61,663 nt of DNA from an uncultured Bacilli bacterium (GTDB lineage: Bacteria; Bacillota_I; Bacilli_A; RF39; UBA660), in assembly GCA_944332205.1 (NCBI GenBank), contig CALVJN010000006.1, positions 1 through 61,663 on the forward strand. Direction: 5' to 3'. Each line of letters opens with the position of its first letter. Within the stretch, counting starts at the first letter, position 1. The notes under the pieces are model-generated. The model saw only the letters and a list, made by a program, of their open reading frames with translations. It did not search any database and was not told where the DNA came from. Shown in pieces: positions 1-61,663 of the stretch. The translations under genes were made by a program, and so were the position numbers.

Positions 1-5
1 ACCAT
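1..5 (-). CDS. possible start of a gene running off the left edge
   Basis: On the minus strand an ATG (5-3) is preceded by an AAAGGA Shine-Dalgarno-like sequence about 7 bases upstream (13-18). Only one codon is inside the window, so nothing can be said about the product. It would be transcribed away from the truncated surface-protein gene to its right. Confidence 0.3.
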
Positions 6-48
6 AATACCATCCTTTCTTTTTAGAGTAGGATAGTTTCTTATAACA

Positions 49-77
49 CAAAAAAACTAATCCATTTCTGAATTAGT
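49..77 (-). terminator. minus-strand hairpin with T-run
   Basis: ACTAAT (56-61) pairs with ATTAGT (72-77) and is followed on the minus strand by seven T. It looks like an intrinsic terminator for leftward transcription, but no minus-strand gene lies directly to its right. This supports the idea that foreign DNA has been placed next to the truncated gene at 116. Confidence 0.45.
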
Positions 78-89
78 CATTTATCAAAA

Positions 90-104
90 CTCGAAAAGTT
101 CGAG
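90..104. repeat. 6-bp perfect inverted repeat, 3-bp spacer
   Basis: CTCGAA-AAG-TTCGAG lies just ahead of the truncated thioester-protein gene. It could be a recombinase or regulator binding site at the end of an element outside the window; this is a guess from its position only. Confidence 0.4.
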
Positions 105-115
105 CACATTTCACT

Positions 116-1324
116 ATGGAGCAATGGGAAAGATTGAAACTTTTGGCATATTATGGCTATGGTTATAAAAATCATCTTGAAGAAAAATGGATTTCTATAA
201 CTCAAATGTTAATTTGGAGAACTGTTGATCCAAGTCATTCTTTTAATTGGATTGATAATGTTAATGATAAGAATATTATTTATCCATATAATAGTGAAAT
301 AGAAGAAATAGAAAGTTTGGTCAGTAGTCATAATTTAATACCAAGTATTCCTAAAGAAGTTAGAATGAGTATTAATGATAGTGTTGAATTGTTTGATAAT
401 AGTTTGCAATTAAATAAATTTAAAATTATTGAGTCAGATATTGATGCAAGAATTGTAGATAATAAGTTAGTTATAAATTCTTCGGAAGAAGGACATAAGA
501 AAATAATTTTATCAAATCGTGATGATAATTTATCATATTCAACAGAGTTTTTTTATAGTTTTGGGACACAGAGTGTTATTGAAAGAGGAAGTGTCGATTT
601 TTTAGAATTAGAAATTGATATTTACGTAGAATCAGGTAGTATTAAAATTGTTAAATTAGATAGTGATTCTAATTCAATAATACCTAGTGGAGATGCAAGT
701 TTAGTTGGTGCTAAGTATTCAGTATTTGATATAGATGATAATTTAATAGGTAGTATTGTTATTGGAGATAATAATACTGGTGTTTTAGAAAATATTTCAT
801 ATGGAAAATATAGAATCAAAGAAGTAGAAGCTGGTAAGGGATATTATATTGATAAAAATGAATATTTTATAGATATTGATAGAGATAACTTAAATGTAGA
901 GTTAAATTTAAAAAATGATGTTATAAAATCAAAAATTAAAATTATTAAATATTATGGTTCAAACGAAGATTATGCTAATTTTTCTATGAAAGTTGAAAGT
1001 GGTATTACTTTTGAGTTTTATGATTCAAATAATGATTTAGTTTATACTGGTATTACGGATGAATTTGGAATTTTAGAAGTAATTTTACCTTATGGTAAGT
1101 ACACAATAAAGCAGATTAACACTACTGATAATTATGATAAAGTTGATGATATGACTATTATTGTCGATGAAAAATCTAATGTCAGTATAACATTACCTCT
1201 TTATGATATTGAAATAGATGTACCAGATGCTTATATTGAAGATGGTTCTAGATTTTATGATTTTATTTTATTATTAATTTTAGCTATATTATCTGGAGTT
1301 CTTTATGTTATCAACAGTAAATAA
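116..1324 (+). CDS. thioester/SpaA-domain surface protein, 5' truncated
   Basis: A sortase-dependent pilin or adhesin-like protein. The first 40 residues are the second half of a thioester (TED/TQXA) domain: AYYGYGY followed by a TQ..W motif containing the glutamine. The first half, with its cysteine partner, is missing. The frame is open back to 77 and closed by TAG at 74-76, so the true N-terminus is not here. Two prealbumin-like SpaA/Cna-B domains follow (about residues 180-270 and 275-365; KIVKLD, YGKYRIKEVEA, YGKYTIKQI). After these come a VPDAY sorting-like motif (near 373), a hydrophobic segment and a short tail, which is a cell-wall-sorting layout. The 3' end overlaps the sortase gene by 20 bp, so the two form a pair. 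ATG 116 is simply the first available start; it has no Shine-Dalgarno sequence. The gene is most likely split by an insertion beyond the left edge. Confidence 0.75.
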   Translation: MEQWERLKLLAYYGYGYKNHLEEKWISITQMLIWRTVDPSHSFNWIDNVNDKNIIYPYNSEIEEIESLVSSHNLIPSIPKEVRMSINDSVELFDNSLQLNKFKIIESDIDARIVDNKLVINSSEEGHKKIILSNRDDNLSYSTEFFYSFGTQSVIERGSVDFLELEIDIYVESGSIKIVKLDSDSNSIIPSGDASLVGAKYSVFDIDDNLIGSIVIGDNNTGVLENISYGKYRIKEVEAGKGYYIDKNEYFIDIDRDNLNVELNLKNDVIKSKIKIIKYYGSNEDYANFSMKVESGITFEFYDSNNDLVYTGITDEFGILEVILPYGKYTIKQINTTDNYDKVDDMTIIVDEKSNVSITLPLYDIEIDVPDAYIEDGSRFYDFILLLILAILSGVLYVINSK

Positions 1325-1844
1325 AATAATATATGTTTTGTTTGTTTTTTATTTAATAATAAATTTATCATTTGTAAATTTATCTAATGCATATACTTTG
1401 ACAGATATAGAGTTTATAAATAATGGAAATAAAGTTATTGAAAATCCAATTATGTTGTTGAAAATTCCTAAGATTAATTTATATAATTATATATATGATA
1501 AAGACAGTATTAAAAATAATATAGATAAGAACATTCAAATAATGAAAGAATCTAATATGCCTAATGAAAATAATGGCAATGTTGTTTTAGGTGGTCATTC
1601 TGGTAGTGGACCGGTAGCATATTTTAATGGTTTAGTATATTTATCAATAGGTGATAAAATAATTTTAGAGTATTTTGATAAGCAGTATATATATGTTGTT
1701 TCTAATATTTATAATGATTATAAAGATGGAAGAATTACTATTAGGCGTGATATAAATGATACAACTGTAACCTTATTTACATGTAATTTATTAAATAAAA
1801 ATAATTATTTAGTTATCATTGGAACATTAATATCTATTGCATAA
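1305..1844 (+). CDS. sortase
   Basis: A membrane-anchored transpeptidase that would attach the surface protein encoded just upstream. Residues about 7-27 are a signal anchor. The catalytic His is in GGHSG (residue 98) and the catalytic Cys in TLFTC (residue 160). The stretch after the Cys, NKNNYLVIIG, has no Arg at the usual catalytic position, as in some other short sortases. The 179-aa length is normal for a compact class D-like sortase. The start is supported by GGAG seven bases upstream inside the preceding gene. A hairpin terminator follows directly. Class assignment is uncertain. Confidence 0.8.
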   Translation: MLSTVNKIIYVLFVFYLIINLSFVNLSNAYTLTDIEFINNGNKVIENPIMLLKIPKINLYNYIYDKDSIKNNIDKNIQIMKESNMPNENNGNVVLGGHSGSGPVAYFNGLVYLSIGDKIILEYFDKQYIYVVSNIYNDYKDGRITIRRDINDTTVTLFTCNLLNKNNYLVIIGTLISIA

Positions 1845-1845
1845 T

Positions 1846-1876
1846 AAAAAATCCTGTAGTAATCAGGATTTTTCTT
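1846..1876. terminator. bidirectional terminator between convergent genes
   Basis: AAATCCTG (1849-1856) and CAGGATTT (1864-1871) form a stem with A- and T-runs on the two sides. It serves both the rightward sortase gene and the leftward ABC operon, whose last stop codon (1863-1865) lies inside it. Confidence 0.8.
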
Positions 1877-2666
1877 TTTTTATATTTTCTTTCTTTTCAA
1901 TAATATGTATTATATAATACATTATATAAGATATAACTCCTAATATGAAAACTGATGTAATTACTAAGTTAATATTAAATACTTGTGAGCCATACATTAT
2001 TAAGTATCCTAAACCTTCTTTAGATACTAATAATTCTCCCATTATTACGCCAATTAATGACATGCTTATATTTATTTTAAATGCATTTATTATATTTTGT
2101 TTATTACTAGGAAAAATTACTTTAGAAAATATTTGCCATTTTGTTGCATTAAAACTTTTTAATAATGTTATATAATTTTTTTCTGTTGAAATAAATGCAT
2201 TATATATATTTATTATGCTTATTATTAAGGATATCATTAATGCCATAAAAATAATTGAATTTGTACTTGTTCCAACCCAAATAATTATTAACGGGCCTAA
2301 GGCAACTTTTGGAAGAGAATTTATAACAGTTAAGTAGGGGTCAACTATTTTTGCAATAGTTTTATTCCACCATAATATAGTTGCTATTATTAAACCTAAT
2401 ATTGATGCTAAAAGAAAACTTATTATCGTTTCATAAAAGGTTACTCCTATGTGTGTTAGTAATTTATCTTTAAATAGTTTTATTGTTGTATTAATAATGT
2501 TTTCAGGTGATGAAAATAGAAATGTATTAATTATTTTTAAATTAGCAAGTATTTGCCATGTTGCAATAAATATTATAAGTATTAAAAATTGAAATAGTAT
2601 TATAAGATACTTTTCTTTTTTTTTCTTTTTTAAAAATTCTTTGTGTTCATTACTGTATATGGACAT
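1863..2666 (-). CDS. ABC transporter permease (SsuC/TauC/ThiX type)
   Basis: Inner-membrane permease of the nitrate/sulfonate/taurine/hydroxymethylpyrimidine importer family (BPD_transp_1). It is 267 aa with about six membrane segments. The EAA-loop region, around LLKSFNATKWQIFSKVIFP, is where it contacts the ATPase. It is the last gene of the minus-strand operon binding protein-ATPase-permease. Its ATG overlaps the ATPase 3' end by 17 bp, which shows tight coupling. It is intact, but every upstream gene of the operon is interrupted by insertions, so the transporter cannot be made in the arrangement seen here. Substrate cannot be decided from sequence alone; thiamine-pyrimidine precursor, sulfonate or nitrate are all possible. 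Confidence 0.85.
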   Translation of the reverse strand: MSIYSNEHKEFLKKKKKEKYLIILFQFLILIIFIATWQILANLKIINTFLFSSPENIINTTIKLFKDKLLTHIGVTFYETIISFLLASILGLIIATILWWNKTIAKIVDPYLTVINSLPKVALGPLIIIWVGTSTNSIIFMALMISLIISIINIYNAFISTEKNYITLLKSFNATKWQIFSKVIFPSNKQNIINAFKINISMSLIGVIMGELLVSKEGLGYLIMYGSQVFNINLVITSVFILGVISYIMYYIIHIIEKKENIKKEKS

Positions 2667-2834
2667 CTAAATCCCTCCATATTTTATCATAATATATACT
2701 AAATTCTTTTTTTGTTCTGTTCTTTATTGGAGTTTCTCTTTTTTCATAATTTATTGTATATATGCTTTTTATAGTAGATGGTCTTTTAGTTAAAACAATT
2801 ATTCTATCTGATAGACTTATAGCTTCGCTTGAGT
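2650..2834 (-). pseudogene. ABC ATPase, C-terminal fragment (3 of 3)
   Basis: Minus-strand frame reading SSEAISLSDRIIVLTKRP and ending at TAA 2650-2652. This is the C-terminal end of a TauB/SsuB-type ATPase just after the H-loop. It continues the middle fragment at 8572-8731, which ends with VTHD. The two are separated by element E1. No stop or frameshift lies inside the fragment. Confidence 0.85.
2832..2834. repeat. E1 left core (AGT)
   Basis: The trinucleotide AGT is shared with 8569-8571. Joining the host sequences through a single copy gives the in-frame series VTHD-SSEAISLSDR. The common core is short and its exact limits could be off by a base or two. Confidence 0.6.
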
Positions 2835-2867
2835 TCTTTTTTTCAGAAAAAAAAATAATATTTATTG

Positions 2868-3962
2868 ATGGATATGATTAATACGGGTATTTATATTAGA
2901 GTTTCAACTGAAGAACAAGCAAACAATGGTTATTCAATCAGAGCTCAAGAAGAAAAATTAAGGTCTTATGCTAGTATAAAAGATTGGAATGTTTTTTCTG
3001 TTTATATTGATGAAGGGATAAGTGGAAAAAATATTGTTGATCGTAAGGAACTAAAACGTTTAATTAATGATATAAAAGAAAATAAAGTTAATAATGTTTT
3101 AGTTTATAAAATTGATAGATTGACAAGATCAACAAAAGATTTAATAGATCTTATAGAGATTTTTAATAAATATAATTGCAGTTTTAATTCTTTAAACGAG
3201 TCAATTGATACTAAGACATCTACTGGCAGAATGTTTATAAAAATAATAGGTATTTTTGCTGAATTTGAACGTGAAAATATTGTTGAAAGAGTTAAATTAG
3301 GATTAGAAAGAAAAGTAAAAGAAGGCTATACTATTGCATCAAGAAATGTAAGCTATGGTTATGTTAAAGAAAAAGGGAAAAAAATTCAAAAAATAAATAA
3401 AGAGGAATCAATAGTTGTTAATAAAGTCTTTGATTTGTTTTTAGAAGGTTATTCTTATACAGAAATTGCTAACGTTTTAAATAATAATAATATTTTTACT
3501 AAAAATAATTGTAAATGGTCATATAAAACTATAAAGCTTCTTTTAATAAATCCTAATTATATTGGTAATGTTCGTTATGGATTAAATAGTGATAGGTATT
3601 TTGAAACTAAAGGTAAGCATATCCCTATTGTTGATATTAATAAATATTTATCTGTACAAGAAAAAATAAAAAATTATCGAAAGCATAAAGGGTTTTTTAA
3701 AGTTAGATGTGCTTGTGGTAATTTAATGAAAATGAAAAAAACTAGTTATTTGACGAAAAAAAATAAGCTTAAAGTTTATACTCAATATTTTTGTAATTGT
3801 TGTGATTCTAAAAGTATAAGTGAAAGCCTGTTAAGAAAAAAATTATTATATATATTAAATATTAATGAAAAAGATAACGAGAAATTTATTTATGCTATTA
3901 AAAATATTAAAGAATTAGTTGTTTTAGATAAAAATATTAAAGAAATTCTATATTATTCATAA
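2868..3962 (+). CDS. E1 serine recombinase
   Basis: Site-specific recombinase likely responsible for inserting and excising E1. The N-terminal resolvase domain has the catalytic serine in YIRVS (residue 13 from this start), followed by a DEGISG motif and a LTRS(T)KDL helix. A recombinase domain and a cysteine zinc ribbon (CACG...CNCC) come next. At about 364 aa it is short for a large serine recombinase and lacks the usual long coiled coil. TTG 2865, ATG 2868 and ATG 2874 are possible starts and none has a good ribosome binding site. Its promoter may lie across the junction in the circular form. It is unlike the recombinases of E2-E6. Confidence 0.85.
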   Translation: MDMINTGIYIRVSTEEQANNGYSIRAQEEKLRSYASIKDWNVFSVYIDEGISGKNIVDRKELKRLINDIKENKVNNVLVYKIDRLTRSTKDLIDLIEIFNKYNCSFNSLNESIDTKTSTGRMFIKIIGIFAEFERENIVERVKLGLERKVKEGYTIASRNVSYGYVKEKGKKIQKINKEESIVVNKVFDLFLEGYSYTEIANVLNNNNIFTKNNCKWSYKTIKLLLINPNYIGNVRYGLNSDRYFETKGKHIPIVDINKYLSVQEKIKNYRKHKGFFKVRCACGNLMKMKKTSYLTKKNKLKVYTQYFCNCCDSKSISESLLRKKLLYILNINEKDNEKFIYAIKNIKELVVLDKNIKEILYYS

Positions 3963-4013
3963 AAAGACAAATTTATACAAATCTTTAGAATAAACTAAAA
4001 TTGAGGTGGTGAT

Positions 4014-4718
4014 ATGGAGTTTATTAGAAAAATTATTGTTTTAGCTTTTAGTTTATTATTACCTTTTAATTTAAATGTTGAATTTCCAATTGATTTTAAA
4101 GAAATTGATTACAAAGAAATAGTGGATATAGTTAGCGGTAGTCAAGTAAATTCTAAATATGTAAATGTTGCAAGAAATGAATTTAATAACCAAGATATTA
4201 TTGGACGTCTTTATATTGAGTCTATTAGGCTTGATGTTCCATTAGTTCAAACAGAAGATAATGAATATTATTTAAATCATGATGTTTATAAAAATTTAGA
4301 TAAGGTTGGTTCAATTTTTTTAGATTATCGAAATAATATTGATCTTGATTCAAAAATATTAATTTATGGTCATAATTCTAAGAATATCGAGACAGATTTT
4401 AAAAAATTAGAAAATTTTTTAGATTTAGATTTTTTTTATAATTTGGATAATAGAAAAATTATTTTAGAAAGTAATAATAAAATATCTTATTACGAAATAG
4501 CAAGTGTAGTAATTACAGTTTCTGATTTTCAACATATGAAACTAACTTTTACTAAAGATGAATGGAAAAAGCATATTGATTGGCTAAACAAATCATCTTT
4601 GTATCAAAGTTTTTTGGATTATGATGATCAAATTTTAATTATGCAAACATGTTATTATGAACCTGATGATTCTTATCTTTTAATAGTTGCTAAAAAAATA
4701 GAGGAGGAATTATATTGA
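4014..4718 (+). CDS. class B-like sortase
   Basis: A 234-aa sortase with an N-terminal membrane anchor (about residues 5-22). It has a SrtB-like core with catalytic His in YGHNS (residue 120) and Cys in MQTCYY (residue 213). Where class B sortases usually have an Arg a few residues after a DD pair, this one reads DDSYLLIV, with no Arg at that place. A GAGGTGGTG Shine-Dalgarno sequence precedes the ATG. It overlaps the next gene (VWA protein) by 4 bp, so the two are co-translated; the VWA protein is the probable substrate. Cargo of E1. Confidence 0.8.
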   Translation: MEFIRKIIVLAFSLLLPFNLNVEFPIDFKEIDYKEIVDIVSGSQVNSKYVNVARNEFNNQDIIGRLYIESIRLDVPLVQTEDNEYYLNHDVYKNLDKVGSIFLDYRNNIDLDSKILIYGHNSKNIETDFKKLENFLDLDFFYNLDNRKIILESNNKISYYEIASVVITVSDFQHMKLTFTKDEWKKHIDWLNKSSLYQSFLDYDDQILIMQTCYYEPDDSYLLIVAKKIEEELY

Positions 4719-6682
4719 AATTTAAAAAAATATTATTAAGTTTTTTATTTATTTATGTTTTTTTACCTAGTTTTGTTTTTGCATTAGATTATAAAAGTGG
4801 TGATATAAAAAATCCTGAAATCAGTGTTAGTAATGATAATATTGTAGTAACTAAAAAAGTAAGTAAGACAAAAGAAGATTTTGTTTATAATGTAGAATTT
4901 TTGGTAGAAGGGGAAAATATATTAGAAGCTTTAACTAAAAATGTTTATGTATCTGTTATTTTTGATAGATCAGGTAGTATGCTTTGTGACAATGGAACAA
5001 AAACATCTGCTGATTTGTTTTATAATAAATATACTAGTATAAATAATCAAAGTTTATATTGTTTATTTACTGATTCTATTAATAATTATAAATGGGATAA
5101 TGCAGTTAGTGGTGCTATAAATTTTTCTAAAGATATAACAGAAAATATTCCAACTAGTAAAATTAATTTAATTACTTTTGCTAATGATACTTCAAATAAG
5201 ATTTCATGGACTAATCAAGTTTTTAATACTAGTGACTTTGATTATCCATATGGTGCTACAAATTTACATTTAGCAGTTGATCTTGCTAAAGAAAATTTAG
5301 ATTCAGTTGAAGATAATGCTTTAAAATATATATTAATAATAAGTGATGGTGAACCAAACAATACTAATCTTTTATTTAAATCAATAGATAAAGTAAAAAA
5401 TGCTGGAATAAAAATATATACCGTTGGCTATGATACTAGTGAAAGTGCTAAAAATACTTTAAAAAGTATAGCTAGTGGGGAAGATTATTACTATGATGCT
5501 ACTACTGATGGTATTAAAGATATATTAAAAGAGTTGGCAACTGATATTAAAGAAATTTCCGCTGGGAAAGATGCGGTATTAATTGATACTATTGGTGAAG
5601 ATTTTTCTTATGTATCTGGAGAAGGAGTAGTTGTTAAGGATAAAGTTGTTACTTATTCTTTAGGTGAAATAAGTGATGAAAAAATATCTTTTAATTTTAA
5701 TATAAGACTTAATGATAATTTGGAAAATGGATGGTATACTACTAATAATATTTTAAATGAAGGAGTTATATTAAAATATAAAGATAAAAATAATCAAGAA
5801 CAAAAGATTGTGATGAATTCATCTTCAGAAGTTTATTATGAAAAAGATAAATATCCATATACTATAAATTATTATAAAGATTCTATTTCACAAGATAATT
5901 TACTTGGGACTATTAGTGATTATTTAGAACTTGATAAGATAGTAAGTGTAGAAAAAGATAAATATTTGCCTGTTGGTTACACAAGTGAAAATATCATTTT
6001 AGATGATTTTGTTATAGGTAAAGATGACAATGTTTTGAATATTGTGTATGAAAAGAATAATTATCCTTATCATATAGAATATTATAAAGATGAAATATCA
6101 CGTGTTAATTTAGTGGCAAAAACAAAAGATGTTTTTAGAGAATATGAATCATTAGTTACTATTGAAGACATTGTTAATGATTTTGGAGAAGATTGGTTAA
6201 GCTTATATAAACCAGATGGATATAAAAATGGTATTGCATCTACAGAAGAAATATCTATTGATGTTGAAAACAACGTAATTAGGGTATTATATTTAAAAGA
6301 AGAAACAAATTATTATAAAATATTATATTATTTTAATGGAAAAGTCGATAATAGTAAAACAGTTATAGTAACAGATCAAATTGTTGGTACAATAATCGAA
6401 GATATTAATTTTGAAGAATTTGATAATTATTACTTAAAAGAAGTAGTTAATTATCCATTAGTTGTGTCAAATAATGCTAGTGATAATGTAATAGAAGTCT
6501 TTTATGAACTAGAAGATGAAATAGTTCTTCCACCTAATACATTTGTTAATAATAATATGTTTTCTCTTCCTAAAATTTTACTAGTTATTACAAGTGCTTT
6601 ATTGGTTTGGTTTGTAAACAAAAAGTATAATAATGTAAAGAAGATAAAAAAAAAGATTGATATTGTTTACAAAGAATTTTAA
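4715..6682 (+). CDS. VWA-domain surface protein with sorting-like tail
   Basis: A secreted 655-aa protein with a signal peptide (about 1-24). It has a von Willebrand A domain with the metal-binding MIDAS motif DRSGSM (near 84) and further VWA motifs (GATNLHLA, ISDGEPN). Then come three MucBP-like repeats, recognisable by YPYTINYYKD, YPYHIEYYKD and YYKILYYF. It ends with LPPNT, a hydrophobic helix and a Lys-rich tail, a cell-wall sorting arrangement. It starts with TTG after GAGGAGG inside the sortase gene. It resembles a pilus-tip or adhesin subunit anchored by the adjacent sortase. Cargo of E1. Confidence 0.8.
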   Translation: MKFKKILLSFLFIYVFLPSFVFALDYKSGDIKNPEISVSNDNIVVTKKVSKTKEDFVYNVEFLVEGENILEALTKNVYVSVIFDRSGSMLCDNGTKTSADLFYNKYTSINNQSLYCLFTDSINNYKWDNAVSGAINFSKDITENIPTSKINLITFANDTSNKISWTNQVFNTSDFDYPYGATNLHLAVDLAKENLDSVEDNALKYILIISDGEPNNTNLLFKSIDKVKNAGIKIYTVGYDTSESAKNTLKSIASGEDYYYDATTDGIKDILKELATDIKEISAGKDAVLIDTIGEDFSYVSGEGVVVKDKVVTYSLGEISDEKISFNFNIRLNDNLENGWYTTNNILNEGVILKYKDKNNQEQKIVMNSSSEVYYEKDKYPYTINYYKDSISQDNLLGTISDYLELDKIVSVEKDKYLPVGYTSENIILDDFVIGKDDNVLNIVYEKNNYPYHIEYYKDEISRVNLVAKTKDVFREYESLVTIEDIVNDFGEDWLSLYKPDGYKNGIASTEEISIDVENNVIRVLYLKEETNYYKILYYFNGKVDNSKTVIVTDQIVGTIIEDINFEEFDNYYLKEVVNYPLVVSNNASDNVIEVFYELEDEIVLPPNTFVNNNMFSLPKILLVITSALLVWFVNKKYNNVKKIKKKIDIVYKEF

Positions 6683-6714
6683 AACTTATATTATTTTAAT
6701 ATAGGTGATAATGA

Positions 6715-7266
6715 ATGTTCAAAAATTCTTTTCTAAAGTTTGGAATTGTATTTGTTTTGATGGGAATTTTTGTTATGTCTTTAGAACATGTTTTAGCTTA
6801 TGTAAATGATTATTCTATTGATATTAAAAAAAGTAATAATATTAAAAATAATATAAACTGTTATTATGAAATATTTAATTTAAATGCAAATGAATTGAAA
6901 GATGATATGGTTATAATTAATGAGTCTTTTAACATTTATTTTGATGATTTTGATATAGAAAAAAATGATATTTTATTATCAATAAGAAAAATGCATGATA
7001 AGTTAAATAATAATTCTTTCAATGTAATTGTCTTGTATAGTAGTTGTCAGTATGATATTGATAATAATTTATTAAATGAAAAATGTCGTGTTTTTTCTAA
7101 TAATTATTTAAAAATGATTGACTCTTATAGAGTTATAGTAAATAAATATAATGATTTTGTTAAACAATATAATAGTTATGCTTATAAAGAAGGAAAAAAT
7201 AAATTAAATTTTTATAATAATGATGTGAATTTATTGTTAAAATTAATTTATAATGATTTGAAGTAA
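6715..7266 (+). CDS. secreted protein, unknown function
   Basis: A 183-aa protein with an N-terminal signal peptide or anchor (about 8-29) and an Asn/Asp-rich, mainly helical remainder containing three cysteines (Cys52, Cys96, Cys104 by rough count). I do not recognise a family. It lies between the VWA protein (33 bp upstream) and the glycosidase (13 bp downstream), so it is probably part of the same E1 surface operon. AGGTGA lies upstream of the ATG. Confidence 0.6.
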   Translation: MFKNSFLKFGIVFVLMGIFVMSLEHVLAYVNDYSIDIKKSNNIKNNINCYYEIFNLNANELKDDMVIINESFNIYFDDFDIEKNDILLSIRKMHDKLNNNSFNVIVLYSSCQYDIDNNLLNEKCRVFSNNYLKMIDSYRVIVNKYNDFVKQYNSYAYKEGKNKLNFYNNDVNLLLKLIYNDLK

Positions 7267-7279
7267 AGAGGTGTAGTAA

Positions 7280-8539
7280 GTGAGATATGTAAAGAACAAA
7301 AAAGTTAGTATATGTAAGTTTTTTACAATATTTTTCTTGTTTGCTATTCCTTTTTTTATTGCTATTCAGGTTGTTATTATTAATAATAAAACTAAGATTA
7401 ATGAAGATTTTAAAATAACGGTTTTATCTTTACTTATAATTTTGATTGTTGGTTTATTTGTTAGTCTTTTTTTATTAATTAAAGATAGAAGAATTATTAA
7501 TGTTTGTAATATGCAAAAAAAAATAGGTTTCCTTTTAATTTTATTTGCATATATATTAGAAATTTTTGGTGTTGTTAACTTAATATATTATAATAATGAT
7601 TTTAAAAATTGGCTTATAAATTCGAGTATTGGATCATTAAATTATAAGTATGTGGCAACAACAATTTATGATGATACAATAATTAATAATGTTGTTGATA
7701 ATGAATTTGTTGATTTAAGTGATGATGAAATAGATTTTTCTTTAGATAGTGGTAATTTGGAAGTATATGCTAATAAGTATGAAGAAGAAATTCTTAATCA
7801 TGATGAAGATGATATATATAAAATTATTAAGATTTCTGGTACTACTATTGGAGCTGATTATCATTATGAAGGTTATATGGCAGTTATATATGATCCTTCG
7901 TTAGTTAAAATAGCTAAAAGTAGTGGTGCTGGTACTTCTGATACTTCTTATGGGGAAACATTATCAGTAATTTCTAGAAAAAACAATGCACTTATTGCAA
8001 TGAATGCAGGAGGATTTTATGATCCTAATTGGAATAGTAATGGTGGTATTCCGCATGGTCCTGTGTTTATTGATGGTATACTTGACTCAAACTATGCTAG
8101 TGGTGATTCTGGTGGTGGAATTATTGGTTTTGATAATAATGATAGACTTATTCTAAAAAAAATGACAGTTGATGAAGCATATTCACGAGGAATAAGAGAT
8201 GCTATTGAATGGGGTCCCTTTTTAATTGTAAATGGTGTTAATTATTATAAAGATGTTAATTATTATACTTGGGCTTGTGGGAGAGCAGCTATTGGGCAAA
8301 GAGAAGATGGAATCGTTTTAATGTTAGTAATCGACGGGTTACAAAGTCATTCTAAAGGCGCAAGTTATGCTGATATGGCACATATAATGGAATTATATGG
8401 AGCAGTTAATGCTGCTAATTTAGATGGTGGAACTTCTACATCTATGACTGTTAATCATGAATATATTAATTCTCCTTGGAATGGTTATGTTCCAACTTAT
8501 AGATGGCTTCCTAACGCTTGGATTGTTGTTAATAAATAA
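7280..8539 (+). CDS. membrane-anchored phosphodiester glycosidase (NAGPA family)
   Basis: A 419-aa protein with three hydrophobic N-terminal segments (about 12-30, 45-62, 76-100), then an extracellular NAGPA (DUF2233) domain from about 185 onward. Family landmarks are MNAGGFYD, EWGPFLIVNG, CGRAAIGQ and NLDGGTSTSM. Members cleave sugar phosphodiesters such as N-acetylglucosamine-1-phosphodiester linkages in cell-surface polymers. GTG start after AGAGGTG. It is the last gene of E1; only about 30 bp separate its stop from the right junction at 8571. Confidence 0.8.
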   Translation: MRYVKNKKVSICKFFTIFFLFAIPFFIAIQVVIINNKTKINEDFKITVLSLLIILIVGLFVSLFLLIKDRRIINVCNMQKKIGFLLILFAYILEIFGVVNLIYYNNDFKNWLINSSIGSLNYKYVATTIYDDTIINNVVDNEFVDLSDDEIDFSLDSGNLEVYANKYEEEILNHDEDDIYKIIKISGTTIGADYHYEGYMAVIYDPSLVKIAKSSGAGTSDTSYGETLSVISRKNNALIAMNAGGFYDPNWNSNGGIPHGPVFIDGILDSNYASGDSGGGIIGFDNNDRLILKKMTVDEAYSRGIRDAIEWGPFLIVNGVNYYKDVNYYTWACGRAAIGQREDGIVLMLVIDGLQSHSKGASYADMAHIMELYGAVNAANLDGGTSTSMTVNHEYINSPWNGYVPTYRWLPNAWIVVNK

Positions 8540-8568
8540 TTTCTCCTTTTAGAACTTAAGGTCACCTA

Positions 8569-8571
8569 AGT
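8569..8571. repeat. E1 right core (AGT)
   Basis: Right-hand copy of the AGT shared with 2832-2834. To its right begins the codon series for VTHD of the interrupted ATPase on the minus strand. Confidence 0.6.
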
Positions 8572-8731
8572 CATGTGTTACCATAATAGCTGTTTTTCCT
8601 TCGTTTTTAATTATTTTATATAAGTCATCAGATAATGCTAGCCTTGTTTGATAATCTAGTGCTGATAATGGTTCATCTAATAGTAAAATATCTGGATCTG
8701 TTGCTAGTGTCCTGATTAGAGCAACTCTTTG
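8572..8731 (-). pseudogene. ABC ATPase, middle fragment (2 of 3)
   Basis: Minus-strand frame carrying RVALIRTL, the Walker B/D-loop segment [12 protein letters not shown] and the H-loop VTHD. It continues the N-terminal fragment that ends SGGMRQRV at 21909. The signature motif is therefore cut right after LSGGMRQRV by E2+E3, and the segment after the H-loop is cut by E1. No stops occur in the 50 or so codons. A short foreign extension (GDLKF, stop) follows across the E1 junction. Confidence 0.9.
8722..8731. repeat. att core, left end of E2
   Basis: CAACTCTTTG, identical to 17116-17125 and 21909-21918. It encodes QRV of the ABC signature region on the minus strand. It is followed inside the element by AATGTT and the arm GTTAAGACAC (8738-8747). 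Confidence 0.9.
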
Positions 8732-8738
8732 AATGTTG

Positions 8739-9598
8739 TTAAGACACAGTACTCTCTAACTTTTTATTATCATTTATATATTGATAATTAAGCTTATTAT
8801 CTTTACTAATAACATTCTCTCCAAGTTTTTCTTCTATATCTTTTCTCGTATTACTAGCAACTTCGCCCCCTGCTTTAGCAATCTTTCTGTTTTCATTTAG
8901 ACCATAAGGTTTATGTTTCTTAGCAAGCTCTCTAGTAGTAATTTCACCTATATCTGCAAGCAACACCTCAATATCACTCATATTATCCCTTAAAGACTCT
9001 TTTCTAAGTCCTTTAAATTCTTTATACTCTTTAGCGGTCATACCAGACTATTCTCTATATATATCGTTAGTAAGTATTGCATACTCATAACCTTCATTAA
9101 TACCACTTTCTTTCCATAAATCAGTTAATTTATTTCTATCTAATATTCCATTTAATCTAGCTTTAATCCATTTATCATCATAACCACGATTACGATAATA
9201 ATTAATTGCTCTTTTAATAGCAATCTCGGGATCAAAAACTTCATCAATTCTTTCTTTACCTAATCCTGCTAACCACATTTTAAAAGGTTCAGCTTTAGGA
9301 CTAGGAACTGACTCTATTAATCTTAAAATATCACTTGTTTTCATAGCATCTTTTAGTCTCATTTTTCCATCAGGTGCTAACATTTTGAACTGACTACAAT
9401 TTGTAGTCACTTCACTACCTTCTTTTTTTATCTAGTTTTTAATACTGACCAATACTTCCTAGCATCTTTTGGATTTGCCAAAGCATTTATTACATCAACA
9501 ACACTAAAATAATATTCCTTTTCTTTATTATTCCAAACACTTCTAATTTCCTTTCCTTCAAATAATTTGGTAATTGTTTCTAATTTATCTTGTTTCAT
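8739..9598 (-). pseudogene. BRO-family antirepressor, broken twice
   Basis: Homologue of the intact BRO protein of E3 (17376-18233). Start ATG 9598. The first 57 codons read normally, then a one-base deletion in an A-run (9423-9430) shifts the frame after KTR. The frame resumes to IYRE, where a Trp codon has become TAG (9048-9050), and continues to TAA at 8739-8741. The final codons overlap the left recombination arm of E2. BRO-N proteins occur in phages and mobile elements and usually act as DNA-binding regulators. The gene is inactive as it stands. Confidence 0.85.
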
Positions 9599-9628
9599 AT
9601 TTTTCTTCCTTTCTTTTTTACTAATTAT

Positions 9629-9690
9629 GCTAATCTCATTTTAAAAAGTTCAACTTTAAATCAAGAACAGATTCGATTATACTTAAAATT
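9629..9690 (-). pseudogene. remnant of a second BRO-family gene
   Basis: The minus strand reads approximately ILSIIESVLDLKVELFKMRLA, a degraded copy of the ILRLIESVPSPKAEPFKMWLA segment found in both BRO genes. It sits between the E2 BRO pseudogene and the recombinase, so E2 once had two such genes or a duplication. Confidence 0.6.
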
Positions 9691-9712
9691 TACTATCAAT
9701 TATTTTAATTTT

Positions 9713-9737
9713 AGTTGTCCGATTTTTTCGGACAGCT
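9713..9737. repeat. 10-bp inverted repeat, 5-bp loop
   Basis: AGTTGTCCGA and TCGGACAGCT flank TTTTT; the arms pair with one G-T wobble. It lies in the 300-bp gap (9599-9911) between the BRO pseudogene and the recombinase stop. On either strand it may act as a weak terminator or binding site. Apart from this and the BRO remnant, nothing else is evident in the gap. Confidence 0.5.
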
Positions 9738-9911
9738 GACTTTCTTCTAAAATAGTAATTGTTTCAGTTATAACTAGTTACAGCCAAGTTCCCTAGTATT
9801 TTCATATAACTAGTGAAAAACATTAACTAAATACAACTAAAAAACGCGACATCTATCACGTTTACTTTTTACCATCTCTATTAATATAATATACAGATAA
9901 ACTAATTTTTT

Positions 9912-11471
9912 TCACAAATTCCATTTAATTTTTATATTTCTAATATTATCTTTAACTTTACCTACATAAATCTTATCTATAAACTCATTAACAACAACTC
10001 TATTAAGACAATCTAGTTTTTTATATTTAGAAATTATTTTCTCATCAAAATCTTTAATATTCTCTTTATAAATGTTAATCTTTTTATTAACATCATTTAA
10101 CTGTTTAGAATATCTAGATCTATTATCTTCATAATTACTTATTAAAGCCTTAAATACCTGGGTAGAAATAACTTTATTTACCTTATCTTCATAAAGACTT
10201 TGTAAATAGTTTTTAGACTCATCTATTTTTCTATTAATATTAACTAACTCACTTTCTAAAGACTCTATCTTTTCTTTATACACTTCATTGTATTTTTTAT
10301 TTACTTTATCTTTTAATAACTCCTCATCATAAAATTTATCTATAAGTTTATTAATTAACTCAAGAACAATATTTTCTAACAAATCATATCTAATAGAAGA
10401 CTTATTAGAACAGATAACATTATTAGAGCATACTAAATAATCATGCCTTGAAGAATTTTTCTTTCTTAAATAATGCTCACAACATAAACAAAAAATTTTA
10501 CCAGAAAACAGATGAACAGTATTACTGCTTCTAGGTTTAGTTCTATTTTTCATCTCCTTTTGTACTTTATAAAAGATATCTTTGTCAATAATCGCTTCAT
10601 GAGTATCCTCATAACTTATCCATAGACTTTTATCTTTATTAATAATTTTATGATTCTTATAACTAACAGTAGTCCTTTTACCCTGTACAAGCTTACCTAA
10701 ATAGATTTCATTTTTAAGAATCGTCTTAATAGCATTACTATTCCACTTAATTTCATCTCTTTTTTTATTACTAACAACATTTAATTTAATTCCCTGTCTA
10801 TACTTGTGAAGTGATGGACTAGGTATATTTTTATCATTTAAGTATTTTGCAATAGCAGAGTAACCATAGCCCTTTAAATAAAGATTAAAGATATCTTTAA
10901 CAACTAAACTTGCCACTTTATCAACAACTAATTTATTATTATCACTACTATCTACCAAATAACCAAAAGGTGCGAAAGGGGAGATAAACTCACCTTGTTT
11001 CATCTTAGAATTAAAAGCACTTCTAATGTTGTTAGATACATCCTCTAAATACCATTCATTAACAAGACCATTAATCTGTCTAGACTTCTTATTACCAGGA
11101 TTTTCTGTATCAGCATTATCAGATAAACTAATAAATCTAACATTCCACTCTTTAAACTTATTATTAATATATCTTTCTACAATCTCCATATCCCTTGAAA
11201 ACCTAGATTGACTCTTACACAAAACAATATCAATCTTACCATTTTCACAGTCTTTAATTAGTCTCTCAAACTCTGGTCTAAAAGTACCTGCCCCAGATAA
11301 ATCTTCATCACAGTATTCACCCACTAATTTATAACTAGGATTATTATTAACAACCTCCATTAACATATGTCTTTGATTCTTAATGGATTCACTATCGTCT
11401 GTTCTATTCAATTTATCTTTATCTTCAATAGAAAGTCTTAAATAAATTGCAACTCTAAAGATCTCTTTCAT
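9912..11471 (-). CDS. E2 large serine recombinase
   Basis: A 519-aa integrase that should integrate and excise E2. Resolvase domain about 5-155 with catalytic Ser14 in YLRLS, then GEYCDEDLSGAGTFRPEFERL and LCKSQSRFSRDMEIVERY, typical of TnpX/TndX-like enzymes. The recombinase domain is about 170-290 and the zinc ribbon is CLCC...CSNNVIC (about 330-360). A long coiled coil (380-480) and a C-terminal DKIYV motif follow. It is intact and closely similar to the frameshifted recombinase of E3. ATGA overlaps the stop of the small upstream gene, so the two are translationally coupled. It could act on both tandem elements, since they share a core. Confidence 0.92.
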   Translation of the reverse strand: MKEIFRVAIYLRLSIEDKDKLNRTDDSESIKNQRHMLMEVVNNNPSYKLVGEYCDEDLSGAGTFRPEFERLIKDCENGKIDIVLCKSQSRFSRDMEIVERYINNKFKEWNVRFISLSDNADTENPGNKKSRQINGLVNEWYLEDVSNNIRSAFNSKMKQGEFISPFAPFGYLVDSSDNNKLVVDKVASLVVKDIFNLYLKGYGYSAIAKYLNDKNIPSPSLHKYRQGIKLNVVSNKKRDEIKWNSNAIKTILKNEIYLGKLVQGKRTTVSYKNHKIINKDKSLWISYEDTHEAIIDKDIFYKVQKEMKNRTKPRSSNTVHLFSGKIFCLCCEHYLRKKNSSRHDYLVCSNNVICSNKSSIRYDLLENIVLELINKLIDKFYDEELLKDKVNKKYNEVYKEKIESLESELVNINRKIDESKNYLQSLYEDKVNKVISTQVFKALISNYEDNRSRYSKQLNDVNKKINIYKENIKDFDEKIISKYKKLDCLNRVVVNEFIDKIYVGKVKDNIRNIKIKWNL

Positions 11472-11587
11472 TCTAAATTCATCTCAAGAGCAGTAATAAT
11501 TCTATATAATTTATCATTAATTATTTTTTTTAACTCATCATCACTAATAGATTTATCATATTCACATAAAACATTATAAGAACACAT
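11470..11587 (-). CDS. 39-aa accessory protein upstream of the E2 recombinase
   Basis: A small acidic helical protein (SDDELKKIINDKLYRIITALE in its second half). It starts at ATG 11587 after GAGGAGTG and ends in TGA overlapping the recombinase ATG. A homologous frame precedes the E3 recombinase (20062-20193), sharing YNV..EY and LK.IIN.KL..I. The conserved position suggests a recombination-directionality or translational-coupling role, which is inference only. Confidence 0.7.
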
Positions 11588-11590
11588 AAA

Positions 11591-11632
11591 AAATCACTCC
11601 TCATTAATCTATATTAATAAAAGAAGTGATTT
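11591..11632 (-). promoter_or_regulatory. hairpin sequestering the ribosome binding site
   Basis: On the minus-strand transcript AAATCACTTCTT (from 11632) can pair over 12 positions (two G-U) with GAGGAGTGATTT (to 11591), which contains the Shine-Dalgarno sequence of the 39-aa gene. Read-through from the Sua5-like gene would fold it shut; it also resembles a terminator because T residues follow. A weaker version with a 6-bp AATCAC/GTGATT stem lies at the same place in E3 (about 20197-20240). Confidence 0.55.
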
Positions 11633-11655
11633 AATACTTAAGAAATTAATAAATA

Positions 11656-12253
11656 TTATCTTTTAAGAGCTTTCATAATTTCTTCTTCTTTAATAGGTCT
11701 TTGTCTTTGAATCTTTATATCAAATCGTACTAGTTTCTCCAAAAGATAAATCACCCATAACCATACCATCAAGAGTAGGGCATTCTTTCTCTATTTCATC
11801 CAAACTTCTACATACATCCTTACCAGATTTATTGGCACTACTTAAAAATAAAGGACTACCAACTTTTTTAATTAATTCTTTTAAAAATGGAGTAGGAGCC
11901 ATCCTAATAGCAAGTTCATCTGTTTCTCTTGTCCCTGCATTATTGATATATGAAAGTACATCAGGTCTTTTATTTAAAACTAAAGTAATAGGACCAGGCA
12001 TAAAAGCTTTGATTAACTTAAGAGCTTTCTCATCGATAATGGCAATATTTTTAATTTGGTCTATATCACTACACATAACAGGAAAAGACTTAGTAGAAGG
12101 ACGATTTTTAACACTAACTAATTTAAGATAAGCTTTACTTGAATTAATCCTAGCACATATTCCATAAACAGTATCAGTAGGTACACTAATAACACCATCA
12201 CTTTTAAGAACAGTTACAACTTCTTCTATTTAACTTTGTTTATATCTTTTCAT
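11656..12253 (-). pseudogene. Sua5/YrdC-like threonylcarbamoyl-AMP synthase, broken
   Basis: The family makes threonylcarbamoyl-AMP for tRNA t6A modification. Core motifs are present: VPTDTVYGIC, KNRPSTKSFPVM (K.RP..KP-like), PGPITLVL, RMAPTPF and SANKSGK. ATG 12253 with AGAGGTG upstream opens only seven codons before TAA (12230-12232). Near the end the frame shifts at about 11722 after GETSTI; the other frame then continues DIKIQRQRPIKEEEIMKALKR to TAA 11656-11658. Two lesions in a gene that should be essential show this is a decaying extra copy carried by E2, not the genomic sua5. Confidence 0.8.
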
Positions 12254-12335
12254 TAACTACACCTCTGTTTAGAAAATTTTATCACTGATTAAAAAGTCTT
12301 GCAAAAAATATCACATTAAATAAAACTAAAGCATC

Positions 12336-12393
12336 TTGACAATTGAACACTTACTCAACTATAATGAAGATAGTTGAGTAAATATTCAACTAT
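12336..12393 (+). promoter_or_regulatory. metal-regulated promoter and ArsR-type operator
   Basis: Consensus -35 TTGACA (12336-12341) and -10 TATAAT (12360-12365), 18 bp apart. A perfect 12-bp inverted repeat with 7-bp spacer (12351-12381, half-site TTACTCAACTAT) covers the -10, and a third half-site follows at 12382-12393. This is where the repressor encoded next should bind, blocking its own operon until metal is bound. Confidence 0.85.
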
Positions 12394-12422
12394 AACATAT
12401 AATATTAATAGGAAGTGATGAT

Positions 12423-12785
12423 ATGTCTAGAAACGAATTTTCATGTGATTGTAATATTATTCATAAGGAAGCAGTAGATAAAGTCTTAAATAAAATGCCT
12501 TCAGAAAATACTTTTAATCATCTAGCAGACTTATTTAAACTAATAGGTGATACAACAAGATGTAGAATCCTTTTTGCACTTGATCAAGACGAAATGTGTG
12601 TCTGTGACTTAGCCAATGTTTTAAATATGACTAAATCAAGTGTTTCCCATCAATTAGCAGCCCTAAGAAGAAGTGGTGTAGTTAAATGTCGAAGAAGTGG
12701 TAAAGAAGTATATTACACTCTAGATGATGACCATATTGTTAAACTATTTGAGATAGGACTAGAACATATTAATCATAAAGGATAG
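12423..12785 (+). CDS. ArsR/SmtB-family metal-sensing repressor (CadC-like)
   Basis: A 120-aa winged-helix repressor. The N-terminus is Cys-rich (CDCN), helix 3 has MCVCDLA matching the ELCVC site of CadC/ArsR, and the recognition helix includes KSSVSHQLAALRRSGVV. The C-terminal helix has DDDHIVKLFEIGLEHI, like the alpha-5 zinc site (D.H...H). It probably senses Cd, Zn or Pb and releases the palindromic operator immediately upstream. GGAAGTGATG precedes the ATG. First gene of a four-gene operon with only 2-15 bp between members. Confidence 0.9.
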   Translation: MSRNEFSCDCNIIHKEAVDKVLNKMPSENTFNHLADLFKLIGDTTRCRILFALDQDEMCVCDLANVLNMTKSSVSHQLAALRRSGVVKCRRSGKEVYYTLDDDHIVKLFEIGLEHINHKG

Positions 12786-12800
12786 AAAGAAGGAAATAAT

Positions 12801-13025
12801 ATGAAAGATTATAAATATAAAATAGAAGGATTAGATTGTGCAAATTGTGCCAATCTTTTAGAGGAGTCTTTAAGAAAAGTAGATTTAATAGAAAATGTCT
12901 CTATTAGTTTTATGATGGAAAGATTAACTTTTAGTTGTAATGAAGATAATATAAACGATGCCCTAAAACAAATTAAGAAAGTAATAAGAAGAGAAGAACC
13001 AGATGTAAGTATCAAGGAGGTTTAA
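12801..13025 (+). CDS. HMA-domain metal-binding protein
   Basis: A 74-aa stand-alone heavy-metal-associated domain with metal site GLDCANCA (Cys14, Cys17). Two bases separate it from the following P-type ATPase, which lacks the N-terminal metal-binding domain usual for CadA. The two look like a CadA split into separate genes, with this one acting as the metal chaperone or regulatory domain. AGGAAATAAT-type spacing precedes the ATG. Intact. Confidence 0.85.
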   Translation: MKDYKYKIEGLDCANCANLLEESLRKVDLIENVSISFMMERLTFSCNEDNINDALKQIKKVIRREEPDVSIKEV

Positions 13026-13027
13026 TA

Positions 13028-14881
13028 ATGACAAAAAAGATTAAGAAGAAATTAATTAGAATAATAATATCTTTTATCTTATTAGTAATAGCATTTATCC
13101 TTAAACTAGATAATGTTATCATTAATGACATCTTATTTATTATTTCCTACCTAATAGTAGGTTATGATATCATCTTAAAAGCCTTAAGAAATATCACAAG
13201 AGGAAAAGTCTTTGATGAAAACTTTTTAATGACTATCGCAACCATAGGAGCCTTTTTTATAGGAGAATTTCCTGAAGCAGTAGCAGTTATGCTTTTCTAT
13301 CAAGTTGGAGAACTATTCCAAAGTTATGCTGTTGATAAATCAAGAAAGTCTGTCGCTTCTTTAATGGATATAAGACAAGATTATGCCAACGTTTATCGTA
13401 ATGAAGAAATTAATAAAGTTAATCCAAATGATGTTAATATCGGAGAAATTATCTTAATAAAGCCAGGAGAAAAAATACCATTAGATGGTATAGTAGTAGA
13501 AGGTAACTCTCTTCTTAATACTCTTGCTCTTACAGGAGAATCTATGCCAAAGAGTGTAACTAAGGGTGATGAAGTATTAAGTGGTTGTATTAATAATGAA
13601 GGAATACTAAAAGTTAAAGTAACTAAAAAGTTTGGAAAATCTACTGTTAGTAAAATCTTAGACTTAGTAGAAAATGCTAGTAGTAGAAAATCTAAATCAG
13701 AAAACTTTATCAGTAAATTTGCTAAATACTACACTCCTATAGTCGTAATAATCGCTATACTTCTAGCCTTAATACCACCATTATTAACAGATACTAACTT
13801 TAAGACTTGGCTTTATAGAGCCTTATCATTCTTAGTTGTTTCATGTCCTTGTGCCTTAGTAATATCAATACCTCTAAGTTTCTTTGCAGGAATAGGTGCA
13901 TCATCTAGAATAGGAGTCTTAGTAAAGGGTAGTAATTATCTAGAAGCCCTTGCCAACACGGAAATAGTTGTATGTGATAAAACAGGAACTCTAACCGAAG
14001 GTATCTTTGAAGTTCAAAAAGTTAATCCTATAGGATATTCTAAAGAAGATTTATTAAGATATACAAGTTATGCCGAAAGCTATTCTAATCATCCAATTGC
14101 CTTATCTATTAAAGAAGCTTATGGTAAAAATATAAATGAAAAACTAGTTACGAAAACAAAAGAACTTAAAGGCAAAGGGATAATCGCTAAAGTAGAGTCT
14201 AAAGAAGTTCTAGTAGGTAATGAAAAGTTAATGATAGAGTATAATATTGACTATATTAAGAGTAATGATATTGGAACAGTCATTTATATTGCTATTGATA
14301 AAACTTTCGCTGGTACTATTATAATCTCTGATAAGATAAAAGAAGATGCTTATAAAGCAGTTAAAGAATTTAGAGAAAATAATGTTAAGAAAATAGTAAT
14401 GTTAACAGGAGATAGAGAAGAAATTAGTAAAAATGTCTCAGAAGAATTAAAGTTAGATAATTATTATGCCGAACTACTTCCTCAAGATAAAGTTAAAAAA
14501 TTAGAGACTTTAATGCAAGAAAAAAGTATTGATGGTAAACTAGTATTTATAGGAGATGGTATTAATGATGCTCCTGTTCTAGCCTTATCTGATATAGGTG
14601 TTGCAATGGGAGGACTTGGAAGTGATGCAGCGATAGAAGCAGCAGATATCGTAATTATGACAGATGAACCATCTAAACTTGCAAATGCTATTAAAATAAG
14701 TAAAAAGACAATGCAAATAGTAAAAGAGAACATTGTATTCGCTATCACAGTTAAAATACTTGTATTATTACTAAGTGCCCTAGGAGCAACAACACTGTGG
14801 TGTGCAGTCTTTGCCGATGTTGGTGTCTCTGTTATCGCTATCATTAATGCTTTAAGAATACTAAGAGTAAAAGAGGATTAA
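13028..14881 (+). CDS. cadA: Cd/Zn/Pb-type P1B ATPase (CadA/ZntA-like)
   Basis: A 617-aa metal-exporting ATPase. Transmembrane metal site SCPCAL (about 272), phosphorylation motif DKTGTLT (about 317), HP motif SNHPIA, actuator TGES, and GDGINDAP (about 509). The CPC site with a CadC-like regulator upstream favours divalent soft metals. It has no N-terminal HMA domain of its own; that is encoded just upstream. AAGGAGG lies before the ATG. Cargo of E2; codon use is like its neighbours. Confidence 0.9.
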   Translation: MTKKIKKKLIRIIISFILLVIAFILKLDNVIINDILFIISYLIVGYDIILKALRNITRGKVFDENFLMTIATIGAFFIGEFPEAVAVMLFYQVGELFQSYAVDKSRKSVASLMDIRQDYANVYRNEEINKVNPNDVNIGEIILIKPGEKIPLDGIVVEGNSLLNTLALTGESMPKSVTKGDEVLSGCINNEGILKVKVTKKFGKSTVSKILDLVENASSRKSKSENFISKFAKYYTPIVVIIAILLALIPPLLTDTNFKTWLYRALSFLVVSCPCALVISIPLSFFAGIGASSRIGVLVKGSNYLEALANTEIVVCDKTGTLTEGIFEVQKVNPIGYSKEDLLRYTSYAESYSNHPIALSIKEAYGKNINEKLVTKTKELKGKGIIAKVESKEVLVGNEKLMIEYNIDYIKSNDIGTVIYIAIDKTFAGTIIISDKIKEDAYKAVKEFRENNVKKIVMLTGDREEISKNVSEELKLDNYYAELLPQDKVKKLETLMQEKSIDGKLVFIGDGINDAPVLALSDIGVAMGGLGSDAAIEAADIVIMTDEPSKLANAIKISKKTMQIVKENIVFAITVKILVLLLSALGATTLWCAVFADVGVSVIAIINALRILRVKED

Positions 14882-14883
14882 TT

Positions 14884-17064
14884 ATGAAAAAAATAGTTTT
14901 AAAAATAGATGGAATGACTTGTAGTGCCTGTTCATCAGGACTAGAAAAATATCTTAATAAACAAGAAGGAATTACTAGTGCAACTGTTAATCTAGTCTTA
15001 TCTATCGCTACTATTACCTATCAAAATATAACAGTTAAAGATATAGAAAGATTTATTAAAGAAGCAGGCTTTACTAGTTTAGGAGAGTTCAAAGGAATAG
15101 AAGATAAAGTTACTAACAAGACTGATAAGATAAAACTAATAGTCTTAGGTTTACTTATTATCTTTGTAATGTATATATCTATGGGCGATATGTTAAACTT
15201 ACCAAGTATCCCTTATTTTAACCATAATCATCCACTTATTTTATCCACAACTCTGTTGATAATTACTTTAGTATATTTAATCTATGGATTAGACATTATT
15301 AAAAGTGGTATAAAGAATTTACTTCATAAAATGCCTAATATGGATACTTTAGTAATGTTTAGTGTCATCTTCAGTTTTCTCTATAGTCTTTATAGTTATA
15401 TAAATATATTAAAAGGAAATAATGCTTTACTTCATAATCTATATTTTGAATCTACTTGTATGGTCATCTACTTTATTAAACTAGGTCGTATTATTGAAGA
15501 CTCTAGTAAAGATAAAACTAAAGATGCTATTAGAAAACTAGTCCAAATAACTCCAAGTTATGCTATAGTTAAAAAGAATGATAAAGAGTTAAAAGTAACT
15601 ATCGATGAAGTAGAAGTAGGAGATACTCTAATTTGTAAAGCAGGAGAAAAAATTGCTGTTGATGGTACTGTTACTAAAGGGAAAACCTATGTTAATGAAA
15701 GCTTTATCACTGGAGAAAGTACCCCAGTCTTAAAAGAAAAAGGTTCTAATGTAATCGCTGGTTCTATTAGTTATGACGGACTTATTGAATATACTGCCAA
15801 GAAAATAGGAAGAGACTCTACTATCTCAGAAATAGTAAAACTAGTAGTAGAATCCACTAATACTAAAACTAAAATACAACGTCTTGCTGACAAAGTAAGT
15901 GGTATCTTTGTTCCAGTTATCTTATTAATCGCTTTTCTAACATTTATAATTGGGCTACCTATAGGACTACCTCTAGAAGAATCTCTAATTCATATGGTAA
16001 CAGTCTTAGTAGTCGCCTGTCCTTGTGCCTTAGGACTTGCCGTACCACTTGTTGTAGTTGTAAGTAATGGACTTTGTGCAAAGAAAGGTTTGTTCTTAAG
16101 AAATAGTGAAGTCTTAGAGAAAGCGAAAGATATTGATACTATTGTCTTTGATAAAACAGGAACTCTTACAAATGGAATTTTAAATATCTATAAGACATAT
16201 AATTATTCTAATTATAAAGATAATGATTTAATTAATATTGTATCTAATATAGAAAAGAGTTCTTCTCATCCAATAAGTACTGCCTTTAAAGTTAAAAAGA
16301 AATTAGTTGTAACTGATTTTAAAACAATAAACGGTAAAGGAATAAAAGCAAGTGTTAATAACAAAGTTTATTATTTAGGAAATAACACTTTATTAAAAGA
16401 TTTAAAAATAAAAGAAAGTCATAAAGAAGACTATAATAATTTAATAAATAATGGTTGTAGTATTATCTATGTAATAGAAGAAGGTATTGTTATTGGTCTA
16501 ATAGGGGTTAAAGATATAGTTAGATCTAATATAAAAGATGTTATAACTAAATTTAAAGATAAAACAATAGAAGTAATTATGTTAACAGGAGATAATGAAG
16601 TAACTGCAGAAATAATTGCAGAAGAGTTAGGTATAACTAAAGTAATATCTAATGTCTTACCAAAGAAAAAAGCCTCTGTTATTAAAGACCTAGTCTCTAA
16701 AGGTAAAAAAGTAATAATGGTAGGAGATGGAATAAATGATGCTCCTGCTCTAGTAAATGCAACTATTGGAATAAGTGTTAATAATGGAACAGATGTTGCT
16801 ATGGATTCAGCCGATGTAATCCTTATGAATAACGATATTTCTAATATTTTAGACCTTATTAAAATAAGTAAAAAAGCTTATCTTATTATTAAAGAAAACT
16901 TATTCTGGGCTTTCTTCTATAATTTACTTATGATACCTATCGCTGTTGGTTTATTAGAAAACTATGGAATAAGTATGAGCCCTATGTTTGCAAGTATTGC
17001 TATGACCATAAGTAGTCTTACAGTGGTTATCAATTCTTTAAGATTAAATAAGATGAAAATATAG
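14884..17064 (+). CDS. copA: Cu+-type P1B ATPase (CopA-like)
   Basis: A 726-aa copper-exporting-type ATPase. One N-terminal HMA domain with GMTCSACS (Cys13, Cys16), TGES actuator loop, ACPCALGLAVP (about 380), DKTGTLTNG (about 422), SSHPIS and GDGINDAPAL (about 614). The last helix includes the MSPMFASIAMTISSLTVV stretch typical of CopA (M and S..S ligands). Two bases separate it from the preceding ATPase, so it shares the ArsR-controlled transcript; whether that repressor senses Cu is unclear. A terminator and the right arm of E2 follow directly. Confidence 0.9.
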   Translation: MKKIVLKIDGMTCSACSSGLEKYLNKQEGITSATVNLVLSIATITYQNITVKDIERFIKEAGFTSLGEFKGIEDKVTNKTDKIKLIVLGLLIIFVMYISMGDMLNLPSIPYFNHNHPLILSTTLLIITLVYLIYGLDIIKSGIKNLLHKMPNMDTLVMFSVIFSFLYSLYSYINILKGNNALLHNLYFESTCMVIYFIKLGRIIEDSSKDKTKDAIRKLVQITPSYAIVKKNDKELKVTIDEVEVGDTLICKAGEKIAVDGTVTKGKTYVNESFITGESTPVLKEKGSNVIAGSISYDGLIEYTAKKIGRDSTISEIVKLVVESTNTKTKIQRLADKVSGIFVPVILLIAFLTFIIGLPIGLPLEESLIHMVTVLVVACPCALGLAVPLVVVVSNGLCAKKGLFLRNSEVLEKAKDIDTIVFDKTGTLTNGILNIYKTYNYSNYKDNDLINIVSNIEKSSSHPISTAFKVKKKLVVTDFKTINGKGIKASVNNKVYYLGNNTLLKDLKIKESHKEDYNNLINNGCSIIYVIEEGIVIGLIGVKDIVRSNIKDVITKFKDKTIEVIMLTGDNEVTAEIIAEELGITKVISNVLPKKKASVIKDLVSKGKKVIMVGDGINDAPALVNATIGISVNNGTDVAMDSADVILMNNDISNILDLIKISKKAYLIIKENLFWAFFYNLLMIPIAVGLLENYGISMSPMFASIAMTISSLTVVINSLRLNKMKI

Positions 17065-17066
17065 TA

Positions 17067-17094
17067 AAGAATCAATATAACGTTGATTCTTTTT
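17067..17094 (+). terminator. terminator of the E2 metal operon
   Basis: AAAGAATCAA pairs with TTGATTCTTT around a 7-base loop, then a T-run. It ends immediately before the right recombination arm (17096-17105). Confidence 0.85.
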
Positions 17095-17115
17095 CGTGTC
17101 TTAACAGCACTCAAC

Positions 17116-17125
17116 CAACTCTTTG
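17116..17125. repeat. shared att core between E2 and E3
   Basis: Third copy of CAACTCTTTG. On its left, 10 bp away, is the E2 right arm GTGTCTTAAC; on its right, 6 bp away, is the E3 left arm ATAAAGACAC (17132-17141). It is the junction of two elements in tandem. Confidence 0.9.
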
Positions 17126-17375
17126 AATGTTATAAAGACACTTTCGCATAAAACCCTTATTTTATAAGGAATTCTTGTGTCCTGATTCAAACTATAATTG
17201 TAACTTTATAGTTGCGTTTAAAGTTAGATTTTAACTTTTAAGTTTAATTAATTTTTTTATTATTGTTAGAAACGCTTATTTTATGTGGGTTTTTAGTGTG
17301 TGTTCTAATGCAAACACTATTTTTACCGTTTTTATTGTTGGGTTTATGATTATTATGAATTTTTAATGTTTCATT

Positions 17376-18233
17376 TTATTGCTTTTTATCGATTAATTTA
17401 TTATCATCTTTATACTGATAATTTAGAGCATTTTTATTTGATATAGCCGATTTTTTTGTTTCTTTTTCATAAGATACTCTTGCATCATTTGCGACTTTAC
17501 CACCACGAGCTGCGACTTTCATATTTTCTTTTAATCCTTGTGGTCTTTCAGAATCAGCAATATCACGGGCTGCAATCTCACCAATATTAGTTAAAGCTAT
17601 TTCAATATCTGTCATATTATCTCTTAAGGATTCTTTTCTAAGACCTTTATATGCTTTGTATTCTGATGCTTTCATACCAGACCAACCTTTATAAATTTCG
17701 TTCGTTAGCATCGCATATTCAATTGGCTTTTCAATGCCACCAGCTTTCCATATATCAGTTAGTTTAAATCTATCAACAATTCCAGTTAATCTTTTCTTTA
17801 TCCATTCATCATCATATCCTTTATTACGATAATAATTTACAGCACGATTAATAGCTTTTTCAGGATCAAACACCTCATCAATTCTTTCACTACCTAAACT
17901 TGCTAGCCACATTTTAAATGGTTCAGCTTTTGGAGAAGGAATTGATTCGATTAGTCTTAATATATTTTTTGTGTCTAGCATATCTGTATTTCTCATTTTG
18001 CCATCTTTAGCTCTTAATTTGAAAGTGTCACAATTTGTGACGGTTTCATTTCCTTCTTTAATCATTCTTGATTTTAATGTTCTCCAGTAATGGGATGGAT
18101 CATTACTTTCTGTTAATACACTTACAACATCAATTACACTAAAATAATATTCTTCTTTTTCACTATTCCAAATGCTTCTTATTTCTTTACCTTCAAAAAG
18201 ATTAGAAATTGTTTGTAATTTATTTTCTTTCAT
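17376..18233 (-). CDS. BRO-N-domain antirepressor-like protein
   Basis: A 285-aa protein of the phage/element BRO family. The N-terminal BRO fold (about 1-110) has FEGKEIRSIW, YYFSVIDVVSVL and SPKAEPFKMWLASLG. The C-terminal half (130-285) has the conserved blocks GYDDEWIKKRL, EYAMLTNEIYKGWSGM, YKGLRKESLRDNMTDIE and a Gly/Lys-rich stretch (ARGGKVANDAR). The function in the family is DNA-binding regulation; the exact target is unknown. GGTGGTGA precedes the ATG. It lies downstream of the E3 recombinase on the same strand. The copy in E2 is a pseudogene, so this is the only functional one here. Confidence 0.85.
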   Translation of the reverse strand: MKENKLQTISNLFEGKEIRSIWNSEKEEYYFSVIDVVSVLTESNDPSHYWRTLKSRMIKEGNETVTNCDTFKLRAKDGKMRNTDMLDTKNILRLIESIPSPKAEPFKMWLASLGSERIDEVFDPEKAINRAVNYYRNKGYDDEWIKKRLTGIVDRFKLTDIWKAGGIEKPIEYAMLTNEIYKGWSGMKASEYKAYKGLRKESLRDNMTDIEIALTNIGEIAARDIADSERPQGLKENMKVAARGGKVANDARVSYEKETKKSAISNKNALNYQYKDDNKLIDKKQ

Positions 18234-18393
18234 TTAATCACCACCTTTTATTTATATTATTGTTTCAAAATTATCAATTTCATTTTTATATTTCTAGTAG
18301 TTGTTGCAAAATTTGCAACAACTAAATTAACTAGTTTTTCTTCCATTACTATGTATTTAGAATTTGAATAAAGAAAAATCTTTATTCAAAATT

Positions 18394-19990
18394 TCATTTA
18401 ATTTGAATATTTCTTGTGTTCGTTTCCGTATTGATTTTGCTGATATAAATCTTATCAATAAATTCTTCGATAATAATTCTATTAAGACTTTCTAATTGTT
18501 CATATTTACTAAATAGCATTTTATTAGTTTCTAATGTTTCTTTTTTTGCTTTATAATAATTAATTTCTTCATCGATAGCTTTTATTCTATTATTGTATCT
18601 AGCTTCTTCTGTATTGTAATTATTAATTAATTCTTTAAATTGTTCATTATTAATGATACCATTTACCTTATCTTCATAAAGACTTTTTAAATAGTTGTTT
18701 GTTTTTTCTTTCTTCTTTAGTATTTCTTTTTTTTGATGTTCTAGCGATTTTATTTTTGATGTAAATCTATTTTGATTGTTTTTGGATTTTTCTTGCTCCA
18801 GTATTTCTTCATCGTAGTATGCTTTTATTTTTTTATTAATGGCATCTAATACTATTCTTTCAAGTTCATCGTATCTAATTGATGCTTTGTTTTCACAGTC
18901 ATCATAACCATCTCTGTTATTAGAACATACTAGATATTCATGTTTGGATGAATTCTTTTTTCGCATATAACGACCACATTCTTTACAAAATACTTTTCCA
19001 GAAAAGTTGTGAATAATACCAGTTGTCTTTATAGCTTTTGTTCTTTCTTTCATGGCAATTTGTACTTTTTTAAAAGTTTCTTCATCAATAATTGCTTCAT
19101 GCGTATTTTCAATTCTAATCCATTTGCTTTTTGGTTTATTCATTATTTTATGATTTTTATAACTAACTGTGGTTCGTTTTCCTTGAATTAAATGTCCTAA
19201 ATAAAGTTCATTTGTTAAAATGGTTTTGACTGCATTAGTTGACCATTTGATTTTTTCTCTAGGTCTATCACTAATGACATTTAATTCCTTTTTGATATTT
19301 ATAAAGAGATGGGCTAGGAATATTTTTACTATTTAAGTGTTTAGCTATTCCTGTAAATCCTAAACCTTTTAAATATAAATCATAAATTTCTTTTACGATT
19401 TCTGAAGCAACTGGATCAACGACTAATTTATTATTATCTTCTTTTGATACTTCATAGCCAAATGAAGCGAAAGGAGAGATGAACTCTCCTTGTTTCATTT
19501 TTGAGTTAAAAGCACTTCTAATATTGGCAGATACATCTTCTAAATACCATTCATTTACTAGACCATTAATTTGTCTTGATTTTTTGTTTCCTAGAATTTC
19601 TGTATCGGTATTATCACTAATACCAATAAATCTAATATTCCATTCTTTGAATTTATTATTGATATATCTTTCTACGACTTCCATATCTCTTGAAAATCTA
19701 GATTGGCTTTTACATAATACAATATCTAGTTTTCTATCTTCACAGTCCTTAATTAGTCTTTCAAATTCAGGTCTATATGTTCCAGCTCCTGATAAATCTT
19801 CGTCACAATATTCATCTACTAATGCAAAATCTGGATGCTTATCGATATAATCGATTAACATATTTCTTTGATTTTTAATAGATTCGCTATCATCATCTTT
19901 ACTTTGTTTATCTCTATCTTCATTAGATAGTCTTAAATAAATTCCAACTCTTAATAATTTCTTCTCTCTAACACTCTCCATTTCATTCAT
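18394..19990 (-). pseudogene. E3 large serine recombinase, frameshifted
   Basis: Homologue of the E2 recombinase. ATG 19990 follows GGAGG. Resolvase domain with the catalytic Ser in YLRLS, LSGAGTYRPEFERL and SRFSRDMEVVERY, then the frame stops at about 19271 after GIKCH. The rest (GHLIQGKRTTVSYKNHK, zinc ribbon CKECG..., coiled coil) continues in another frame to 18394. Near 19287 the sequence fits loss of 5 bp between short ATTAA repeats (the expected GIKLNV became GIK-C-H). E3 therefore cannot mobilise itself unless frameshifting occurs or the E2 enzyme acts in trans. Confidence 0.88.
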
Positions 19991-20061
19991 AATTATTACC
20001 TCCATTCATTAGGCAATAATTACTTGGTTTATTAAACTTGTAACCAATACCATTATACCAT

Positions 20062-20193
20062 CTAATTTGTTTCATTACTGCAATTTTCCATAAAAAGAAT
20101 GATTGCTAATAACTTCTTATTTATGATTTCTTTTAAATCAGTATCGGTTACAGTATTCTTATACTCTTCAATTACGTTGTAAACTATATTTAT
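20062..20193 (-). CDS. accessory small protein upstream of the E3 recombinase
   Basis: A frame of about 43 codons homologous to the 39-aa protein of E2 (YNVIEEY, DLKEIINKKLLAIILFMEN). At the place of the E2 ATG the codon is ATA (20191-20193), seven bases after AGGTGAT; an in-frame GTG lies at 20200-20202, but its spacing from any Shine-Dalgarno sequence is poor. Either the start has been lost or an unusual start is used. Confidence 0.5.
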   Translation of the reverse strand: MNIVYNVIEEYKNTVTDTDLKEIINKKLLAIILFMENCSNETN

Positions 20194-20390
20194 AAGAATC
20201 ACCTCACATTACAATATATTAATTTAAGTGTGATTTTAAACTAATATAGCTTATACGATTTTTATTTTTGTACTTTGTTTTATTCATAACATCAATCCTC
20301 ACTTTCTTTTTAATATTTATATTTTGGGATAAAATTTGGTACATTTTTTAATTATTATTTTGCTATTTGTAGTTTAATAGAGAGAAATAA

Positions 20391-21036
20391 TTATAGACCG
20401 ATTTCAAAATCATCTTTATCTTTTTCGTTATCATTATTTTTACTATAATATCCATAATTGATTGCATCAGCAATATCTTCATAATCTTCTAAATATTCTT
20501 TTGGTTTATCTCTACCTAATAATTTATCAATTGCTTTACATACTTTGTTTAAAATCCTTTTTAATTTAGTAATTTCTTTTTCAAATTTAGATTTTATATC
20601 TTCAATACTATTATTTAATATTTCTACTAAATCATTTAATCGACTAATTTCTTTCTTTTGTGCCTTTATTGTCGTTTTCTGATTTTTAATTATTTCATTT
20701 CTTTTTTATTAATTTGCTATTGTTTTTAAATGTTTCGTTTTCATCGTTTAGTTTTTTGATTAATATATCTTTATTGGTGTTGTCAGCACTTAATACTATA
20801 ACTTCTTGCTTTAAATTTTTAACTTAATCTATAATTTCTATAATATCTTTTTCTTTATATCCAAGAATTGTTTTTGTAGGATTTAATACTTTGTTTTCAT
20901 CTTGCATTTCTCGGGCGTTTTTAAGCCGTTCTTTTGAGTTTTCAATTATATTTAAGGTATTTTCCTTTTCTTTTGTTAAAGTCAATATAAAATATCTATA
21001 ATACTTGGCATCAGAATAGATAAATTTTTTGAAGAA
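20391..21036 (-). pseudogene. coiled-coil C-terminal relic, possibly of a MobV/Pre relaxase
   Basis: Occupies most of the gap between the small protein and 21122. On the minus strand it reads KERLKNAREMQDENK and NPTKTILGYKEKDIIEIID, then an internal TAA, about 40 more codons, a stop with a frame change near 20707, and a Lys/Glu-rich coiled coil ending NDNEKDKDDFEIGL at TAA 20391-20393. The ENSKERL...GY.EKDI pattern resembles the tail of plasmid mobilisation proteins. The N-terminal relaxase part is absent. The 175 bases from 20216 to 20390 hold no gene I can support. Confidence 0.55.
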
Positions 21037-21058
21037 TAACTTTTATGAGTTATTTTTC
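21035..21058 (+). terminator. hairpin with T-run
   Basis: AATAACT (21035-21041) and AGTTATT (21048-21054) followed by T-rich sequence. No complete plus-strand gene precedes it; it insulates the small gene at 21122. Confidence 0.5.
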
Positions 21059-21073
21059 TTTTGAATAAATTTT

Positions 21074-21118
21074 TGGTATAATTATCTAAACGACAAATAG
21101 TAATTTGTAAGGAGGTAT
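21074..21118 (+). promoter_or_regulatory. extended -10 promoter and strong Shine-Dalgarno sequence
   Basis: TGGTATAAT (extended -10, TATAAT at 21077-21082) about 40 bp ahead of the small membrane protein; AAGGAGG lies 6-7 bases before its ATG. Confidence 0.6.
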
Positions 21119-21121
21119 TGT

Positions 21122-21316
21122 ATGTTAATTACAGGAATTTTAATTACAATAGTTGCGATTTTTATGATTTTAGTTCCTCAATTTTTTATGGGACTTAAAA
21201 GTCCTAGAATACCAGATAAATTATTAAAAAATCCTAAAATGAAAATTGTTCTTAGAATATGGGGCAGTGTTTTTGTAATAGTAGGAATTTTATTAATTGT
21301 TTTCTCAATTATTTAA
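21122..21316 (+). CDS. small two-helix membrane protein
   Basis: A 64-aa protein with two hydrophobic helices (about 2-23 and 43-64) joined by a basic loop (SPRIPDKLLKNPKMK). It has its own promoter, a strong AAGGAGG site and its own terminator (21339-21369), so it is a real single-gene unit on the strand opposite to the rest of E3. No family recognised. Confidence 0.7.
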   Translation: MLITGILITIVAIFMILVPQFFMGLKSPRIPDKLLKNPKMKIVLRIWGSVFVIVGILLIVFSII

Positions 21317-21338
21317 TAGCAAATTACAAGTATCGAGC

Positions 21339-21369
21339 AGATCAACTTTAGTTAGTTGGTCTTTTTTTA
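21339..21369 (+). terminator. terminator of the small membrane-protein gene
   Basis: AGATCAACT pairs with AGTTGGTCT (one G-U) and is followed by seven T. Confidence 0.75.
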
Positions 21370-21397
21370 TATTTTAAAGGATAAAATGAGCAAATAA

Positions 21398-21437
21398 AAA
21401 AATCCTAGTAAACAATATAATGTCACTAGGATTTTTA
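21398..21437. terminator. bidirectional terminator
   Basis: AAATCCTAGT (21400-21409) and ACTAGGATTT (21425-21434) with flanking A- and T-runs, between convergent genes. It ends the minus-strand gene at 21438. Confidence 0.75.
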
Positions 21438-21830
21438 TTAATTTAATAAACAATAACTATAATCAAGTATTAATAATCTTTCTTTTATCATTTTATTTAT
21501 TTTCTTATTTTTAAAATCTGTGTTATAGATATTGAATAATATTTCGATAGAAAATTGTTTCTTTTCCATTTCTGATAATTCTAAATACTTGGCTGAAAAA
21601 AGTAATAGATGTTTATAAATACTAAAGTTTATTATTTTTTTAGAATTCTTATAATCTAAAATCGTTAGTATTTGTTTTAATAAAATAATAATATCTCTCG
21701 TATTAAAATTTGTGTTGAAGTTTTTGTTTTCAGCTATGTAAAGTGCTATTCTTACTTTATCTATATTACTCAACACATCAAATTGATGTAGTAATTTTAT
21801 GACCTTTATCGTGTTACTTTCTAATAGCAT
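21438..21830 (-). CDS. hypothetical protein in E3
   Basis: A 130-aa, Ile/Lys/Asn-rich, mainly helical protein without signal or membrane segments and with no motif I recognise. GAGGAAAATT precedes the ATG and a bidirectional terminator follows the stop, so expression is likely. It is the outermost E3 gene, ending at 21830, about 60 bp from the right recombination arm. A role in the element (excision, control or defence) is possible but not shown. Confidence 0.55.
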   Translation of the reverse strand: MLLESNTIKVIKLLHQFDVLSNIDKVRIALYIAENKNFNTNFNTRDIIILLKQILTILDYKNSKKIINFSIYKHLLLFSAKYLELSEMEKKQFSIEILFNIYNTDFKNKKINKMIKERLLILDYSYCLLN

Positions 21831-21908
21831 AATTTTCCTCTTTTCATTGATTTTACTGAGTTACAAGACATTTACCAAGTAATTATTTGTGTCTTTATTG
21901 TATTCATC

Positions 21909-21918
21909 CAACTCTTTG
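21909..21918. repeat. att core, right end of E3
   Basis: CAACTCTTTG preceded by ten bases and the arm GTGTCTTTAT (21889-21898). To its right the minus-strand frame of the ABC ATPase resumes with SGGMRQ. Confidence 0.9.
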
Positions 21919-22326
21919 TCTCATTCCACCAGATAATGATGCTGGATATTTATTAATAAAATCATATAATCCATATTTTTTTAGAAGGTTAATAACCTTT
22001 TTTTTATTTTCTTCTGTTAATTTGTTTTCTATTTCTAGTCCAATTAGGCAATTTTCTAATATTGTTCTCCAAGGAAATAATGAATCCTTTTGTAACATGT
22101 ACCCTATTTTGGTATTGGGCTTATTGAATATTATCTCTCCATCACTTTTTTTTTCAATTTTTGCTAAGATTGATAAAAGAGAAGATTTTCCACAACCAGA
22201 TGGTCCTACAATTGATATTAGTTCATTTTCATTTATATCTATTGTAATATCTTTTATTGCTTTAATTTCTCCATTTAAATCATGATATATTTTTTGTAAA
22301 TTTTTAATTTTTAGAATACTATTCAT
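21909..22326 (-). pseudogene. ABC ATPase, N-terminal fragment (1 of 3)
   Basis: ATG 22326 to SGGMRQRV: Walker A GPSGCGKSS, the Q-loop region MLQKDSLFPWRT and the start of the LSGG signature. A few foreign codons (G, stop at 21904) follow across the E3 junction. Joined to the fragments at 8572-8731 and 2650-2834 it gives a 250-aa frame, the normal size of SsuB/TauB/ThiZ ATPases. The start overlaps the stop of the binding-protein gene. Confidence 0.92.
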
Positions 22327-22729
22327 TTGCTACCTTATACATTAAATCTTCATATGGTACTTTTTCTTTTAGTTCCCCAGCACTTATCATTATTTCTTGT
22401 AAATGCATAAATGATTCTTCAGTAAATTCTGTTGTTTGTGGCCAACTATCTTGTTTTTTATATCTTTCTATTACTTGCGTTAAGTCATTTAGTGAAGTAT
22501 CAGGGAAAAATTCTAATATTGATTCAGCGATTACACTGCTTTCATTTTCATGTACAAAATCTAATCCTTTTTGAATTGCTTTTGTAAAGTTTTTAATTAT
22601 TTCTGGATTTTCTTTAATATAGCTTATTCTTGCACTGTAGGAAGTGTATGGAACAATTCCTCCTAATTCTCCAATTGATGCTACAACATAACCATATCCT
22701 TGTTGTTCAATTTCTAGTGCATTTGGTTC
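22319..22729 (-). pseudogene. ABC substrate-binding protein, C-terminal fragment (3 of 3)
   Basis: The minus strand reads NALEIEQQGYGYVVASIGE, IPYTSYSA-like text (VPYTSYSARISYIKENPEII) and a helical end to KVANE, with TAG 22319-22321 overlapping the ATPase start. It continues the middle fragment, which ends LFE at 26272. E4 separates them. No internal stops. Confidence 0.88.
22726..22729. repeat. E4 left core (GTTC)
   Basis: GTTC shared with 26272-26275. A single copy restores the codons for LFEPNALE in the binding protein. Confidence 0.7.
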
Positions 22730-22812
22730 TCTTAGTGCAAGTATAAGAAGTCTCTATTTTTGAATATTTTTTAGTATAAATATGATTAAATCAAATATAT
22801 TTGTATTGGTAG

Positions 22813-24183
22813 GTGATATATATTAATCAAAGAAAATACTTGTATTTTAGTTTTTTCATTATTTTTATTTTAGTTGTTTCTATTTTGTTATTTCCAAGGG
22901 ATAAGGATGAGAAACTGAGCAGTAGCAAAATGACTGTTTCTGTTATGAGTGTAGGAAAAGATACCTTAACTGTTCGTGATGATAAAGATATTGTTTATAC
23001 TTTTCAGGCGCAACAAAATGATGTTGAAGTTGGAGAAATTGTCGTTATTGAATATACTGGATTACTTGATAAGAGTACAGAAGTTCAAAAAGGTATGATT
23101 ATAGGGATTGTTCCTATTTCTAATGATGAAGATTATATTATTCAATCTAGATCGGGTGGAATTTTTGATCAATTTGAGACTTTGGCTAATAATAAACTTA
23201 AAACGATGACTCTGGATGAAAAAATAGGTCAATTGTTGTTAGTTCGTTATCCTGGAAGTAATGCTTCCGAGGCTTTGGAAAAATATAAATTTGGTGGCTT
23301 TGTTTTTTTTGAAAATGACTTTAAAGATAAAACAGAAGCTGAAGTTCAAAATATGATTCGTGATTTACAAAAGATAGCTAATATTCCATTATTAACAGCA
23401 GTTGATGAAGAAGGTGGAAATGTGGTTAGAGTTAGTAGTAATCCTAATCTTGCCTCTTCTCAGTTTTTATCATCAAGACAACTTTATCAATCGGGTGGCT
23501 TTGATTTGATTAAAGAAGATACTATAAAAAAGAGTAAATTATTAAATAATTTAGGATTGAATTTAAATTTGGCTCCAGTAGTAGATGTGTCTGTTGATCC
23601 TAGTGATTATATGTATGATAGAACTTTGGGAGAGGGAGTAGAACTTACATCTACTTATGCTTCTGTAGTGATTAATGCTAGTAAGAATACAGGAGTTTCT
23701 TACGTGTTAAAACATTTTCCAGGTTATGGGGATAACAGTGATACGCATCAGGGAACTGTATTAGATAATAGAACATTTTCTTCTATAGAAACTAATGATT
23801 TACCACCATTTGAATCGGGAATTGAATCAGGTGCAGAAGCTGTTTTGGTTAGCCATAATACAGTGGTAAATATCGATAGTAACAATCCTGCTTCTTTATC
23901 TCCAAGTATTCATAATTTATTAAGAAATAATTTAGGTTTCACGGGGGTTATTATGACTGATGATTTATCTATGGGAGCAGTTTCATCCATTGAAAATGCA
24001 ACTGTTAAAGCACTTTTGGCAGGAAATGATATTATTATGACCACAGATTATGAAAAAAGTGTAAAGGAAATAAAAGATGCTTTGGAAAATGGTACTATTA
24101 GTGAGCAATTAATCGATGATGCTAATCATAGAATTATTTCTTGGAAATATTATATGGGACTTATGTATAGTGCTCAGAAATAG
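22813..24183 (+). CDS. membrane-anchored GH3 beta-N-acetylhexosaminidase-like enzyme
   Basis: A 456-aa protein with an N-terminal membrane anchor (about 8-28), a small linker domain (40-105) and a GH3 catalytic domain from about 125. Motifs: MTLDEKIGQLLLV, DEEGGNVVR, LNLAPVVDV, KHFPGYGD...H (the NagZ-type Asp-His dyad loop) and MTDDLSMGA with the nucleophile Asp. It should remove beta-linked N-acetylglucosamine from cell-wall or surface glycans outside the membrane. GTG 22813 is taken as start, though the AGGTGAT containing it looks like a Shine-Dalgarno for a start further on (ATT at 22822), so the exact start is uncertain. Cargo of E4. Confidence 0.85.
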   Translation: MIYINQRKYLYFSFFIIFILVVSILLFPRDKDEKLSSSKMTVSVMSVGKDTLTVRDDKDIVYTFQAQQNDVEVGEIVVIEYTGLLDKSTEVQKGMIIGIVPISNDEDYIIQSRSGGIFDQFETLANNKLKTMTLDEKIGQLLLVRYPGSNASEALEKYKFGGFVFFENDFKDKTEAEVQNMIRDLQKIANIPLLTAVDEEGGNVVRVSSNPNLASSQFLSSRQLYQSGGFDLIKEDTIKKSKLLNNLGLNLNLAPVVDVSVDPSDYMYDRTLGEGVELTSTYASVVINASKNTGVSYVLKHFPGYGDNSDTHQGTVLDNRTFSSIETNDLPPFESGIESGAEAVLVSHNTVVNIDSNNPASLSPSIHNLLRNNLGFTGVIMTDDLSMGAVSSIENATVKALLAGNDIIMTTDYEKSVKEIKDALENGTISEQLIDDANHRIISWKYYMGLMYSAQK

Positions 24184-24189
24184 AAAAAG

Positions 24190-24226
24190 AGTTGATTATT
24201 GACGGATGTCAATAGTCTTTTTTTGT
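24190..24226 (+). terminator. terminator of the GH3 gene
   Basis: GATTATTGAC (24194-24203) and GTCAATAGTC (24208-24217), then seven T. Confidence 0.85.
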
Positions 24227-24277
24227 AAAGTATTATTTTCTATGTTTTTTCATAGGTTTAAATAAAGGAGATGAGTT

Positions 24278-24475
24278 ATGGATTCTATGGATATTATAAA
24301 AAGTAGAGAAGTAAAAAATAAGCATAAGGAAATACTTTTTGAGGTGGCTCTTTCCTTAAATAAGGAGTTATTTGATGAAAATAAAATTTCATATAAAATG
24401 TTTAAATATACAGAAGAGAATATTTTAAAGGAATTAAAAATATTGAGTATAAGTAGTGCTTGTTCTAGTATGTGA
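24278..24475 (+). CDS. small protein upstream of the E4 recombinase
   Basis: A 65-aa charged helical protein; AAGGAG precedes the ATG and the recombinase follows 40 bp later. LNKELFDENKISYKMFKYTEENILKEL resembles the small SHOCT-like proteins often coded before serine recombinases in Firmicutes, and the 95-aa protein in the same place in E5 (30312-30599). Role unknown; an accessory or directionality function is possible. Confidence 0.65.
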   Translation: MDSMDIIKSREVKNKHKEILFEVALSLNKELFDENKISYKMFKYTEENILKELKILSISSACSSM

Positions 24476-24515
24476 AAACAATATGGTATCGTATCGTTAG
24501 AAAGGAGAAGAAAAG

Positions 24516-26225
24516 TTGGATCTATATACTGTTCGAAAGCAGTTAAATATGGGAATGCCACTTACAAGTATAAAACTTAGAGTAACAGATTATGCAAGAG
24601 TATCAACAGAGCATTTAGAACAAAAGAAATCTCTTCAAAATCAAGTGGAACATTTTGAACAATATATAAAAGAAAATCCAAATTGGACTTATACACCCGG
24701 TTATGTAGATGATGGAATCACTGGTACAAGTGATGTTAAAAGAGAAAAATTTATGCAAATGATTGAAGATGCTAGATGTGGTAAATTTGATTTAATCGTT
24801 ACCAAGGAAATTTCTAGATTTTCAAGAAATACTCTTGATAGTATTAAATATACTAGAGAACTTTTATCTTATGGAGTGGCTGTATTATTTGTAAATGATA
24901 ATATTAATACGGCACAGCCTGATTCTGAACTTAGATTAACCATAATGGCTTCTATGGCACAAGATGAAATTAGAAGATTATCAGAACGTGTTAAATTTGG
25001 TATGAATCGTGCTATAGAACGTGGTGAAATACTTGGAAACGATTTATTTTATGGGTATAAAAAAGATAAGGATACTGGCGTATTAAACATTATTGAAGAA
25101 GAAGCAAAAGTTGTTAGAAGAATTTATGAATTATATGCAGTTGAAGAATTAACACTTTCTAAAATTGTTAAAACTTTAAATAGTGAGGGATTAAAAACTT
25201 GTCAAGGTAAGAAATGGTGTATATCGGGAGTTTCAAGAATGATAGAAAATCCTAAATATAAAGGATATTATTGTGCAAGAAAATCCGAAATATTAGATTA
25301 TATGACTAAAAAGATAAAATATTTTGAAAAAGATGATTGGGTTATTTATGAAGATAAAACAAGAATACCACCAATTATTGATGAAGATTTGTGGAATAGA
25401 GCCAATCATCGTTTAATAGCAAGAAAGAAATTTTTTAGCAAACGAAAAGAAGACAAAAGTATTTATAAAAATAGATACTTATATAGTGCTAAAATATATT
25501 GTGCTGAACATAATACGCTTTTCCACAGAAGAAAATTTAGAAAAAATAAAGAAGATATTACTTGGGTTTGTTCCGAATATTTAAAGAATGGTAAAGCAAC
25601 TTGTGATTCACCTAATATTAGAGAATCTGAATTAGATGTCATTTTCAAAGATTTAATTTGTAAACTACAAATAGATTCTAATGAAGTTATTGATACTCTT
25701 ATGAGCTATTATAAACATTTAGAAATAGATACTCTTATAGATGAAGAAATAAGTTTAAGAGAGAAAGAAATCAATAAGCTTTATGCTAAAAAAGATAAGT
25801 TATTAGAACTTAGCCTACAAGATAATTTATCAAATACAGAGTTTTACGAAAGAAATAATTCATTCAATGAAAAGATTCAAGTTCTTGATAATGAACTTCA
25901 TCAGTTAAGAAGTGATAAAGAAAAAATAAAAGAAACAACTGATAAAACAAAAGAACTGGCTGAGATTTTGAGAACAAAAGTTAATTCTAAATCTACAATA
26001 AATAAAATAATTAGTTTTTTACTAGACCATATCGTAGTATCTAAAATTTGCAAGTGTAAAAACAATATGGAAGTAAATATATTTTTATCTTACAAAGAGA
26101 ATGATGAAACAAAAAAACTTCAACCGATTTTAAGAAGTAGTTATGAATTTAAAAGAGGATACGACACACAAGGAACTAAAAGATACAAAGTCTATTACCA
26201 AGTGAATTGTTATTTTTGTCTATAA
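24516..26225 (+). CDS. E4 large serine recombinase
   Basis: A 569-aa integrase beginning with TTG after AAAGGAGAAG. Resolvase domain about 20-165, catalytic Ser30 in YARVS, VDDGITGTSDVKREKF and FSRNTLDSIKYTRELL; recombinase domain about 190-300; zinc ribbon (CAEH...C...C) about 330-365; coiled coil about 400-490; C-terminal DHIVVSKICKCKNN. The opening residues (MGMPLTSIKLRVTDYAR) match the layout of the E5 enzyme, which is its closest relative here. Intact. Confidence 0.92.
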   Translation: MDLYTVRKQLNMGMPLTSIKLRVTDYARVSTEHLEQKKSLQNQVEHFEQYIKENPNWTYTPGYVDDGITGTSDVKREKFMQMIEDARCGKFDLIVTKEISRFSRNTLDSIKYTRELLSYGVAVLFVNDNINTAQPDSELRLTIMASMAQDEIRRLSERVKFGMNRAIERGEILGNDLFYGYKKDKDTGVLNIIEEEAKVVRRIYELYAVEELTLSKIVKTLNSEGLKTCQGKKWCISGVSRMIENPKYKGYYCARKSEILDYMTKKIKYFEKDDWVIYEDKTRIPPIIDEDLWNRANHRLIARKKFFSKRKEDKSIYKNRYLYSAKIYCAEHNTLFHRRKFRKNKEDITWVCSEYLKNGKATCDSPNIRESELDVIFKDLICKLQIDSNEVIDTLMSYYKHLEIDTLIDEEISLREKEINKLYAKKDKLLELSLQDNLSNTEFYERNNSFNEKIQVLDNELHQLRSDKEKIKETTDKTKELAEILRTKVNSKSTINKIISFLLDHIVVSKICKCKNNMEVNIFLSYKENDETKKLQPILRSSYEFKRGYDTQGTKRYKVYYQVNCYFCL

Positions 26226-26271
26226 AAAGACATATAATTTTTCACTTGGTGACTTCATTCTCTTATTCTTT

Positions 26272-26275
26272 GTTC
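26272..26275. repeat. E4 right core (GTTC)
   Basis: Right copy of GTTC; the minus-strand frame of the binding protein resumes immediately to its right. Confidence 0.7.
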
Positions 26276-26567
26276 AAATAGTGTTACAAAGTCCCCAAGT
26301 CCACCGATGAATGCACCACCCATTGCAGCAAAAGATACACTCGTGTCTATTGTTACATCCGTTTTAGGATCGATTCCATTTTCTTTTAATGCCCATTCAA
26401 GTGTCATTTCTGGCATACCACCAGCTCTACCACCAATTACATATTTACCTTTTAGATCTTCTAATTTAAAATTATCTATTTTTTCTCTTGATACTAAAAA
26501 GCTTCCATCTTTTTGAGTTAATTGTGCAAAAGTTTTTAAATAATCTTTTTCGCCTCCATTATATACG
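26272..26567 (-). pseudogene. ABC substrate-binding protein, middle fragment (2 of 3)
   Basis: The minus strand reads YVYNGGEKDYLKTFAQLTQ, DLKGKYVIGGRAGGMPEM and GGLGDFVTLFE, characteristic of the NMT1/THI5-SsuA-like periplasmic-binding family (lobe-2 region and hinge). Flanked by E5 on the N-terminal side and E4 on the C-terminal side. It is open throughout. Confidence 0.9.
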
Positions 26568-26569
26568 TA
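26568..26569. repeat. E5 left core (TA)
   Basis: Dinucleotide TA shared with 32357-32358. One copy gives the in-frame codons for EATIYVYNGG. Confidence 0.6.
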
Positions 26570-26751
26570 AAAGGCTGTCTGCTAGAGGATGGTTATACTT
26601 TCAAAAAAGTTTAGGTGCCTAAAAGTAATAAGAGTAAAGAGCTAGTTTACTATGTAGATTTAATGATATCGTTTTAGCTTAAAAAAACTTGCCTAATTAG
26701 GCATATACAATTTTGTTAATGTTTGCTAATATGAATTTGAGGTTGGTACTT

Positions 26752-26880
26752 ATGGATCAACAGAAAATGGGAATGTTTATTAGTGAGCTTAGAAAAAAAA
26801 ATAAATTAACCAAAAAAGAATTAGTTAATATGCTTGAAATAATGGATACTTCTGTATTTAAATGGGAAGGGCTTGTATAG
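26752..26880 (+). pseudogene. truncated XRE-family HTH gene
   Basis: ATG 26752 opens 42 codons that match the first four helices of XRE regulators: MGMFISELRKKNKLTKKELVNML..., then FKWEGLV and a stop, where intact homologues read SKWERG. It resembles the start of the intact regulator at 28556-29956 and is probably a dead relative. Confidence 0.6.
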
Positions 26881-27343
26881 TCCTTTTTTCTATGTTAACA
26901 TAAGGATACTATGGGAATATTTGAAGAAGATTATAAGAAAAATGAACATAAATTAAAAATGTTATATGGTACGTTTTTTTGCCGATTTAATATGGTTAAA
27001 TTATTCCTTTTCTAATCATAATTATCATAATACTATTGGTGAGAAATATTGAAAAAGCCCTAAAAAAAGAAGAATATATTAGTGTTGAAAAAGAAAAAAT
27101 AATAAAAAAGCTATGAGTATTTTAAACATTAGATATGATTTGAATATAGGTAATCACTATAAAGAAAGCTATCAAAATTTAAGTTGTGATTAATAATTCA
27201 AAAATAATGCAATTTTAAAGCAAAATTAAGACAAAAAAATTATTAAAAAAACATAGTAACTGATGTGATTGATACACTAGGTAAAACTTTTAGAAAGTTT
27301 TAAAATTTATGATACAATATTAATAGAAAAAAGAGGTGCTACG
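26881..27343 (+). other. decayed stretch without an intact gene
   Basis: Short frames such as MGIFEEDYKKNEHKLKML (from ATG 26911) shift frame and stop within 35 codons, and continue in a neighbouring frame (FFADLIWLNYSF). It looks like a degraded coding sequence, possibly the membrane part of the HTH gene before it. Nothing else is recognisable. Confidence 0.4.
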
Positions 27344-28095
27344 ATGTTAGATATAATATTCGATTTAGCTAAAATTCAAAGTAAGATATCTGGTTTTAAT
27401 AATCTATTAAAAACTCATATTATGAATATCTAATTAATGAATTTGGAGTTTTATTCACATATCACTCAAATCGTATTGAAGGAACTAATACTACTTTAAC
27501 TTTAAGCGATACAAAAAAAATTATAAATAATACTTATAATTTTAAAAGTGTAATTGATAGACATAAACAAAGAGAAATTAGTGAAACATTAAATCATCAA
27601 AATACTTTTAGATATATTTGTGAAATTATTAATAAAGATGAAGATATTATTACGATTATTAAGAAATTACATCAAATTATGGTAGTGGGAATTATTGTGG
27701 TGCAGGTAATTATAAAGAAAGAGAAACCTATTTAATTAATAGTAATGGAAATGAAATTAATTTTACGAAACCTCAATATATAGTATCTAGAATGGAAAAA
27801 GTTAAATAAAAATATGAAAATGAGTGGCAACAATTAACTGTATTTGAAAGAGCTGTAAGACTACATATGGCAATTACGAATATCCATTCGTTTATTGATG
27901 GTAATGGTAGAATAGCTAGACTAATTATGAATTAATTCACCTGTATTAATTAATGAAAGTCAAAAAATTTCTTACTATGCTATGATAGAAGAAATTAATG
28001 TAAATACTAATTATGAAGATAGTCCATTAAAATTGGTGATATTAAACTATTTAGTCAAACAGTACAACAATTATCATGCCATTTAAAAATATGCA
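27344..28095 (+). pseudogene. Fic-domain protein, multiply frameshifted
   Basis: Fic proteins transfer AMP or other groups to target proteins. ATG 27344 follows AAGAGGTG. Pieces in several frames read YHSNRIEGTNTTLTLSDT (the inhibitory-helix/flap region), KERETYLINSNGNEINF, and the Fic active-site loop HSFIDGNGRIARLIM. At least four frame or stop lesions (near 27432, 27690, 27808, 27935) break it. The Fic core is recognisable but cannot be produced. Confidence 0.8.
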
Positions 28096-28216
28096 AAAGT
28101 ATTTTGAAGAACAATATAAGCATATTTTTTTTACAATAAAAGAAGGAATAATTATGTAAAATTAAAAAATAATGTACATAGGAATAAAAATTTTAGAAAA
28201 AAATGAAATTAATATA

Positions 28217-28255
28217 CAAATTACCATTTTCTTAATCGAAGAATTGGTAATTTTG
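28217..28255 (+). terminator. hairpin downstream of the Fic relic
   Basis: CAAATTACCA and TGGTAATTTTG flank an 18-base loop and are followed by T-containing sequence. Possible old terminator. The rest of 28096-28507 shows no gene. Confidence 0.4.
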
Positions 28256-28261
28256 TTAGAA

Positions 28262-28278
28262 CATTTGTCAGACAAATG
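28262..28278. repeat. 17-bp palindrome
   Basis: CATTTGTC-A-GACAAATG is perfectly symmetrical. Its TTTGTCAGAC portion is repeated about 140 bp downstream (around 28407). It could be an operator for the adjacent HTH regulator, or a relic recombination site. Confidence 0.5.
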
Positions 28279-28503
28279 CTTATTTTATTCTGATTTTAAA
28301 AAATGAATTGTCATACAATCATCATATTTATTTTTTAAAGTCAGACATTTAGATTATTAAGATATCCTTATATTTAGGGGTAAACTTCCCACTTGATAGT
28401 TGTTTGTCAGACTTAGTTATCTTGTTTCTAAGAAGTACAGGATTTTTTACCTAAAACTTAAAATTTAAAAAATATCAAAATTAGACTATGGGATTATAGA
28501 ATA

Positions 28504-28537
28504 ATAAAAAACTCATTTTTTATTAGAAAAAATGAGT
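28504..28537 (-). terminator. terminator of the E5 HTH regulator
   Basis: ACTCATTTTT and AAAAATGAGT stem with a T-run on the minus strand, 20 bp after the regulator stop. Confidence 0.75.
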
Positions 28538-28555
28538 ATAAGTTTTATGCTTAAT

Positions 28556-29956
28556 CTAAAGTGTTATATTATCTAAAATATTGATTAATTCTTGATAATT
28601 ATTCTTTATTGAAATCTTATTTTTAATTTTAAAACTATTTCCTTCTACAATTTTGTTTTCAATTTCTTTTAGATAATCGTTATCCAGTTCAAAACTATTA
28701 TTTTTAATATTAATCTTTACATGAGTAATTTTATTATCTTCTAGCATATAAACTATTTCGTAATTGGTATTATTTACATTTTTAATCTTACGATTTATTT
28801 CATATTGTATACCGTTATGTCCATTATCAATCACTTCATTAAATAATTCTACTATCTCATTTTTTGTGATAACAGATAGTGTCAAATCTTTTAAATCATT
28901 AAGAGTAATTTTTTTATTAAACTGTTTTTCATTTAGAAAATATTGTAAGTTTTTTAAGTCATCATATACATCTTTGGGTGCATAACGCAAATCATTATCT
29001 CCATGAGGTACTAACCTGTTTTTATAATATTCTCTTTCTTCGTTAGTTAAATCAGGTTCATTGTTAAGTTTATGATTTTCTAAAAAACTTATTTGTTCTT
29101 TCATATAATCAGATTCATAAATAGTGGATAGGTCAAATCCTTCTATAAAATATGTATTATATCCAACATAATTTTTTTCATAGCTAGTGCCAATACCTAA
29201 AAAGTAAACATATCCTTCTTTGGAAGTAATACTTGCACTTTTAATAATGGTATGATCATATTTGGTAAAACAATAATTATTAGGGTTTTTATTTTTTGGA
29301 CCTAGCTCATATACTTCGTTTGATGAACATTTGTATGCTGTATAAAATAAACTATCATATCTTTTATAATAGTTATAATAGTTGTTCTCAGAATAATTAA
29401 TTTCATCTTCAATGTTATAATAAATAATTGGCTCTCTATGGTAAATGGATACAGCTATATAATCAAATAGTAATAATCCTCCAAAAACTAAAAAGGGAAT
29501 AGCAATGTGCCATAGTTTTGTCTTTTTATTCACAATAATAGGAATATAAGCTGTTATTAATGTGATGGTAATTATAGCTAATAAACGAAATGATGTATAA
29601 ATATTTAAGGTAAAAGAATAAAATATAAGAATTATACCAATTAGAAACGCTAAAAATATAAGTCTATCTTTTTTTCTTGTTCTTTGATTTTCTTCTAAAT
29701 TTTTCATTAATAAATCATCTACTTTCTCTAAAACATTTTCTTTTTTTATTTTTTCTCCATTTAATAATTCACTAATACTAACACCAAGTTCTTCAGACAA
29801 TGGTCTTAAAAGTGAAACATCAGGGCATCCTAAACCTCTTTCCCACTTGGATATAGCTTGAATGGTTACAGATAAAGATTCTGCAAGATCCTTTTGCGTT
29901 AATTTTTTTTCTTTTCTTAGTTGGTAAATAAATTTACCTATTTTTTCATAATCCAC
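28556..29956 (-). CDS. XRE-type HTH regulator with membrane segments
   Basis: An approximately 466-aa protein. N-terminal HTH (residues 1-60; KIGKFIYQLRKEKKLTQKDLAESL, then ISKWERG), which binds DNA. Next is a charged linker (70-95), three or four membrane helices (about 98-175), then an extracellular-looking Tyr/Asn-rich domain to the end. GTG 29956 is preferred because AAAGGAGG lies 7 bases before it; the longer frame from 29974 would start inside that site. It looks like a membrane-tethered sensor-regulator. Its likely targets are its own region and the E5 genes, but this is inference. Intact, unlike the HTH fragment at 26752. Confidence 0.75.
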   Translation of the reverse strand: MDYEKIGKFIYQLRKEKKLTQKDLAESLSVTIQAISKWERGLGCPDVSLLRPLSEELGVSISELLNGEKIKKENVLEKVDDLLMKNLEENQRTRKKDRLIFLAFLIGIILIFYSFTLNIYTSFRLLAIITITLITAYIPIIVNKKTKLWHIAIPFLVFGGLLLFDYIAVSIYHREPIIYYNIEDEINYSENNYYNYYKRYDSLFYTAYKCSSNEVYELGPKNKNPNNYCFTKYDHTIIKSASITSKEGYVYFLGIGTSYEKNYVGYNTYFIEGFDLSTIYESDYMKEQISFLENHKLNNEPDLTNEEREYYKNRLVPHGDNDLRYAPKDVYDDLKNLQYFLNEKQFNKKITLNDLKDLTLSVITKNEIVELFNEVIDNGHNGIQYEINRKIKNVNNTNYEIVYMLEDNKITHVKINIKNNSFELDNDYLKEIENKIVEGNSFKIKNKISIKNNYQELINILDNITL

Positions 29957-30311
29957 TAGTTTTCCTCCTTTCACATCAAGATTAACATTTGTATTTTTTT
30001 TTCACAATCAACTCTTCGTTTAATATTTGATTAAACTTTTAGTTTAGTTGTTTATTTTGAAAAAGTAGTTATTAACAATTATACCATGTAATGAATGTTA
30101 CAGTTCAGACTAAATAGAAATTTCTAAAATAAGAATTCCTTTTAAATAAAGGAATAGAAGATAAATTTGAGAAACAAACAATTGAATGTTTTAATAAAAA
30201 CTATAATTTAATTTTTAATAAAAAAAATAATAGAAATGATAAAGATAAGAGAAATAATCATGAAAATTAGAAAACTACAATAGGTAGTTTTTTCTTTAAA
30301 AAAAGGGAGGA
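29957..30311. other. intergenic region of E5
   Basis: A 355-bp AT-rich gap between divergent genes. It contains a short hairpin terminator-like element (AAAACTAC/GGTAGTTTT, about 30271-30292, followed by T) and the GGGAGGA site for the next gene. No coding sequence recognised. Confidence 0.5.
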
Positions 30312-30599
30312 ATGATAATTAATCATATCTATAAAAACATAAATAACGACAAGACTCATAAGATTTTACTAGGTGAGAATATGGAGGAATTTGTTTACTC
30401 ACAAGATTTAATCTTATCAGAAAAATATTTAAATTTAATATTAGAAAAATTTCTATCTAAAAAATTATATGAAGATAATTTCATTAGTTTTGATATTTAT
30501 GAAAAAATTAAGGAAGAAATTGACAATGAAATATCAGAAATTAGTCTAGAATTTAAAAATTTATTGAAAGATAAGAAAATAAAGATACAAAACTTGTGA
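30312..30599 (+). CDS. 95-aa protein upstream of the E5 recombinase
   Basis: A charged helical protein with GGGAGG before its ATG, ending 37 bp before the recombinase. SEKYLNLILEKFLSKKLYEDNFISFDIYEKIKEEI matches the pattern of the small protein in E4, suggesting the same SHOCT-like accessory family. Function unknown; position argues for a role in recombination. Confidence 0.65.
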   Translation: MIINHIYKNINNDKTHKILLGENMEEFVYSQDLILSEKYLNLILEKFLSKKLYEDNFISFDIYEKIKEEIDNEISEISLEFKNLLKDKKIKIQNL

Positions 30600-30636
30600 C
30601 TTAGAGTCATAATGCACACGAAAGGAGAGAAAGTAT

Positions 30637-32403
30637 TTGATTTTTGCTGAATACCAAAAATATAATTTATTAGAAGAAATTAAAAAAGAAATTTTATCAG
30701 GTAAATCGATTTATGATTTGAATTTAAGAGTTACTTTTTATGCTAGAGTATCTAGTGATAGTGATGAACAGGCAACATCAGTTGTGAATCAAGTGGATTA
30801 TTTTACGAACTTAATTAAATCAGCTCCTAATTGGATATTTATAAATGGTTATATCGATGAAGGTATAAGTGGTAAAAGTGTTAATAAAAGAGATGCCTTT
30901 TTACAGATGATAGAGGATGCCAAAAATGATCGGTTTGATTTAATTTTAACGAAAAGTGTTCCTAGATTTGCTAGAAATACTTTGGATAGTATTAAATACA
31001 CACAAGAATTATTAAAATATAGTGTTGGTGTTTATTTCTTAAATGATAATATTAATACTTTTTTATCTGATTCTGAATTCCGTTTAACTTTGATGGCAAG
31101 TATTGCTCAAGATGATTTAAGAAAGTTATCAGAGAATGTAAAGTTTGGATTAAAACAGTCAATTAAAAGAGGGGTAGTATTAGGTAGTAATAATATTTAT
31201 GGCTATGTAAAAAATAAGGGCACTTTAGAAATTGTAGATAAAGAAGCAGTTGTAGTAAAAAAAATATTTACTTTATATGATAGTTATTGTAGTTTAAAAA
31301 AGGTTTCTATTGCTTTAGAAAAATTAGGTTACTTTAATCGTAAAGGAAAAGTTTTTGATACAACTACGATTCGAAGAATTCTAATGAATCCGAAATATAA
31401 AGGTTATTATTGTGGTAATAAAACAACTGTCTTAGATTATAAATCAGGAATTACTAAAAAGGTATCTAAAGATAAATGGTTAATTTATAAAGATAATGGA
31501 AAAATCCCACCAATTGTAACAGAAGAATTATGGGATAGAGTAAATTATGAACTAGAAAAGAAACAGATTTGTTATAGTAATAAACAAAGACTAGTAGTTC
31601 GTTCCAATTATGCTTATAGTGGCAAATTGATTTGTAAGGAACACAATGTCGCTTATACTAGATCAGGTGTTAAAAAGGGAAGAGTAAATGATTATCATTA
31701 TTGGTCTTGTAGATTATATAAAAGAGGAATTGAATGCTGTGAGAGTCCTCTGTTAAAAGAAAATGAAATAGATATTTTATTTAAAGATATAATTAGTAAA
31801 TTTTTAAAGAATAAAGATAAAGTAAAAAAAAGCTTAATGAATAGAGTAAAAGAACATCATATCTATAGTAATCTTACTCAAAAGGTATCTAATTTAAATA
31901 AAAAATTAACGGAACTAGAAATAAAAAAAGAAAAACTACTGGAATTAGTTACTAATAACTTTATAACCAATCAAGAATTTAGTAAAAAGAATGAAAAGGT
32001 TAATATTGAAATGAACAATATAAAAGCAGAATTAAAAGATATTGAAATTAAAAATAATCATAAAGACAACTTTGAAGAAAAATTAGAAATTCTTTACAAA
32101 CAACTAGATAAAGAACTAGATATTGACTATAACTTTACTAGTTTTATGGATTTACTAATTGATAAAGTCTATGTTTCTAAAATCAATAATAATCGTAATC
32201 AGCTAAAGCTAGATATTTTATTAAAAACTGGTATTCATAGACCATTTCATTACGACAATAAACAATCCATCCAAAGTCAATTAATTAATTTAAAAAATGA
32301 TTATATAAAGTTTGCTTTAGACAAACTTAAAAATATTCCCTTAAACGACCATTATCTATATAGTAGCTTCACTTCCAGAAAAACCAATATCGACATCTCC
32401 TGA
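30637..32403 (+). CDS. E5 large serine recombinase; tail supplied by the host gene
   Basis: A 588-aa integrase with a TTG start after AAAGGAGAG. Resolvase domain about 28-175 (catalytic Ser39 in YARVS, DEGISGKSVNKRDAF, FARNTLDSIKYTQELL), recombinase domain about 195-310, zinc ribbon CKEH...C..., coiled coil, C-terminal DKVYVSKI. The right junction lies at codon 574; the last 14 residues and stop come from antisense of the binding-protein gene. If the element circularises, the frame would run instead into the left end and stop at a TAG about 15 codons later. The tail therefore differs between integrated and circular forms. Confidence 0.9.
   Translation: MIFAEYQKYNLLEEIKKEILSGKSIYDLNLRVTFYARVSSDSDEQATSVVNQVDYFTNLIKSAPNWIFINGYIDEGISGKSVNKRDAFLQMIEDAKNDRFDLILTKSVPRFARNTLDSIKYTQELLKYSVGVYFLNDNINTFLSDSEFRLTLMASIAQDDLRKLSENVKFGLKQSIKRGVVLGSNNIYGYVKNKGTLEIVDKEAVVVKKIFTLYDSYCSLKKVSIALEKLGYFNRKGKVFDTTTIRRILMNPKYKGYYCGNKTTVLDYKSGITKKVSKDKWLIYKDNGKIPPIVTEELWDRVNYELEKKQICYSNKQRLVVRSNYAYSGKLICKEHNVAYTRSGVKKGRVNDYHYWSCRLYKRGIECCESPLLKENEIDILFKDIISKFLKNKDKVKKSLMNRVKEHHIYSNLTQKVSNLNKKLTELEIKKEKLLELVTNNFITNQEFSKKNEKVNIEMNNIKAELKDIEIKNNHKDNFEEKLEILYKQLDKELDIDYNFTSFMDLLIDKVYVSKINNNRNQLKLDILLKTGIHRPFHYDNKQSIQSQLINLKNDYIKFALDKLKNIPLNDHYLYSSFTSRKTNIDIS
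32357..32358. repeat. E5 right core (TA)
   Basis: Right copy of the TA core, inside the recombinase frame on the plus strand and the binding-protein frame on the minus strand. Confidence 0.6.
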
Positions 32404-32646
32404 TAAAACAGCAGCTGTTACTTTGTCTGCTCCATTAGCAAGGGATAGTTCAATTTCTATACCAAAATCTTCAAAGAAACCTTCACTTATTGCAACATAT
32501 TGTGGTGCATAAAAAATACTATGTGCTACTTCGGCAACACTTACTTTTGTTAAATTATTTTCTTTTTTGTTGTTGTCATATAATGTTATTAGACAAATAC
32601 AAAATATTAGCAAAATACCTAATGTAGTAACTATTTTTTTTCTCAT
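32359..32646 (-). pseudogene. ABC substrate-binding protein, N-terminal fragment (1 of 3)
   Basis: ATG 32646 after AAGGAGG. Signal peptide (MRKKIVTTLGILLIFCICLITL; a lipobox-like Cys is possible), then SIFYAPQYVAISEGFFEDFGIEIEL and SGDVDIGFSGSEATI, the start of an NMT1/THI5-like binding protein. Joined through the TA and GTTC cores to the other two pieces it forms a 330-aa frame. First gene of the ABC operon. Confidence 0.9.
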
Positions 32647-32674
32647 AATAACCTCCTTAAAATAATTACAGTGT

Positions 32675-32702
32675 ATTATATGCTTAACATAAAAAATGGC
32701 AA
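32675..32702 (-). promoter_or_regulatory. promoter of the ABC operon
   Basis: Minus strand TTGCCA (32702-32697), 16 bp, TATAAT (32680-32675), about 30 bp before the binding-protein ATG. No riboswitch fold was seen in the short leader. Confidence 0.65.
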
Positions 32703-32768
32703 ATAACACTTGGTTTTACATTTTTTATATTTTTGTTCATATATATTATTGAAAGGAGTGTATAAATA

Positions 32769-32805
32769 TTGGAAAGTAATATATATATTGTGCAAGCAGG
32801 AGATA
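32769..32805 (+). pseudogene. LysM protein, N-terminal fragment (1 of 2)
   Basis: TTG 32769 follows GAAAGGAG by about 9 bases and encodes ESNIYIVQAGD, the first half of a LysM motif. A short foreign extension stops at 32839. It continues at 35699 with DTLYGIAKKF; a single core copy gives a 276-aa frame with five LysM repeats. Confidence 0.85.
32797..32805. repeat. E6 left core
   Basis: CAGGAGATA, identical to 35699-35707; it encodes the GD of the first LysM. Inside the element it is followed after one base by the arm AATTTTTATG (32807-32816). Confidence 0.85.
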
Positions 32806-32903
32806 GAATTTTTATGGGGAATAATGCAAAAATCTTTTAATTTATAAAAATAGAGACAAAATTATTAAAAATATGATAAACTGATTAAGTAGAGGTGGTA
32901 TAA

Positions 32904-33710
32904 ATGGAATATACATGCAAGGACGGAACTAAAGTAATAGTGAATGGTGATGAAGTGCAGTATGGTGAAAGTGCAGTACGAAAAAATGTAATAGGAGCAA
33001 ATTTTATTCATGGTACTTTTCGTGGTGGTTATCTTTCTACATTTAATGGTTGTTTCAGCGACGAATTAATTAATGTAGAATCAGGGCTTGGAGATATTGT
33101 TAGTGCAAAAATAGGAGATATTAGTGTTGCTTATGAGATGTTGAAATCAAAAATTGGTACTATTGATAGTTCAAATATATTTGAGTTAGCACAAATAGTT
33201 TTAGAAACTGTAGATGATTTCTTTGGAGGTTTTGATAATATTGATGAGAGAATGAATTATTATTATCCTGATGATTTTGTGGAAAGTGAGAATAATAAAA
33301 TTTCTGATTTGAAAGGTACTGGAGCAGCCATGTGTGTAGAAAGGGCTGCTGTTTCTCAAAATTTATTAAAATCTTTGGGTATAAATAGTTTTATGAAAAT
33401 ATCTGGTATTACAAAAAATAATAATAAAGAGGTACATAGCTATAATTTGCTAGAATATGATGGTAGATTTTATATATTTGATTCATCAATGCCTAGTTTA
33501 ATAAATGGACAAGCAAATCCTTTAATAGCAGAAATAGATAGAGAAACTTTTGATTTATTAAGTGCTCCTATATCTGGTATAGGAATATCAACTACAGTAT
33601 CACATTATAATCCTTATCGAGATATTGATGTTACCATTACTTATGATAGTGGAAGAGACAAAAGTATAGAAGTCAATTCTTTAGGCGAAGAAAAGGGTAA
33701 ACATCTATAA
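32904..33710 (+). CDS. transglutaminase-like protein
   Basis: A 268-aa protein without a signal peptide. The C-terminal half has the papain-like transglutaminase triad in order: Cys in AAMCVERAAVSQNLL (about 143), His in EVHSYNLLEY (about 176) and Asp in FYIFDSSMP (about 190). The N-terminal half is unrecognised. Family members are transglutaminases or cysteine peptidases; the substrate is unknown. AGAGGTGG precedes the ATG and a terminator follows (33733-33782). It is the only cargo gene of E6. Confidence 0.75.
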   Translation: MEYTCKDGTKVIVNGDEVQYGESAVRKNVIGANFIHGTFRGGYLSTFNGCFSDELINVESGLGDIVSAKIGDISVAYEMLKSKIGTIDSSNIFELAQIVLETVDDFFGGFDNIDERMNYYYPDDFVESENNKISDLKGTGAAMCVERAAVSQNLLKSLGINSFMKISGITKNNNKEVHSYNLLEYDGRFYIFDSSMPSLINGQANPLIAEIDRETFDLLSAPISGIGISTTVSHYNPYRDIDVTITYDSGRDKSIEVNSLGEEKGKHL

Positions 33711-33732
33711 TAGCTAAAAATTAATAATTTAA

Positions 33733-33782
33733 AAAATTATCTTAAAGTTTAGTATAAATCTAAATTTAGGATAATTTTTTTT
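33733..33782 (+). terminator. terminator after the transglutaminase-like gene
   Basis: AAAATTATC and GATAATTTT pair across a loop that contains a second AAA/TTT helix, then a T-run. The remaining bases to 33940 are AT-rich without a gene. Confidence 0.65.
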
Positions 33783-33947
33783 AAAAATAGATTTTCAATT
33801 ATAAGAAATAATTATTATTTAGTTTTTTAGATATTGCAATATAAATATTTTATTTTATTTTACACAAATAATATATTTTAATTATGTTAAATAATGTTAC
33901 TAAAAATAAAGTTAACACCATAGATTTAAATGGAGGTATTAAACTCT

Positions 33948-34127
33948 ATGGTTAAATATAAAGTTAATTTTAAGTTTAAAGAAAATGGAAGGTCTTTAAA
34001 TCAGATAGTAACTGAAATATTAAAAATAAAAATAAATAACATAGTTAATAAGACTTGTAATATTTTAAAGCTAGAATTATCACTCAAGAGTAATAATTAT
34101 TTTCGAGTAGGAGAAAGAAAAATTTAA
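33948..34127 (+). CDS. 59-aa accessory protein upstream of the E6 recombinase
   Basis: A small basic protein; ATG 33948 is chosen because GGAGGT lies ten bases upstream. VNFKFKENGRSLNQIVTEIL is its most structured part. Its TAA overlaps the recombinase ATG (TAATG), so the two are coupled. Its position is as in E2-E5, but its sequence is different from those small proteins. Confidence 0.6.
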   Translation: MVKYKVNFKFKENGRSLNQIVTEILKIKINNIVNKTCNILKLELSLKSNNYFRVGERKI

Positions 34128-35689
34128 TGATTGAAAATAATAATTTTAAAGTAGGATTATATATAAGATTATCGAGAGATGATGGAAATATTGAATCTGA
34201 TAGTATTGTTAGTCAAAGAAGTTTATTAAGTCAATATGTTAAAGAAAATAATTATATAGTAGTAGATGAATATGTTGATGATGGATTTTCTGGAACTAAT
34301 TTTGATAGACCAGCATTTAAAGAAATGATGAAGGATATTGAAATAGGAAAAGTCAATATGATTATTACCAAAGATATGTCTAGATTAGGTAGAGATTATA
34401 TTGGTACAGGGGAATTAATTGAAAAGTATTTTCCAAATAATAATATAAGGTATATTGCAATTAATGATGGTATAGATACTTTTATAGATAATACTAATAA
34501 TGACATAGCACCTTTTAAAGCTATAATGAACGATATGTATGCCAAAGATATTTCTAAAAAAATAAAAAGCAGTTTATATTCAAGAATGAAAGATGGTTTA
34601 TATGTATCTGGAAGATGTCCTTTCGGTTATAAAAAAGATCCAAATAATAAAAATCATTTAGTAGTAAATGAAGAACAAGCAAGTGTCGTTAGATTGATCT
34701 ATGATTTAGCATTAAAGGGCAATACATATCATTATATAGCACAATACCTAACTAAAAGAAAAATTAAAACTCCAGCATCTTATTATAATTATGTATGGAA
34801 TACAAAGTGTAGTAATAACTGTATATCACAAGAATATGGAGTATGGGTTGATACTACAATTAAATCAATTTTAACTAATCAAATATATGTAGGGTATACA
34901 GTACAAGGTAAAACCAAAAAAATTAATTATAAACTTAAAAAGACATTTAAAAACAACCCTAATGATTATATTGTGGTTGAAAATACTCATGAAGCAATAA
35001 TAGATAAAGATACTTTTAATTATGTGCAAACTCTACTGCCAAAAAATGTTAAAAGGCCAGAGAAAAAAAGATTTTATTTATTAGATGGGCTTTTATATTG
35101 TGGAGATTGCAAGCATCGTATAACGATTAGATATCAAAATAAGACTGGAAGAAGTTATACTACTTGTGATTATTATAGAACATATTCAAAATACCATGTG
35201 TGTACTACTCATACAAATAATTATGAAGTATTAGAAAATGTTATTTTAGTTAATGTAAGAGAAGTTTGTAAAAAATATTTAGACAAAAATAAAATAAAAG
35301 ACTCTATTGATAATATAACTTTTAAAGATAATACTATAAAGATAAAAAAACAAATTGAAATTTTAGAACTTACAAATAATAAATTAATCCAAAGCTTAGA
35401 TAAAACATATATGGATATGTTAAAAGGTATTATTGATGAAGAACAATATATAAGAGTAAATGAAAGTTTAAAAAGAGAAATTAATAATAATAAAAAGAAT
35501 ATTACAAATCTTAAAAATGAAAGTATAGAATCAAATAAAATAAATAATAAACAAATAGAAAAATATATTAATGAATTTTTATCATTAGAAAATCCAAGTA
35601 GAGAGTTAATAGCTAATTTAGTAGAAAAAATCTATATCTATCAAGATAAAAAGTTGGATATTATATTTACATTTAAAAATATTACATAA
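34127..35689 (+). CDS. E6 large serine recombinase
   Basis: A 520-aa TnpX/TndX-like integrase. Resolvase domain about 6-160: Ser16 in YIRLS, VDDGFSGTNFDRPAF, ITKDMSRLGRDY. Recombinase domain about 165-300, zinc ribbon CGDCKHR...C...C (about 327-365), coiled coil about 395-480 and C-terminal EKIYIYQDKKLDIIFTF. Intact. It ends 10 bp before the right core. It differs clearly from the E1, E2/E3 and E4/E5 enzymes, so four recombinase lineages meet in this region. Confidence 0.92.
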   Translation: MIENNNFKVGLYIRLSRDDGNIESDSIVSQRSLLSQYVKENNYIVVDEYVDDGFSGTNFDRPAFKEMMKDIEIGKVNMIITKDMSRLGRDYIGTGELIEKYFPNNNIRYIAINDGIDTFIDNTNNDIAPFKAIMNDMYAKDISKKIKSSLYSRMKDGLYVSGRCPFGYKKDPNNKNHLVVNEEQASVVRLIYDLALKGNTYHYIAQYLTKRKIKTPASYYNYVWNTKCSNNCISQEYGVWVDTTIKSILTNQIYVGYTVQGKTKKINYKLKKTFKNNPNDYIVVENTHEAIIDKDTFNYVQTLLPKNVKRPEKKRFYLLDGLLYCGDCKHRITIRYQNKTGRSYTTCDYYRTYSKYHVCTTHTNNYEVLENVILVNVREVCKKYLDKNKIKDSIDNITFKDNTIKIKKQIEILELTNNKLIQSLDKTYMDMLKGIIDEEQYIRVNESLKREINNNKKNITNLKNESIESNKINNKQIEKYINEFLSLENPSRELIANLVEKIYIYQDKKLDIIFTFKNIT

Positions 35690-35698
35690 AAATTGTAT

Positions 35699-35707
35699 CA
35701 GGAGATA
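35699..35707. repeat. E6 right core
   Basis: CAGGAGATA with the arm CATAAAAATT four bases before it. The LysM reading frame resumes here. Confidence 0.85.
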
Positions 35708-36501
35708 CATTATATGGAATTGCTAAAAAATTCAATACTAATGTTCAAAGTTTACGCGAATTAAATAATTTAAATACTGATATAATAGTTCCATATCAAA
35801 AACTTATAGTATTTTCAAATGGAGAAGAAGAACCTTCCGAATGCATAATATATACGGTAAAAAAAGGAGATAATCTTTATAGTATAGCTAAAAAATATAA
35901 TACTACCGTCGATGAAATTAAAAGATATAATAATTTAACAAGTAATAATCTTTCAATTGGTCAAAGAATTACGATACCTTGTTATATGGAAGATGTTGAT
36001 ATAGATTTTAGTAATTATATAAAATATACTGTAAAAAAAGGTGACACTTTATATTCTATTGCTAAAGAATTTGATACAACGGTAGATAAAATAAAAAATG
36101 ATAATGATTTATCTAGTAATAATCTTGAAATAGGAATGATTTTATTGATTCAAGATAATGTTAATGCTGTTGAAGAATGCTTTGGAGAAGATTTCGATAT
36201 TTTAGATAATTATATGATTTATACGGTTCAAAAAGGTGATAGTTTATATAGTATAGCTAAAAAATTTAATACGACAGTTAACGAAATAGAAACTTTAAAT
36301 AATTTAGACTCAATAAATTTATCTATTGGTCAAGAATTAAAAATACCTAATACTTATGGCAATACAACAAAATATATAGTTCAAAAAGGAGAAAGTTTGT
36401 ATAGTATAGCTAAAAAGTTTAATACGACAGTTGATAGTATTAAAGCTAAAAACAATTTGACTAGTAATTTGTTAAGTATTGGTCAAGAATTGATTATTTA
36501 G
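35699..36501 (+). pseudogene. LysM protein, C-terminal fragment (2 of 2), five LysM repeats
   Basis: Frame with the rest of LysM 1 (GDTLYGIAKKFNTNV) and four complete repeats (YTVKKGDNLYSIAKKYNTT, YTVKKGDTLYSIAKEF, YTVQKGDSLYSIAKKF, YIVQKGESLYSIAKKF). LysM binds peptidoglycan glycan chains. The gene has lost its start to E6; an internal ATG at 35986 might allow a shortened three-repeat product, but no Shine-Dalgarno sequence supports it. With precise excision it becomes a 276-aa protein starting at TTG 32769. The next two genes follow closely. Confidence 0.88.
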
Positions 36502-36516
36502 AATGAAGGAGAGTTT

Positions 36517-36942
36517 ATGAAAGAGATTTTATTTGATAGTCAAGAGTTTAAAGAAAGTTCTGACTACGCTAATTTTATTAAAGAAAATAGTGGTGAAGGA
36601 ATATTAAAAATACAGGCGTATACTGCTAATCAAGCTTATCCACTAGAAGGTGTCGATATTAAAATTTTTAAAGAAATAGATGGAAATAAAGTTGTATTTT
36701 TCTCAGGAAAGACAGATTCTAGTGGAATAATTGATAATATTAATTTACCTGCTAGGCCAGCAAAAGAATTTGTAAATGAAAAGGCTGATATTGTTTATAC
36801 AGTTTATGAAATAGAAGCAACATATCCTAAAAATAATATTAAAAAAAATTATCAAGTATCAATTTATGATAATATAAAAGTTATTCAACCAATTAGAATA
36901 CCAATAAATACATTAATTGAAGGTGATGGAAATCAGAGCTAG
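36517..36942 (+). CDS. carboxypeptidase-regulatory-like domain protein
   Basis: A 141-aa protein. A prealbumin-like fold (about 25-120) is suggested by ILKIQAYTANQAYPLEGVDIKIF, GKTDSSGIIDNINLPA and a Tyr-rich strand pattern. No signal peptide. AAGGAG precedes the ATG, 15 bp after the LysM stop. It overlaps the following peptidoglycan-binding gene, so LysM, this gene and the next form one operon for a cell-wall or spore-coat function. The precise role is unknown. Confidence 0.65.
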   Translation: MKEILFDSQEFKESSDYANFIKENSGEGILKIQAYTANQAYPLEGVDIKIFKEIDGNKVVFFSGKTDSSGIIDNINLPARPAKEFVNEKADIVYTVYEIEATYPKNNIKKNYQVSIYDNIKVIQPIRIPINTLIEGDGNQS

Positions 36943-38281
36943 TGTTATTTATCCAACAATACCCACAGAAATTGTTGTTCATTTAGGAGCACCGGGTGAA
37001 GCTGCTAGGAATGTTAGTATTCCTTTTATCGATTATATAAAAAATGTAGCATCTAATGAGATATATCCAACTTGGCCAGATAGTGCAATAGAGGCTAATA
37101 TTCTTGCGCAAATATCTTTTGCTTTAAATAGGATTTATAATGAATGGTATCCAAGCCGTGGTTATTCTTTTGATATTACTTCTCTTCCTGCATATGATCA
37201 AGCTTTTGTAGAAGATAAGGAAGTTTTTGATACTATATCAAAAAAAGTAGATGAAATTTTTAACAATTATATATATCGTGAGGGACAAATTCAACCTCTT
37301 TATGCTTTGTATTGTGATGGTAGAGTAACAACTTGTGATGGACTTTCACAATGGGGAAGTGTTGAATTAGCTAGGCAAAATAAAACCCCACTTGAAATTT
37401 TGCAATATTATTATGGTGATGATGTTAGAATCTTTGAAGATGCTCCTACTGGTGAATTAATTGGAGCGTATCCTGGATTTCCGCAGGAACTTGGTAATGC
37501 TGGTGATAAAGTTAGAACAATTCAAAGAGAACTTAATAGAATTTCTAATAATTATCCAGCAATTCCTAAAATACCAAACGAAAATGGAGTTTTTGGTGTT
37601 TATACAGAAGCGGCTGTTAAAAAATTTCAAGAAGTTTTTAATTTAAAAGTAACTGGTATAGTGGATTATGCAACTTGGTATAAAATAAAATATGTTTATA
37701 ATGCGGTAAAAAGAGTTAATGATATATATTCAGAAGGGATTACAGAAGAGGAAGCTATTACTAGTTATGGAAATGAACTAGAATATTCTGATACTGGTTT
37801 GGGAGTAAGAGTTTTACATTATGTTCTTGGAGTTATTTCATTTTTTGATCAAGATTTACCAAGTTTAGAATTAAATGGTGTATTTAATGATAATACAAAA
37901 GAAATGGTAATAAATTTTCAAAGAAAGTATGACTTGCCAACAACAGGAATAGTAGATGGTACAACTTGGAATAAGTTGATAAAAGTTTATAGAAATACAA
38001 TTGCCAATATACCAGATGAATATGCTAAATATTCTGATGAACTTTTTCCAGGAAGAGTCTTGGCTATTGGAATGAGTGGTGATGATGTAAAAACTATTCA
38101 GAAATTTTTACTAACTATCTGTAGAAAATTTGGAAATATTCCTGGAGTTAGGGTAACTGGAATTTTTGATGATCTTATGGAAAAATCTGTTATGAAAATT
38201 CAGAGTATTTCTGATGAACCAGTAAATGGTGTTATAAGTCCAATTACTTGGTATAATATTGTCGAGTATTCAAAAAGATAA
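36926..38281 (+). CDS. peptidoglycan-binding protein with SpoIID-like motif
   Basis: A protein of about 451 aa. The N-terminal region (YPTIPTEIVVHLGAPGEAARNVSIPF) is conserved in a clostridial family. A SpoIID/LytB-like stretch follows (CDGLSQWGSVELARQNKTPLEILQYYYG), then three peptidoglycan-binding-1 repeats, each with G..V..IQ..L, NG.FG..T...V..FQ and G..D..TW. Likely a wall- or cortex-modifying accessory protein. ATG 36926 begins MEIRASVIYPT; a TTG nine bases earlier is also possible. It overlaps the previous gene by 17 bp. A terminator follows. Confidence 0.75.
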   Translation: MEIRASVIYPTIPTEIVVHLGAPGEAARNVSIPFIDYIKNVASNEIYPTWPDSAIEANILAQISFALNRIYNEWYPSRGYSFDITSLPAYDQAFVEDKEVFDTISKKVDEIFNNYIYREGQIQPLYALYCDGRVTTCDGLSQWGSVELARQNKTPLEILQYYYGDDVRIFEDAPTGELIGAYPGFPQELGNAGDKVRTIQRELNRISNNYPAIPKIPNENGVFGVYTEAAVKKFQEVFNLKVTGIVDYATWYKIKYVYNAVKRVNDIYSEGITEEEAITSYGNELEYSDTGLGVRVLHYVLGVISFFDQDLPSLELNGVFNDNTKEMVINFQRKYDLPTTGIVDGTTWNKLIKVYRNTIANIPDEYAKYSDELFPGRVLAIGMSGDDVKTIQKFLLTICRKFGNIPGVRVTGIFDDLMEKSVMKIQSISDEPVNGVISPITWYNIVEYSKR

Positions 38282-38304
38282 ATTTTAACGGTTTATCTTT
38301 TTAT
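38272..38304 (+). terminator. terminator of the LysM operon
   Basis: AAAAAGATAAA (38272-38282) and TTTATCTTTTT (38292-38302) around a 9-base loop. Confidence 0.8.
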
Positions 38305-38358
38305 ATTGTGGAAGAAAAAAATATATAGTAAAATAAATTATAGACTGGAAGTGGTTAT

Positions 38359-40452
38359 ATGAAAATTAATGATTTAAATAAGGAACAGCAAAAGGCAGTA
38401 TTGGAAACAGAGGGACCACTTCTTATTTTGGCTGGTGCTGGTAGTGGGAAAACTAGAGTTCTTACTACTAAAGTTGCTTATTTAATAGAAGAAGTAGGTA
38501 TTAGTCCATATAATATATTAGCTATTACTTTTACTAATAAAGCTGCTAAAGAAATGAGTAATAGACTTTATAGATTAATTGGGGATAAAGCTAAATATGT
38601 ACAAGTATCTACTTTCCATTCTTTTGGTGTTAAAATATTAAGAGAGAACTTTAAATATTTAGGCTATGATAAAAATTTTGTTATCATGGATAGTGAAGAT
38701 TCTATTTCAGTGATAAAGAAAATTCTTAAAGAAAAAGGAATTGATTCTAAAATTTATAATCCTAATGCTATAAAAAATAAGATAAGTAGTTGTAAAAATG
38801 AAATGATGTCACCTAAAGATTATGAAAAATATGTTGCAAGTGATTTTGAAAAAATAGTTCTTTTAGTTTATGAACTATATGAAGATACTTTAAAGAAAAA
38901 TAATTCTATTGATTTTGATGATTTATTACTTTTACCTATAAAACTATTTAGAGAAAATCCAAATATTTTACAAAATTATCAAGAAAGATTTCAGTATATT
39001 TTAATTGATGAATATCAAGATACTAATGAAGCACAATACATATTAACAAAAATGATTAGTGCAAAGTATAGAAATATTTGTTGTGTTGGAGATGTTGATC
39101 AATCTATTTATAGTTTTAGAGGAGCAAATTATAAGAATATTTTAAATTTTGAAAAAGACTATAAAGATGCTAAAACGATTAAGTTAGAACAAAATTATCG
39201 TTCTACGACAAATATTTTAGATGCAGCAAATGATGTTATAAAAAATAACAAGGAAAGAAAAGATAAAAAATTGTGGTCAGATAAAGGAACTGGGGAGAAA
39301 ATAACTTATTACCGAGCTTTTAATGGAATTGATGAAGCACAATACGTTGCAAGAGAGATAAAAAATTTGATTAATAATGGAATCGAATATGAAAACATTG
39401 CCGTTTTATATAGAACAAATTCTCAATCACATGTTATAGAAGAAGAATTTTTAAAGAATAAAATACCATATAAAATTGTTGGTGGAATAGGTTTTTATTC
39501 TAGAAAAGAGATTAAAGATGTTTTAGCATATCTTAGACTTATTTATAATGAGAAAGATAATATTAGTTTATTAAGAGTAATTAATACTCCAAAGCGTGGT
39601 GTTGGAAGTAAAACAATTAGTAATTTAATTGAGAAAGCTAACAATGATGGAAAGTCAATATATGAAGTTATAGTAAGTGGAAAAGAACTAGAATTTAAGA
39701 ATATAATTGAAAAGTTAAAGAAATTTTCAGAGAGTTTGACTATTACAGAATTAGTAGATAAAATATTAGATATAACAGGAATAAGAAAAGAATATGAAAG
39801 TGATAAAACTTTAGAGTCAGATATTAGATTAGAAAACTTAGAAGAATTAAAGACAGTTACTAGAACTTTTGAAGAAAAAGAAGGTATTGTATCACTTGAG
39901 GATTTTTTATACGAAGTTAGTTTAGTATCAGACGTAAATGAATATGATGAAGATAAGAATAGAGTTAGTCTTATGACTGTTCATTCAGTTAAAGGACTAG
40001 AGTTTGATTATGTTTTTATAACAGGCTTAGAAGAGGGTATTTTTCCACATATGAATTCTCTTATGAATAATAGTGATTTGGAAGAAGAAAGAAGATTATG
40101 TTATGTTGCAATAACTAGAGCAAAGGAAAAACTATATTTAGTCAATGCTAGACTTAGAATGATGTTTGGACATGATTGTACTAATTTACCTAGTAGGTTT
40201 ATTGGTGAAATAAATAAAGAATTACTTGATGGTTATGTTTCAGAAGATAATTTTAAAGAAGAAAAAATTGATATAGAAGAGAAATTTTATAAAGATGATG
40301 TTGATTATAAAAAAGATGATTATGTTTATCATGAAATTTTTGGACAAGGGAAGGTTATTAATGTTTCTGGAAGTTTAGTTACAATTGCTTTTAAACACCC
40401 TTATGGAATAAAAAAATTAATGAAAAATCATAAAAGTCTTAGTAAAGTTTAA
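38359..40452 (+). CDS. pcrA: ATP-dependent DNA helicase PcrA/UvrD
   Basis: A 697-aa superfamily 1A helicase that unwinds DNA 3' to 5' in repair and plasmid replication. Motif I AGAGSGKT (about 26-33), Ia ITFTNKAA, II IDEYQDTN, III GDVDQSIYSFRGA, IV EQNYRST, V MTVHSVKGLEFD, VI VAITRAKEKLYL. The C-terminal tail (DDYVYHEIFGQGKVINV) is the PcrA RNA-polymerase-binding Tudor-like region. Full length. GAAGTGG precedes the ATG. In many Firmicutes pcrA is followed by ligA; here ligA lies 5.3 kb further on with other genes between. Confidence 0.95.
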   Translation: MKINDLNKEQQKAVLETEGPLLILAGAGSGKTRVLTTKVAYLIEEVGISPYNILAITFTNKAAKEMSNRLYRLIGDKAKYVQVSTFHSFGVKILRENFKYLGYDKNFVIMDSEDSISVIKKILKEKGIDSKIYNPNAIKNKISSCKNEMMSPKDYEKYVASDFEKIVLLVYELYEDTLKKNNSIDFDDLLLLPIKLFRENPNILQNYQERFQYILIDEYQDTNEAQYILTKMISAKYRNICCVGDVDQSIYSFRGANYKNILNFEKDYKDAKTIKLEQNYRSTTNILDAANDVIKNNKERKDKKLWSDKGTGEKITYYRAFNGIDEAQYVAREIKNLINNGIEYENIAVLYRTNSQSHVIEEEFLKNKIPYKIVGGIGFYSRKEIKDVLAYLRLIYNEKDNISLLRVINTPKRGVGSKTISNLIEKANNDGKSIYEVIVSGKELEFKNIIEKLKKFSESLTITELVDKILDITGIRKEYESDKTLESDIRLENLEELKTVTRTFEEKEGIVSLEDFLYEVSLVSDVNEYDEDKNRVSLMTVHSVKGLEFDYVFITGLEEGIFPHMNSLMNNSDLEEERRLCYVAITRAKEKLYLVNARLRMMFGHDCTNLPSRFIGEINKELLDGYVSEDNFKEEKIDIEEKFYKDDVDYKKDDYVYHEIFGQGKVINVSGSLVTIAFKHPYGIKKLMKNHKSLSKV

Positions 40453-40478
40453 TATAAAGTTAATTAAGGAGGAATAAT

Positions 40479-41390
40479 ATGAGTAAAAATTTAACTTTAG
40501 TTATTATGGCTGCGGGGATGGGGTCAAGATTTGGGGGATTAAAACAAATAGAACCAGTTGGGCCTAATGGAGAATTCATAATTGATTATTCAATTTATGA
40601 TGCTGTAAGAGCAGGATTCAACAAAGTTGTGTTTATTATCAAAGAAGAAAATTATGAATTATTTAAAGAAACAGTTGGTCATCGTGTTGAAAAACAAATA
40701 AAAGTAGAATATGCTTTTCAAAAACAGGAAAATGTTCCAAATAATGTTGTAATTCCTAAGGATAGAACTAAACCTTGGGGAACATCTCATGCAATACTTT
40801 CAGCTAAGGATAAGGTTGATGGAGATTTTCTTGTTTTGAATGCTGATGATTTTTATGGTAGTGATGCTTTTTATAAAGCAGCGGAATTTTTTAATGAAAA
40901 ACATTCTGGTGTAGAATATGCAGTTATAGGTTATAAAATAGCTAATACTATGTCTGAAAATGGTGCTGTTAAACGTGGCGTATGTGAAGTAGAGAATGGT
41001 TATTTGAAAAAACTTATAGAAAGTTCTGTTGAAAAAGTAGATGGAAAAATAATTGCAACACCTCTTAATGGAAGTAATCCTTTTGAAATTAAAGAAGATT
41101 CTCCTGTTTCAATGAATATGTTTTGTTTTACAAAAGACATTTTTAAATATTTAGAAGATAATTTAGTGAAATTCTTTGAAGAAAATAAAAATGATCTTTC
41201 TAAATGTGAATATTTAATTCCTGATTCTGTTTATAATTCTATTAAAGAAGGCATTGCTAAAGTTAAAGTTATTCCTACTACTGCTAAATGGCAAGGAATT
41301 ACTTATAAAGAAGATAAAGAAAAACTTGTTAATGAAATTAATAAATTAATTAAAGAAAATGTTTATCCACAAAAATTGTGGAATAATTAA
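40479..41390 (+). CDS. sugar nucleotidyltransferase family protein
   Basis: A 303-aa NTP-transferase-fold protein. The N-terminal nucleotide-binding signature is MAAGMGSRFGGLKQ (glycine-rich loop), with LNADDFYG as the metal-binding DD motif near residue 115. Family members couple NTPs with sugar phosphates to make nucleotide sugars; the sugar cannot be told. AAGGAGG precedes the ATG. It follows pcrA by 26 bp and may be co-transcribed. Intact. Confidence 0.8.
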   Translation: MSKNLTLVIMAAGMGSRFGGLKQIEPVGPNGEFIIDYSIYDAVRAGFNKVVFIIKEENYELFKETVGHRVEKQIKVEYAFQKQENVPNNVVIPKDRTKPWGTSHAILSAKDKVDGDFLVLNADDFYGSDAFYKAAEFFNEKHSGVEYAVIGYKIANTMSENGAVKRGVCEVENGYLKKLIESSVEKVDGKIIATPLNGSNPFEIKEDSPVSMNMFCFTKDIFKYLEDNLVKFFEENKNDLSKCEYLIPDSVYNSIKEGIAKVKVIPTTAKWQGITYKEDKEKLVNEINKLIKENVYPQKLWNN

Positions 41391-41495
41391 TAAAATCTCT
41401 TAATTTATTATTTAAATAATCTTTATAAAAGTTATTGTAAAGAAAATAAATATATTGTAAACTTTAAATATAAATAATATACTAGGAGTGATTAT

Positions 41496-43331
41496 ATGAA
41501 GAATAAAAAAGGTTTTACCTTAATAGAGCTATTAGCAGTAATAATAATATTAGGAATATTAATGATAATAGCAATACCAGCAGTAACAGAGTATATATCA
41601 TCATCAAGAAAGAGTGCTTATATAACAACAGCATCAAGATATATAGATGGAGTAAGGAATAAGATAAATGCTGCAGAAATACCAGTCTATGATAAAGAGA
41701 CAACATATTATATACCAGGAAGTTGTGTTTCAATGGAAAAAGGTGGAAAAAGTCCATATGGAGACTGGGAAGAGTATTATGTAGTAGTAACATATGATGG
41801 AACTAGTTATGACTATTATTGGACAAGTAGAGATGAAACAAACACAGGAATATATTTAACATATCAAGATTTATTAGATGTAGATAGAATAGAGAATAAT
41901 GTAACAAGTATATCTACAAATATTGGTGTTGGAGATAGAGAAAAGATATTAGTATTAAAAGATAGCTGTAGTATAAATGATGCAGAAGAATTAGTAGCAA
42001 CAAGTAGTATCCCAGAAAAAGGAACAAGTAATGGAAGTGAAACAGAAGAACCAGGAAATATAACATATAAAGAAGAAATATTAAATGGAACAGAACCAAA
42101 GTTAAGTGGAGCATTAATACCAATAACAATAGAAAATGATGGAACAGTAAAGAAAGCAGATACTAATACTAAGTGGTATAGTTATGAAGAGAAAAGATGG
42201 GCAAATGCCGTAATATTAAAAGATGAAAGTAAGAGTTATAATAATGGAGAAGTAATACCAGAAGAAGAAATAGAGAGTTATTTTGTATGGATACCAAAGT
42301 ATAGTTATAAGTTATGGGATTTAGGAAATTATACAGGTGATACAGCAGTAGATACAAGTAAAGTACATTCAATAGATATAAGATTTGGAACAACCAATAC
42401 AAGTGATAGTGTAGAAGGAGAATGTACAACACCTAAAGTATCAGGAGAAAGTGGAAACTGCGAAGTAGGAGATTATATGACTCATCCAGCATTCTTAGCC
42501 TTTAATACAACAGGATTATGGGTAGGAAAGTTTGAGACAGGTTATGATGGAGCAACAAGTGCATATGTAGCAGAAAAGGATACAACAGAAGTATCCAAAG
42601 CAATAGTAAAACCAAATGTTTACAGTTGGAGAAATATACAAGTAGCTAATGCCTTTACAGTAAGCTATAATTATAAAAGAGAGTTAGAATCTCATATGAT
42701 GAAGAATACGGAATGGGGAGCAGTAACTTATTTATCACATTCTATATATGGAATAAATGATGAAGTAAGATTAAATAATAATTCAAACTATTTAACAGGA
42801 TATGCAGCAACAACAGAAAACGGAAGTGGAAGTACAACAGAAGTAGCAATGTGGAACACTTCTACAGGATACTTAGCAAGTACAACAGGAAATATAACAG
42901 GAATATATGATATGTCAGGAGGAGCATGGGAATATGTAATGGGAGTAATGAAAGATGCAAATGGAAATTTAATGTCAGGCTATAATTCTTCCCAAAATTC
43001 AGGATTTAATGGAACATTATATGATGGAAGTAGTTATACAAATGGAATAGATTTTCCTGATAGTAAATATTATGATGTTTATAATTATAATTCTAATCAA
43101 TCTAATTATTCTCAAAGAATATTAGGAGATGCAACAGGAGAGATGGGACCATTTCAAGGGTATAGATCATCATGGTATAATGATACTTCATATTTGGTTT
43201 ACTCTAGCTACCCTTGGTTCTACCGTGGGGGCTACAATAACATCGGTTCTGGTGCTGGTGCGTTCTTTTTCAGCAGCAACTACGGGCATGCTCACCCCTG
43301 CATTTCTTTCCGTTTAGTTTTGGGTGTATAG
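41496..43331 (+). CDS. prepilin-like protein with FGE/C-type-lectin C-terminal domain, probable DGR target
   Basis: A 611-aa surface or secreted protein. It begins with a type IV prepilin-like leader KKGFTLIELLAVIIILGIL (cleavage expected after Gly8) and a helical SSRKSAYITTASRYIDG segment. Residues to about 190 are the cassette also found at 51831 and 61236. The region from about 330 has formylglycine-generating-enzyme/C-type-lectin features: GLWVGKFETGYDG, GIYDMSGGAWEYVMG and a final WFYRGGYNN...ISFRLVLG. In this fold the end of the domain displays a ligand-binding surface. The last 130 bases differ sharply in composition from the rest, as in a diversity-generating-retroelement variable region. 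CTAGGAGTG precedes the ATG. Confidence 0.85.
   Translation: MKNKKGFTLIELLAVIIILGILMIIAIPAVTEYISSSRKSAYITTASRYIDGVRNKINAAEIPVYDKETTYYIPGSCVSMEKGGKSPYGDWEEYYVVVTYDGTSYDYYWTSRDETNTGIYLTYQDLLDVDRIENNVTSISTNIGVGDREKILVLKDSCSINDAEELVATSSIPEKGTSNGSETEEPGNITYKEEILNGTEPKLSGALIPITIENDGTVKKADTNTKWYSYEEKRWANAVILKDESKSYNNGEVIPEEEIESYFVWIPKYSYKLWDLGNYTGDTAVDTSKVHSIDIRFGTTNTSDSVEGECTTPKVSGESGNCEVGDYMTHPAFLAFNTTGLWVGKFETGYDGATSAYVAEKDTTEVSKAIVKPNVYSWRNIQVANAFTVSYNYKRELESHMMKNTEWGAVTYLSHSIYGINDEVRLNNNSNYLTGYAATTENGSGSTTEVAMWNTSTGYLASTTGNITGIYDMSGGAWEYVMGVMKDANGNLMSGYNSSQNSGFNGTLYDGSSYTNGIDFPDSKYYDVYNYNSNQSNYSQRILGDATGEMGPFQGYRSSWYNDTSYLVYSSYPWFYRGGYNNIGSGAGAFFFSSNYGHAHPCISFRLVLGV
43195..43325 (+). other. candidate DGR variable region (VR) and IMH
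   Basis: Bases 43201-43320 are 60/120 G+C, against 35/120 for the preceding 120. In frame the codons are largely NNC (TAC, AGC, TTC, GGC, AAC, ATC, CAC, TGC), which are rare in this genome. They sit at the surface positions of a C-type-lectin fold, while scaffold residues (RGG, GSGAGAF, SFRLVLG) use other codons. That is what adenine-directed mutagenesis of AAC template codons gives. The invariant end (TCTTTCCGTTTAG) would be the IMH. The template repeat is not in the window. Confidence 0.75.
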
Positions 43332-43334
43332 TTT

Positions 43335-43349
43335 TTCCCAAAGTGGGAA
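43335..43349 (+). repeat. hairpin directly after the variable region
   Basis: TTCCCA-AAG-TGGGAA starts two bases after the stop codon of the DGR-like gene. Known DGR targets have a short hairpin/cruciform just downstream of the IMH that aids retrohoming. It is not followed by a T-run, so it is not an ordinary terminator; the real one lies at 43423. Confidence 0.65.
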
Positions 43350-43422
43350 CCCTAATTTTTGCGTTTTAGTAGGTGAATGAAGTATATTGATAGATAGATT
43401 TAATATAATGAAGTATTTTAAT

Positions 43423-43458
43423 AATGCTAATTGTATGTTTTTGCAATTAGCATTTTTA
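43423..43458 (+). terminator. terminator after the DGR-like gene
   Basis: AATGCTAATTG (43423-43433) and CAATTAGCATT (43444-43454), then T-run. Confidence 0.85.
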
Positions 43459-43506
43459 TATCAAAATTTATATAGTTTATGTTATTATTATAATAGGTGG
43501 ATTACT

Positions 43507-45762
43507 ATGAAGGATGAATTCTTGCAAAAAATAGAAAATAAAGAATATATATCTAAATTTATATATAATAAAGTAAAAAAAGATTATTTTGATATTATTC
43601 CATTGAATTTTGATTTGGATAAATATAATGAACAAGTAATTTATGAAAATTATATAAAAAATAGAGATTATTTTGATAATTTATATAAAGATGTTGATTC
43701 TAATATTCATTTGGACTTTGAACAGATTTCTGCTATTATTTCTGATGAAAAGTATTCTTTAATAATTGCAGGTGCAGGAACAGGAAAAACTACTACTATG
43801 GCTTCAAAAGTTAAATATTTAGTGGATATAAAGAAAGTTAATCCAGAAAAAATATTAGTAATTAGTTATACTAGAAAAGCAGTTGAAGAATTAATTCAGA
43901 GAATAAATATTGATTTTTCAATACCTGCTAAAGTAATGACTTTCCATTCATTAGGATATTCTTATATTAAAGAAATTTTTAAAGGCCATAAATGTAGTAT
44001 AGCTGATGAGAATTTAAAGAATTCTATATTTTTAGAATATTTTCAAAAAAATATATATTCAAATAAGTCTGTTTTAAGAGAATTCTTTGCATTGTTTGAT
44101 ACTAAAAGTACATGTAAATCTTGGTTATTTAGTAAATTTTTTATAGAAAATTTTGATAAATACAAAACTTATAATGAATTGTTTAATGCATATAAAAAAT
44201 TTAAAATTAGTGAAATAGAAGATTTAGAAACTTATGTTAATAAAAAATTAGAATATGAATATAATCAAGAAATAATAAAAACAATAAAAAATGAATTTGT
44301 TAAATCAAAAGGAGAAGCAATAATTGCTAATTATCTTTTTATGCATGGAATTGATTATTCATATGAAAAAGTATTTCCAGAACTAATTGATGGTACTAAA
44401 GTTTATCGTCCTGATTTTACAATTAATTATGATGGTGATGATATATATATTGAATATTTTGGACTTTCTAATTATAAAGATGATAATTCAGATAGATATA
44501 AGAAAAATAAGGAGATAAAAATAAATTATCATAAAAATAAAAATACTAAATTTATTTCTATTGATTCTATGTCAAATGAAAAAATTATTAATACATTGGA
44601 AGAGTCGTTAAAGAATTATGGATTTTCTATTAAAATGAAAAGTTATGAGGAAATTTATAATGCTATGTTAGATAGAAATTATTTATCTCTTATATATCCT
44701 TTAAAAGATTTGTTTTATGAATGTATTATGTCAATAAAATCATCTATTTATAGAATTAATTATGTTGATTATTGTAAAAAATATTTTTGTACATTAAATA
44801 AAGAAGAAACTATTAAAGCTAATATGCAATTTCATTATATTGACGAATTTTATCATTTTTATCAAAATAAACTTTATGGTGATCCAATTAATTATTATTT
44901 TGATTTTCCAGATATGATTTATTATGCTACTGAATATATGAATAAAGTAAATTCTAAAGAATTTAATTTTGAATACATAATAATTGATGAATATCAAGAT
45001 ATTACTTATGGTAATTATGAACTTGCAAAGAATATAGTTAATAATAATGATTTTTGTAAAATAGTTGCTGTAGGTGATGACTGGCAAAGCATTTATTCTT
45101 TTAATGGTTCAAAAATAGAATATGTTTACAATTTCGCAAGATATTTTCCTGATTCAAAAATATTTAAAATATCTAAAACGTATCGTAATTGTCAAAATTT
45201 AGTTAATTATTCTGGAAAATTTATTATGAAAAATAATTTTCAAATAAAAAAGGATTTAATTTCTGATAAAAAAATAGAAAAACCAGTAAAGTTTGTTTTA
45301 TTTAAAGATGGTTTTGAATATTTGGCATTAAAAGAATTAATTTTAAGAATACATAAAGAATATCCTAGCCATAGCATATTGATACTTGGAAGAACAAATG
45401 AGAATATATATAGATGTTTTGATGATACAGATTTAATTGATTCTATTGATACAAAAGTTAAATTTATAGGATATGAAGACATTGACATTGATGCAATGAC
45501 AATTCATAAATCAAAAGGGCTTACTAATGATGAGGTTATAATTATAGGGTTAGATAAATCTTTTCCATCATCACATAGTAAGTATTGGTTTAACCAATTG
45601 TTTTCTTTTAATTTAATGCAAGAGGGTGTTGCTTTTCCAGAAGAAAGGCGTATTTTTTATGTTGCTCTTACTAGGACTAAAAATAATGTTTATTTATTAG
45701 TAAATGAAAATCAGAATAATAGAAGTCCTTTTATTAGTGAGTTGTGGAATGTTTTAAACTAG
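43507..45762 (+). CDS. UvrD-like helicase with nuclease-like insert
   Basis: A protein of about 751 aa. ATG 43507 is used because the longer frame from 43387 runs through a terminator; AGGTGG lies ahead of it. Helicase motifs: AGAGTGKTTTMASK, ISYTRKAVEELI, IDEYQDIT, VGDDWQSIYSFNG, TIHKSKGLTNDEV, YVALTRTKNNVYLL. Between the first and second helicase halves (about 255-390) is an insert with SKGEAIIANYL, YRPDFTI and IYIEYFGL, which resembles a VSR/DUF559-type endonuclease fold; the usual catalytic Lys is not evident. Likely a repair helicase similar to helicase IV (HelD). Confidence 0.85.
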   Translation: MKDEFLQKIENKEYISKFIYNKVKKDYFDIIPLNFDLDKYNEQVIYENYIKNRDYFDNLYKDVDSNIHLDFEQISAIISDEKYSLIIAGAGTGKTTTMASKVKYLVDIKKVNPEKILVISYTRKAVEELIQRINIDFSIPAKVMTFHSLGYSYIKEIFKGHKCSIADENLKNSIFLEYFQKNIYSNKSVLREFFALFDTKSTCKSWLFSKFFIENFDKYKTYNELFNAYKKFKISEIEDLETYVNKKLEYEYNQEIIKTIKNEFVKSKGEAIIANYLFMHGIDYSYEKVFPELIDGTKVYRPDFTINYDGDDIYIEYFGLSNYKDDNSDRYKKNKEIKINYHKNKNTKFISIDSMSNEKIINTLEESLKNYGFSIKMKSYEEIYNAMLDRNYLSLIYPLKDLFYECIMSIKSSIYRINYVDYCKKYFCTLNKEETIKANMQFHYIDEFYHFYQNKLYGDPINYYFDFPDMIYYATEYMNKVNSKEFNFEYIIIDEYQDITYGNYELAKNIVNNNDFCKIVAVGDDWQSIYSFNGSKIEYVYNFARYFPDSKIFKISKTYRNCQNLVNYSGKFIMKNNFQIKKDLISDKKIEKPVKFVLFKDGFEYLALKELILRIHKEYPSHSILILGRTNENIYRCFDDTDLIDSIDTKVKFIGYEDIDIDAMTIHKSKGLTNDEVIIIGLDKSFPSSHSKYWFNQLFSFNLMQEGVAFPEERRIFYVALTRTKNNVYLLVNENQNNRSPFISELWNVLN

Positions 45763-45773
45763 ATGTGATATAA

Positions 45774-47771
<1,998 letters not shown>

Positions 47772-47836
47772 TTCTTTTTTGCTTCTTGTATTTTAAATTG
47801 GATTATGTTAATATAATGTCGAAAGTAGGTTGTGTT

Positions 47837-49678
47837 GTGAAGTTTATTAAAAAATATTGGTATTTATTGTTAGTTTTTTGCTTTTTCTTTTTTGGTATCT
47901 TATTTTTATTAATATTTTTAAATAAGAATGATTCTCTAGATTATTATTACTATGTTAAAGATAATTCTTTGATTCTTTTTGATAAAAAAAGTAGTGATAA
48001 AGTTACTTTAACCAATGAGTTATTTTTGGATGAGCAACAATATTTTTATTATTCATTTGTTTCTTTTTTCAATGATAGTGAAAAAATTATTTATGTTGAT
48101 AGAATAAATTCTGATTCTTTGTTTTCATTAAATATTGCTGATGTACAAAGTTTATTTTCAGATAAATTAGATAACTATTTGATTGCTAGAGATGTTTATA
48201 AATTTATGCTATCTAAGAATGGAATTTTATTTTTAGTTGATGATGAGTTGTACTATTATGATTATGAGAAAGAAGAGTCTATGAGAATTTCTGATTATGT
48301 TGTTGATTTTGCTATAGCAAAAAATAGCAATAATTTATATTTTATTAACGAAGATAATAATTTATATAAAAGAAATTTAGAAAATGACGATGTTGTGAAG
48401 GTAAACTCTAACATAGATTCTATTATAAATTCATGTGATAATATTTTATATGCTTCATATATTGAAGATTATTCTATGTATAAATTATATGCTAATGACA
48501 ATTTAATATCTGATAATGTTTATTATTATTATGATGTTTCTTGTGATAATATTTATTTTGCTAAGTATGATGGTGTATTAGAAGAATTTGGTAAATCTGA
48601 GTTTAAAGAAATAAAAAAATTTAGTGATGCATATAAGAATGATGATGGATATTCTGTTATTGTTTTAGGATTTGATCAATGTATTTATTGTCAAAATATG
48701 TTAGAGTATTTAGATGAACTTTCTGATGTTAAAAAAATTAAATATAATTACATAAATATTAATGAAATATCAGATGATGAGTTAAATTCTTTTGTTGAAA
48801 GAAATGACAATATATCTTTGAAGTCAGTTCCAATATTATTGATTATTAAAGATGGTGTTGTAGTAGATAAACTTATTGGATTTAATGATGATGAAGATGA
48901 TGAAGTTATTAGCGAATTGTTAAGCGATTATGGCCTTATTAGTGATTTTAATAATTTGGTTGATGAAAATATATCTACATATAAATATGATGGTAAGAAT
49001 ATCAAAAAAATTGCTAATGGAATAGTATATGCATCAGATGAAGATAATTTTAATCATGATAATTATTTGACATTTTCTTATGAAGCTGATGAAATTAAAT
49101 ATTATTTGTATGATAGAACTAACGAATATTATTTTGATTTGAATTTATCAGAATATTCTATTTATAGTTATAATTATTTAAATAATTCGATTGTTTACTA
49201 TGATGAAGATGATAATTATTATTACACTCGCTTGTATGATAAAAAGTTTGTAGATGAAACTAAATTAGGTAAAAATTTATGTCAAATTGAATATAATGAA
49301 AATACTATTTATTACATAAATAATTGTTCTTATGATAATGAATATAAAGGATCTTTTTCAATTTTCAAAGATAATAATATTAAATTAGTTAGTGATGATG
49401 TAAGCTCAATTTTAGTTAATGGAGATAAAGTATTTTATATTAGAAGTTTGAATTCAAAAAAAGAGCTTTATATGTATAAAGAAAGTAGTTCTTTAATTTC
49501 AGATGATGCTTATGATTTTATATCATTAAATAATAATTTGTTTTTTGTATCAAATGTTTATGATTCAAGTATTTATGATAGAACTTTAGGAGATTTATAT
49601 TATATAAATTCTGATAAAGTTCCTGTTAAGATAGATACTGATATAGTAGTTGATTTTATGGTAAGTGAGGTAGAATAA
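47837..49678 (+). CDS. membrane-anchored repeat protein with embedded thioredoxin domain
   Basis: A protein of about 613 aa. GTG 47837 is chosen because AAGTAGG precedes it and the upstream ATG (47816) overlaps a TATAAT box. One membrane anchor (about 8-29), then Tyr/Asp-rich beta repeats (YYYDYEKEE, LYKRNLEN...) of a propeller-like kind. A thioredoxin-fold insert lies at about 275-375: VIVLGFDQCIYCQNML with CxxC, and SVPILLIIKDG with the cis-Pro. More beta repeats follow. No related propeller protein with this insert is known to me. It overlaps the next gene by 1 bp (TAATG). It may be an extracytoplasmic thiol-redox protein. Confidence 0.6.
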   Translation: MKFIKKYWYLLLVFCFFFFGILFLLIFLNKNDSLDYYYYVKDNSLILFDKKSSDKVTLTNELFLDEQQYFYYSFVSFFNDSEKIIYVDRINSDSLFSLNIADVQSLFSDKLDNYLIARDVYKFMLSKNGILFLVDDELYYYDYEKEESMRISDYVVDFAIAKNSNNLYFINEDNNLYKRNLENDDVVKVNSNIDSIINSCDNILYASYIEDYSMYKLYANDNLISDNVYYYYDVSCDNIYFAKYDGVLEEFGKSEFKEIKKFSDAYKNDDGYSVIVLGFDQCIYCQNMLEYLDELSDVKKIKYNYININEISDDELNSFVERNDNISLKSVPILLIIKDGVVVDKLIGFNDDEDDEVISELLSDYGLISDFNNLVDENISTYKYDGKNIKKIANGIVYASDEDNFNHDNYLTFSYEADEIKYYLYDRTNEYYFDLNLSEYSIYSYNYLNNSIVYYDEDDNYYYTRLYDKKFVDETKLGKNLCQIEYNENTIYYINNCSYDNEYKGSFSIFKDNNIKLVSDDVSSILVNGDKVFYIRSLNSKKELYMYKESSSLISDDAYDFISLNNNLFFVSNVYDSSIYDRTLGDLYYINSDKVPVKIDTDIVVDFMVSEVE

Positions 49679-51528
49679 TGAAGAAAAAAATTTTAAGTTT
49701 TGGTTTAATTTCATCTATTTATTTAATTGTTGTAATTCTTTTATCTTTTTTGTTTATAGAAGATATTCCCTTTTTATACTTCCGTGGGGATATTTTTGCA
49801 TTAAATTCATTTTTTTGTGAAATTTTTTCATTAGATAGTTTTTTATTATTTGAATTCCCTTATTATATTTTGTTTTCTATTTTTGTAATTATTTTTGTGT
49901 TTATGTCATTACATTTAAAAAGTTTTTTAAAAATGTTTAAAGCCTTTTTATATGTAATAGATTTTTGTTCAATTATTTTGTTCTTTGCTGATTGTAGATT
50001 TACAATAGGTATAACAATATTCACTTTGTGTATGATTGCTTTGACAATTTTATGTCATATTTATTCTAAAAAAGATTTGTTTGGTATGAGTTATAAATAT
50101 AGAATTTATCCTCTTATTTTATTTTTTCTGATCATTGGTATTTTTTTATTGGTGTATAAAATAATCAATATTGAAGAAAAGTTTAATAGCTTTGCTTATG
50201 TTAAAAATAATAGTTTAATTTTTAAGGAAAGTTATGATAGTGATTCTTTGGTATTGAGTAAAAATTATTTTAATGATAAAGATAACGAAGGTAATTTTTA
50301 TTCAACTGATGTTATAATCGCTTCCAATGGTAGCATTTTGTTTTTAGAAAATATTGCAATATCTAATGATGAACGAAAAGGTGATTTAGTATTATATGAT
50401 AAGGAGTTTATAAAAATTGATGAAAACGTTTCAGAATTTTATTCTTCATCAGATAATTCTGTTATAGTATATTTGAAGAATGATGCCTTGTATGTATATA
50501 ATGGTAGTAGTTCTAGAATTGCAAATAATGTAAAAAGCTTTTTTATAAACAAAGCAGGGGAATCTATAGTATATTTGAATTATGATAAAATATTATATAC
50601 GTATGATACTAAAAATAATGAGAGTAAAAGAATAAATAGTGAAGTTGATGATTTTGAATATATTAACTTTTATGATGGAAATCTTTATTATTATTATTAT
50701 AATGAGGATAGTTATACACTTTATGATGATAATATTGGGAAAATAGATGATAATATTGCTCATTATTCATTTGTCGGTGATAAACTTTATTATTTAAAAA
50801 AGATAGATGATAAATATAATTTGTATTTGTATAATAATGGTGATGTGGTTTTGTTACAAAGAAATATTGATGAATTAGTAGAATATAATGATAAAGCAGT
50901 TATTTATTTGCAAAACGGAAAATATAATGTGTTTTATAATGATAAATCTTTTTTCATTGGTAATAGTAATGAAATATATAATGTTAGTATTTCTGATAAT
51001 AGTGAATATGTATATTTTTTGAAACATATTGAACAAGATAATAATGAGAAAACTGTAGAATTTGTAAGATATTCTTTAAGCAATAGAGGACTTACATCTA
51101 GGACTAGTATAGATATTGATGTTTCTGATTATTTAATTAATGAAGATATTTGTTATTATGTTTCTGATTATAATGATGTTAATCAAACATATACATTATT
51201 TTCTTGTGAAGATAAAAAACTATATACTACATCAGTAGAAGATGCAATTTTTGTAGATGATATGTTTTTATATATAACAAATGTTGATGATGATAAAGAA
51301 ATTGCTGATTATTATGTTGTTAGTGAAAATGATTCTATTTTAGTTTCTGATACTCTTTTTTATAACGTTGATTATATTACAGATGGATTGCTTTATATTA
51401 ATAATTTTAATGTTGATAATAAAAGAGGTGATTTGTATTTTTATAATAAAAATACAAATGAAGTTGAAAAAATAGATAGTTTTGTTTCATATATGTTTGG
51501 AAATTCTTATTTATATTGGAAATGGTAA
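49678..51528 (+). CDS. polytopic membrane protein with propeller-like repeat domain
   Basis: A 616-aa protein, paralogous in its C-terminal half to the previous gene's repeats but without the thioredoxin insert. Five or six hydrophobic helices (about 5-28, 60-80, 88-106, 110-130, 145-163) are followed by an outside domain of repeated YVKNNSLIFK, LYVYNGSSSRI and LYLYNNGDVVLL strands. The shared gene border (stop/start overlap) argues that the two proteins act together. No family recognised. Confidence 0.6.
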   Translation: MKKKILSFGLISSIYLIVVILLSFLFIEDIPFLYFRGDIFALNSFFCEIFSLDSFLLFEFPYYILFSIFVIIFVFMSLHLKSFLKMFKAFLYVIDFCSIILFFADCRFTIGITIFTLCMIALTILCHIYSKKDLFGMSYKYRIYPLILFFLIIGIFLLVYKIINIEEKFNSFAYVKNNSLIFKESYDSDSLVLSKNYFNDKDNEGNFYSTDVIIASNGSILFLENIAISNDERKGDLVLYDKEFIKIDENVSEFYSSSDNSVIVYLKNDALYVYNGSSSRIANNVKSFFINKAGESIVYLNYDKILYTYDTKNNESKRINSEVDDFEYINFYDGNLYYYYYNEDSYTLYDDNIGKIDDNIAHYSFVGDKLYYLKKIDDKYNLYLYNNGDVVLLQRNIDELVEYNDKAVIYLQNGKYNVFYNDKSFFIGNSNEIYNVSISDNSEYVYFLKHIEQDNNEKTVEFVRYSLSNRGLTSRTSIDIDVSDYLINEDICYYVSDYNDVNQTYTLFSCEDKKLYTTSVEDAIFVDDMFLYITNVDDDKEIADYYVVSENDSILVSDTLFYNVDYITDGLLYINNFNVDNKRGDLYFYNKNTNEVEKIDSFVSYMFGNSYLYWKW

Positions 51529-51550
51529 AATTTATGTAATTTATATATTT

Positions 51551-51575
51551 AGAATTGCAGTGCAGTTCTTTTTAT
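51551..51575 (+). terminator. terminator of the repeat-protein pair
   Basis: AGAATTGCA and TGCAGTTCT pair and are followed by T5. The remaining 250 bases to 51830 hold only the promoter region of the next prepilin-like gene. Confidence 0.65.
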
Positions 51576-51759
51576 ATAAAATAAAACATATGTAAAGAAA
51601 AATGAAACGAATAAAGGAAATTCTTTAATTACTAGAATAAATATTTAAAATAGTATTACTGCAAGGAGAAATAATTTGTATTGTCTTTAATATAATGAAT
51701 TTAAAAAAAGTTATTGATAGTGAAAAAATATAATTTAGTTTATATATTTAAAAAAAATT

Positions 51760-51829
51760 ATAAAGTATTGCGAAAAAAATAAATTTATTGTAAACTTTAA
51801 ATATAAATAATAATACTAGGAGTGAATTA
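51760..51829 (+). promoter_or_regulatory. conserved upstream region of the prepilin-like genes
   Basis: The stretch containing TTGTAAACTTTAAATATAAAT and ACTAGGAGTG is nearly the same here and before the gene at 41496 (from about 41450). At 61236 only the proximal part (AATAATACTAGGAGTGATTAT) is kept. It holds the promoter and a common Shine-Dalgarno sequence. Confidence 0.6.
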
Positions 51830-51830
51830 T

Positions 51831-53162
51831 ATGAAGAATAAAAAAGGCTTTACCTTAATAGAGCTATTAGCAGTAATAATAATATTAGGAATATTAATGA
51901 TAATAGCAATACCAGCAGTAACAGAGTATATATCATCATCAAGAAAGAGTGCTTATATAACAACAGCATCAAGATATATAGATGGATTAAGAAATAAAGT
52001 AAATGCTGCAGAAATACCAGTCTATGATATAGATACAACATATTATATACCCGGAAGTTGTGTCTCAATGGAAAAAGGAGGAACAAGTCCATATGGAGAC
52101 TGGGAAGAGTATTATGTAGTTGTAACATATGACGGAACTAGTTATGACTATTATTGGACAAGTAGAGATGAAACAAATACTGGAATATATTTAACATATC
52201 AAGATTTATTAGATGTTGATAGAATAGAGAATAATGTAACAAGTATCTCTACAAATATTGGTGTAGGAGATAGAGAAAAGATATTATTATTAAAGGATAG
52301 TTGTAGTATAAATGATGCAGAAGAATTAGTAGCAACAAGTAGTATACCGGAAAAAGGAACAAGTGATGGAAGTGAAATAGAAAATCCAGGAAATATTAGT
52401 GTAGCAACAGATGAAAGTTGCTTTGAATTTGATTCTGTAACAGGAACTATAACTGATTATAAGTGTGTAGGTTCTTATGCTACTAATATTAGTAATTATG
52501 GAACAGAAAATTATGAGACTAGAAGATTAAATAATAATACAGAAAATATTCAAAAAATGAGTGCTTTAGTAGAACAAGATGTGATAATACCAGAGGAAAT
52601 TAATGGAATTACAGTTACAAAAATTGGTGATTATGCTTTTGCAGACAGTAATTTATATACAATAGAAATACCTAAAACAGTTACATATATTGGCCAAGGC
52701 ACTCTTTCAGGTAATGAGTTATTATATAATATTGTTAATAAAACAGGAAGAAGTTTTGATTGGAGAAGGATAACTTATTTTGGAAATTGTGATAATTGTG
52801 TTTTTGATGTTGGAGAATATTTAGCTGTTGATTGTACTTTAGTTCCATTTGTAAGGCTATATATAACAGATAAAAGGGTCGGTTACGATTTGTCTGGAAT
52901 GTTCGATTATAAAAATGGTATTAGTATTGATTTAATAGATGATAAGGGATATGATGTTTTTTATAAGAATTGGGGTGATTCAGATTGGAAAAAATTTTTA
53001 AATAATGAAATTCAATTAAGTAATGATTATAATAGTGTATCTCAATATAATTTAATTAACAATTATGAAATAATGCCAGTTAGTTGTCGGGCACCTTCTT
53101 TCATGATTAAAGTAGAAGATAATGGTAAAATTTTATTTGAACAATATTTTTATTTTAGATAG
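51831..53162 (+). CDS. prepilin-like protein with BspA-type LRR C-terminal domain
   Basis: A protein of about 443 aa. Residues 1 to about 190 are almost identical to the gene at 41496, including the GFTLIELLAVI leader. The remainder is unrelated to that gene's: a leucine-rich BspA-like segment (IPEEINGITVTKIGDYAFADSNLYTIEIPKTVTYIGQG) and then a Cys-containing domain of unknown type. ATG 51831 matches the other copies; GTG 51822 is also in frame. It is expected at the cell surface through a type IV pilus or related assembly route. No VR-like GC-rich end. Confidence 0.75.
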   Translation: MKNKKGFTLIELLAVIIILGILMIIAIPAVTEYISSSRKSAYITTASRYIDGLRNKVNAAEIPVYDIDTTYYIPGSCVSMEKGGTSPYGDWEEYYVVVTYDGTSYDYYWTSRDETNTGIYLTYQDLLDVDRIENNVTSISTNIGVGDREKILLLKDSCSINDAEELVATSSIPEKGTSDGSEIENPGNISVATDESCFEFDSVTGTITDYKCVGSYATNISNYGTENYETRRLNNNTENIQKMSALVEQDVIIPEEINGITVTKIGDYAFADSNLYTIEIPKTVTYIGQGTLSGNELLYNIVNKTGRSFDWRRITYFGNCDNCVFDVGEYLAVDCTLVPFVRLYITDKRVGYDLSGMFDYKNGISIDLIDDKGYDVFYKNWGDSDWKKFLNNEIQLSNDYNSVSQYNLINNYEIMPVSCRAPSFMIKVEDNGKILFEQYFYFR

Positions 53163-53188
53163 TTATAAAAAGATTAATATAAAATAAA

Positions 53189-53230
53189 TGAAAAAGCTAT
53201 TGATATAATAATTATCAGTAGCTTTTTATT
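53189..53230. terminator. bidirectional terminator
   Basis: AAAAAGCTATTGAT (53191-53204) and ATCAGTAGCTTTTT (53214-53227), between convergent genes. Confidence 0.8.
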
Positions 53231-53231
53231 G

Positions 53232-54167
53232 TTATTTACATTTTGTTCCTTGAAAACTTTCTCTTTTTTTCATTCCTTTATCAATATCATTTAATACACA
53301 AACTTTTTTTATTATCCATTTTGGTTCAATTAAGTCTTCTAGCTTTGGATCTCCTGTTAATCTATTTATTACTATATTTTCATGCAAAAGTTCTAATTGG
53401 TCACATACTATATTTACATATTCGTCTTTTGAAAGTATATGAAAATGCTCTTTTTGATATAGCTGTTCTAATTTTGTATCTTTAAGGACATTGAGCATAT
53501 GAATTTTTATTCCCCATATATTTAAGTTATTTAAATATTTTACTGTTTCAAGCATCATTTCTTTTGTTTCATATGGTAATCCATTTATTATATGGACTAA
53601 TACTTTTATGTTTCTTTTGTTTAATTCTTTTACACAATTTTCAAAACATTCTAGCGTGTGACATCTATTTATTAATTTACTAGTTTTTTCATGTATTGTT
53701 TGTAGTCCTAATTCAATTGTTAAATCAGTTTTTTTATTAAGTTTTTCAAGATAATCATAGCACTCTTTACTTATTGAATCTGGTCTAGTTGATATATTTA
53801 TACCTATAACGTTTTCATAATTTAATACTTCATCCCAGGCTTTTTTTAATTTTTCTATTGGGGCATAAGTGTTTGTATTAGCTGAAAAATATGCAATATA
53901 TTTAGCGTTTGGCCATTTTTTTAACATTATACTTTTTACATCTTCAAATTGTTCTTTTAGACTTTTCTTTTTATCTCCTGCATATTCACCACTTCCCATT
54001 TTAGAGCAGTATATACAACCACCATAACCTACTTTACCATCTTTGTTAGGGCAAGTTAATCCCATATTTAAACTTACTTTAAATACTTTTATGTTATATT
54101 TACTTTTATAATAGTAGTCTAATGTGTAATATCTTTTATTTGTATTACTATATTTAAATTTATTCAT
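53232..54167 (-). CDS. radical SAM protein, TIGR01212 family
   Basis: A 311-aa protein of the YhcC-like TIGR01212 family. Its iron-sulfur ligands are in the family variant of the motif: FKVSLNMGLTCPNKDG and GGCIYCSKMGSGEYAG. Also recognisable are YFSANTNTYAPIEKL, GISTRPD-like text (INISTRPDS) and HIINGLPYET. The biochemical reaction is not established. The start is supported by position and family length. It is a single-gene unit. Confidence 0.85.
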   Translation of the reverse strand: MNKFKYSNTNKRYYTLDYYYKSKYNIKVFKVSLNMGLTCPNKDGKVGYGGCIYCSKMGSGEYAGDKKKSLKEQFEDVKSIMLKKWPNAKYIAYFSANTNTYAPIEKLKKAWDEVLNYENVIGINISTRPDSISKECYDYLEKLNKKTDLTIELGLQTIHEKTSKLINRCHTLECFENCVKELNKRNIKVLVHIINGLPYETKEMMLETVKYLNNLNIWGIKIHMLNVLKDTKLEQLYQKEHFHILSKDEYVNIVCDQLELLHENIVINRLTGDPKLEDLIEPKWIIKKVCVLNDIDKGMKKRESFQGTKCK

Positions 54168-54271
54168 TTTTTTTCACTTCTTTTTTATATTATAGCATTT
54201 GTTGAAAGTTTTCACTATTATAAATTTCAAAAGTATGATATATTATTTTATATAGAATAAAGGGTGATGCT

Positions 54272-56686
54272 ATGTACGATTTAGGTAAGAATTTTCATAT
54301 AAATATGGAAAAATTAAAAACTAAAAGGGAAGCAGTTATTCAAGGAAAAAGATTTAGAATATCTGTTCTTACTGAAAGACTTATAAGATTAGAGTATAGT
54401 GTTTCGGGAATATTTAATGATTTTGCAACTGAATTAGTAGAATTTCGTGATTTTGATGTTCCAAAGTTTACTAAAAAAGAAGATAAAAACTATTTAGAAT
54501 TGGAAACTGAATACTTTACACTTACTTATTCAAAAGAAGAACCATTTAAAGGTAGTGCTTTTAATCCAATAAAAAACTTAAAAGTTGTATTAAAGGGCAC
54601 GGATGTTATTTGGCATTATGGGCATCCAGAAGCTAAAAATTATTATGGATCAAATATTAGTACAGAGTTTTCTAAAAATGAAGAACCTAAAAATAGGGGA
54701 CTATTTTCATTAGATGGCCTAGTGTCTTTTGATGATAGTTCTACGCTTAGAATAAATGAATATGGAACTGCTATTCCTCCTGAGAGTGGTTCTGTTGATA
54801 TTTATTTATTTCTTTATAATAAAGATTTTGGTATGTGTGTTACAGATTATTTTAAATTAACTGGTATGCCTTCATTGATACCAAGATATGCATTAGGAAA
54901 TTGGTGGTGTCGTGATAAACCATATACTACCGATGAGGTTATTGAGTTAGTTGATATGTTTGAGAAAAATAATATACCACTTTCTGTATTTCTTTTTGAT
55001 AAGGATTGGCATATTAGAACAACCGGACCATATAAAGATTTAAATACTGGTTATACGTTTAATAAAAGTTTAATAGCAGATCCTAAATCTTTAATAGATA
55101 ATTTACATATGCGTGGAATTCGTGTTGGACTTTCAATGAATTTTAAAGATGGTATTTATCCTCATGAAGAAAAATATCAAGATATAAAAGCTTTTTTGGA
55201 TTATAAGGAAGAAGGATTAATAGCAATTGATCCTCTTAATCCTAAAATGTTGGATGTTTTACTTAAATATATATTAAATCCTTTAGAAGAATTAGGTGTT
55301 GATTTCTTTTGGAATGATGATAAGGAGTTTAAAGATTTAAATAGGTTATGGCTTATTAACCATTATATGTTTTTTAATTTAGCTAGAAATCCTGCTAAAA
55401 GAGGAATGATTTTGGCACGAAATGCATTGGAAGCTGCTCATAGATATCCAGTATTATACTCTGGTGAATCAAAAGTTAGTTGGGAAAATTTTATGTCTAT
55501 TCCATTTTTTAATTTGTCTGCTTCTAATATTGGTTCTTGTTGGTGGAGCCATGATATTGGTGGTTATATTGATGGTATTGAAGATCCAGAACTTTATATT
55601 AGATCAGTTGAGTTAGGAGTTTTTTCACCTATTTTAAGATTTCATTCAGCTAGTGGTAAATATTATAAAAGAGAACCATGGCGTTGGGATAGTAAGACTT
55701 CTAATATTGTTGGTAATTATTTGCGATTAAGACATCGTCTTACTTCTTATTTATATACAGAAGCCTATAAATATTATAAAACTGGTTCGATGATTTTTCA
55801 GCCTTTGTATTATTATTTGCCTAAAGTTTACGATGATTTATTATATAGGAATGAATATTTCTTTGGTAGTGAATTATTAGTAGCACCTATTGTAAATAAA
55901 AAAGACCAAGTTATGAATAGAACAATTCATCGCTTCTATTTACCTGATGGTATGTGGTATGAATTTACTACTGGTAAAAAATATGTTGGTAATAAGAAAT
56001 ATGTGTCTTTTTATAAAGAAGAAGATTATCCAATTTTTGCTAAAAGAGGTAGTATTATTCCTCTTTCTAATAAGAGTAATGTTAATAATACATCGAATCC
56101 TACAGATATAGAGATTCATGTTTTCCCAGGACAAAACAATACTTATAGGATGTATGAAGATGATGGTATTAGTAGTCTATATAAAGAAGGTTTTTATTTA
56201 ATAACAGAAATAGATTATAATTATTTACCTAATAACTATACGCTTATAATAAGGTCTGTTGAAGGAAAAAGTGGTATTGTTCCAGATAAGAGAAATTATA
56301 AAATAAGATTTAGAAATACTAAGTATTCTGAAGAAGTGTCTGCTCACTTTGATTCTTCAGTTATAAATGTCGATAAAACTTATGTTGAAAATAATGATTT
56401 TATTGTTGAGATTAACAATGTAAGTACTGTTGGACAACTCACAATTAATTGTAAAGGAAAAGATATAGAAATTGATGCAGTTAGAGTTGTAAATGAAGAT
56501 ATTGATTCAATTTTATCTGATTTACAAATTGAAACTACTTTAAAAGAAAAAATAGCTGATATATTATTTAGTGATGAGGATATTAAAACTAAGAGAATTA
56601 AAGTTAGAAAGCTTAAACGTTATAATTTAGATAAATCATTTATTAAATTGTTTTTAAAATTACTTGAATATGTAAATGAAATTTAA
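54272..56686 (+). CDS. glycoside hydrolase family 31 (alpha-glycosidase)
   Basis: An 804-aa cytosolic alpha-glucosidase/xylosidase-like enzyme. N-terminal beta-sandwich (20-190), catalytic barrel (about 200-540) with RYALGNWWCRD, DFFWNDDKEF at the nucleophile position (Asp about 352), SCWWSHDIGGYIDG and RFHSASGKYYKREPW, then beta domains including a DUF5110-like segment and a helical extension of about 60 residues (VNEDIDSILSDL onward). The usual W.DM.E signature reads WNDDKE here. AGGGTGATG precedes the ATG. Substrate not deducible. Confidence 0.85.
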   Translation: MYDLGKNFHINMEKLKTKREAVIQGKRFRISVLTERLIRLEYSVSGIFNDFATELVEFRDFDVPKFTKKEDKNYLELETEYFTLTYSKEEPFKGSAFNPIKNLKVVLKGTDVIWHYGHPEAKNYYGSNISTEFSKNEEPKNRGLFSLDGLVSFDDSSTLRINEYGTAIPPESGSVDIYLFLYNKDFGMCVTDYFKLTGMPSLIPRYALGNWWCRDKPYTTDEVIELVDMFEKNNIPLSVFLFDKDWHIRTTGPYKDLNTGYTFNKSLIADPKSLIDNLHMRGIRVGLSMNFKDGIYPHEEKYQDIKAFLDYKEEGLIAIDPLNPKMLDVLLKYILNPLEELGVDFFWNDDKEFKDLNRLWLINHYMFFNLARNPAKRGMILARNALEAAHRYPVLYSGESKVSWENFMSIPFFNLSASNIGSCWWSHDIGGYIDGIEDPELYIRSVELGVFSPILRFHSASGKYYKREPWRWDSKTSNIVGNYLRLRHRLTSYLYTEAYKYYKTGSMIFQPLYYYLPKVYDDLLYRNEYFFGSELLVAPIVNKKDQVMNRTIHRFYLPDGMWYEFTTGKKYVGNKKYVSFYKEEDYPIFAKRGSIIPLSNKSNVNNTSNPTDIEIHVFPGQNNTYRMYEDDGISSLYKEGFYLITEIDYNYLPNNYTLIIRSVEGKSGIVPDKRNYKIRFRNTKYSEEVSAHFDSSVINVDKTYVENNDFIVEINNVSTVGQLTINCKGKDIEIDAVRVVNEDIDSILSDLQIETTLKEKIADILFSDEDIKTKRIKVRKLKRYNLDKSFIKLFLKLLEYVNEI

Positions 56687-56734
56687 TATAATAAGTTTAT
56701 ATTTGTTTTAAGAAGTAGTAGTAAATTATATATT

Positions 56735-56902
56735 TTTAGAGAGTTAGTGGATGGTGAAAACTAATAATAAAAATTTATGAACTTGTCTTTTGAAATAACA
56801 AATCGTAATTCTTGCGTTAAAAGTTAAAGTTGCGTAGATTTTTCTACGAATTAAGGTGGTACCGCGAAAATATTCGTCCTTATGGGGAGGAATATTTTTT
56901 AT
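56735..56902 (+). promoter_or_regulatory. T-box leader, leucine-specific
   Basis: It contains the T-box sequence AAGGTGGTACCGCG (56853-56866), which pairs with the uncharged tRNA acceptor end. The terminator AATATTCGTCC...GGAGGAATATT with T-run is at 56869-56900. Stem I has the AG-rich bulge and GGTG segment near 56745-56756, and GAA-CTT-G gives the specifier CTT (56782-56784), a Leu codon. A promoter (TTGTTT, TATATA) lies near 56703-56732. Uncharged tRNA-Leu should switch on the following two genes, including leuS. Confidence 0.88.
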
Positions 56903-56914
56903 TTGGAGGTGTAA

Positions 56915-57343
56915 ATGATAGATATTTTTCTTACAGCTTTGATTGTTTATTTGTTATATTATTTTATTTCTGTTAAAAGATTCGACAATTATGGACATGT
57001 TAAAAAAAATAAAAATAATGTAAATAATAAGCAAAAAAAAGATAAAAAGATGTCAAATACTGATAGAGTAGATGATTATATGGCTTTACCTAGTGAAGTA
57101 AAATATTTTATAAAGAAATATAAAGTTGATTTGAATAAAGTTAATTTACATGGTATGTTAAAGTTGATTGGATTTATTTTAGGATTAGATATTGCATTAG
57201 TTTCAATTTTTGTTTTGTTGATATTTAAAAGTATTGTAATTCAATTAGTAGTAGCTAGTTTATTAATTATTCCTATATATTTGATTAGTTTAAAGTTTTT
57301 AGCTAGAAATTTTAAGAAAAGAGGATTGATTAAAGATGTATAA
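56915..57343 (+). CDS. small membrane protein between the T-box and leuS
   Basis: A 142-aa protein with one N-terminal helix (about 3-18), a Lys/Asn-rich cytosolic linker (25-50) and two C-terminal helices (about 83-105, 110-130). GGAGGTG precedes the ATG. It overlaps leuS by 8 bp and is under the same leucine T-box, so its level rises with leuS when leucine is short. I do not recognise a family. Confidence 0.65.
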
Positions 57344-59726
57344 TTTTAAAGAAGTAGAAAAAAAATGGCAAAATTATTGGGAAGAGAATAAAACATTTAA
57401 GACAGATGTTTATGATTTTTCGAAACCAAAGTTTTATGCATTAGATATGTTTCCTTATCCATCTGGTGTGGGACTTCATGCTGGACATCCTGAAGGTTAT
57501 ACTGCTACAGACATTGTTTCCAGAATGAAGAGAATGCAAGGGTATAATGTTTTACATCCAATGGGATGGGATGCGTTTGGGCTTCCTGCAGAACAATATG
57601 CTATTAATACTGGAAATCATCCGGACGGATTTACTGAAGCGAACATAAAAACTTTTAAAAGTCAGTTAAAAAGTTTAGGATTTTCTTATGATTGGGATAA
57701 AGAAGTTTCAACTAGTGATCCAAAGTTTTATAAATGGACACAATGGATTTTTAAACAACTTTATTTAGATGGATTGGCTAAATGCGTTGATATGCCAGTT
57801 AATTGGTGTGAAGAATTAGGAACAGTTTTATCCAATGATGAAATTATTGATGGTAAAAGTGAACGTGGTGGATATCCTGTTATAAGAAAAAATATGAAAC
57901 AGTGGGTTATGGATATTCCTAAATATGCTGAAAGATTGTTGGATGGACTTAATGAAGTAGATTGGCCAGAGTCTACGAAAGAAATGCAAAGAAATTGGAT
58001 TGGTAAATCTGTAGGTGCTCTAGTTACATTTAAAGTAGATAGTCATGATGAAAAATTTGAAGTTTTTACGACTAGATGTGATACATTATTTGGGGCAACT
58101 TATTGTGTTTTATCCCCAGAACATAAATTAGTGGATATTATTACTACTGATGATAAAAAGGAAGAAGTAGTAGAATATAAAAAAGTATGTGCAACTAAAT
58201 CTGAACTTGAAAGGACAGAACTTAATAAGGAAAAAACTGGTGTATTTACTGGTAGTTATGCAATTAATCCTGTTAATGGTAAAAAGATTCCTATTTGGAT
58301 AGCAGATTATGTTCTTGCAACTTATGGAACTGGAGCAATTATGGCAGTACCTGCTCATGATGATAGAGATTATGAGTTCGCAAAGAAATTTAATTTGGAA
58401 ATTATTCCAGTATTAGATGGTGGAAATATTGCAATAGAAGCATTTACTGGTGATGGTATACATATTAATTCGGAATTTTTAAATGGCTTGGGAAAAGAAG
58501 ATGCAATTAATAAAATGATTTCTTGGTTAGAAGAAAAAGGCATTGGAAAGAAGAAAATCAATTATCGATTACGTGATTGGATCTTTGCAAGACAAAGGTA
58601 TTGGGGGGAACCTGTACCAATAGTTCATATGGAAGATGGTACTATGAAGGTGTTAGATGATTGTGAACTTCCTTTGGTATTACCAAAGCTAAAAGATTAT
58701 AAAAGCCACAGTGGTAAAGCACCTCTTGATTTTGCCGAAGAATGGAAAAATGTTGTAATTGATGGTAAAAAAGGTGTAAGAGAGACCTCAACTATGCCAG
58801 GTTCTGCTGGATCAAGTTGGTATTTTTTAAGATATATAGATCCACATAACGATGAATGCTTTGCAGATTATAATCTTTTGAAATATTGGATGCCAGTAGA
58901 TTTGTATATAGGTGGTCCAGAACATACTACAGGTCATCTTTTATATTCAAGATTTTGGAATAATTATTTGTATGATAAAGGTTTAGTGCCTGTTAAAGAA
59001 CCATTTAAAAAATTAGTACATCAAGGTATGATTTTAGGAGCTAATGGTATAAAAATGGGAAAAAGATATCCTGAATATGTTGTTAATCCTAGTGATATTG
59101 TTGAAAGTCATGGTGCAGATGCATTAAGACTTTATGAAATGTTTATGGGCCCATTAGAAGCAGATAAGCCATGGAGTAATACTGGTATTGATGGTGCAAA
59201 GAAATTTATTGATAGAATATATCGTATTTTTGAAGATAAAAAAGTTAGAAATGAGTCAAATAAAAATTTAGAAAAAATTTATCATCAAACTGTTAAGAAA
59301 GTTACTGATGATTATGAAACTTTGAATTTTAACACTGCTATATCTCAGCTAATGATTTTTGTTAATGCTATTTATAAAGAAGAATTTTTACCACTTGAAT
59401 ATGCAGTTGGACTTGTTAAACTTATTAGTCCTGTTTGTCCTCATTTAGGTGAAGAATTGTGGCAAATGTTAGGTAATAAAAATTCTATTGCATATGAATC
59501 TTGGCCAAAATATGATGAAAATCTTTTAAAAGATGATAATTGTACTTTAGCAGTACAAGTTAATGGAAAGGTAAGAGCTACTATAACTGTTAATGTAGAT
59601 TCTAATGAAGAAGAAATTAAAAAAGTCGCTTTAGAAGAAGAAAATGTAAAAAAGCATATTGCTGATAAAGAAATAGTTAAATTTATCATTATAAAGAATA
59701 AGATAGTTAATATTGTAGTAAAGTAG
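57336..59726 (+). CDS. leuS: leucyl-tRNA synthetase
   Basis: A 796-aa class I aminoacyl-tRNA synthetase. The HIGH-type sequence is [15 protein letters not shown] (about 37-51). The CP1 editing domain is about 220-410 (with [12 protein letters not shown] and [15 protein letters not shown]). The KMSKS loop reads [15 protein letters not shown] (about 572), lacking the usual SKS. The anticodon-binding domain and C-terminal segment follow. Length is normal. The upstream leucine T-box agrees with the assignment. Confidence 0.95.
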
Positions 59727-59734
59727 GTATGAAA

Positions 59735-61126
59735 ATGTATGACATTATAATTATTGGTGCAGGACCAGCAGGACTTTTTGCAGCTTATGAACTTTTAGAA
59801 CATAATAAGAATCTTCATATTGCTATGTTGGATAGAGGAATTAAAGCAGATAAAAGAATTTGTCCAATGAATATTAATAAAACTAAGTGTTTGAATTGTA
59901 AGCCATGTGCAATTTTATCTGGTTATGGTGGTGCTGGAACATTTTCTGATGGAAAACTTAATTTTGTTCCTAAATTAGGGAAGTCCGATCTCTTTAAATA
60001 TATGGGACAAGATGAAGCATATTCCTTAATTGATTATACGGAAACCATTTTCAATAAATTTGGCATGGATAGTGAAATTTATCCTACTAATATGGATGAA
60101 GCTTTAAAAATAAAAGAAAAGGTTGCTAAAATAGGTGCTAATTTATTATTAATTAAACAAAAACATTTAGGTAGTGATAAATTGCCTAATTATATAAGTA
60201 ATTTTACTAAATATCTTGAGAAATTGGGAATGGATACTTATATTAAAACAGATGTTATAGATATTGTTAAAGAAAAAGATTTTTATAATGTTGTTTATAA
60301 AAAATCTAAAAAGGAATATTCTATTCAAGGTAAGTATGTAATAGTAGCTCCTGGAAGAACTGGTGCTAAATGGATGCAAGATTTAGCTGATAAATATAAT
60401 ATTCCTTATATTTCTCAAAGTATTGAAATAGGTGTTAGAGTAGAAGTTAGAAAAGAATTATTAGAAGATATAACTAAAGTTATATATGATCCTACTATAT
60501 TTATTAAAACAGATACTTATAATGATGAGATAAGAACGTTTTGTACAAATCCCGGTGGTTTTGTTTCTAAAGAAAATTATGAAGGATATATTTGTGTTAA
60601 TGGACATTCTTTAAAAAATATTAAATCTAATAATAGTAATTTTGCTTTTATTTCTAAAGTTAATCTTAGTGAGCCTACAACTAATACTAGATTATATGGA
60701 GAATCTATTGCTAGAATTGCAAATGTCTTAGGTGATGGTAAACCTATTATCCAGACTTTAAAAGATTTAAAGCAAGGAAGAAGAAGTGATTGGCATAGAA
60801 TAAATAAAGGTTTTATAGAACCAACATTAAAAGATTGTGTAGCCGGTGATTTGTCATTGGTTCTTCCACATAGAATTGTTTTAAATATTTTAGAAGGATT
60901 AGAAAAATTAGATAAAATTATTCCGGGTGTCAATAATGATGAAACTTTGTTGTATGGCCCAGAAATTAAGTTTTTTAGTAATGAAGTATTGACTGATAAT
61001 AAAATGAAGATAGATAATGAAAATATTTATTTTATTGGTGATGGTGCTGGAAAGGCTGGTAATATTGTTACAGCAGCAGCTACTGGTCTTATAGCAGCAA
61101 GAGATATTTTAAATAGAATTAAATAG
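59735..61126 (+). CDS. FAD-dependent oxidoreductase (COG2509-like)
   Basis: A protein of about 463 aa. N-terminal FAD-binding Rossmann motif IIIGAGPAGLFAAYEL (about 4-19), RICPMNINKTKCLNCKPC with conserved cysteines, GYGGAGTFSDGKLN and a second FAD site IYFIGDGAGKAGNIVTAAATGL near the end. ATG 59735 is preferred, since TAGGT lies before it; ATG 59729 is in frame too. The family is uncharacterised and sometimes annotated as a dehydrogenase. It follows leuS by 8 bp and may be co-transcribed with it. Confidence 0.85.
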   Translation: MYDIIIIGAGPAGLFAAYELLEHNKNLHIAMLDRGIKADKRICPMNINKTKCLNCKPCAILSGYGGAGTFSDGKLNFVPKLGKSDLFKYMGQDEAYSLIDYTETIFNKFGMDSEIYPTNMDEALKIKEKVAKIGANLLLIKQKHLGSDKLPNYISNFTKYLEKLGMDTYIKTDVIDIVKEKDFYNVVYKKSKKEYSIQGKYVIVAPGRTGAKWMQDLADKYNIPYISQSIEIGVRVEVRKELLEDITKVIYDPTIFIKTDTYNDEIRTFCTNPGGFVSKENYEGYICVNGHSLKNIKSNNSNFAFISKVNLSEPTTNTRLYGESIARIANVLGDGKPIIQTLKDLKQGRRSDWHRINKGFIEPTLKDCVAGDLSLVLPHRIVLNILEGLEKLDKIIPGVNNDETLLYGPEIKFFSNEVLTDNKMKIDNENIYFIGDGAGKAGNIVTAAATGLIAARDILNRIK

Positions 61127-61155
61127 GCAATATAGTTAGTTATATTGCTTTTATT
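61127..61155 (+). terminator. terminator of the leuS operon
   Basis: GCAATATA (61127-61134) and TATATTGC (61141-61148), then T-rich sequence. Confidence 0.75.
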
Positions 61156-61235
61156 TTAATTAAAAATAATAGCTATTGCATTTTAAAATTTATAATGATA
61201 ATATAGCTATATAAAATAATACTAGGAGTGATTAT

Positions 61236-61663
61236 ATGAAGAATAAAAAAGGATTTACTTTAATAGAACTATTAGCAGTAATAATAATATTAGGAGTATT
61301 AATGATAATAGCAATACCAGCAGTAACAGAGTATATATCATCATCAAGAAAGAGTGCCTATATAACAACAGCATCAAGATATATAGATGGAGTAAGAAAT
61401 AAGATAAATGCAGCAGAAATACCAGTCTATGATAAAGAGACAACATATTATATACCAGGAAGTTGTGTCTCAATGGAAAAAGGAGGAAAAAGTCCATATG
61501 GAGACTGGGAAGAGTATTATGTAGTAGTAACATATGATGGAACTAGTTATGACTATTATTGGACAAGTAGAGATGAAACAAACACAGGAATATATTTAAC
61601 ATATCAAGATTTATTAGATGTCGATAGAATAGAAAATAATGTAACAAGTATATCTACAAATAT
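61236..61663 (+). CDS. prepilin-like protein, third copy, cut off by the window end
   Basis: ATG 61236 after ACTAGGAGTG. The available 142 codons match the shared N-terminal cassette at 41496 and 51831 with only scattered base changes (KKGFTLIELLAVIIILGVL, ASRYIDGVRNK). Which C-terminal domain it carries is outside the window. Confidence 0.85.
   Translation, partial: MKNKKGFTLIELLAVIIILGVLMIIAIPAVTEYISSSRKSAYITTASRYIDGVRNKINAAEIPVYDKETTYYIPGSCVSMEKGGKSPYGDWEEYYVVVTYDGTSYDYYWTSRDETNTGIYLTYQDLLDVDRIENNVTSISTN

What the first reader, a model, noticed from the sequence alone, without database searches (positions are those of the whole stretch)
43332..43350. Short hairpin right behind the VR
TTCCCA-AAG-TGGGAA begins two bases after the stop. 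DGR targets such as that of Bordetella phage have a hairpin/cruciform just beyond the IMH that supports retrohoming. The separate true terminator at 43423 makes a terminator role unlikely.
Basis: partly seen in the sequence, partly recalled or inferred. Interest (0 to 1): 0.55.

Follow-up and report, generated by a model that had tools for sequence, protein, structure and literature searches.

The report
DNA hairpin marking hypermutation targets
Right behind a gene that this uncultured bacterium appears to hypermutate by reverse transcription lies a short DNA hairpin; hairpins of other sequence but similar shape and place sit behind most sister target genes and behind many targets in related bacteria, so it is probably a landing mark for the mutating machinery.

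Summary
The hairpin is real: TTCCCA-AAG-TGGGAA at 43335-43349, three bases after the stop. The gene is a genuine diversity-generating retroelement (DGR) target: another contig holds RT, Avd, a MutS-like protein and the template repeat (TR), and eight targets were found. Five of the seven other targets carry a longer hairpin at the same spot; two lack it. The TR is not followed by it. A pattern for the long form hits only those five places in the genome. In 38 related DGR loci, shuffle-significant hairpins follow 16 variable repeats, 5 TRs and 28 of 179 other ORF ends; stems are unrelated in sequence and mostly AT-rich. In 24 targets of 7 genomes, those lacking a hairpin at the stop have drifted further from the TR at non-adenine sites (medians 12.1% and 1.2%), which fits lost retrohoming, but the signal is weak among remote targets alone and cause is open. 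A separate terminator (43423-43454) is conserved. It works like the BPP-1 target hairpin, but stem composition and loop (not GRNA) differ. The window's copy is the shortest in its genome, and near-stop hairpins are common here, so the comparison, not the hairpin alone, carries the case.

The parts
41496..43331 (+). DGR target gene, 611 aa, prepilin-type N-terminus, variable C-terminus
   Evidence: N_methyl PF07963 E 2.5e-8, TIGR02532 over cut-off; C-terminal part only a weak, below-cut-off FGE-sulfatase match (E 0.0069; 5 of 11 family members at E<=1)
43194..43324 (+). variable repeat (VR), approximate limits; 3' part from about 43304 is the likely IMH
   Evidence: 14 of 31 template adenines changed, 5 of 89 other positions; limits read from that alignment; IMH assignment by analogy
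43335..43349 (+). hairpin TTCCCA-AAG-TGGGAA, the finding; divergent copy of the longer target hairpin
   Evidence: alignment with ten sister targets
43350..43422 (+). 3' flank conserved among targets (CCCTAATTTTTGCG...), role unknown
   Evidence: alignment of 11 targets of two genomes
43423..43454 (+). intrinsic terminator of the target gene, separate from the hairpin
   Evidence: 13 pairs and T tail; stem kept with paired changes in the aligned targets (by eye)

Best explanation
The hairpin is the target-site element of a multi-target diversity-generating retroelement. The cassette on contig C3 makes a template-repeat RNA that its RT, with Avd, copies into cDNA with random bases opposite adenines. 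The cDNA rewrites the variable repeat of any of about eight prepilin-type genes. The inverted repeat behind the VR can extrude as a hairpin or cruciform and, as in Bordetella phage BPP-1, makes that VR (and not the TR, which lacks it) a good recipient, either by being recognised or by holding the target strand open. Shown here: the cassette, the adenine-biased VR/TR relation, the hairpin at most targets and its absence behind this TR, and shape and place kept with other letters in many relatives. Inferred: that it acts in DNA and raises retrohoming, and that the short window copy still works.
For: RT, Avd, TR and adenine-biased VRs; long hairpin at 5 of 7 other targets and at 4 of 5 target matches of the sister genome G009, the fifth having an AT-rich version; the pattern hits only these 5 places in the genome. 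DNA folds of the long form -8.2 kcal/mol, z -4.53 (two tested). In 38 related loci a significant hairpin follows 16 VRs, 5 TRs, and 28 of 179 other ORF ends (Fisher p 0.0006 and 0.009), with stems unrelated in sequence. Targets with hairpin stay nearer the TR at non-A sites (p 0.001; within-genome permutation p 0.003). A stem of free sequence is required for efficient homing in BPP-1 (PMC3240598) and its deletion strongly lowers editing in E. coli (PMC12875486).
Against: 22 of 38 related VRs have no significant hairpin, and most rows of a sister RT clade lack one. The paired VR-TR score difference is not significant (Wilcoxon p 0.083, n 27; p 0.077, n 38). In this genome alone the drift test is not significant (p 0.14 and 0.11), and among remote targets only it is marginal (p 0.044 and 0.060). 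C23 (long hairpin) has 8 of 83 non-A changes and C31 16 of 83, while hairpin-less G190 C51 and G140 C13 have only 3 each. GRNA loop and GC-rich stem of BPP-1 are not met. Window copy only 6 bp. Common descent of the duplicated target flanks explains sharing within the genus without function.
Confidence: 0.75

Rival explanations
1. The hairpin is an mRNA 3'-end element (weak terminator, pause or stability stem-loop) of the target gene, unrelated to retrohoming.
For: It lies just behind the stop; the simple scan lists it as terminator-like; near-stop hairpins follow 10 of 42 other picked ORF ends in the window.
Against: A full terminator follows at 43423-43454 and is conserved in the aligned targets. 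The window hairpin is followed by CCCTAATTTT and the long form by CTTAACCCTG, not by a T run. Many related stems are AT-rich, and hairpin absence goes with drift from the TR, which an mRNA role would not predict.
Confidence: 0.12
2. The hairpin is a passenger: the target gene was copied with its 3' flank, and similar stems elsewhere are chance palindromes of AT-rich DNA.
For: All 11 aligned genus-level flanks are homologous over about 100 nt beyond the hairpin; 28 of 179 other ORF ends have equally significant hairpins; the window hairpin alone has z -1.76.
Against: The window copy lost the outer arm through a 7-nt gap but has both inner arms changed so that they pair. Excess behind VR over TR and over other ORF ends. 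Drift association over 7 genomes.
Confidence: 0.13
3. The element is a DGR hairpin in kind, but the window copy is decaying and this target is leaving the programme.
For: Shortest stem of the six hairpin-bearing targets; outer pairs lost; -4.3 against -8.2 kcal/mol for the long form; 5 of 89 non-A changes against 0, 1 and 2 in C3, C12 and C20b.
Against: The remaining stem is fully paired with three G-C pairs in a row; related local targets L065 and L069 have 5-bp stems; adenine footprint as rich as in the local target (14 and 13 of 31).
Confidence: 0.3

Closest known systems
Bordetella phage BPP-1 DGR target hairpin/cruciform (Guo et al. 2011, PMC3240598; abstract and passages seen)
   Same: Inverted repeat a few to some tens of nt behind VR, absent behind TR; stem sequence free, structure kept; DGR with Avd.
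   Different: BPP-1 and the phage set: 7-10 bp GC-rich stems and 4-nt GRNA loops. Here 6 bp with loop AAG in the window; 11 bp with TT (or 10 bp with CTTG) in sister targets; relatives mostly AT-rich with loops such as TTTA, GTAA, CTTG.
Archaeal DUSEL4 DGR hairpins (Paul et al. 2015, PMC4372165; passages seen)
   Same: Short inverted repeat tied to VR; loop shorter than four.
   Different: GRA trinucleotide loops, and the hairpin lies inside the target gene; here at or behind the stop.
Lachnospiraceae DGR loci fetched here (L105, L129, L132, L133, L136, L137)
   Same: Hairpin starting 10-12 nt from the stop codon of the target.
   Different: Classical GC-rich stems with GGAA or GAAA loops, in a separate RT clade (four of the six in the tree).

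Membership tests
Diversity-generating retroelement (system in this genome) | DGR-type reverse transcriptase | tested here: met
   RVT_1 57.9 bits, cut-off 29.6; PHROG 1423 reverse transcriptase E 3.3e-102; IGNYTSQ and YMDD in the translation (that these are DGR RT motifs is recalled)
Diversity-generating retroelement (system in this genome) | TR/VR pair with changes at template adenines | tested here: met
   local target C3: 13 of 31 A sites, 0 of 89 others; window: 14 of 31 and 5 of 89
Diversity-generating retroelement (system in this genome) | accessory protein Avd | tested here: met
   bAvd PF22296 64.5 bits, cut-off 40; NF033474 68.7 bits, below its cut-off of 80; PHROG 3206 Avd
BPP-1-type DGR target hairpin | inverted repeat 4-34 bp behind VR | tested here: met
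   about 10 nt from the VR end (approximate) to the stem at 43335
BPP-1-type DGR target hairpin | not present behind TR | tested here: met
   TR flank in L010 lacks it; it shares TATATAGTTTTT with the VR flank but not the 3' arm
BPP-1-type DGR target hairpin | 7-10 bp GC-rich stem | tested here: not met
   window 6 bp, 50% GC; sister 10 bp, 30%; mean of 18 typed stems 34% GC
BPP-1-type DGR target hairpin | 4-nt GRNA loop | tested here: not met
   AAG in the window, TT or CTTG in sister targets
BPP-1-type DGR target hairpin | needed for efficient retrohoming; cruciform forms in supercoiled DNA | not testable with these tools
   needs an experiment; only the indirect drift association
Intrinsic terminator | GC-rich stem directly followed by a T run | tested here: inconclusive
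   the loose scan lists it with tail CCCTAATTTT, a poor tail; the long form is followed by CTTAACCCTG

The most novel reading that the evidence does not exclude
In this bacterial family one cassette serves many targets, and the hairpin is the switch that decides which genes stay in the diversification programme: copies that keep a hairpin, of almost any sequence, keep being rewritten from the template; copies that lose it freeze and drift. The mark is read by shape, with neither a GC-rich stem nor a GRNA loop.
Probability: 0.33. Interest if true: 0.65.

Novelty: new variant of a known kind. Interest (0 to 1): 0.45.

Why it matters
How a DGR picks its recipient and spares its template is only partly understood, and the experiments I saw used one phage system. 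A chromosomal family with several targets per genome, hairpins whose letters turn over while shape and place stay, and natural hairpin-loss targets offers a ready comparison of retrohoming with and without the element, and suggests that the GC-rich GRNA rule is not general.

Tried and rejected
Significance of the hairpin alone: rejected as an argument; 11 of 43 picked ORF ends in the window have a comparable near-stop stem.

A first set of 24 loci, which I picked after seeing results, gave 18 of 24 VRs with a hairpin scoring 14 or more against 28 of 111 ORF ends. That set left out L062, L101, L102 and L103 (no good hairpin) and added L064, and its control filter was faulty. Rule-based selection (all non-duplicate loci L010 and L031-L104 with a qualifying TR/VR pair, 38) gives 21 of 38 against 54 of 179 (p 0.0046) and, by shuffle p<=0.05, 16 of 38 VRs, 5 of 38 TRs and 28 of 179 ORF ends; these replace the first counts. 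Over all DGR loci with an assignable target ORF (57 of 64), near-stop hairpins scoring 15 or more are 17 of 57 against 30 of 324, with some misassigned stops (L043, L048, L053).

Structure of the target's C-terminal part: the AlphaFold model is useless (mean pLDDT 30.7), so no fold search was made; a profile search of solved structures found nothing up to E 1.

Loop type on the RT tree: 17 changes for loop types, 8 for presence or absence over 39 rows; no shuffled comparison was printed, so nothing is claimed. Row L111 was missing.

Literature: searches for A56-type priming gave 0 papers; for Bacilli pilin targets one unrelated listing; PMC8144416 holds none of six terms asked; PMC10743442 uses 'hairpin' for protein. 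I found no description of these family hairpins; the library is open-licence only.

Dropped before counts: loci that repeat a place already held; pairs with fewer than 6 A changes, or with non-A changes more than half of the A changes. In the drift test: genome G379 (no match), a second identical G140 copy, and the G009 targets (no TR sought; no RT match at E<=1e-10 in this 87% complete genome). Presence/absence and non-A counts were entered by hand; imperfect C31 was tried both ways (permutation p 0.003 as present, 0.0002 as absent). Targets of G190, G118 and G140 were sought with the VR of G270, so more diverged ones may be missed.

Full report
What is there. The window (G000:C6) holds a gene, 41496-43331, with a type IV prepilin N-terminus and a variable 3' end. 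Behind its stop (43329-43331) come TTT and then TTCCCA-AAG-TGGGAA at 43335-43349.

The DGR. The genome has one RT match, on contig C3. Beside it are Avd, a stand-alone MutS domain I protein, a template repeat and a local target. MutS-like (MSL) accessory proteins of DGRs are known (PMC10053308, one passage). A search with the window's VR finds eight targets, the window's included: C6, C3, C12, C23, C20a, C20b, C9 and C31. Against the template the window VR is changed at 14 of 31 adenine sites and 5 of 89 others; the local C3 VR at 13 of 31 and 0 of 89. The premise of the finding is right.

The hairpin across targets. C12, C23 and C20b have AGTTTTTCCAC-TT-GTGGAAAAACT, C3 the same with one G-T, C31 a version with changes in both arms and the loop; the stem begins inside the stop codon. 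C20a and C9 have TAGTCGTAATA there and lack the hairpin. The window has a divergent form: a 7-nt gap removes the outer 3' arm, and both inner arms changed so that a 6-bp stem forms. In the sister genome G009, four of five target matches have the long hairpin and one an AT-rich version. In the whole genome the pattern TTTTTCNNNNTGTGNAAAA occurs five times, each time at a target; the reversed control pattern does not occur. The template repeat is not followed by it, though its flank shares TATATAGTTTTT with a VR flank (2 of 2000 Markov resamples as long), as if a 5' arm remained without its partner.

Relatives. RT relatives were fetched (best 80 of 251 loci; 61 of 386 family genomes with an RT match, loci of the best ones). 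TR-VR pairs were found by adenine-biased mismatch in 78 of 110 scanned loci, and 64 passed filters. In the first set of 27, a hairpin with shuffle p<=0.05 follows VR in 14 and TR in 2, though the paired score difference is not significant (Wilcoxon p 0.083). In the rule-based set of 38, it follows 16 VRs, 5 TRs and 28 of 179 ends of other long ORFs (VR against ORF ends p 0.0006, VR against TR p 0.009); by score 14 or more it is 21 of 38 VRs, 10 of 38 TRs and 54 of 179 ORF ends, and the paired difference is again not significant (p 0.077). 17 of 38 have a stem scoring 14 or more that starts within 10 nt of the end of VR homology. Stems share no evident sequence: TAATTTGC-GTAA-GCAAATTA, GAAACGCT-ATAA-AGCGTTTC, ATAGATTTCAAAC-GAGA-GTTTGAAATCTAT, GTAATTTAAAAT-TTTA-ATTTTAAATTAC. 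Same place and shape with other letters is the strongest sign of function; but 22 of 38 lack a significant one, among them five of six rows of a sister RT clade whose target lies on the strand opposite to the RT (L079, L081, L088, L098, L123; L097 has one).

Hairpin and drift. For 24 targets in 7 genomes I counted changes at non-adenine template sites, which retrohoming should keep resetting. Median drift is 1.2% with hairpin (n=14) and 12.1% without (n=10); one-sided rank test p 0.001, permutation within genomes p 0.003. All seven local targets have the hairpin and drive part of this: among the 17 remote targets p is 0.044 and 0.060, and in this genome alone 0.14 and 0.11. In G108 three targets with an intact TAGTCGC-TA-GCGACTA have 0, 1 and 6 of 70 non-A changes; the fourth, with its 3' arm decayed, has 10. 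Exceptions: G140 C13 and G190 C51 (no hairpin, 3 changes each), C31 (imperfect hairpin, 16 of 83) and C23 (long hairpin, 8 of 83). Loss of the hairpin may cause drift, or both may follow from disuse.

Mechanism. In BPP-1 the stem is needed for efficient homing, its sequence can vary, and loop sequence and size matter (PMC3240598, passages). In E. coli, deleting it severely but not fully lowers editing, editing is better in targets co-directional with replication, and the authors suggest that the stem-loop prolongs the open state (PMC12875486, passages). The window target is on the + strand in a stretch of positive GC skew (0.26-0.37 over 30001-60000), which would fit co-direction with replication (inference; coding bias also makes such skew). 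I read the hairpin as a recipient mark acting in DNA. A terminator role is unlikely because a full terminator, conserved in the aligned targets, follows at 43423-43454.

What differs from the known. The BPP-1 features of GC-rich stem and GRNA loop were tested and not met, while Lachnospiraceae loci from the same search do show them. So it works like the BPP-1 element without sharing all its sequence features: a new variant of a known kind.

Noticed in passing
L010, minus strand, about 45 nt behind the template repeat (contig C3), and many related loci: Behind the TR, not the VR, lies another hairpin with a tetraloop of the type TACG/TAAG/CAAG/CACG and a stem of changing sequence: 23 of 62 DGR loci, 4 of 61 behind VR, 5% of mononucleotide shuffles. 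In 21 chosen windows 95% of cells pair against at most 49% when slid, but the windows were chosen for pairing, so that count is circular. Perhaps a conserved part of the template RNA that RT-Avd binds.
   Followed up: partly
L010:2663-3046 minus: Stand-alone MutS domain I protein of 127 aa between TR and Avd (MutS_I 35.4 bits, cut-off 20.6); a known DGR accessory class (MSL, PMC10053308 passage).
   Followed up: partly
L053, L072, L077, L084, L086, behind the VR: A second, GC-rich hairpin whose loop, not tail, holds a CTTTTT-like run; perhaps the counterpart of the target terminator in this genome.
   Followed up: no
L079, L081, L088, L097, L098, L123: A sister RT clade in which VR and TR lie on the strand opposite to the RT, with another conserved-looking VR 3' flank.
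   Followed up: no
G009 (same genus): Five target-like matches but no RT match at E<=1e-10 in a genome 87% complete: missing contig or targets left without a cassette.
   Followed up: partly
window 56696-56884 plus: T-box leader (RF00230, 102.7 bits), ordinary.
   Followed up: no
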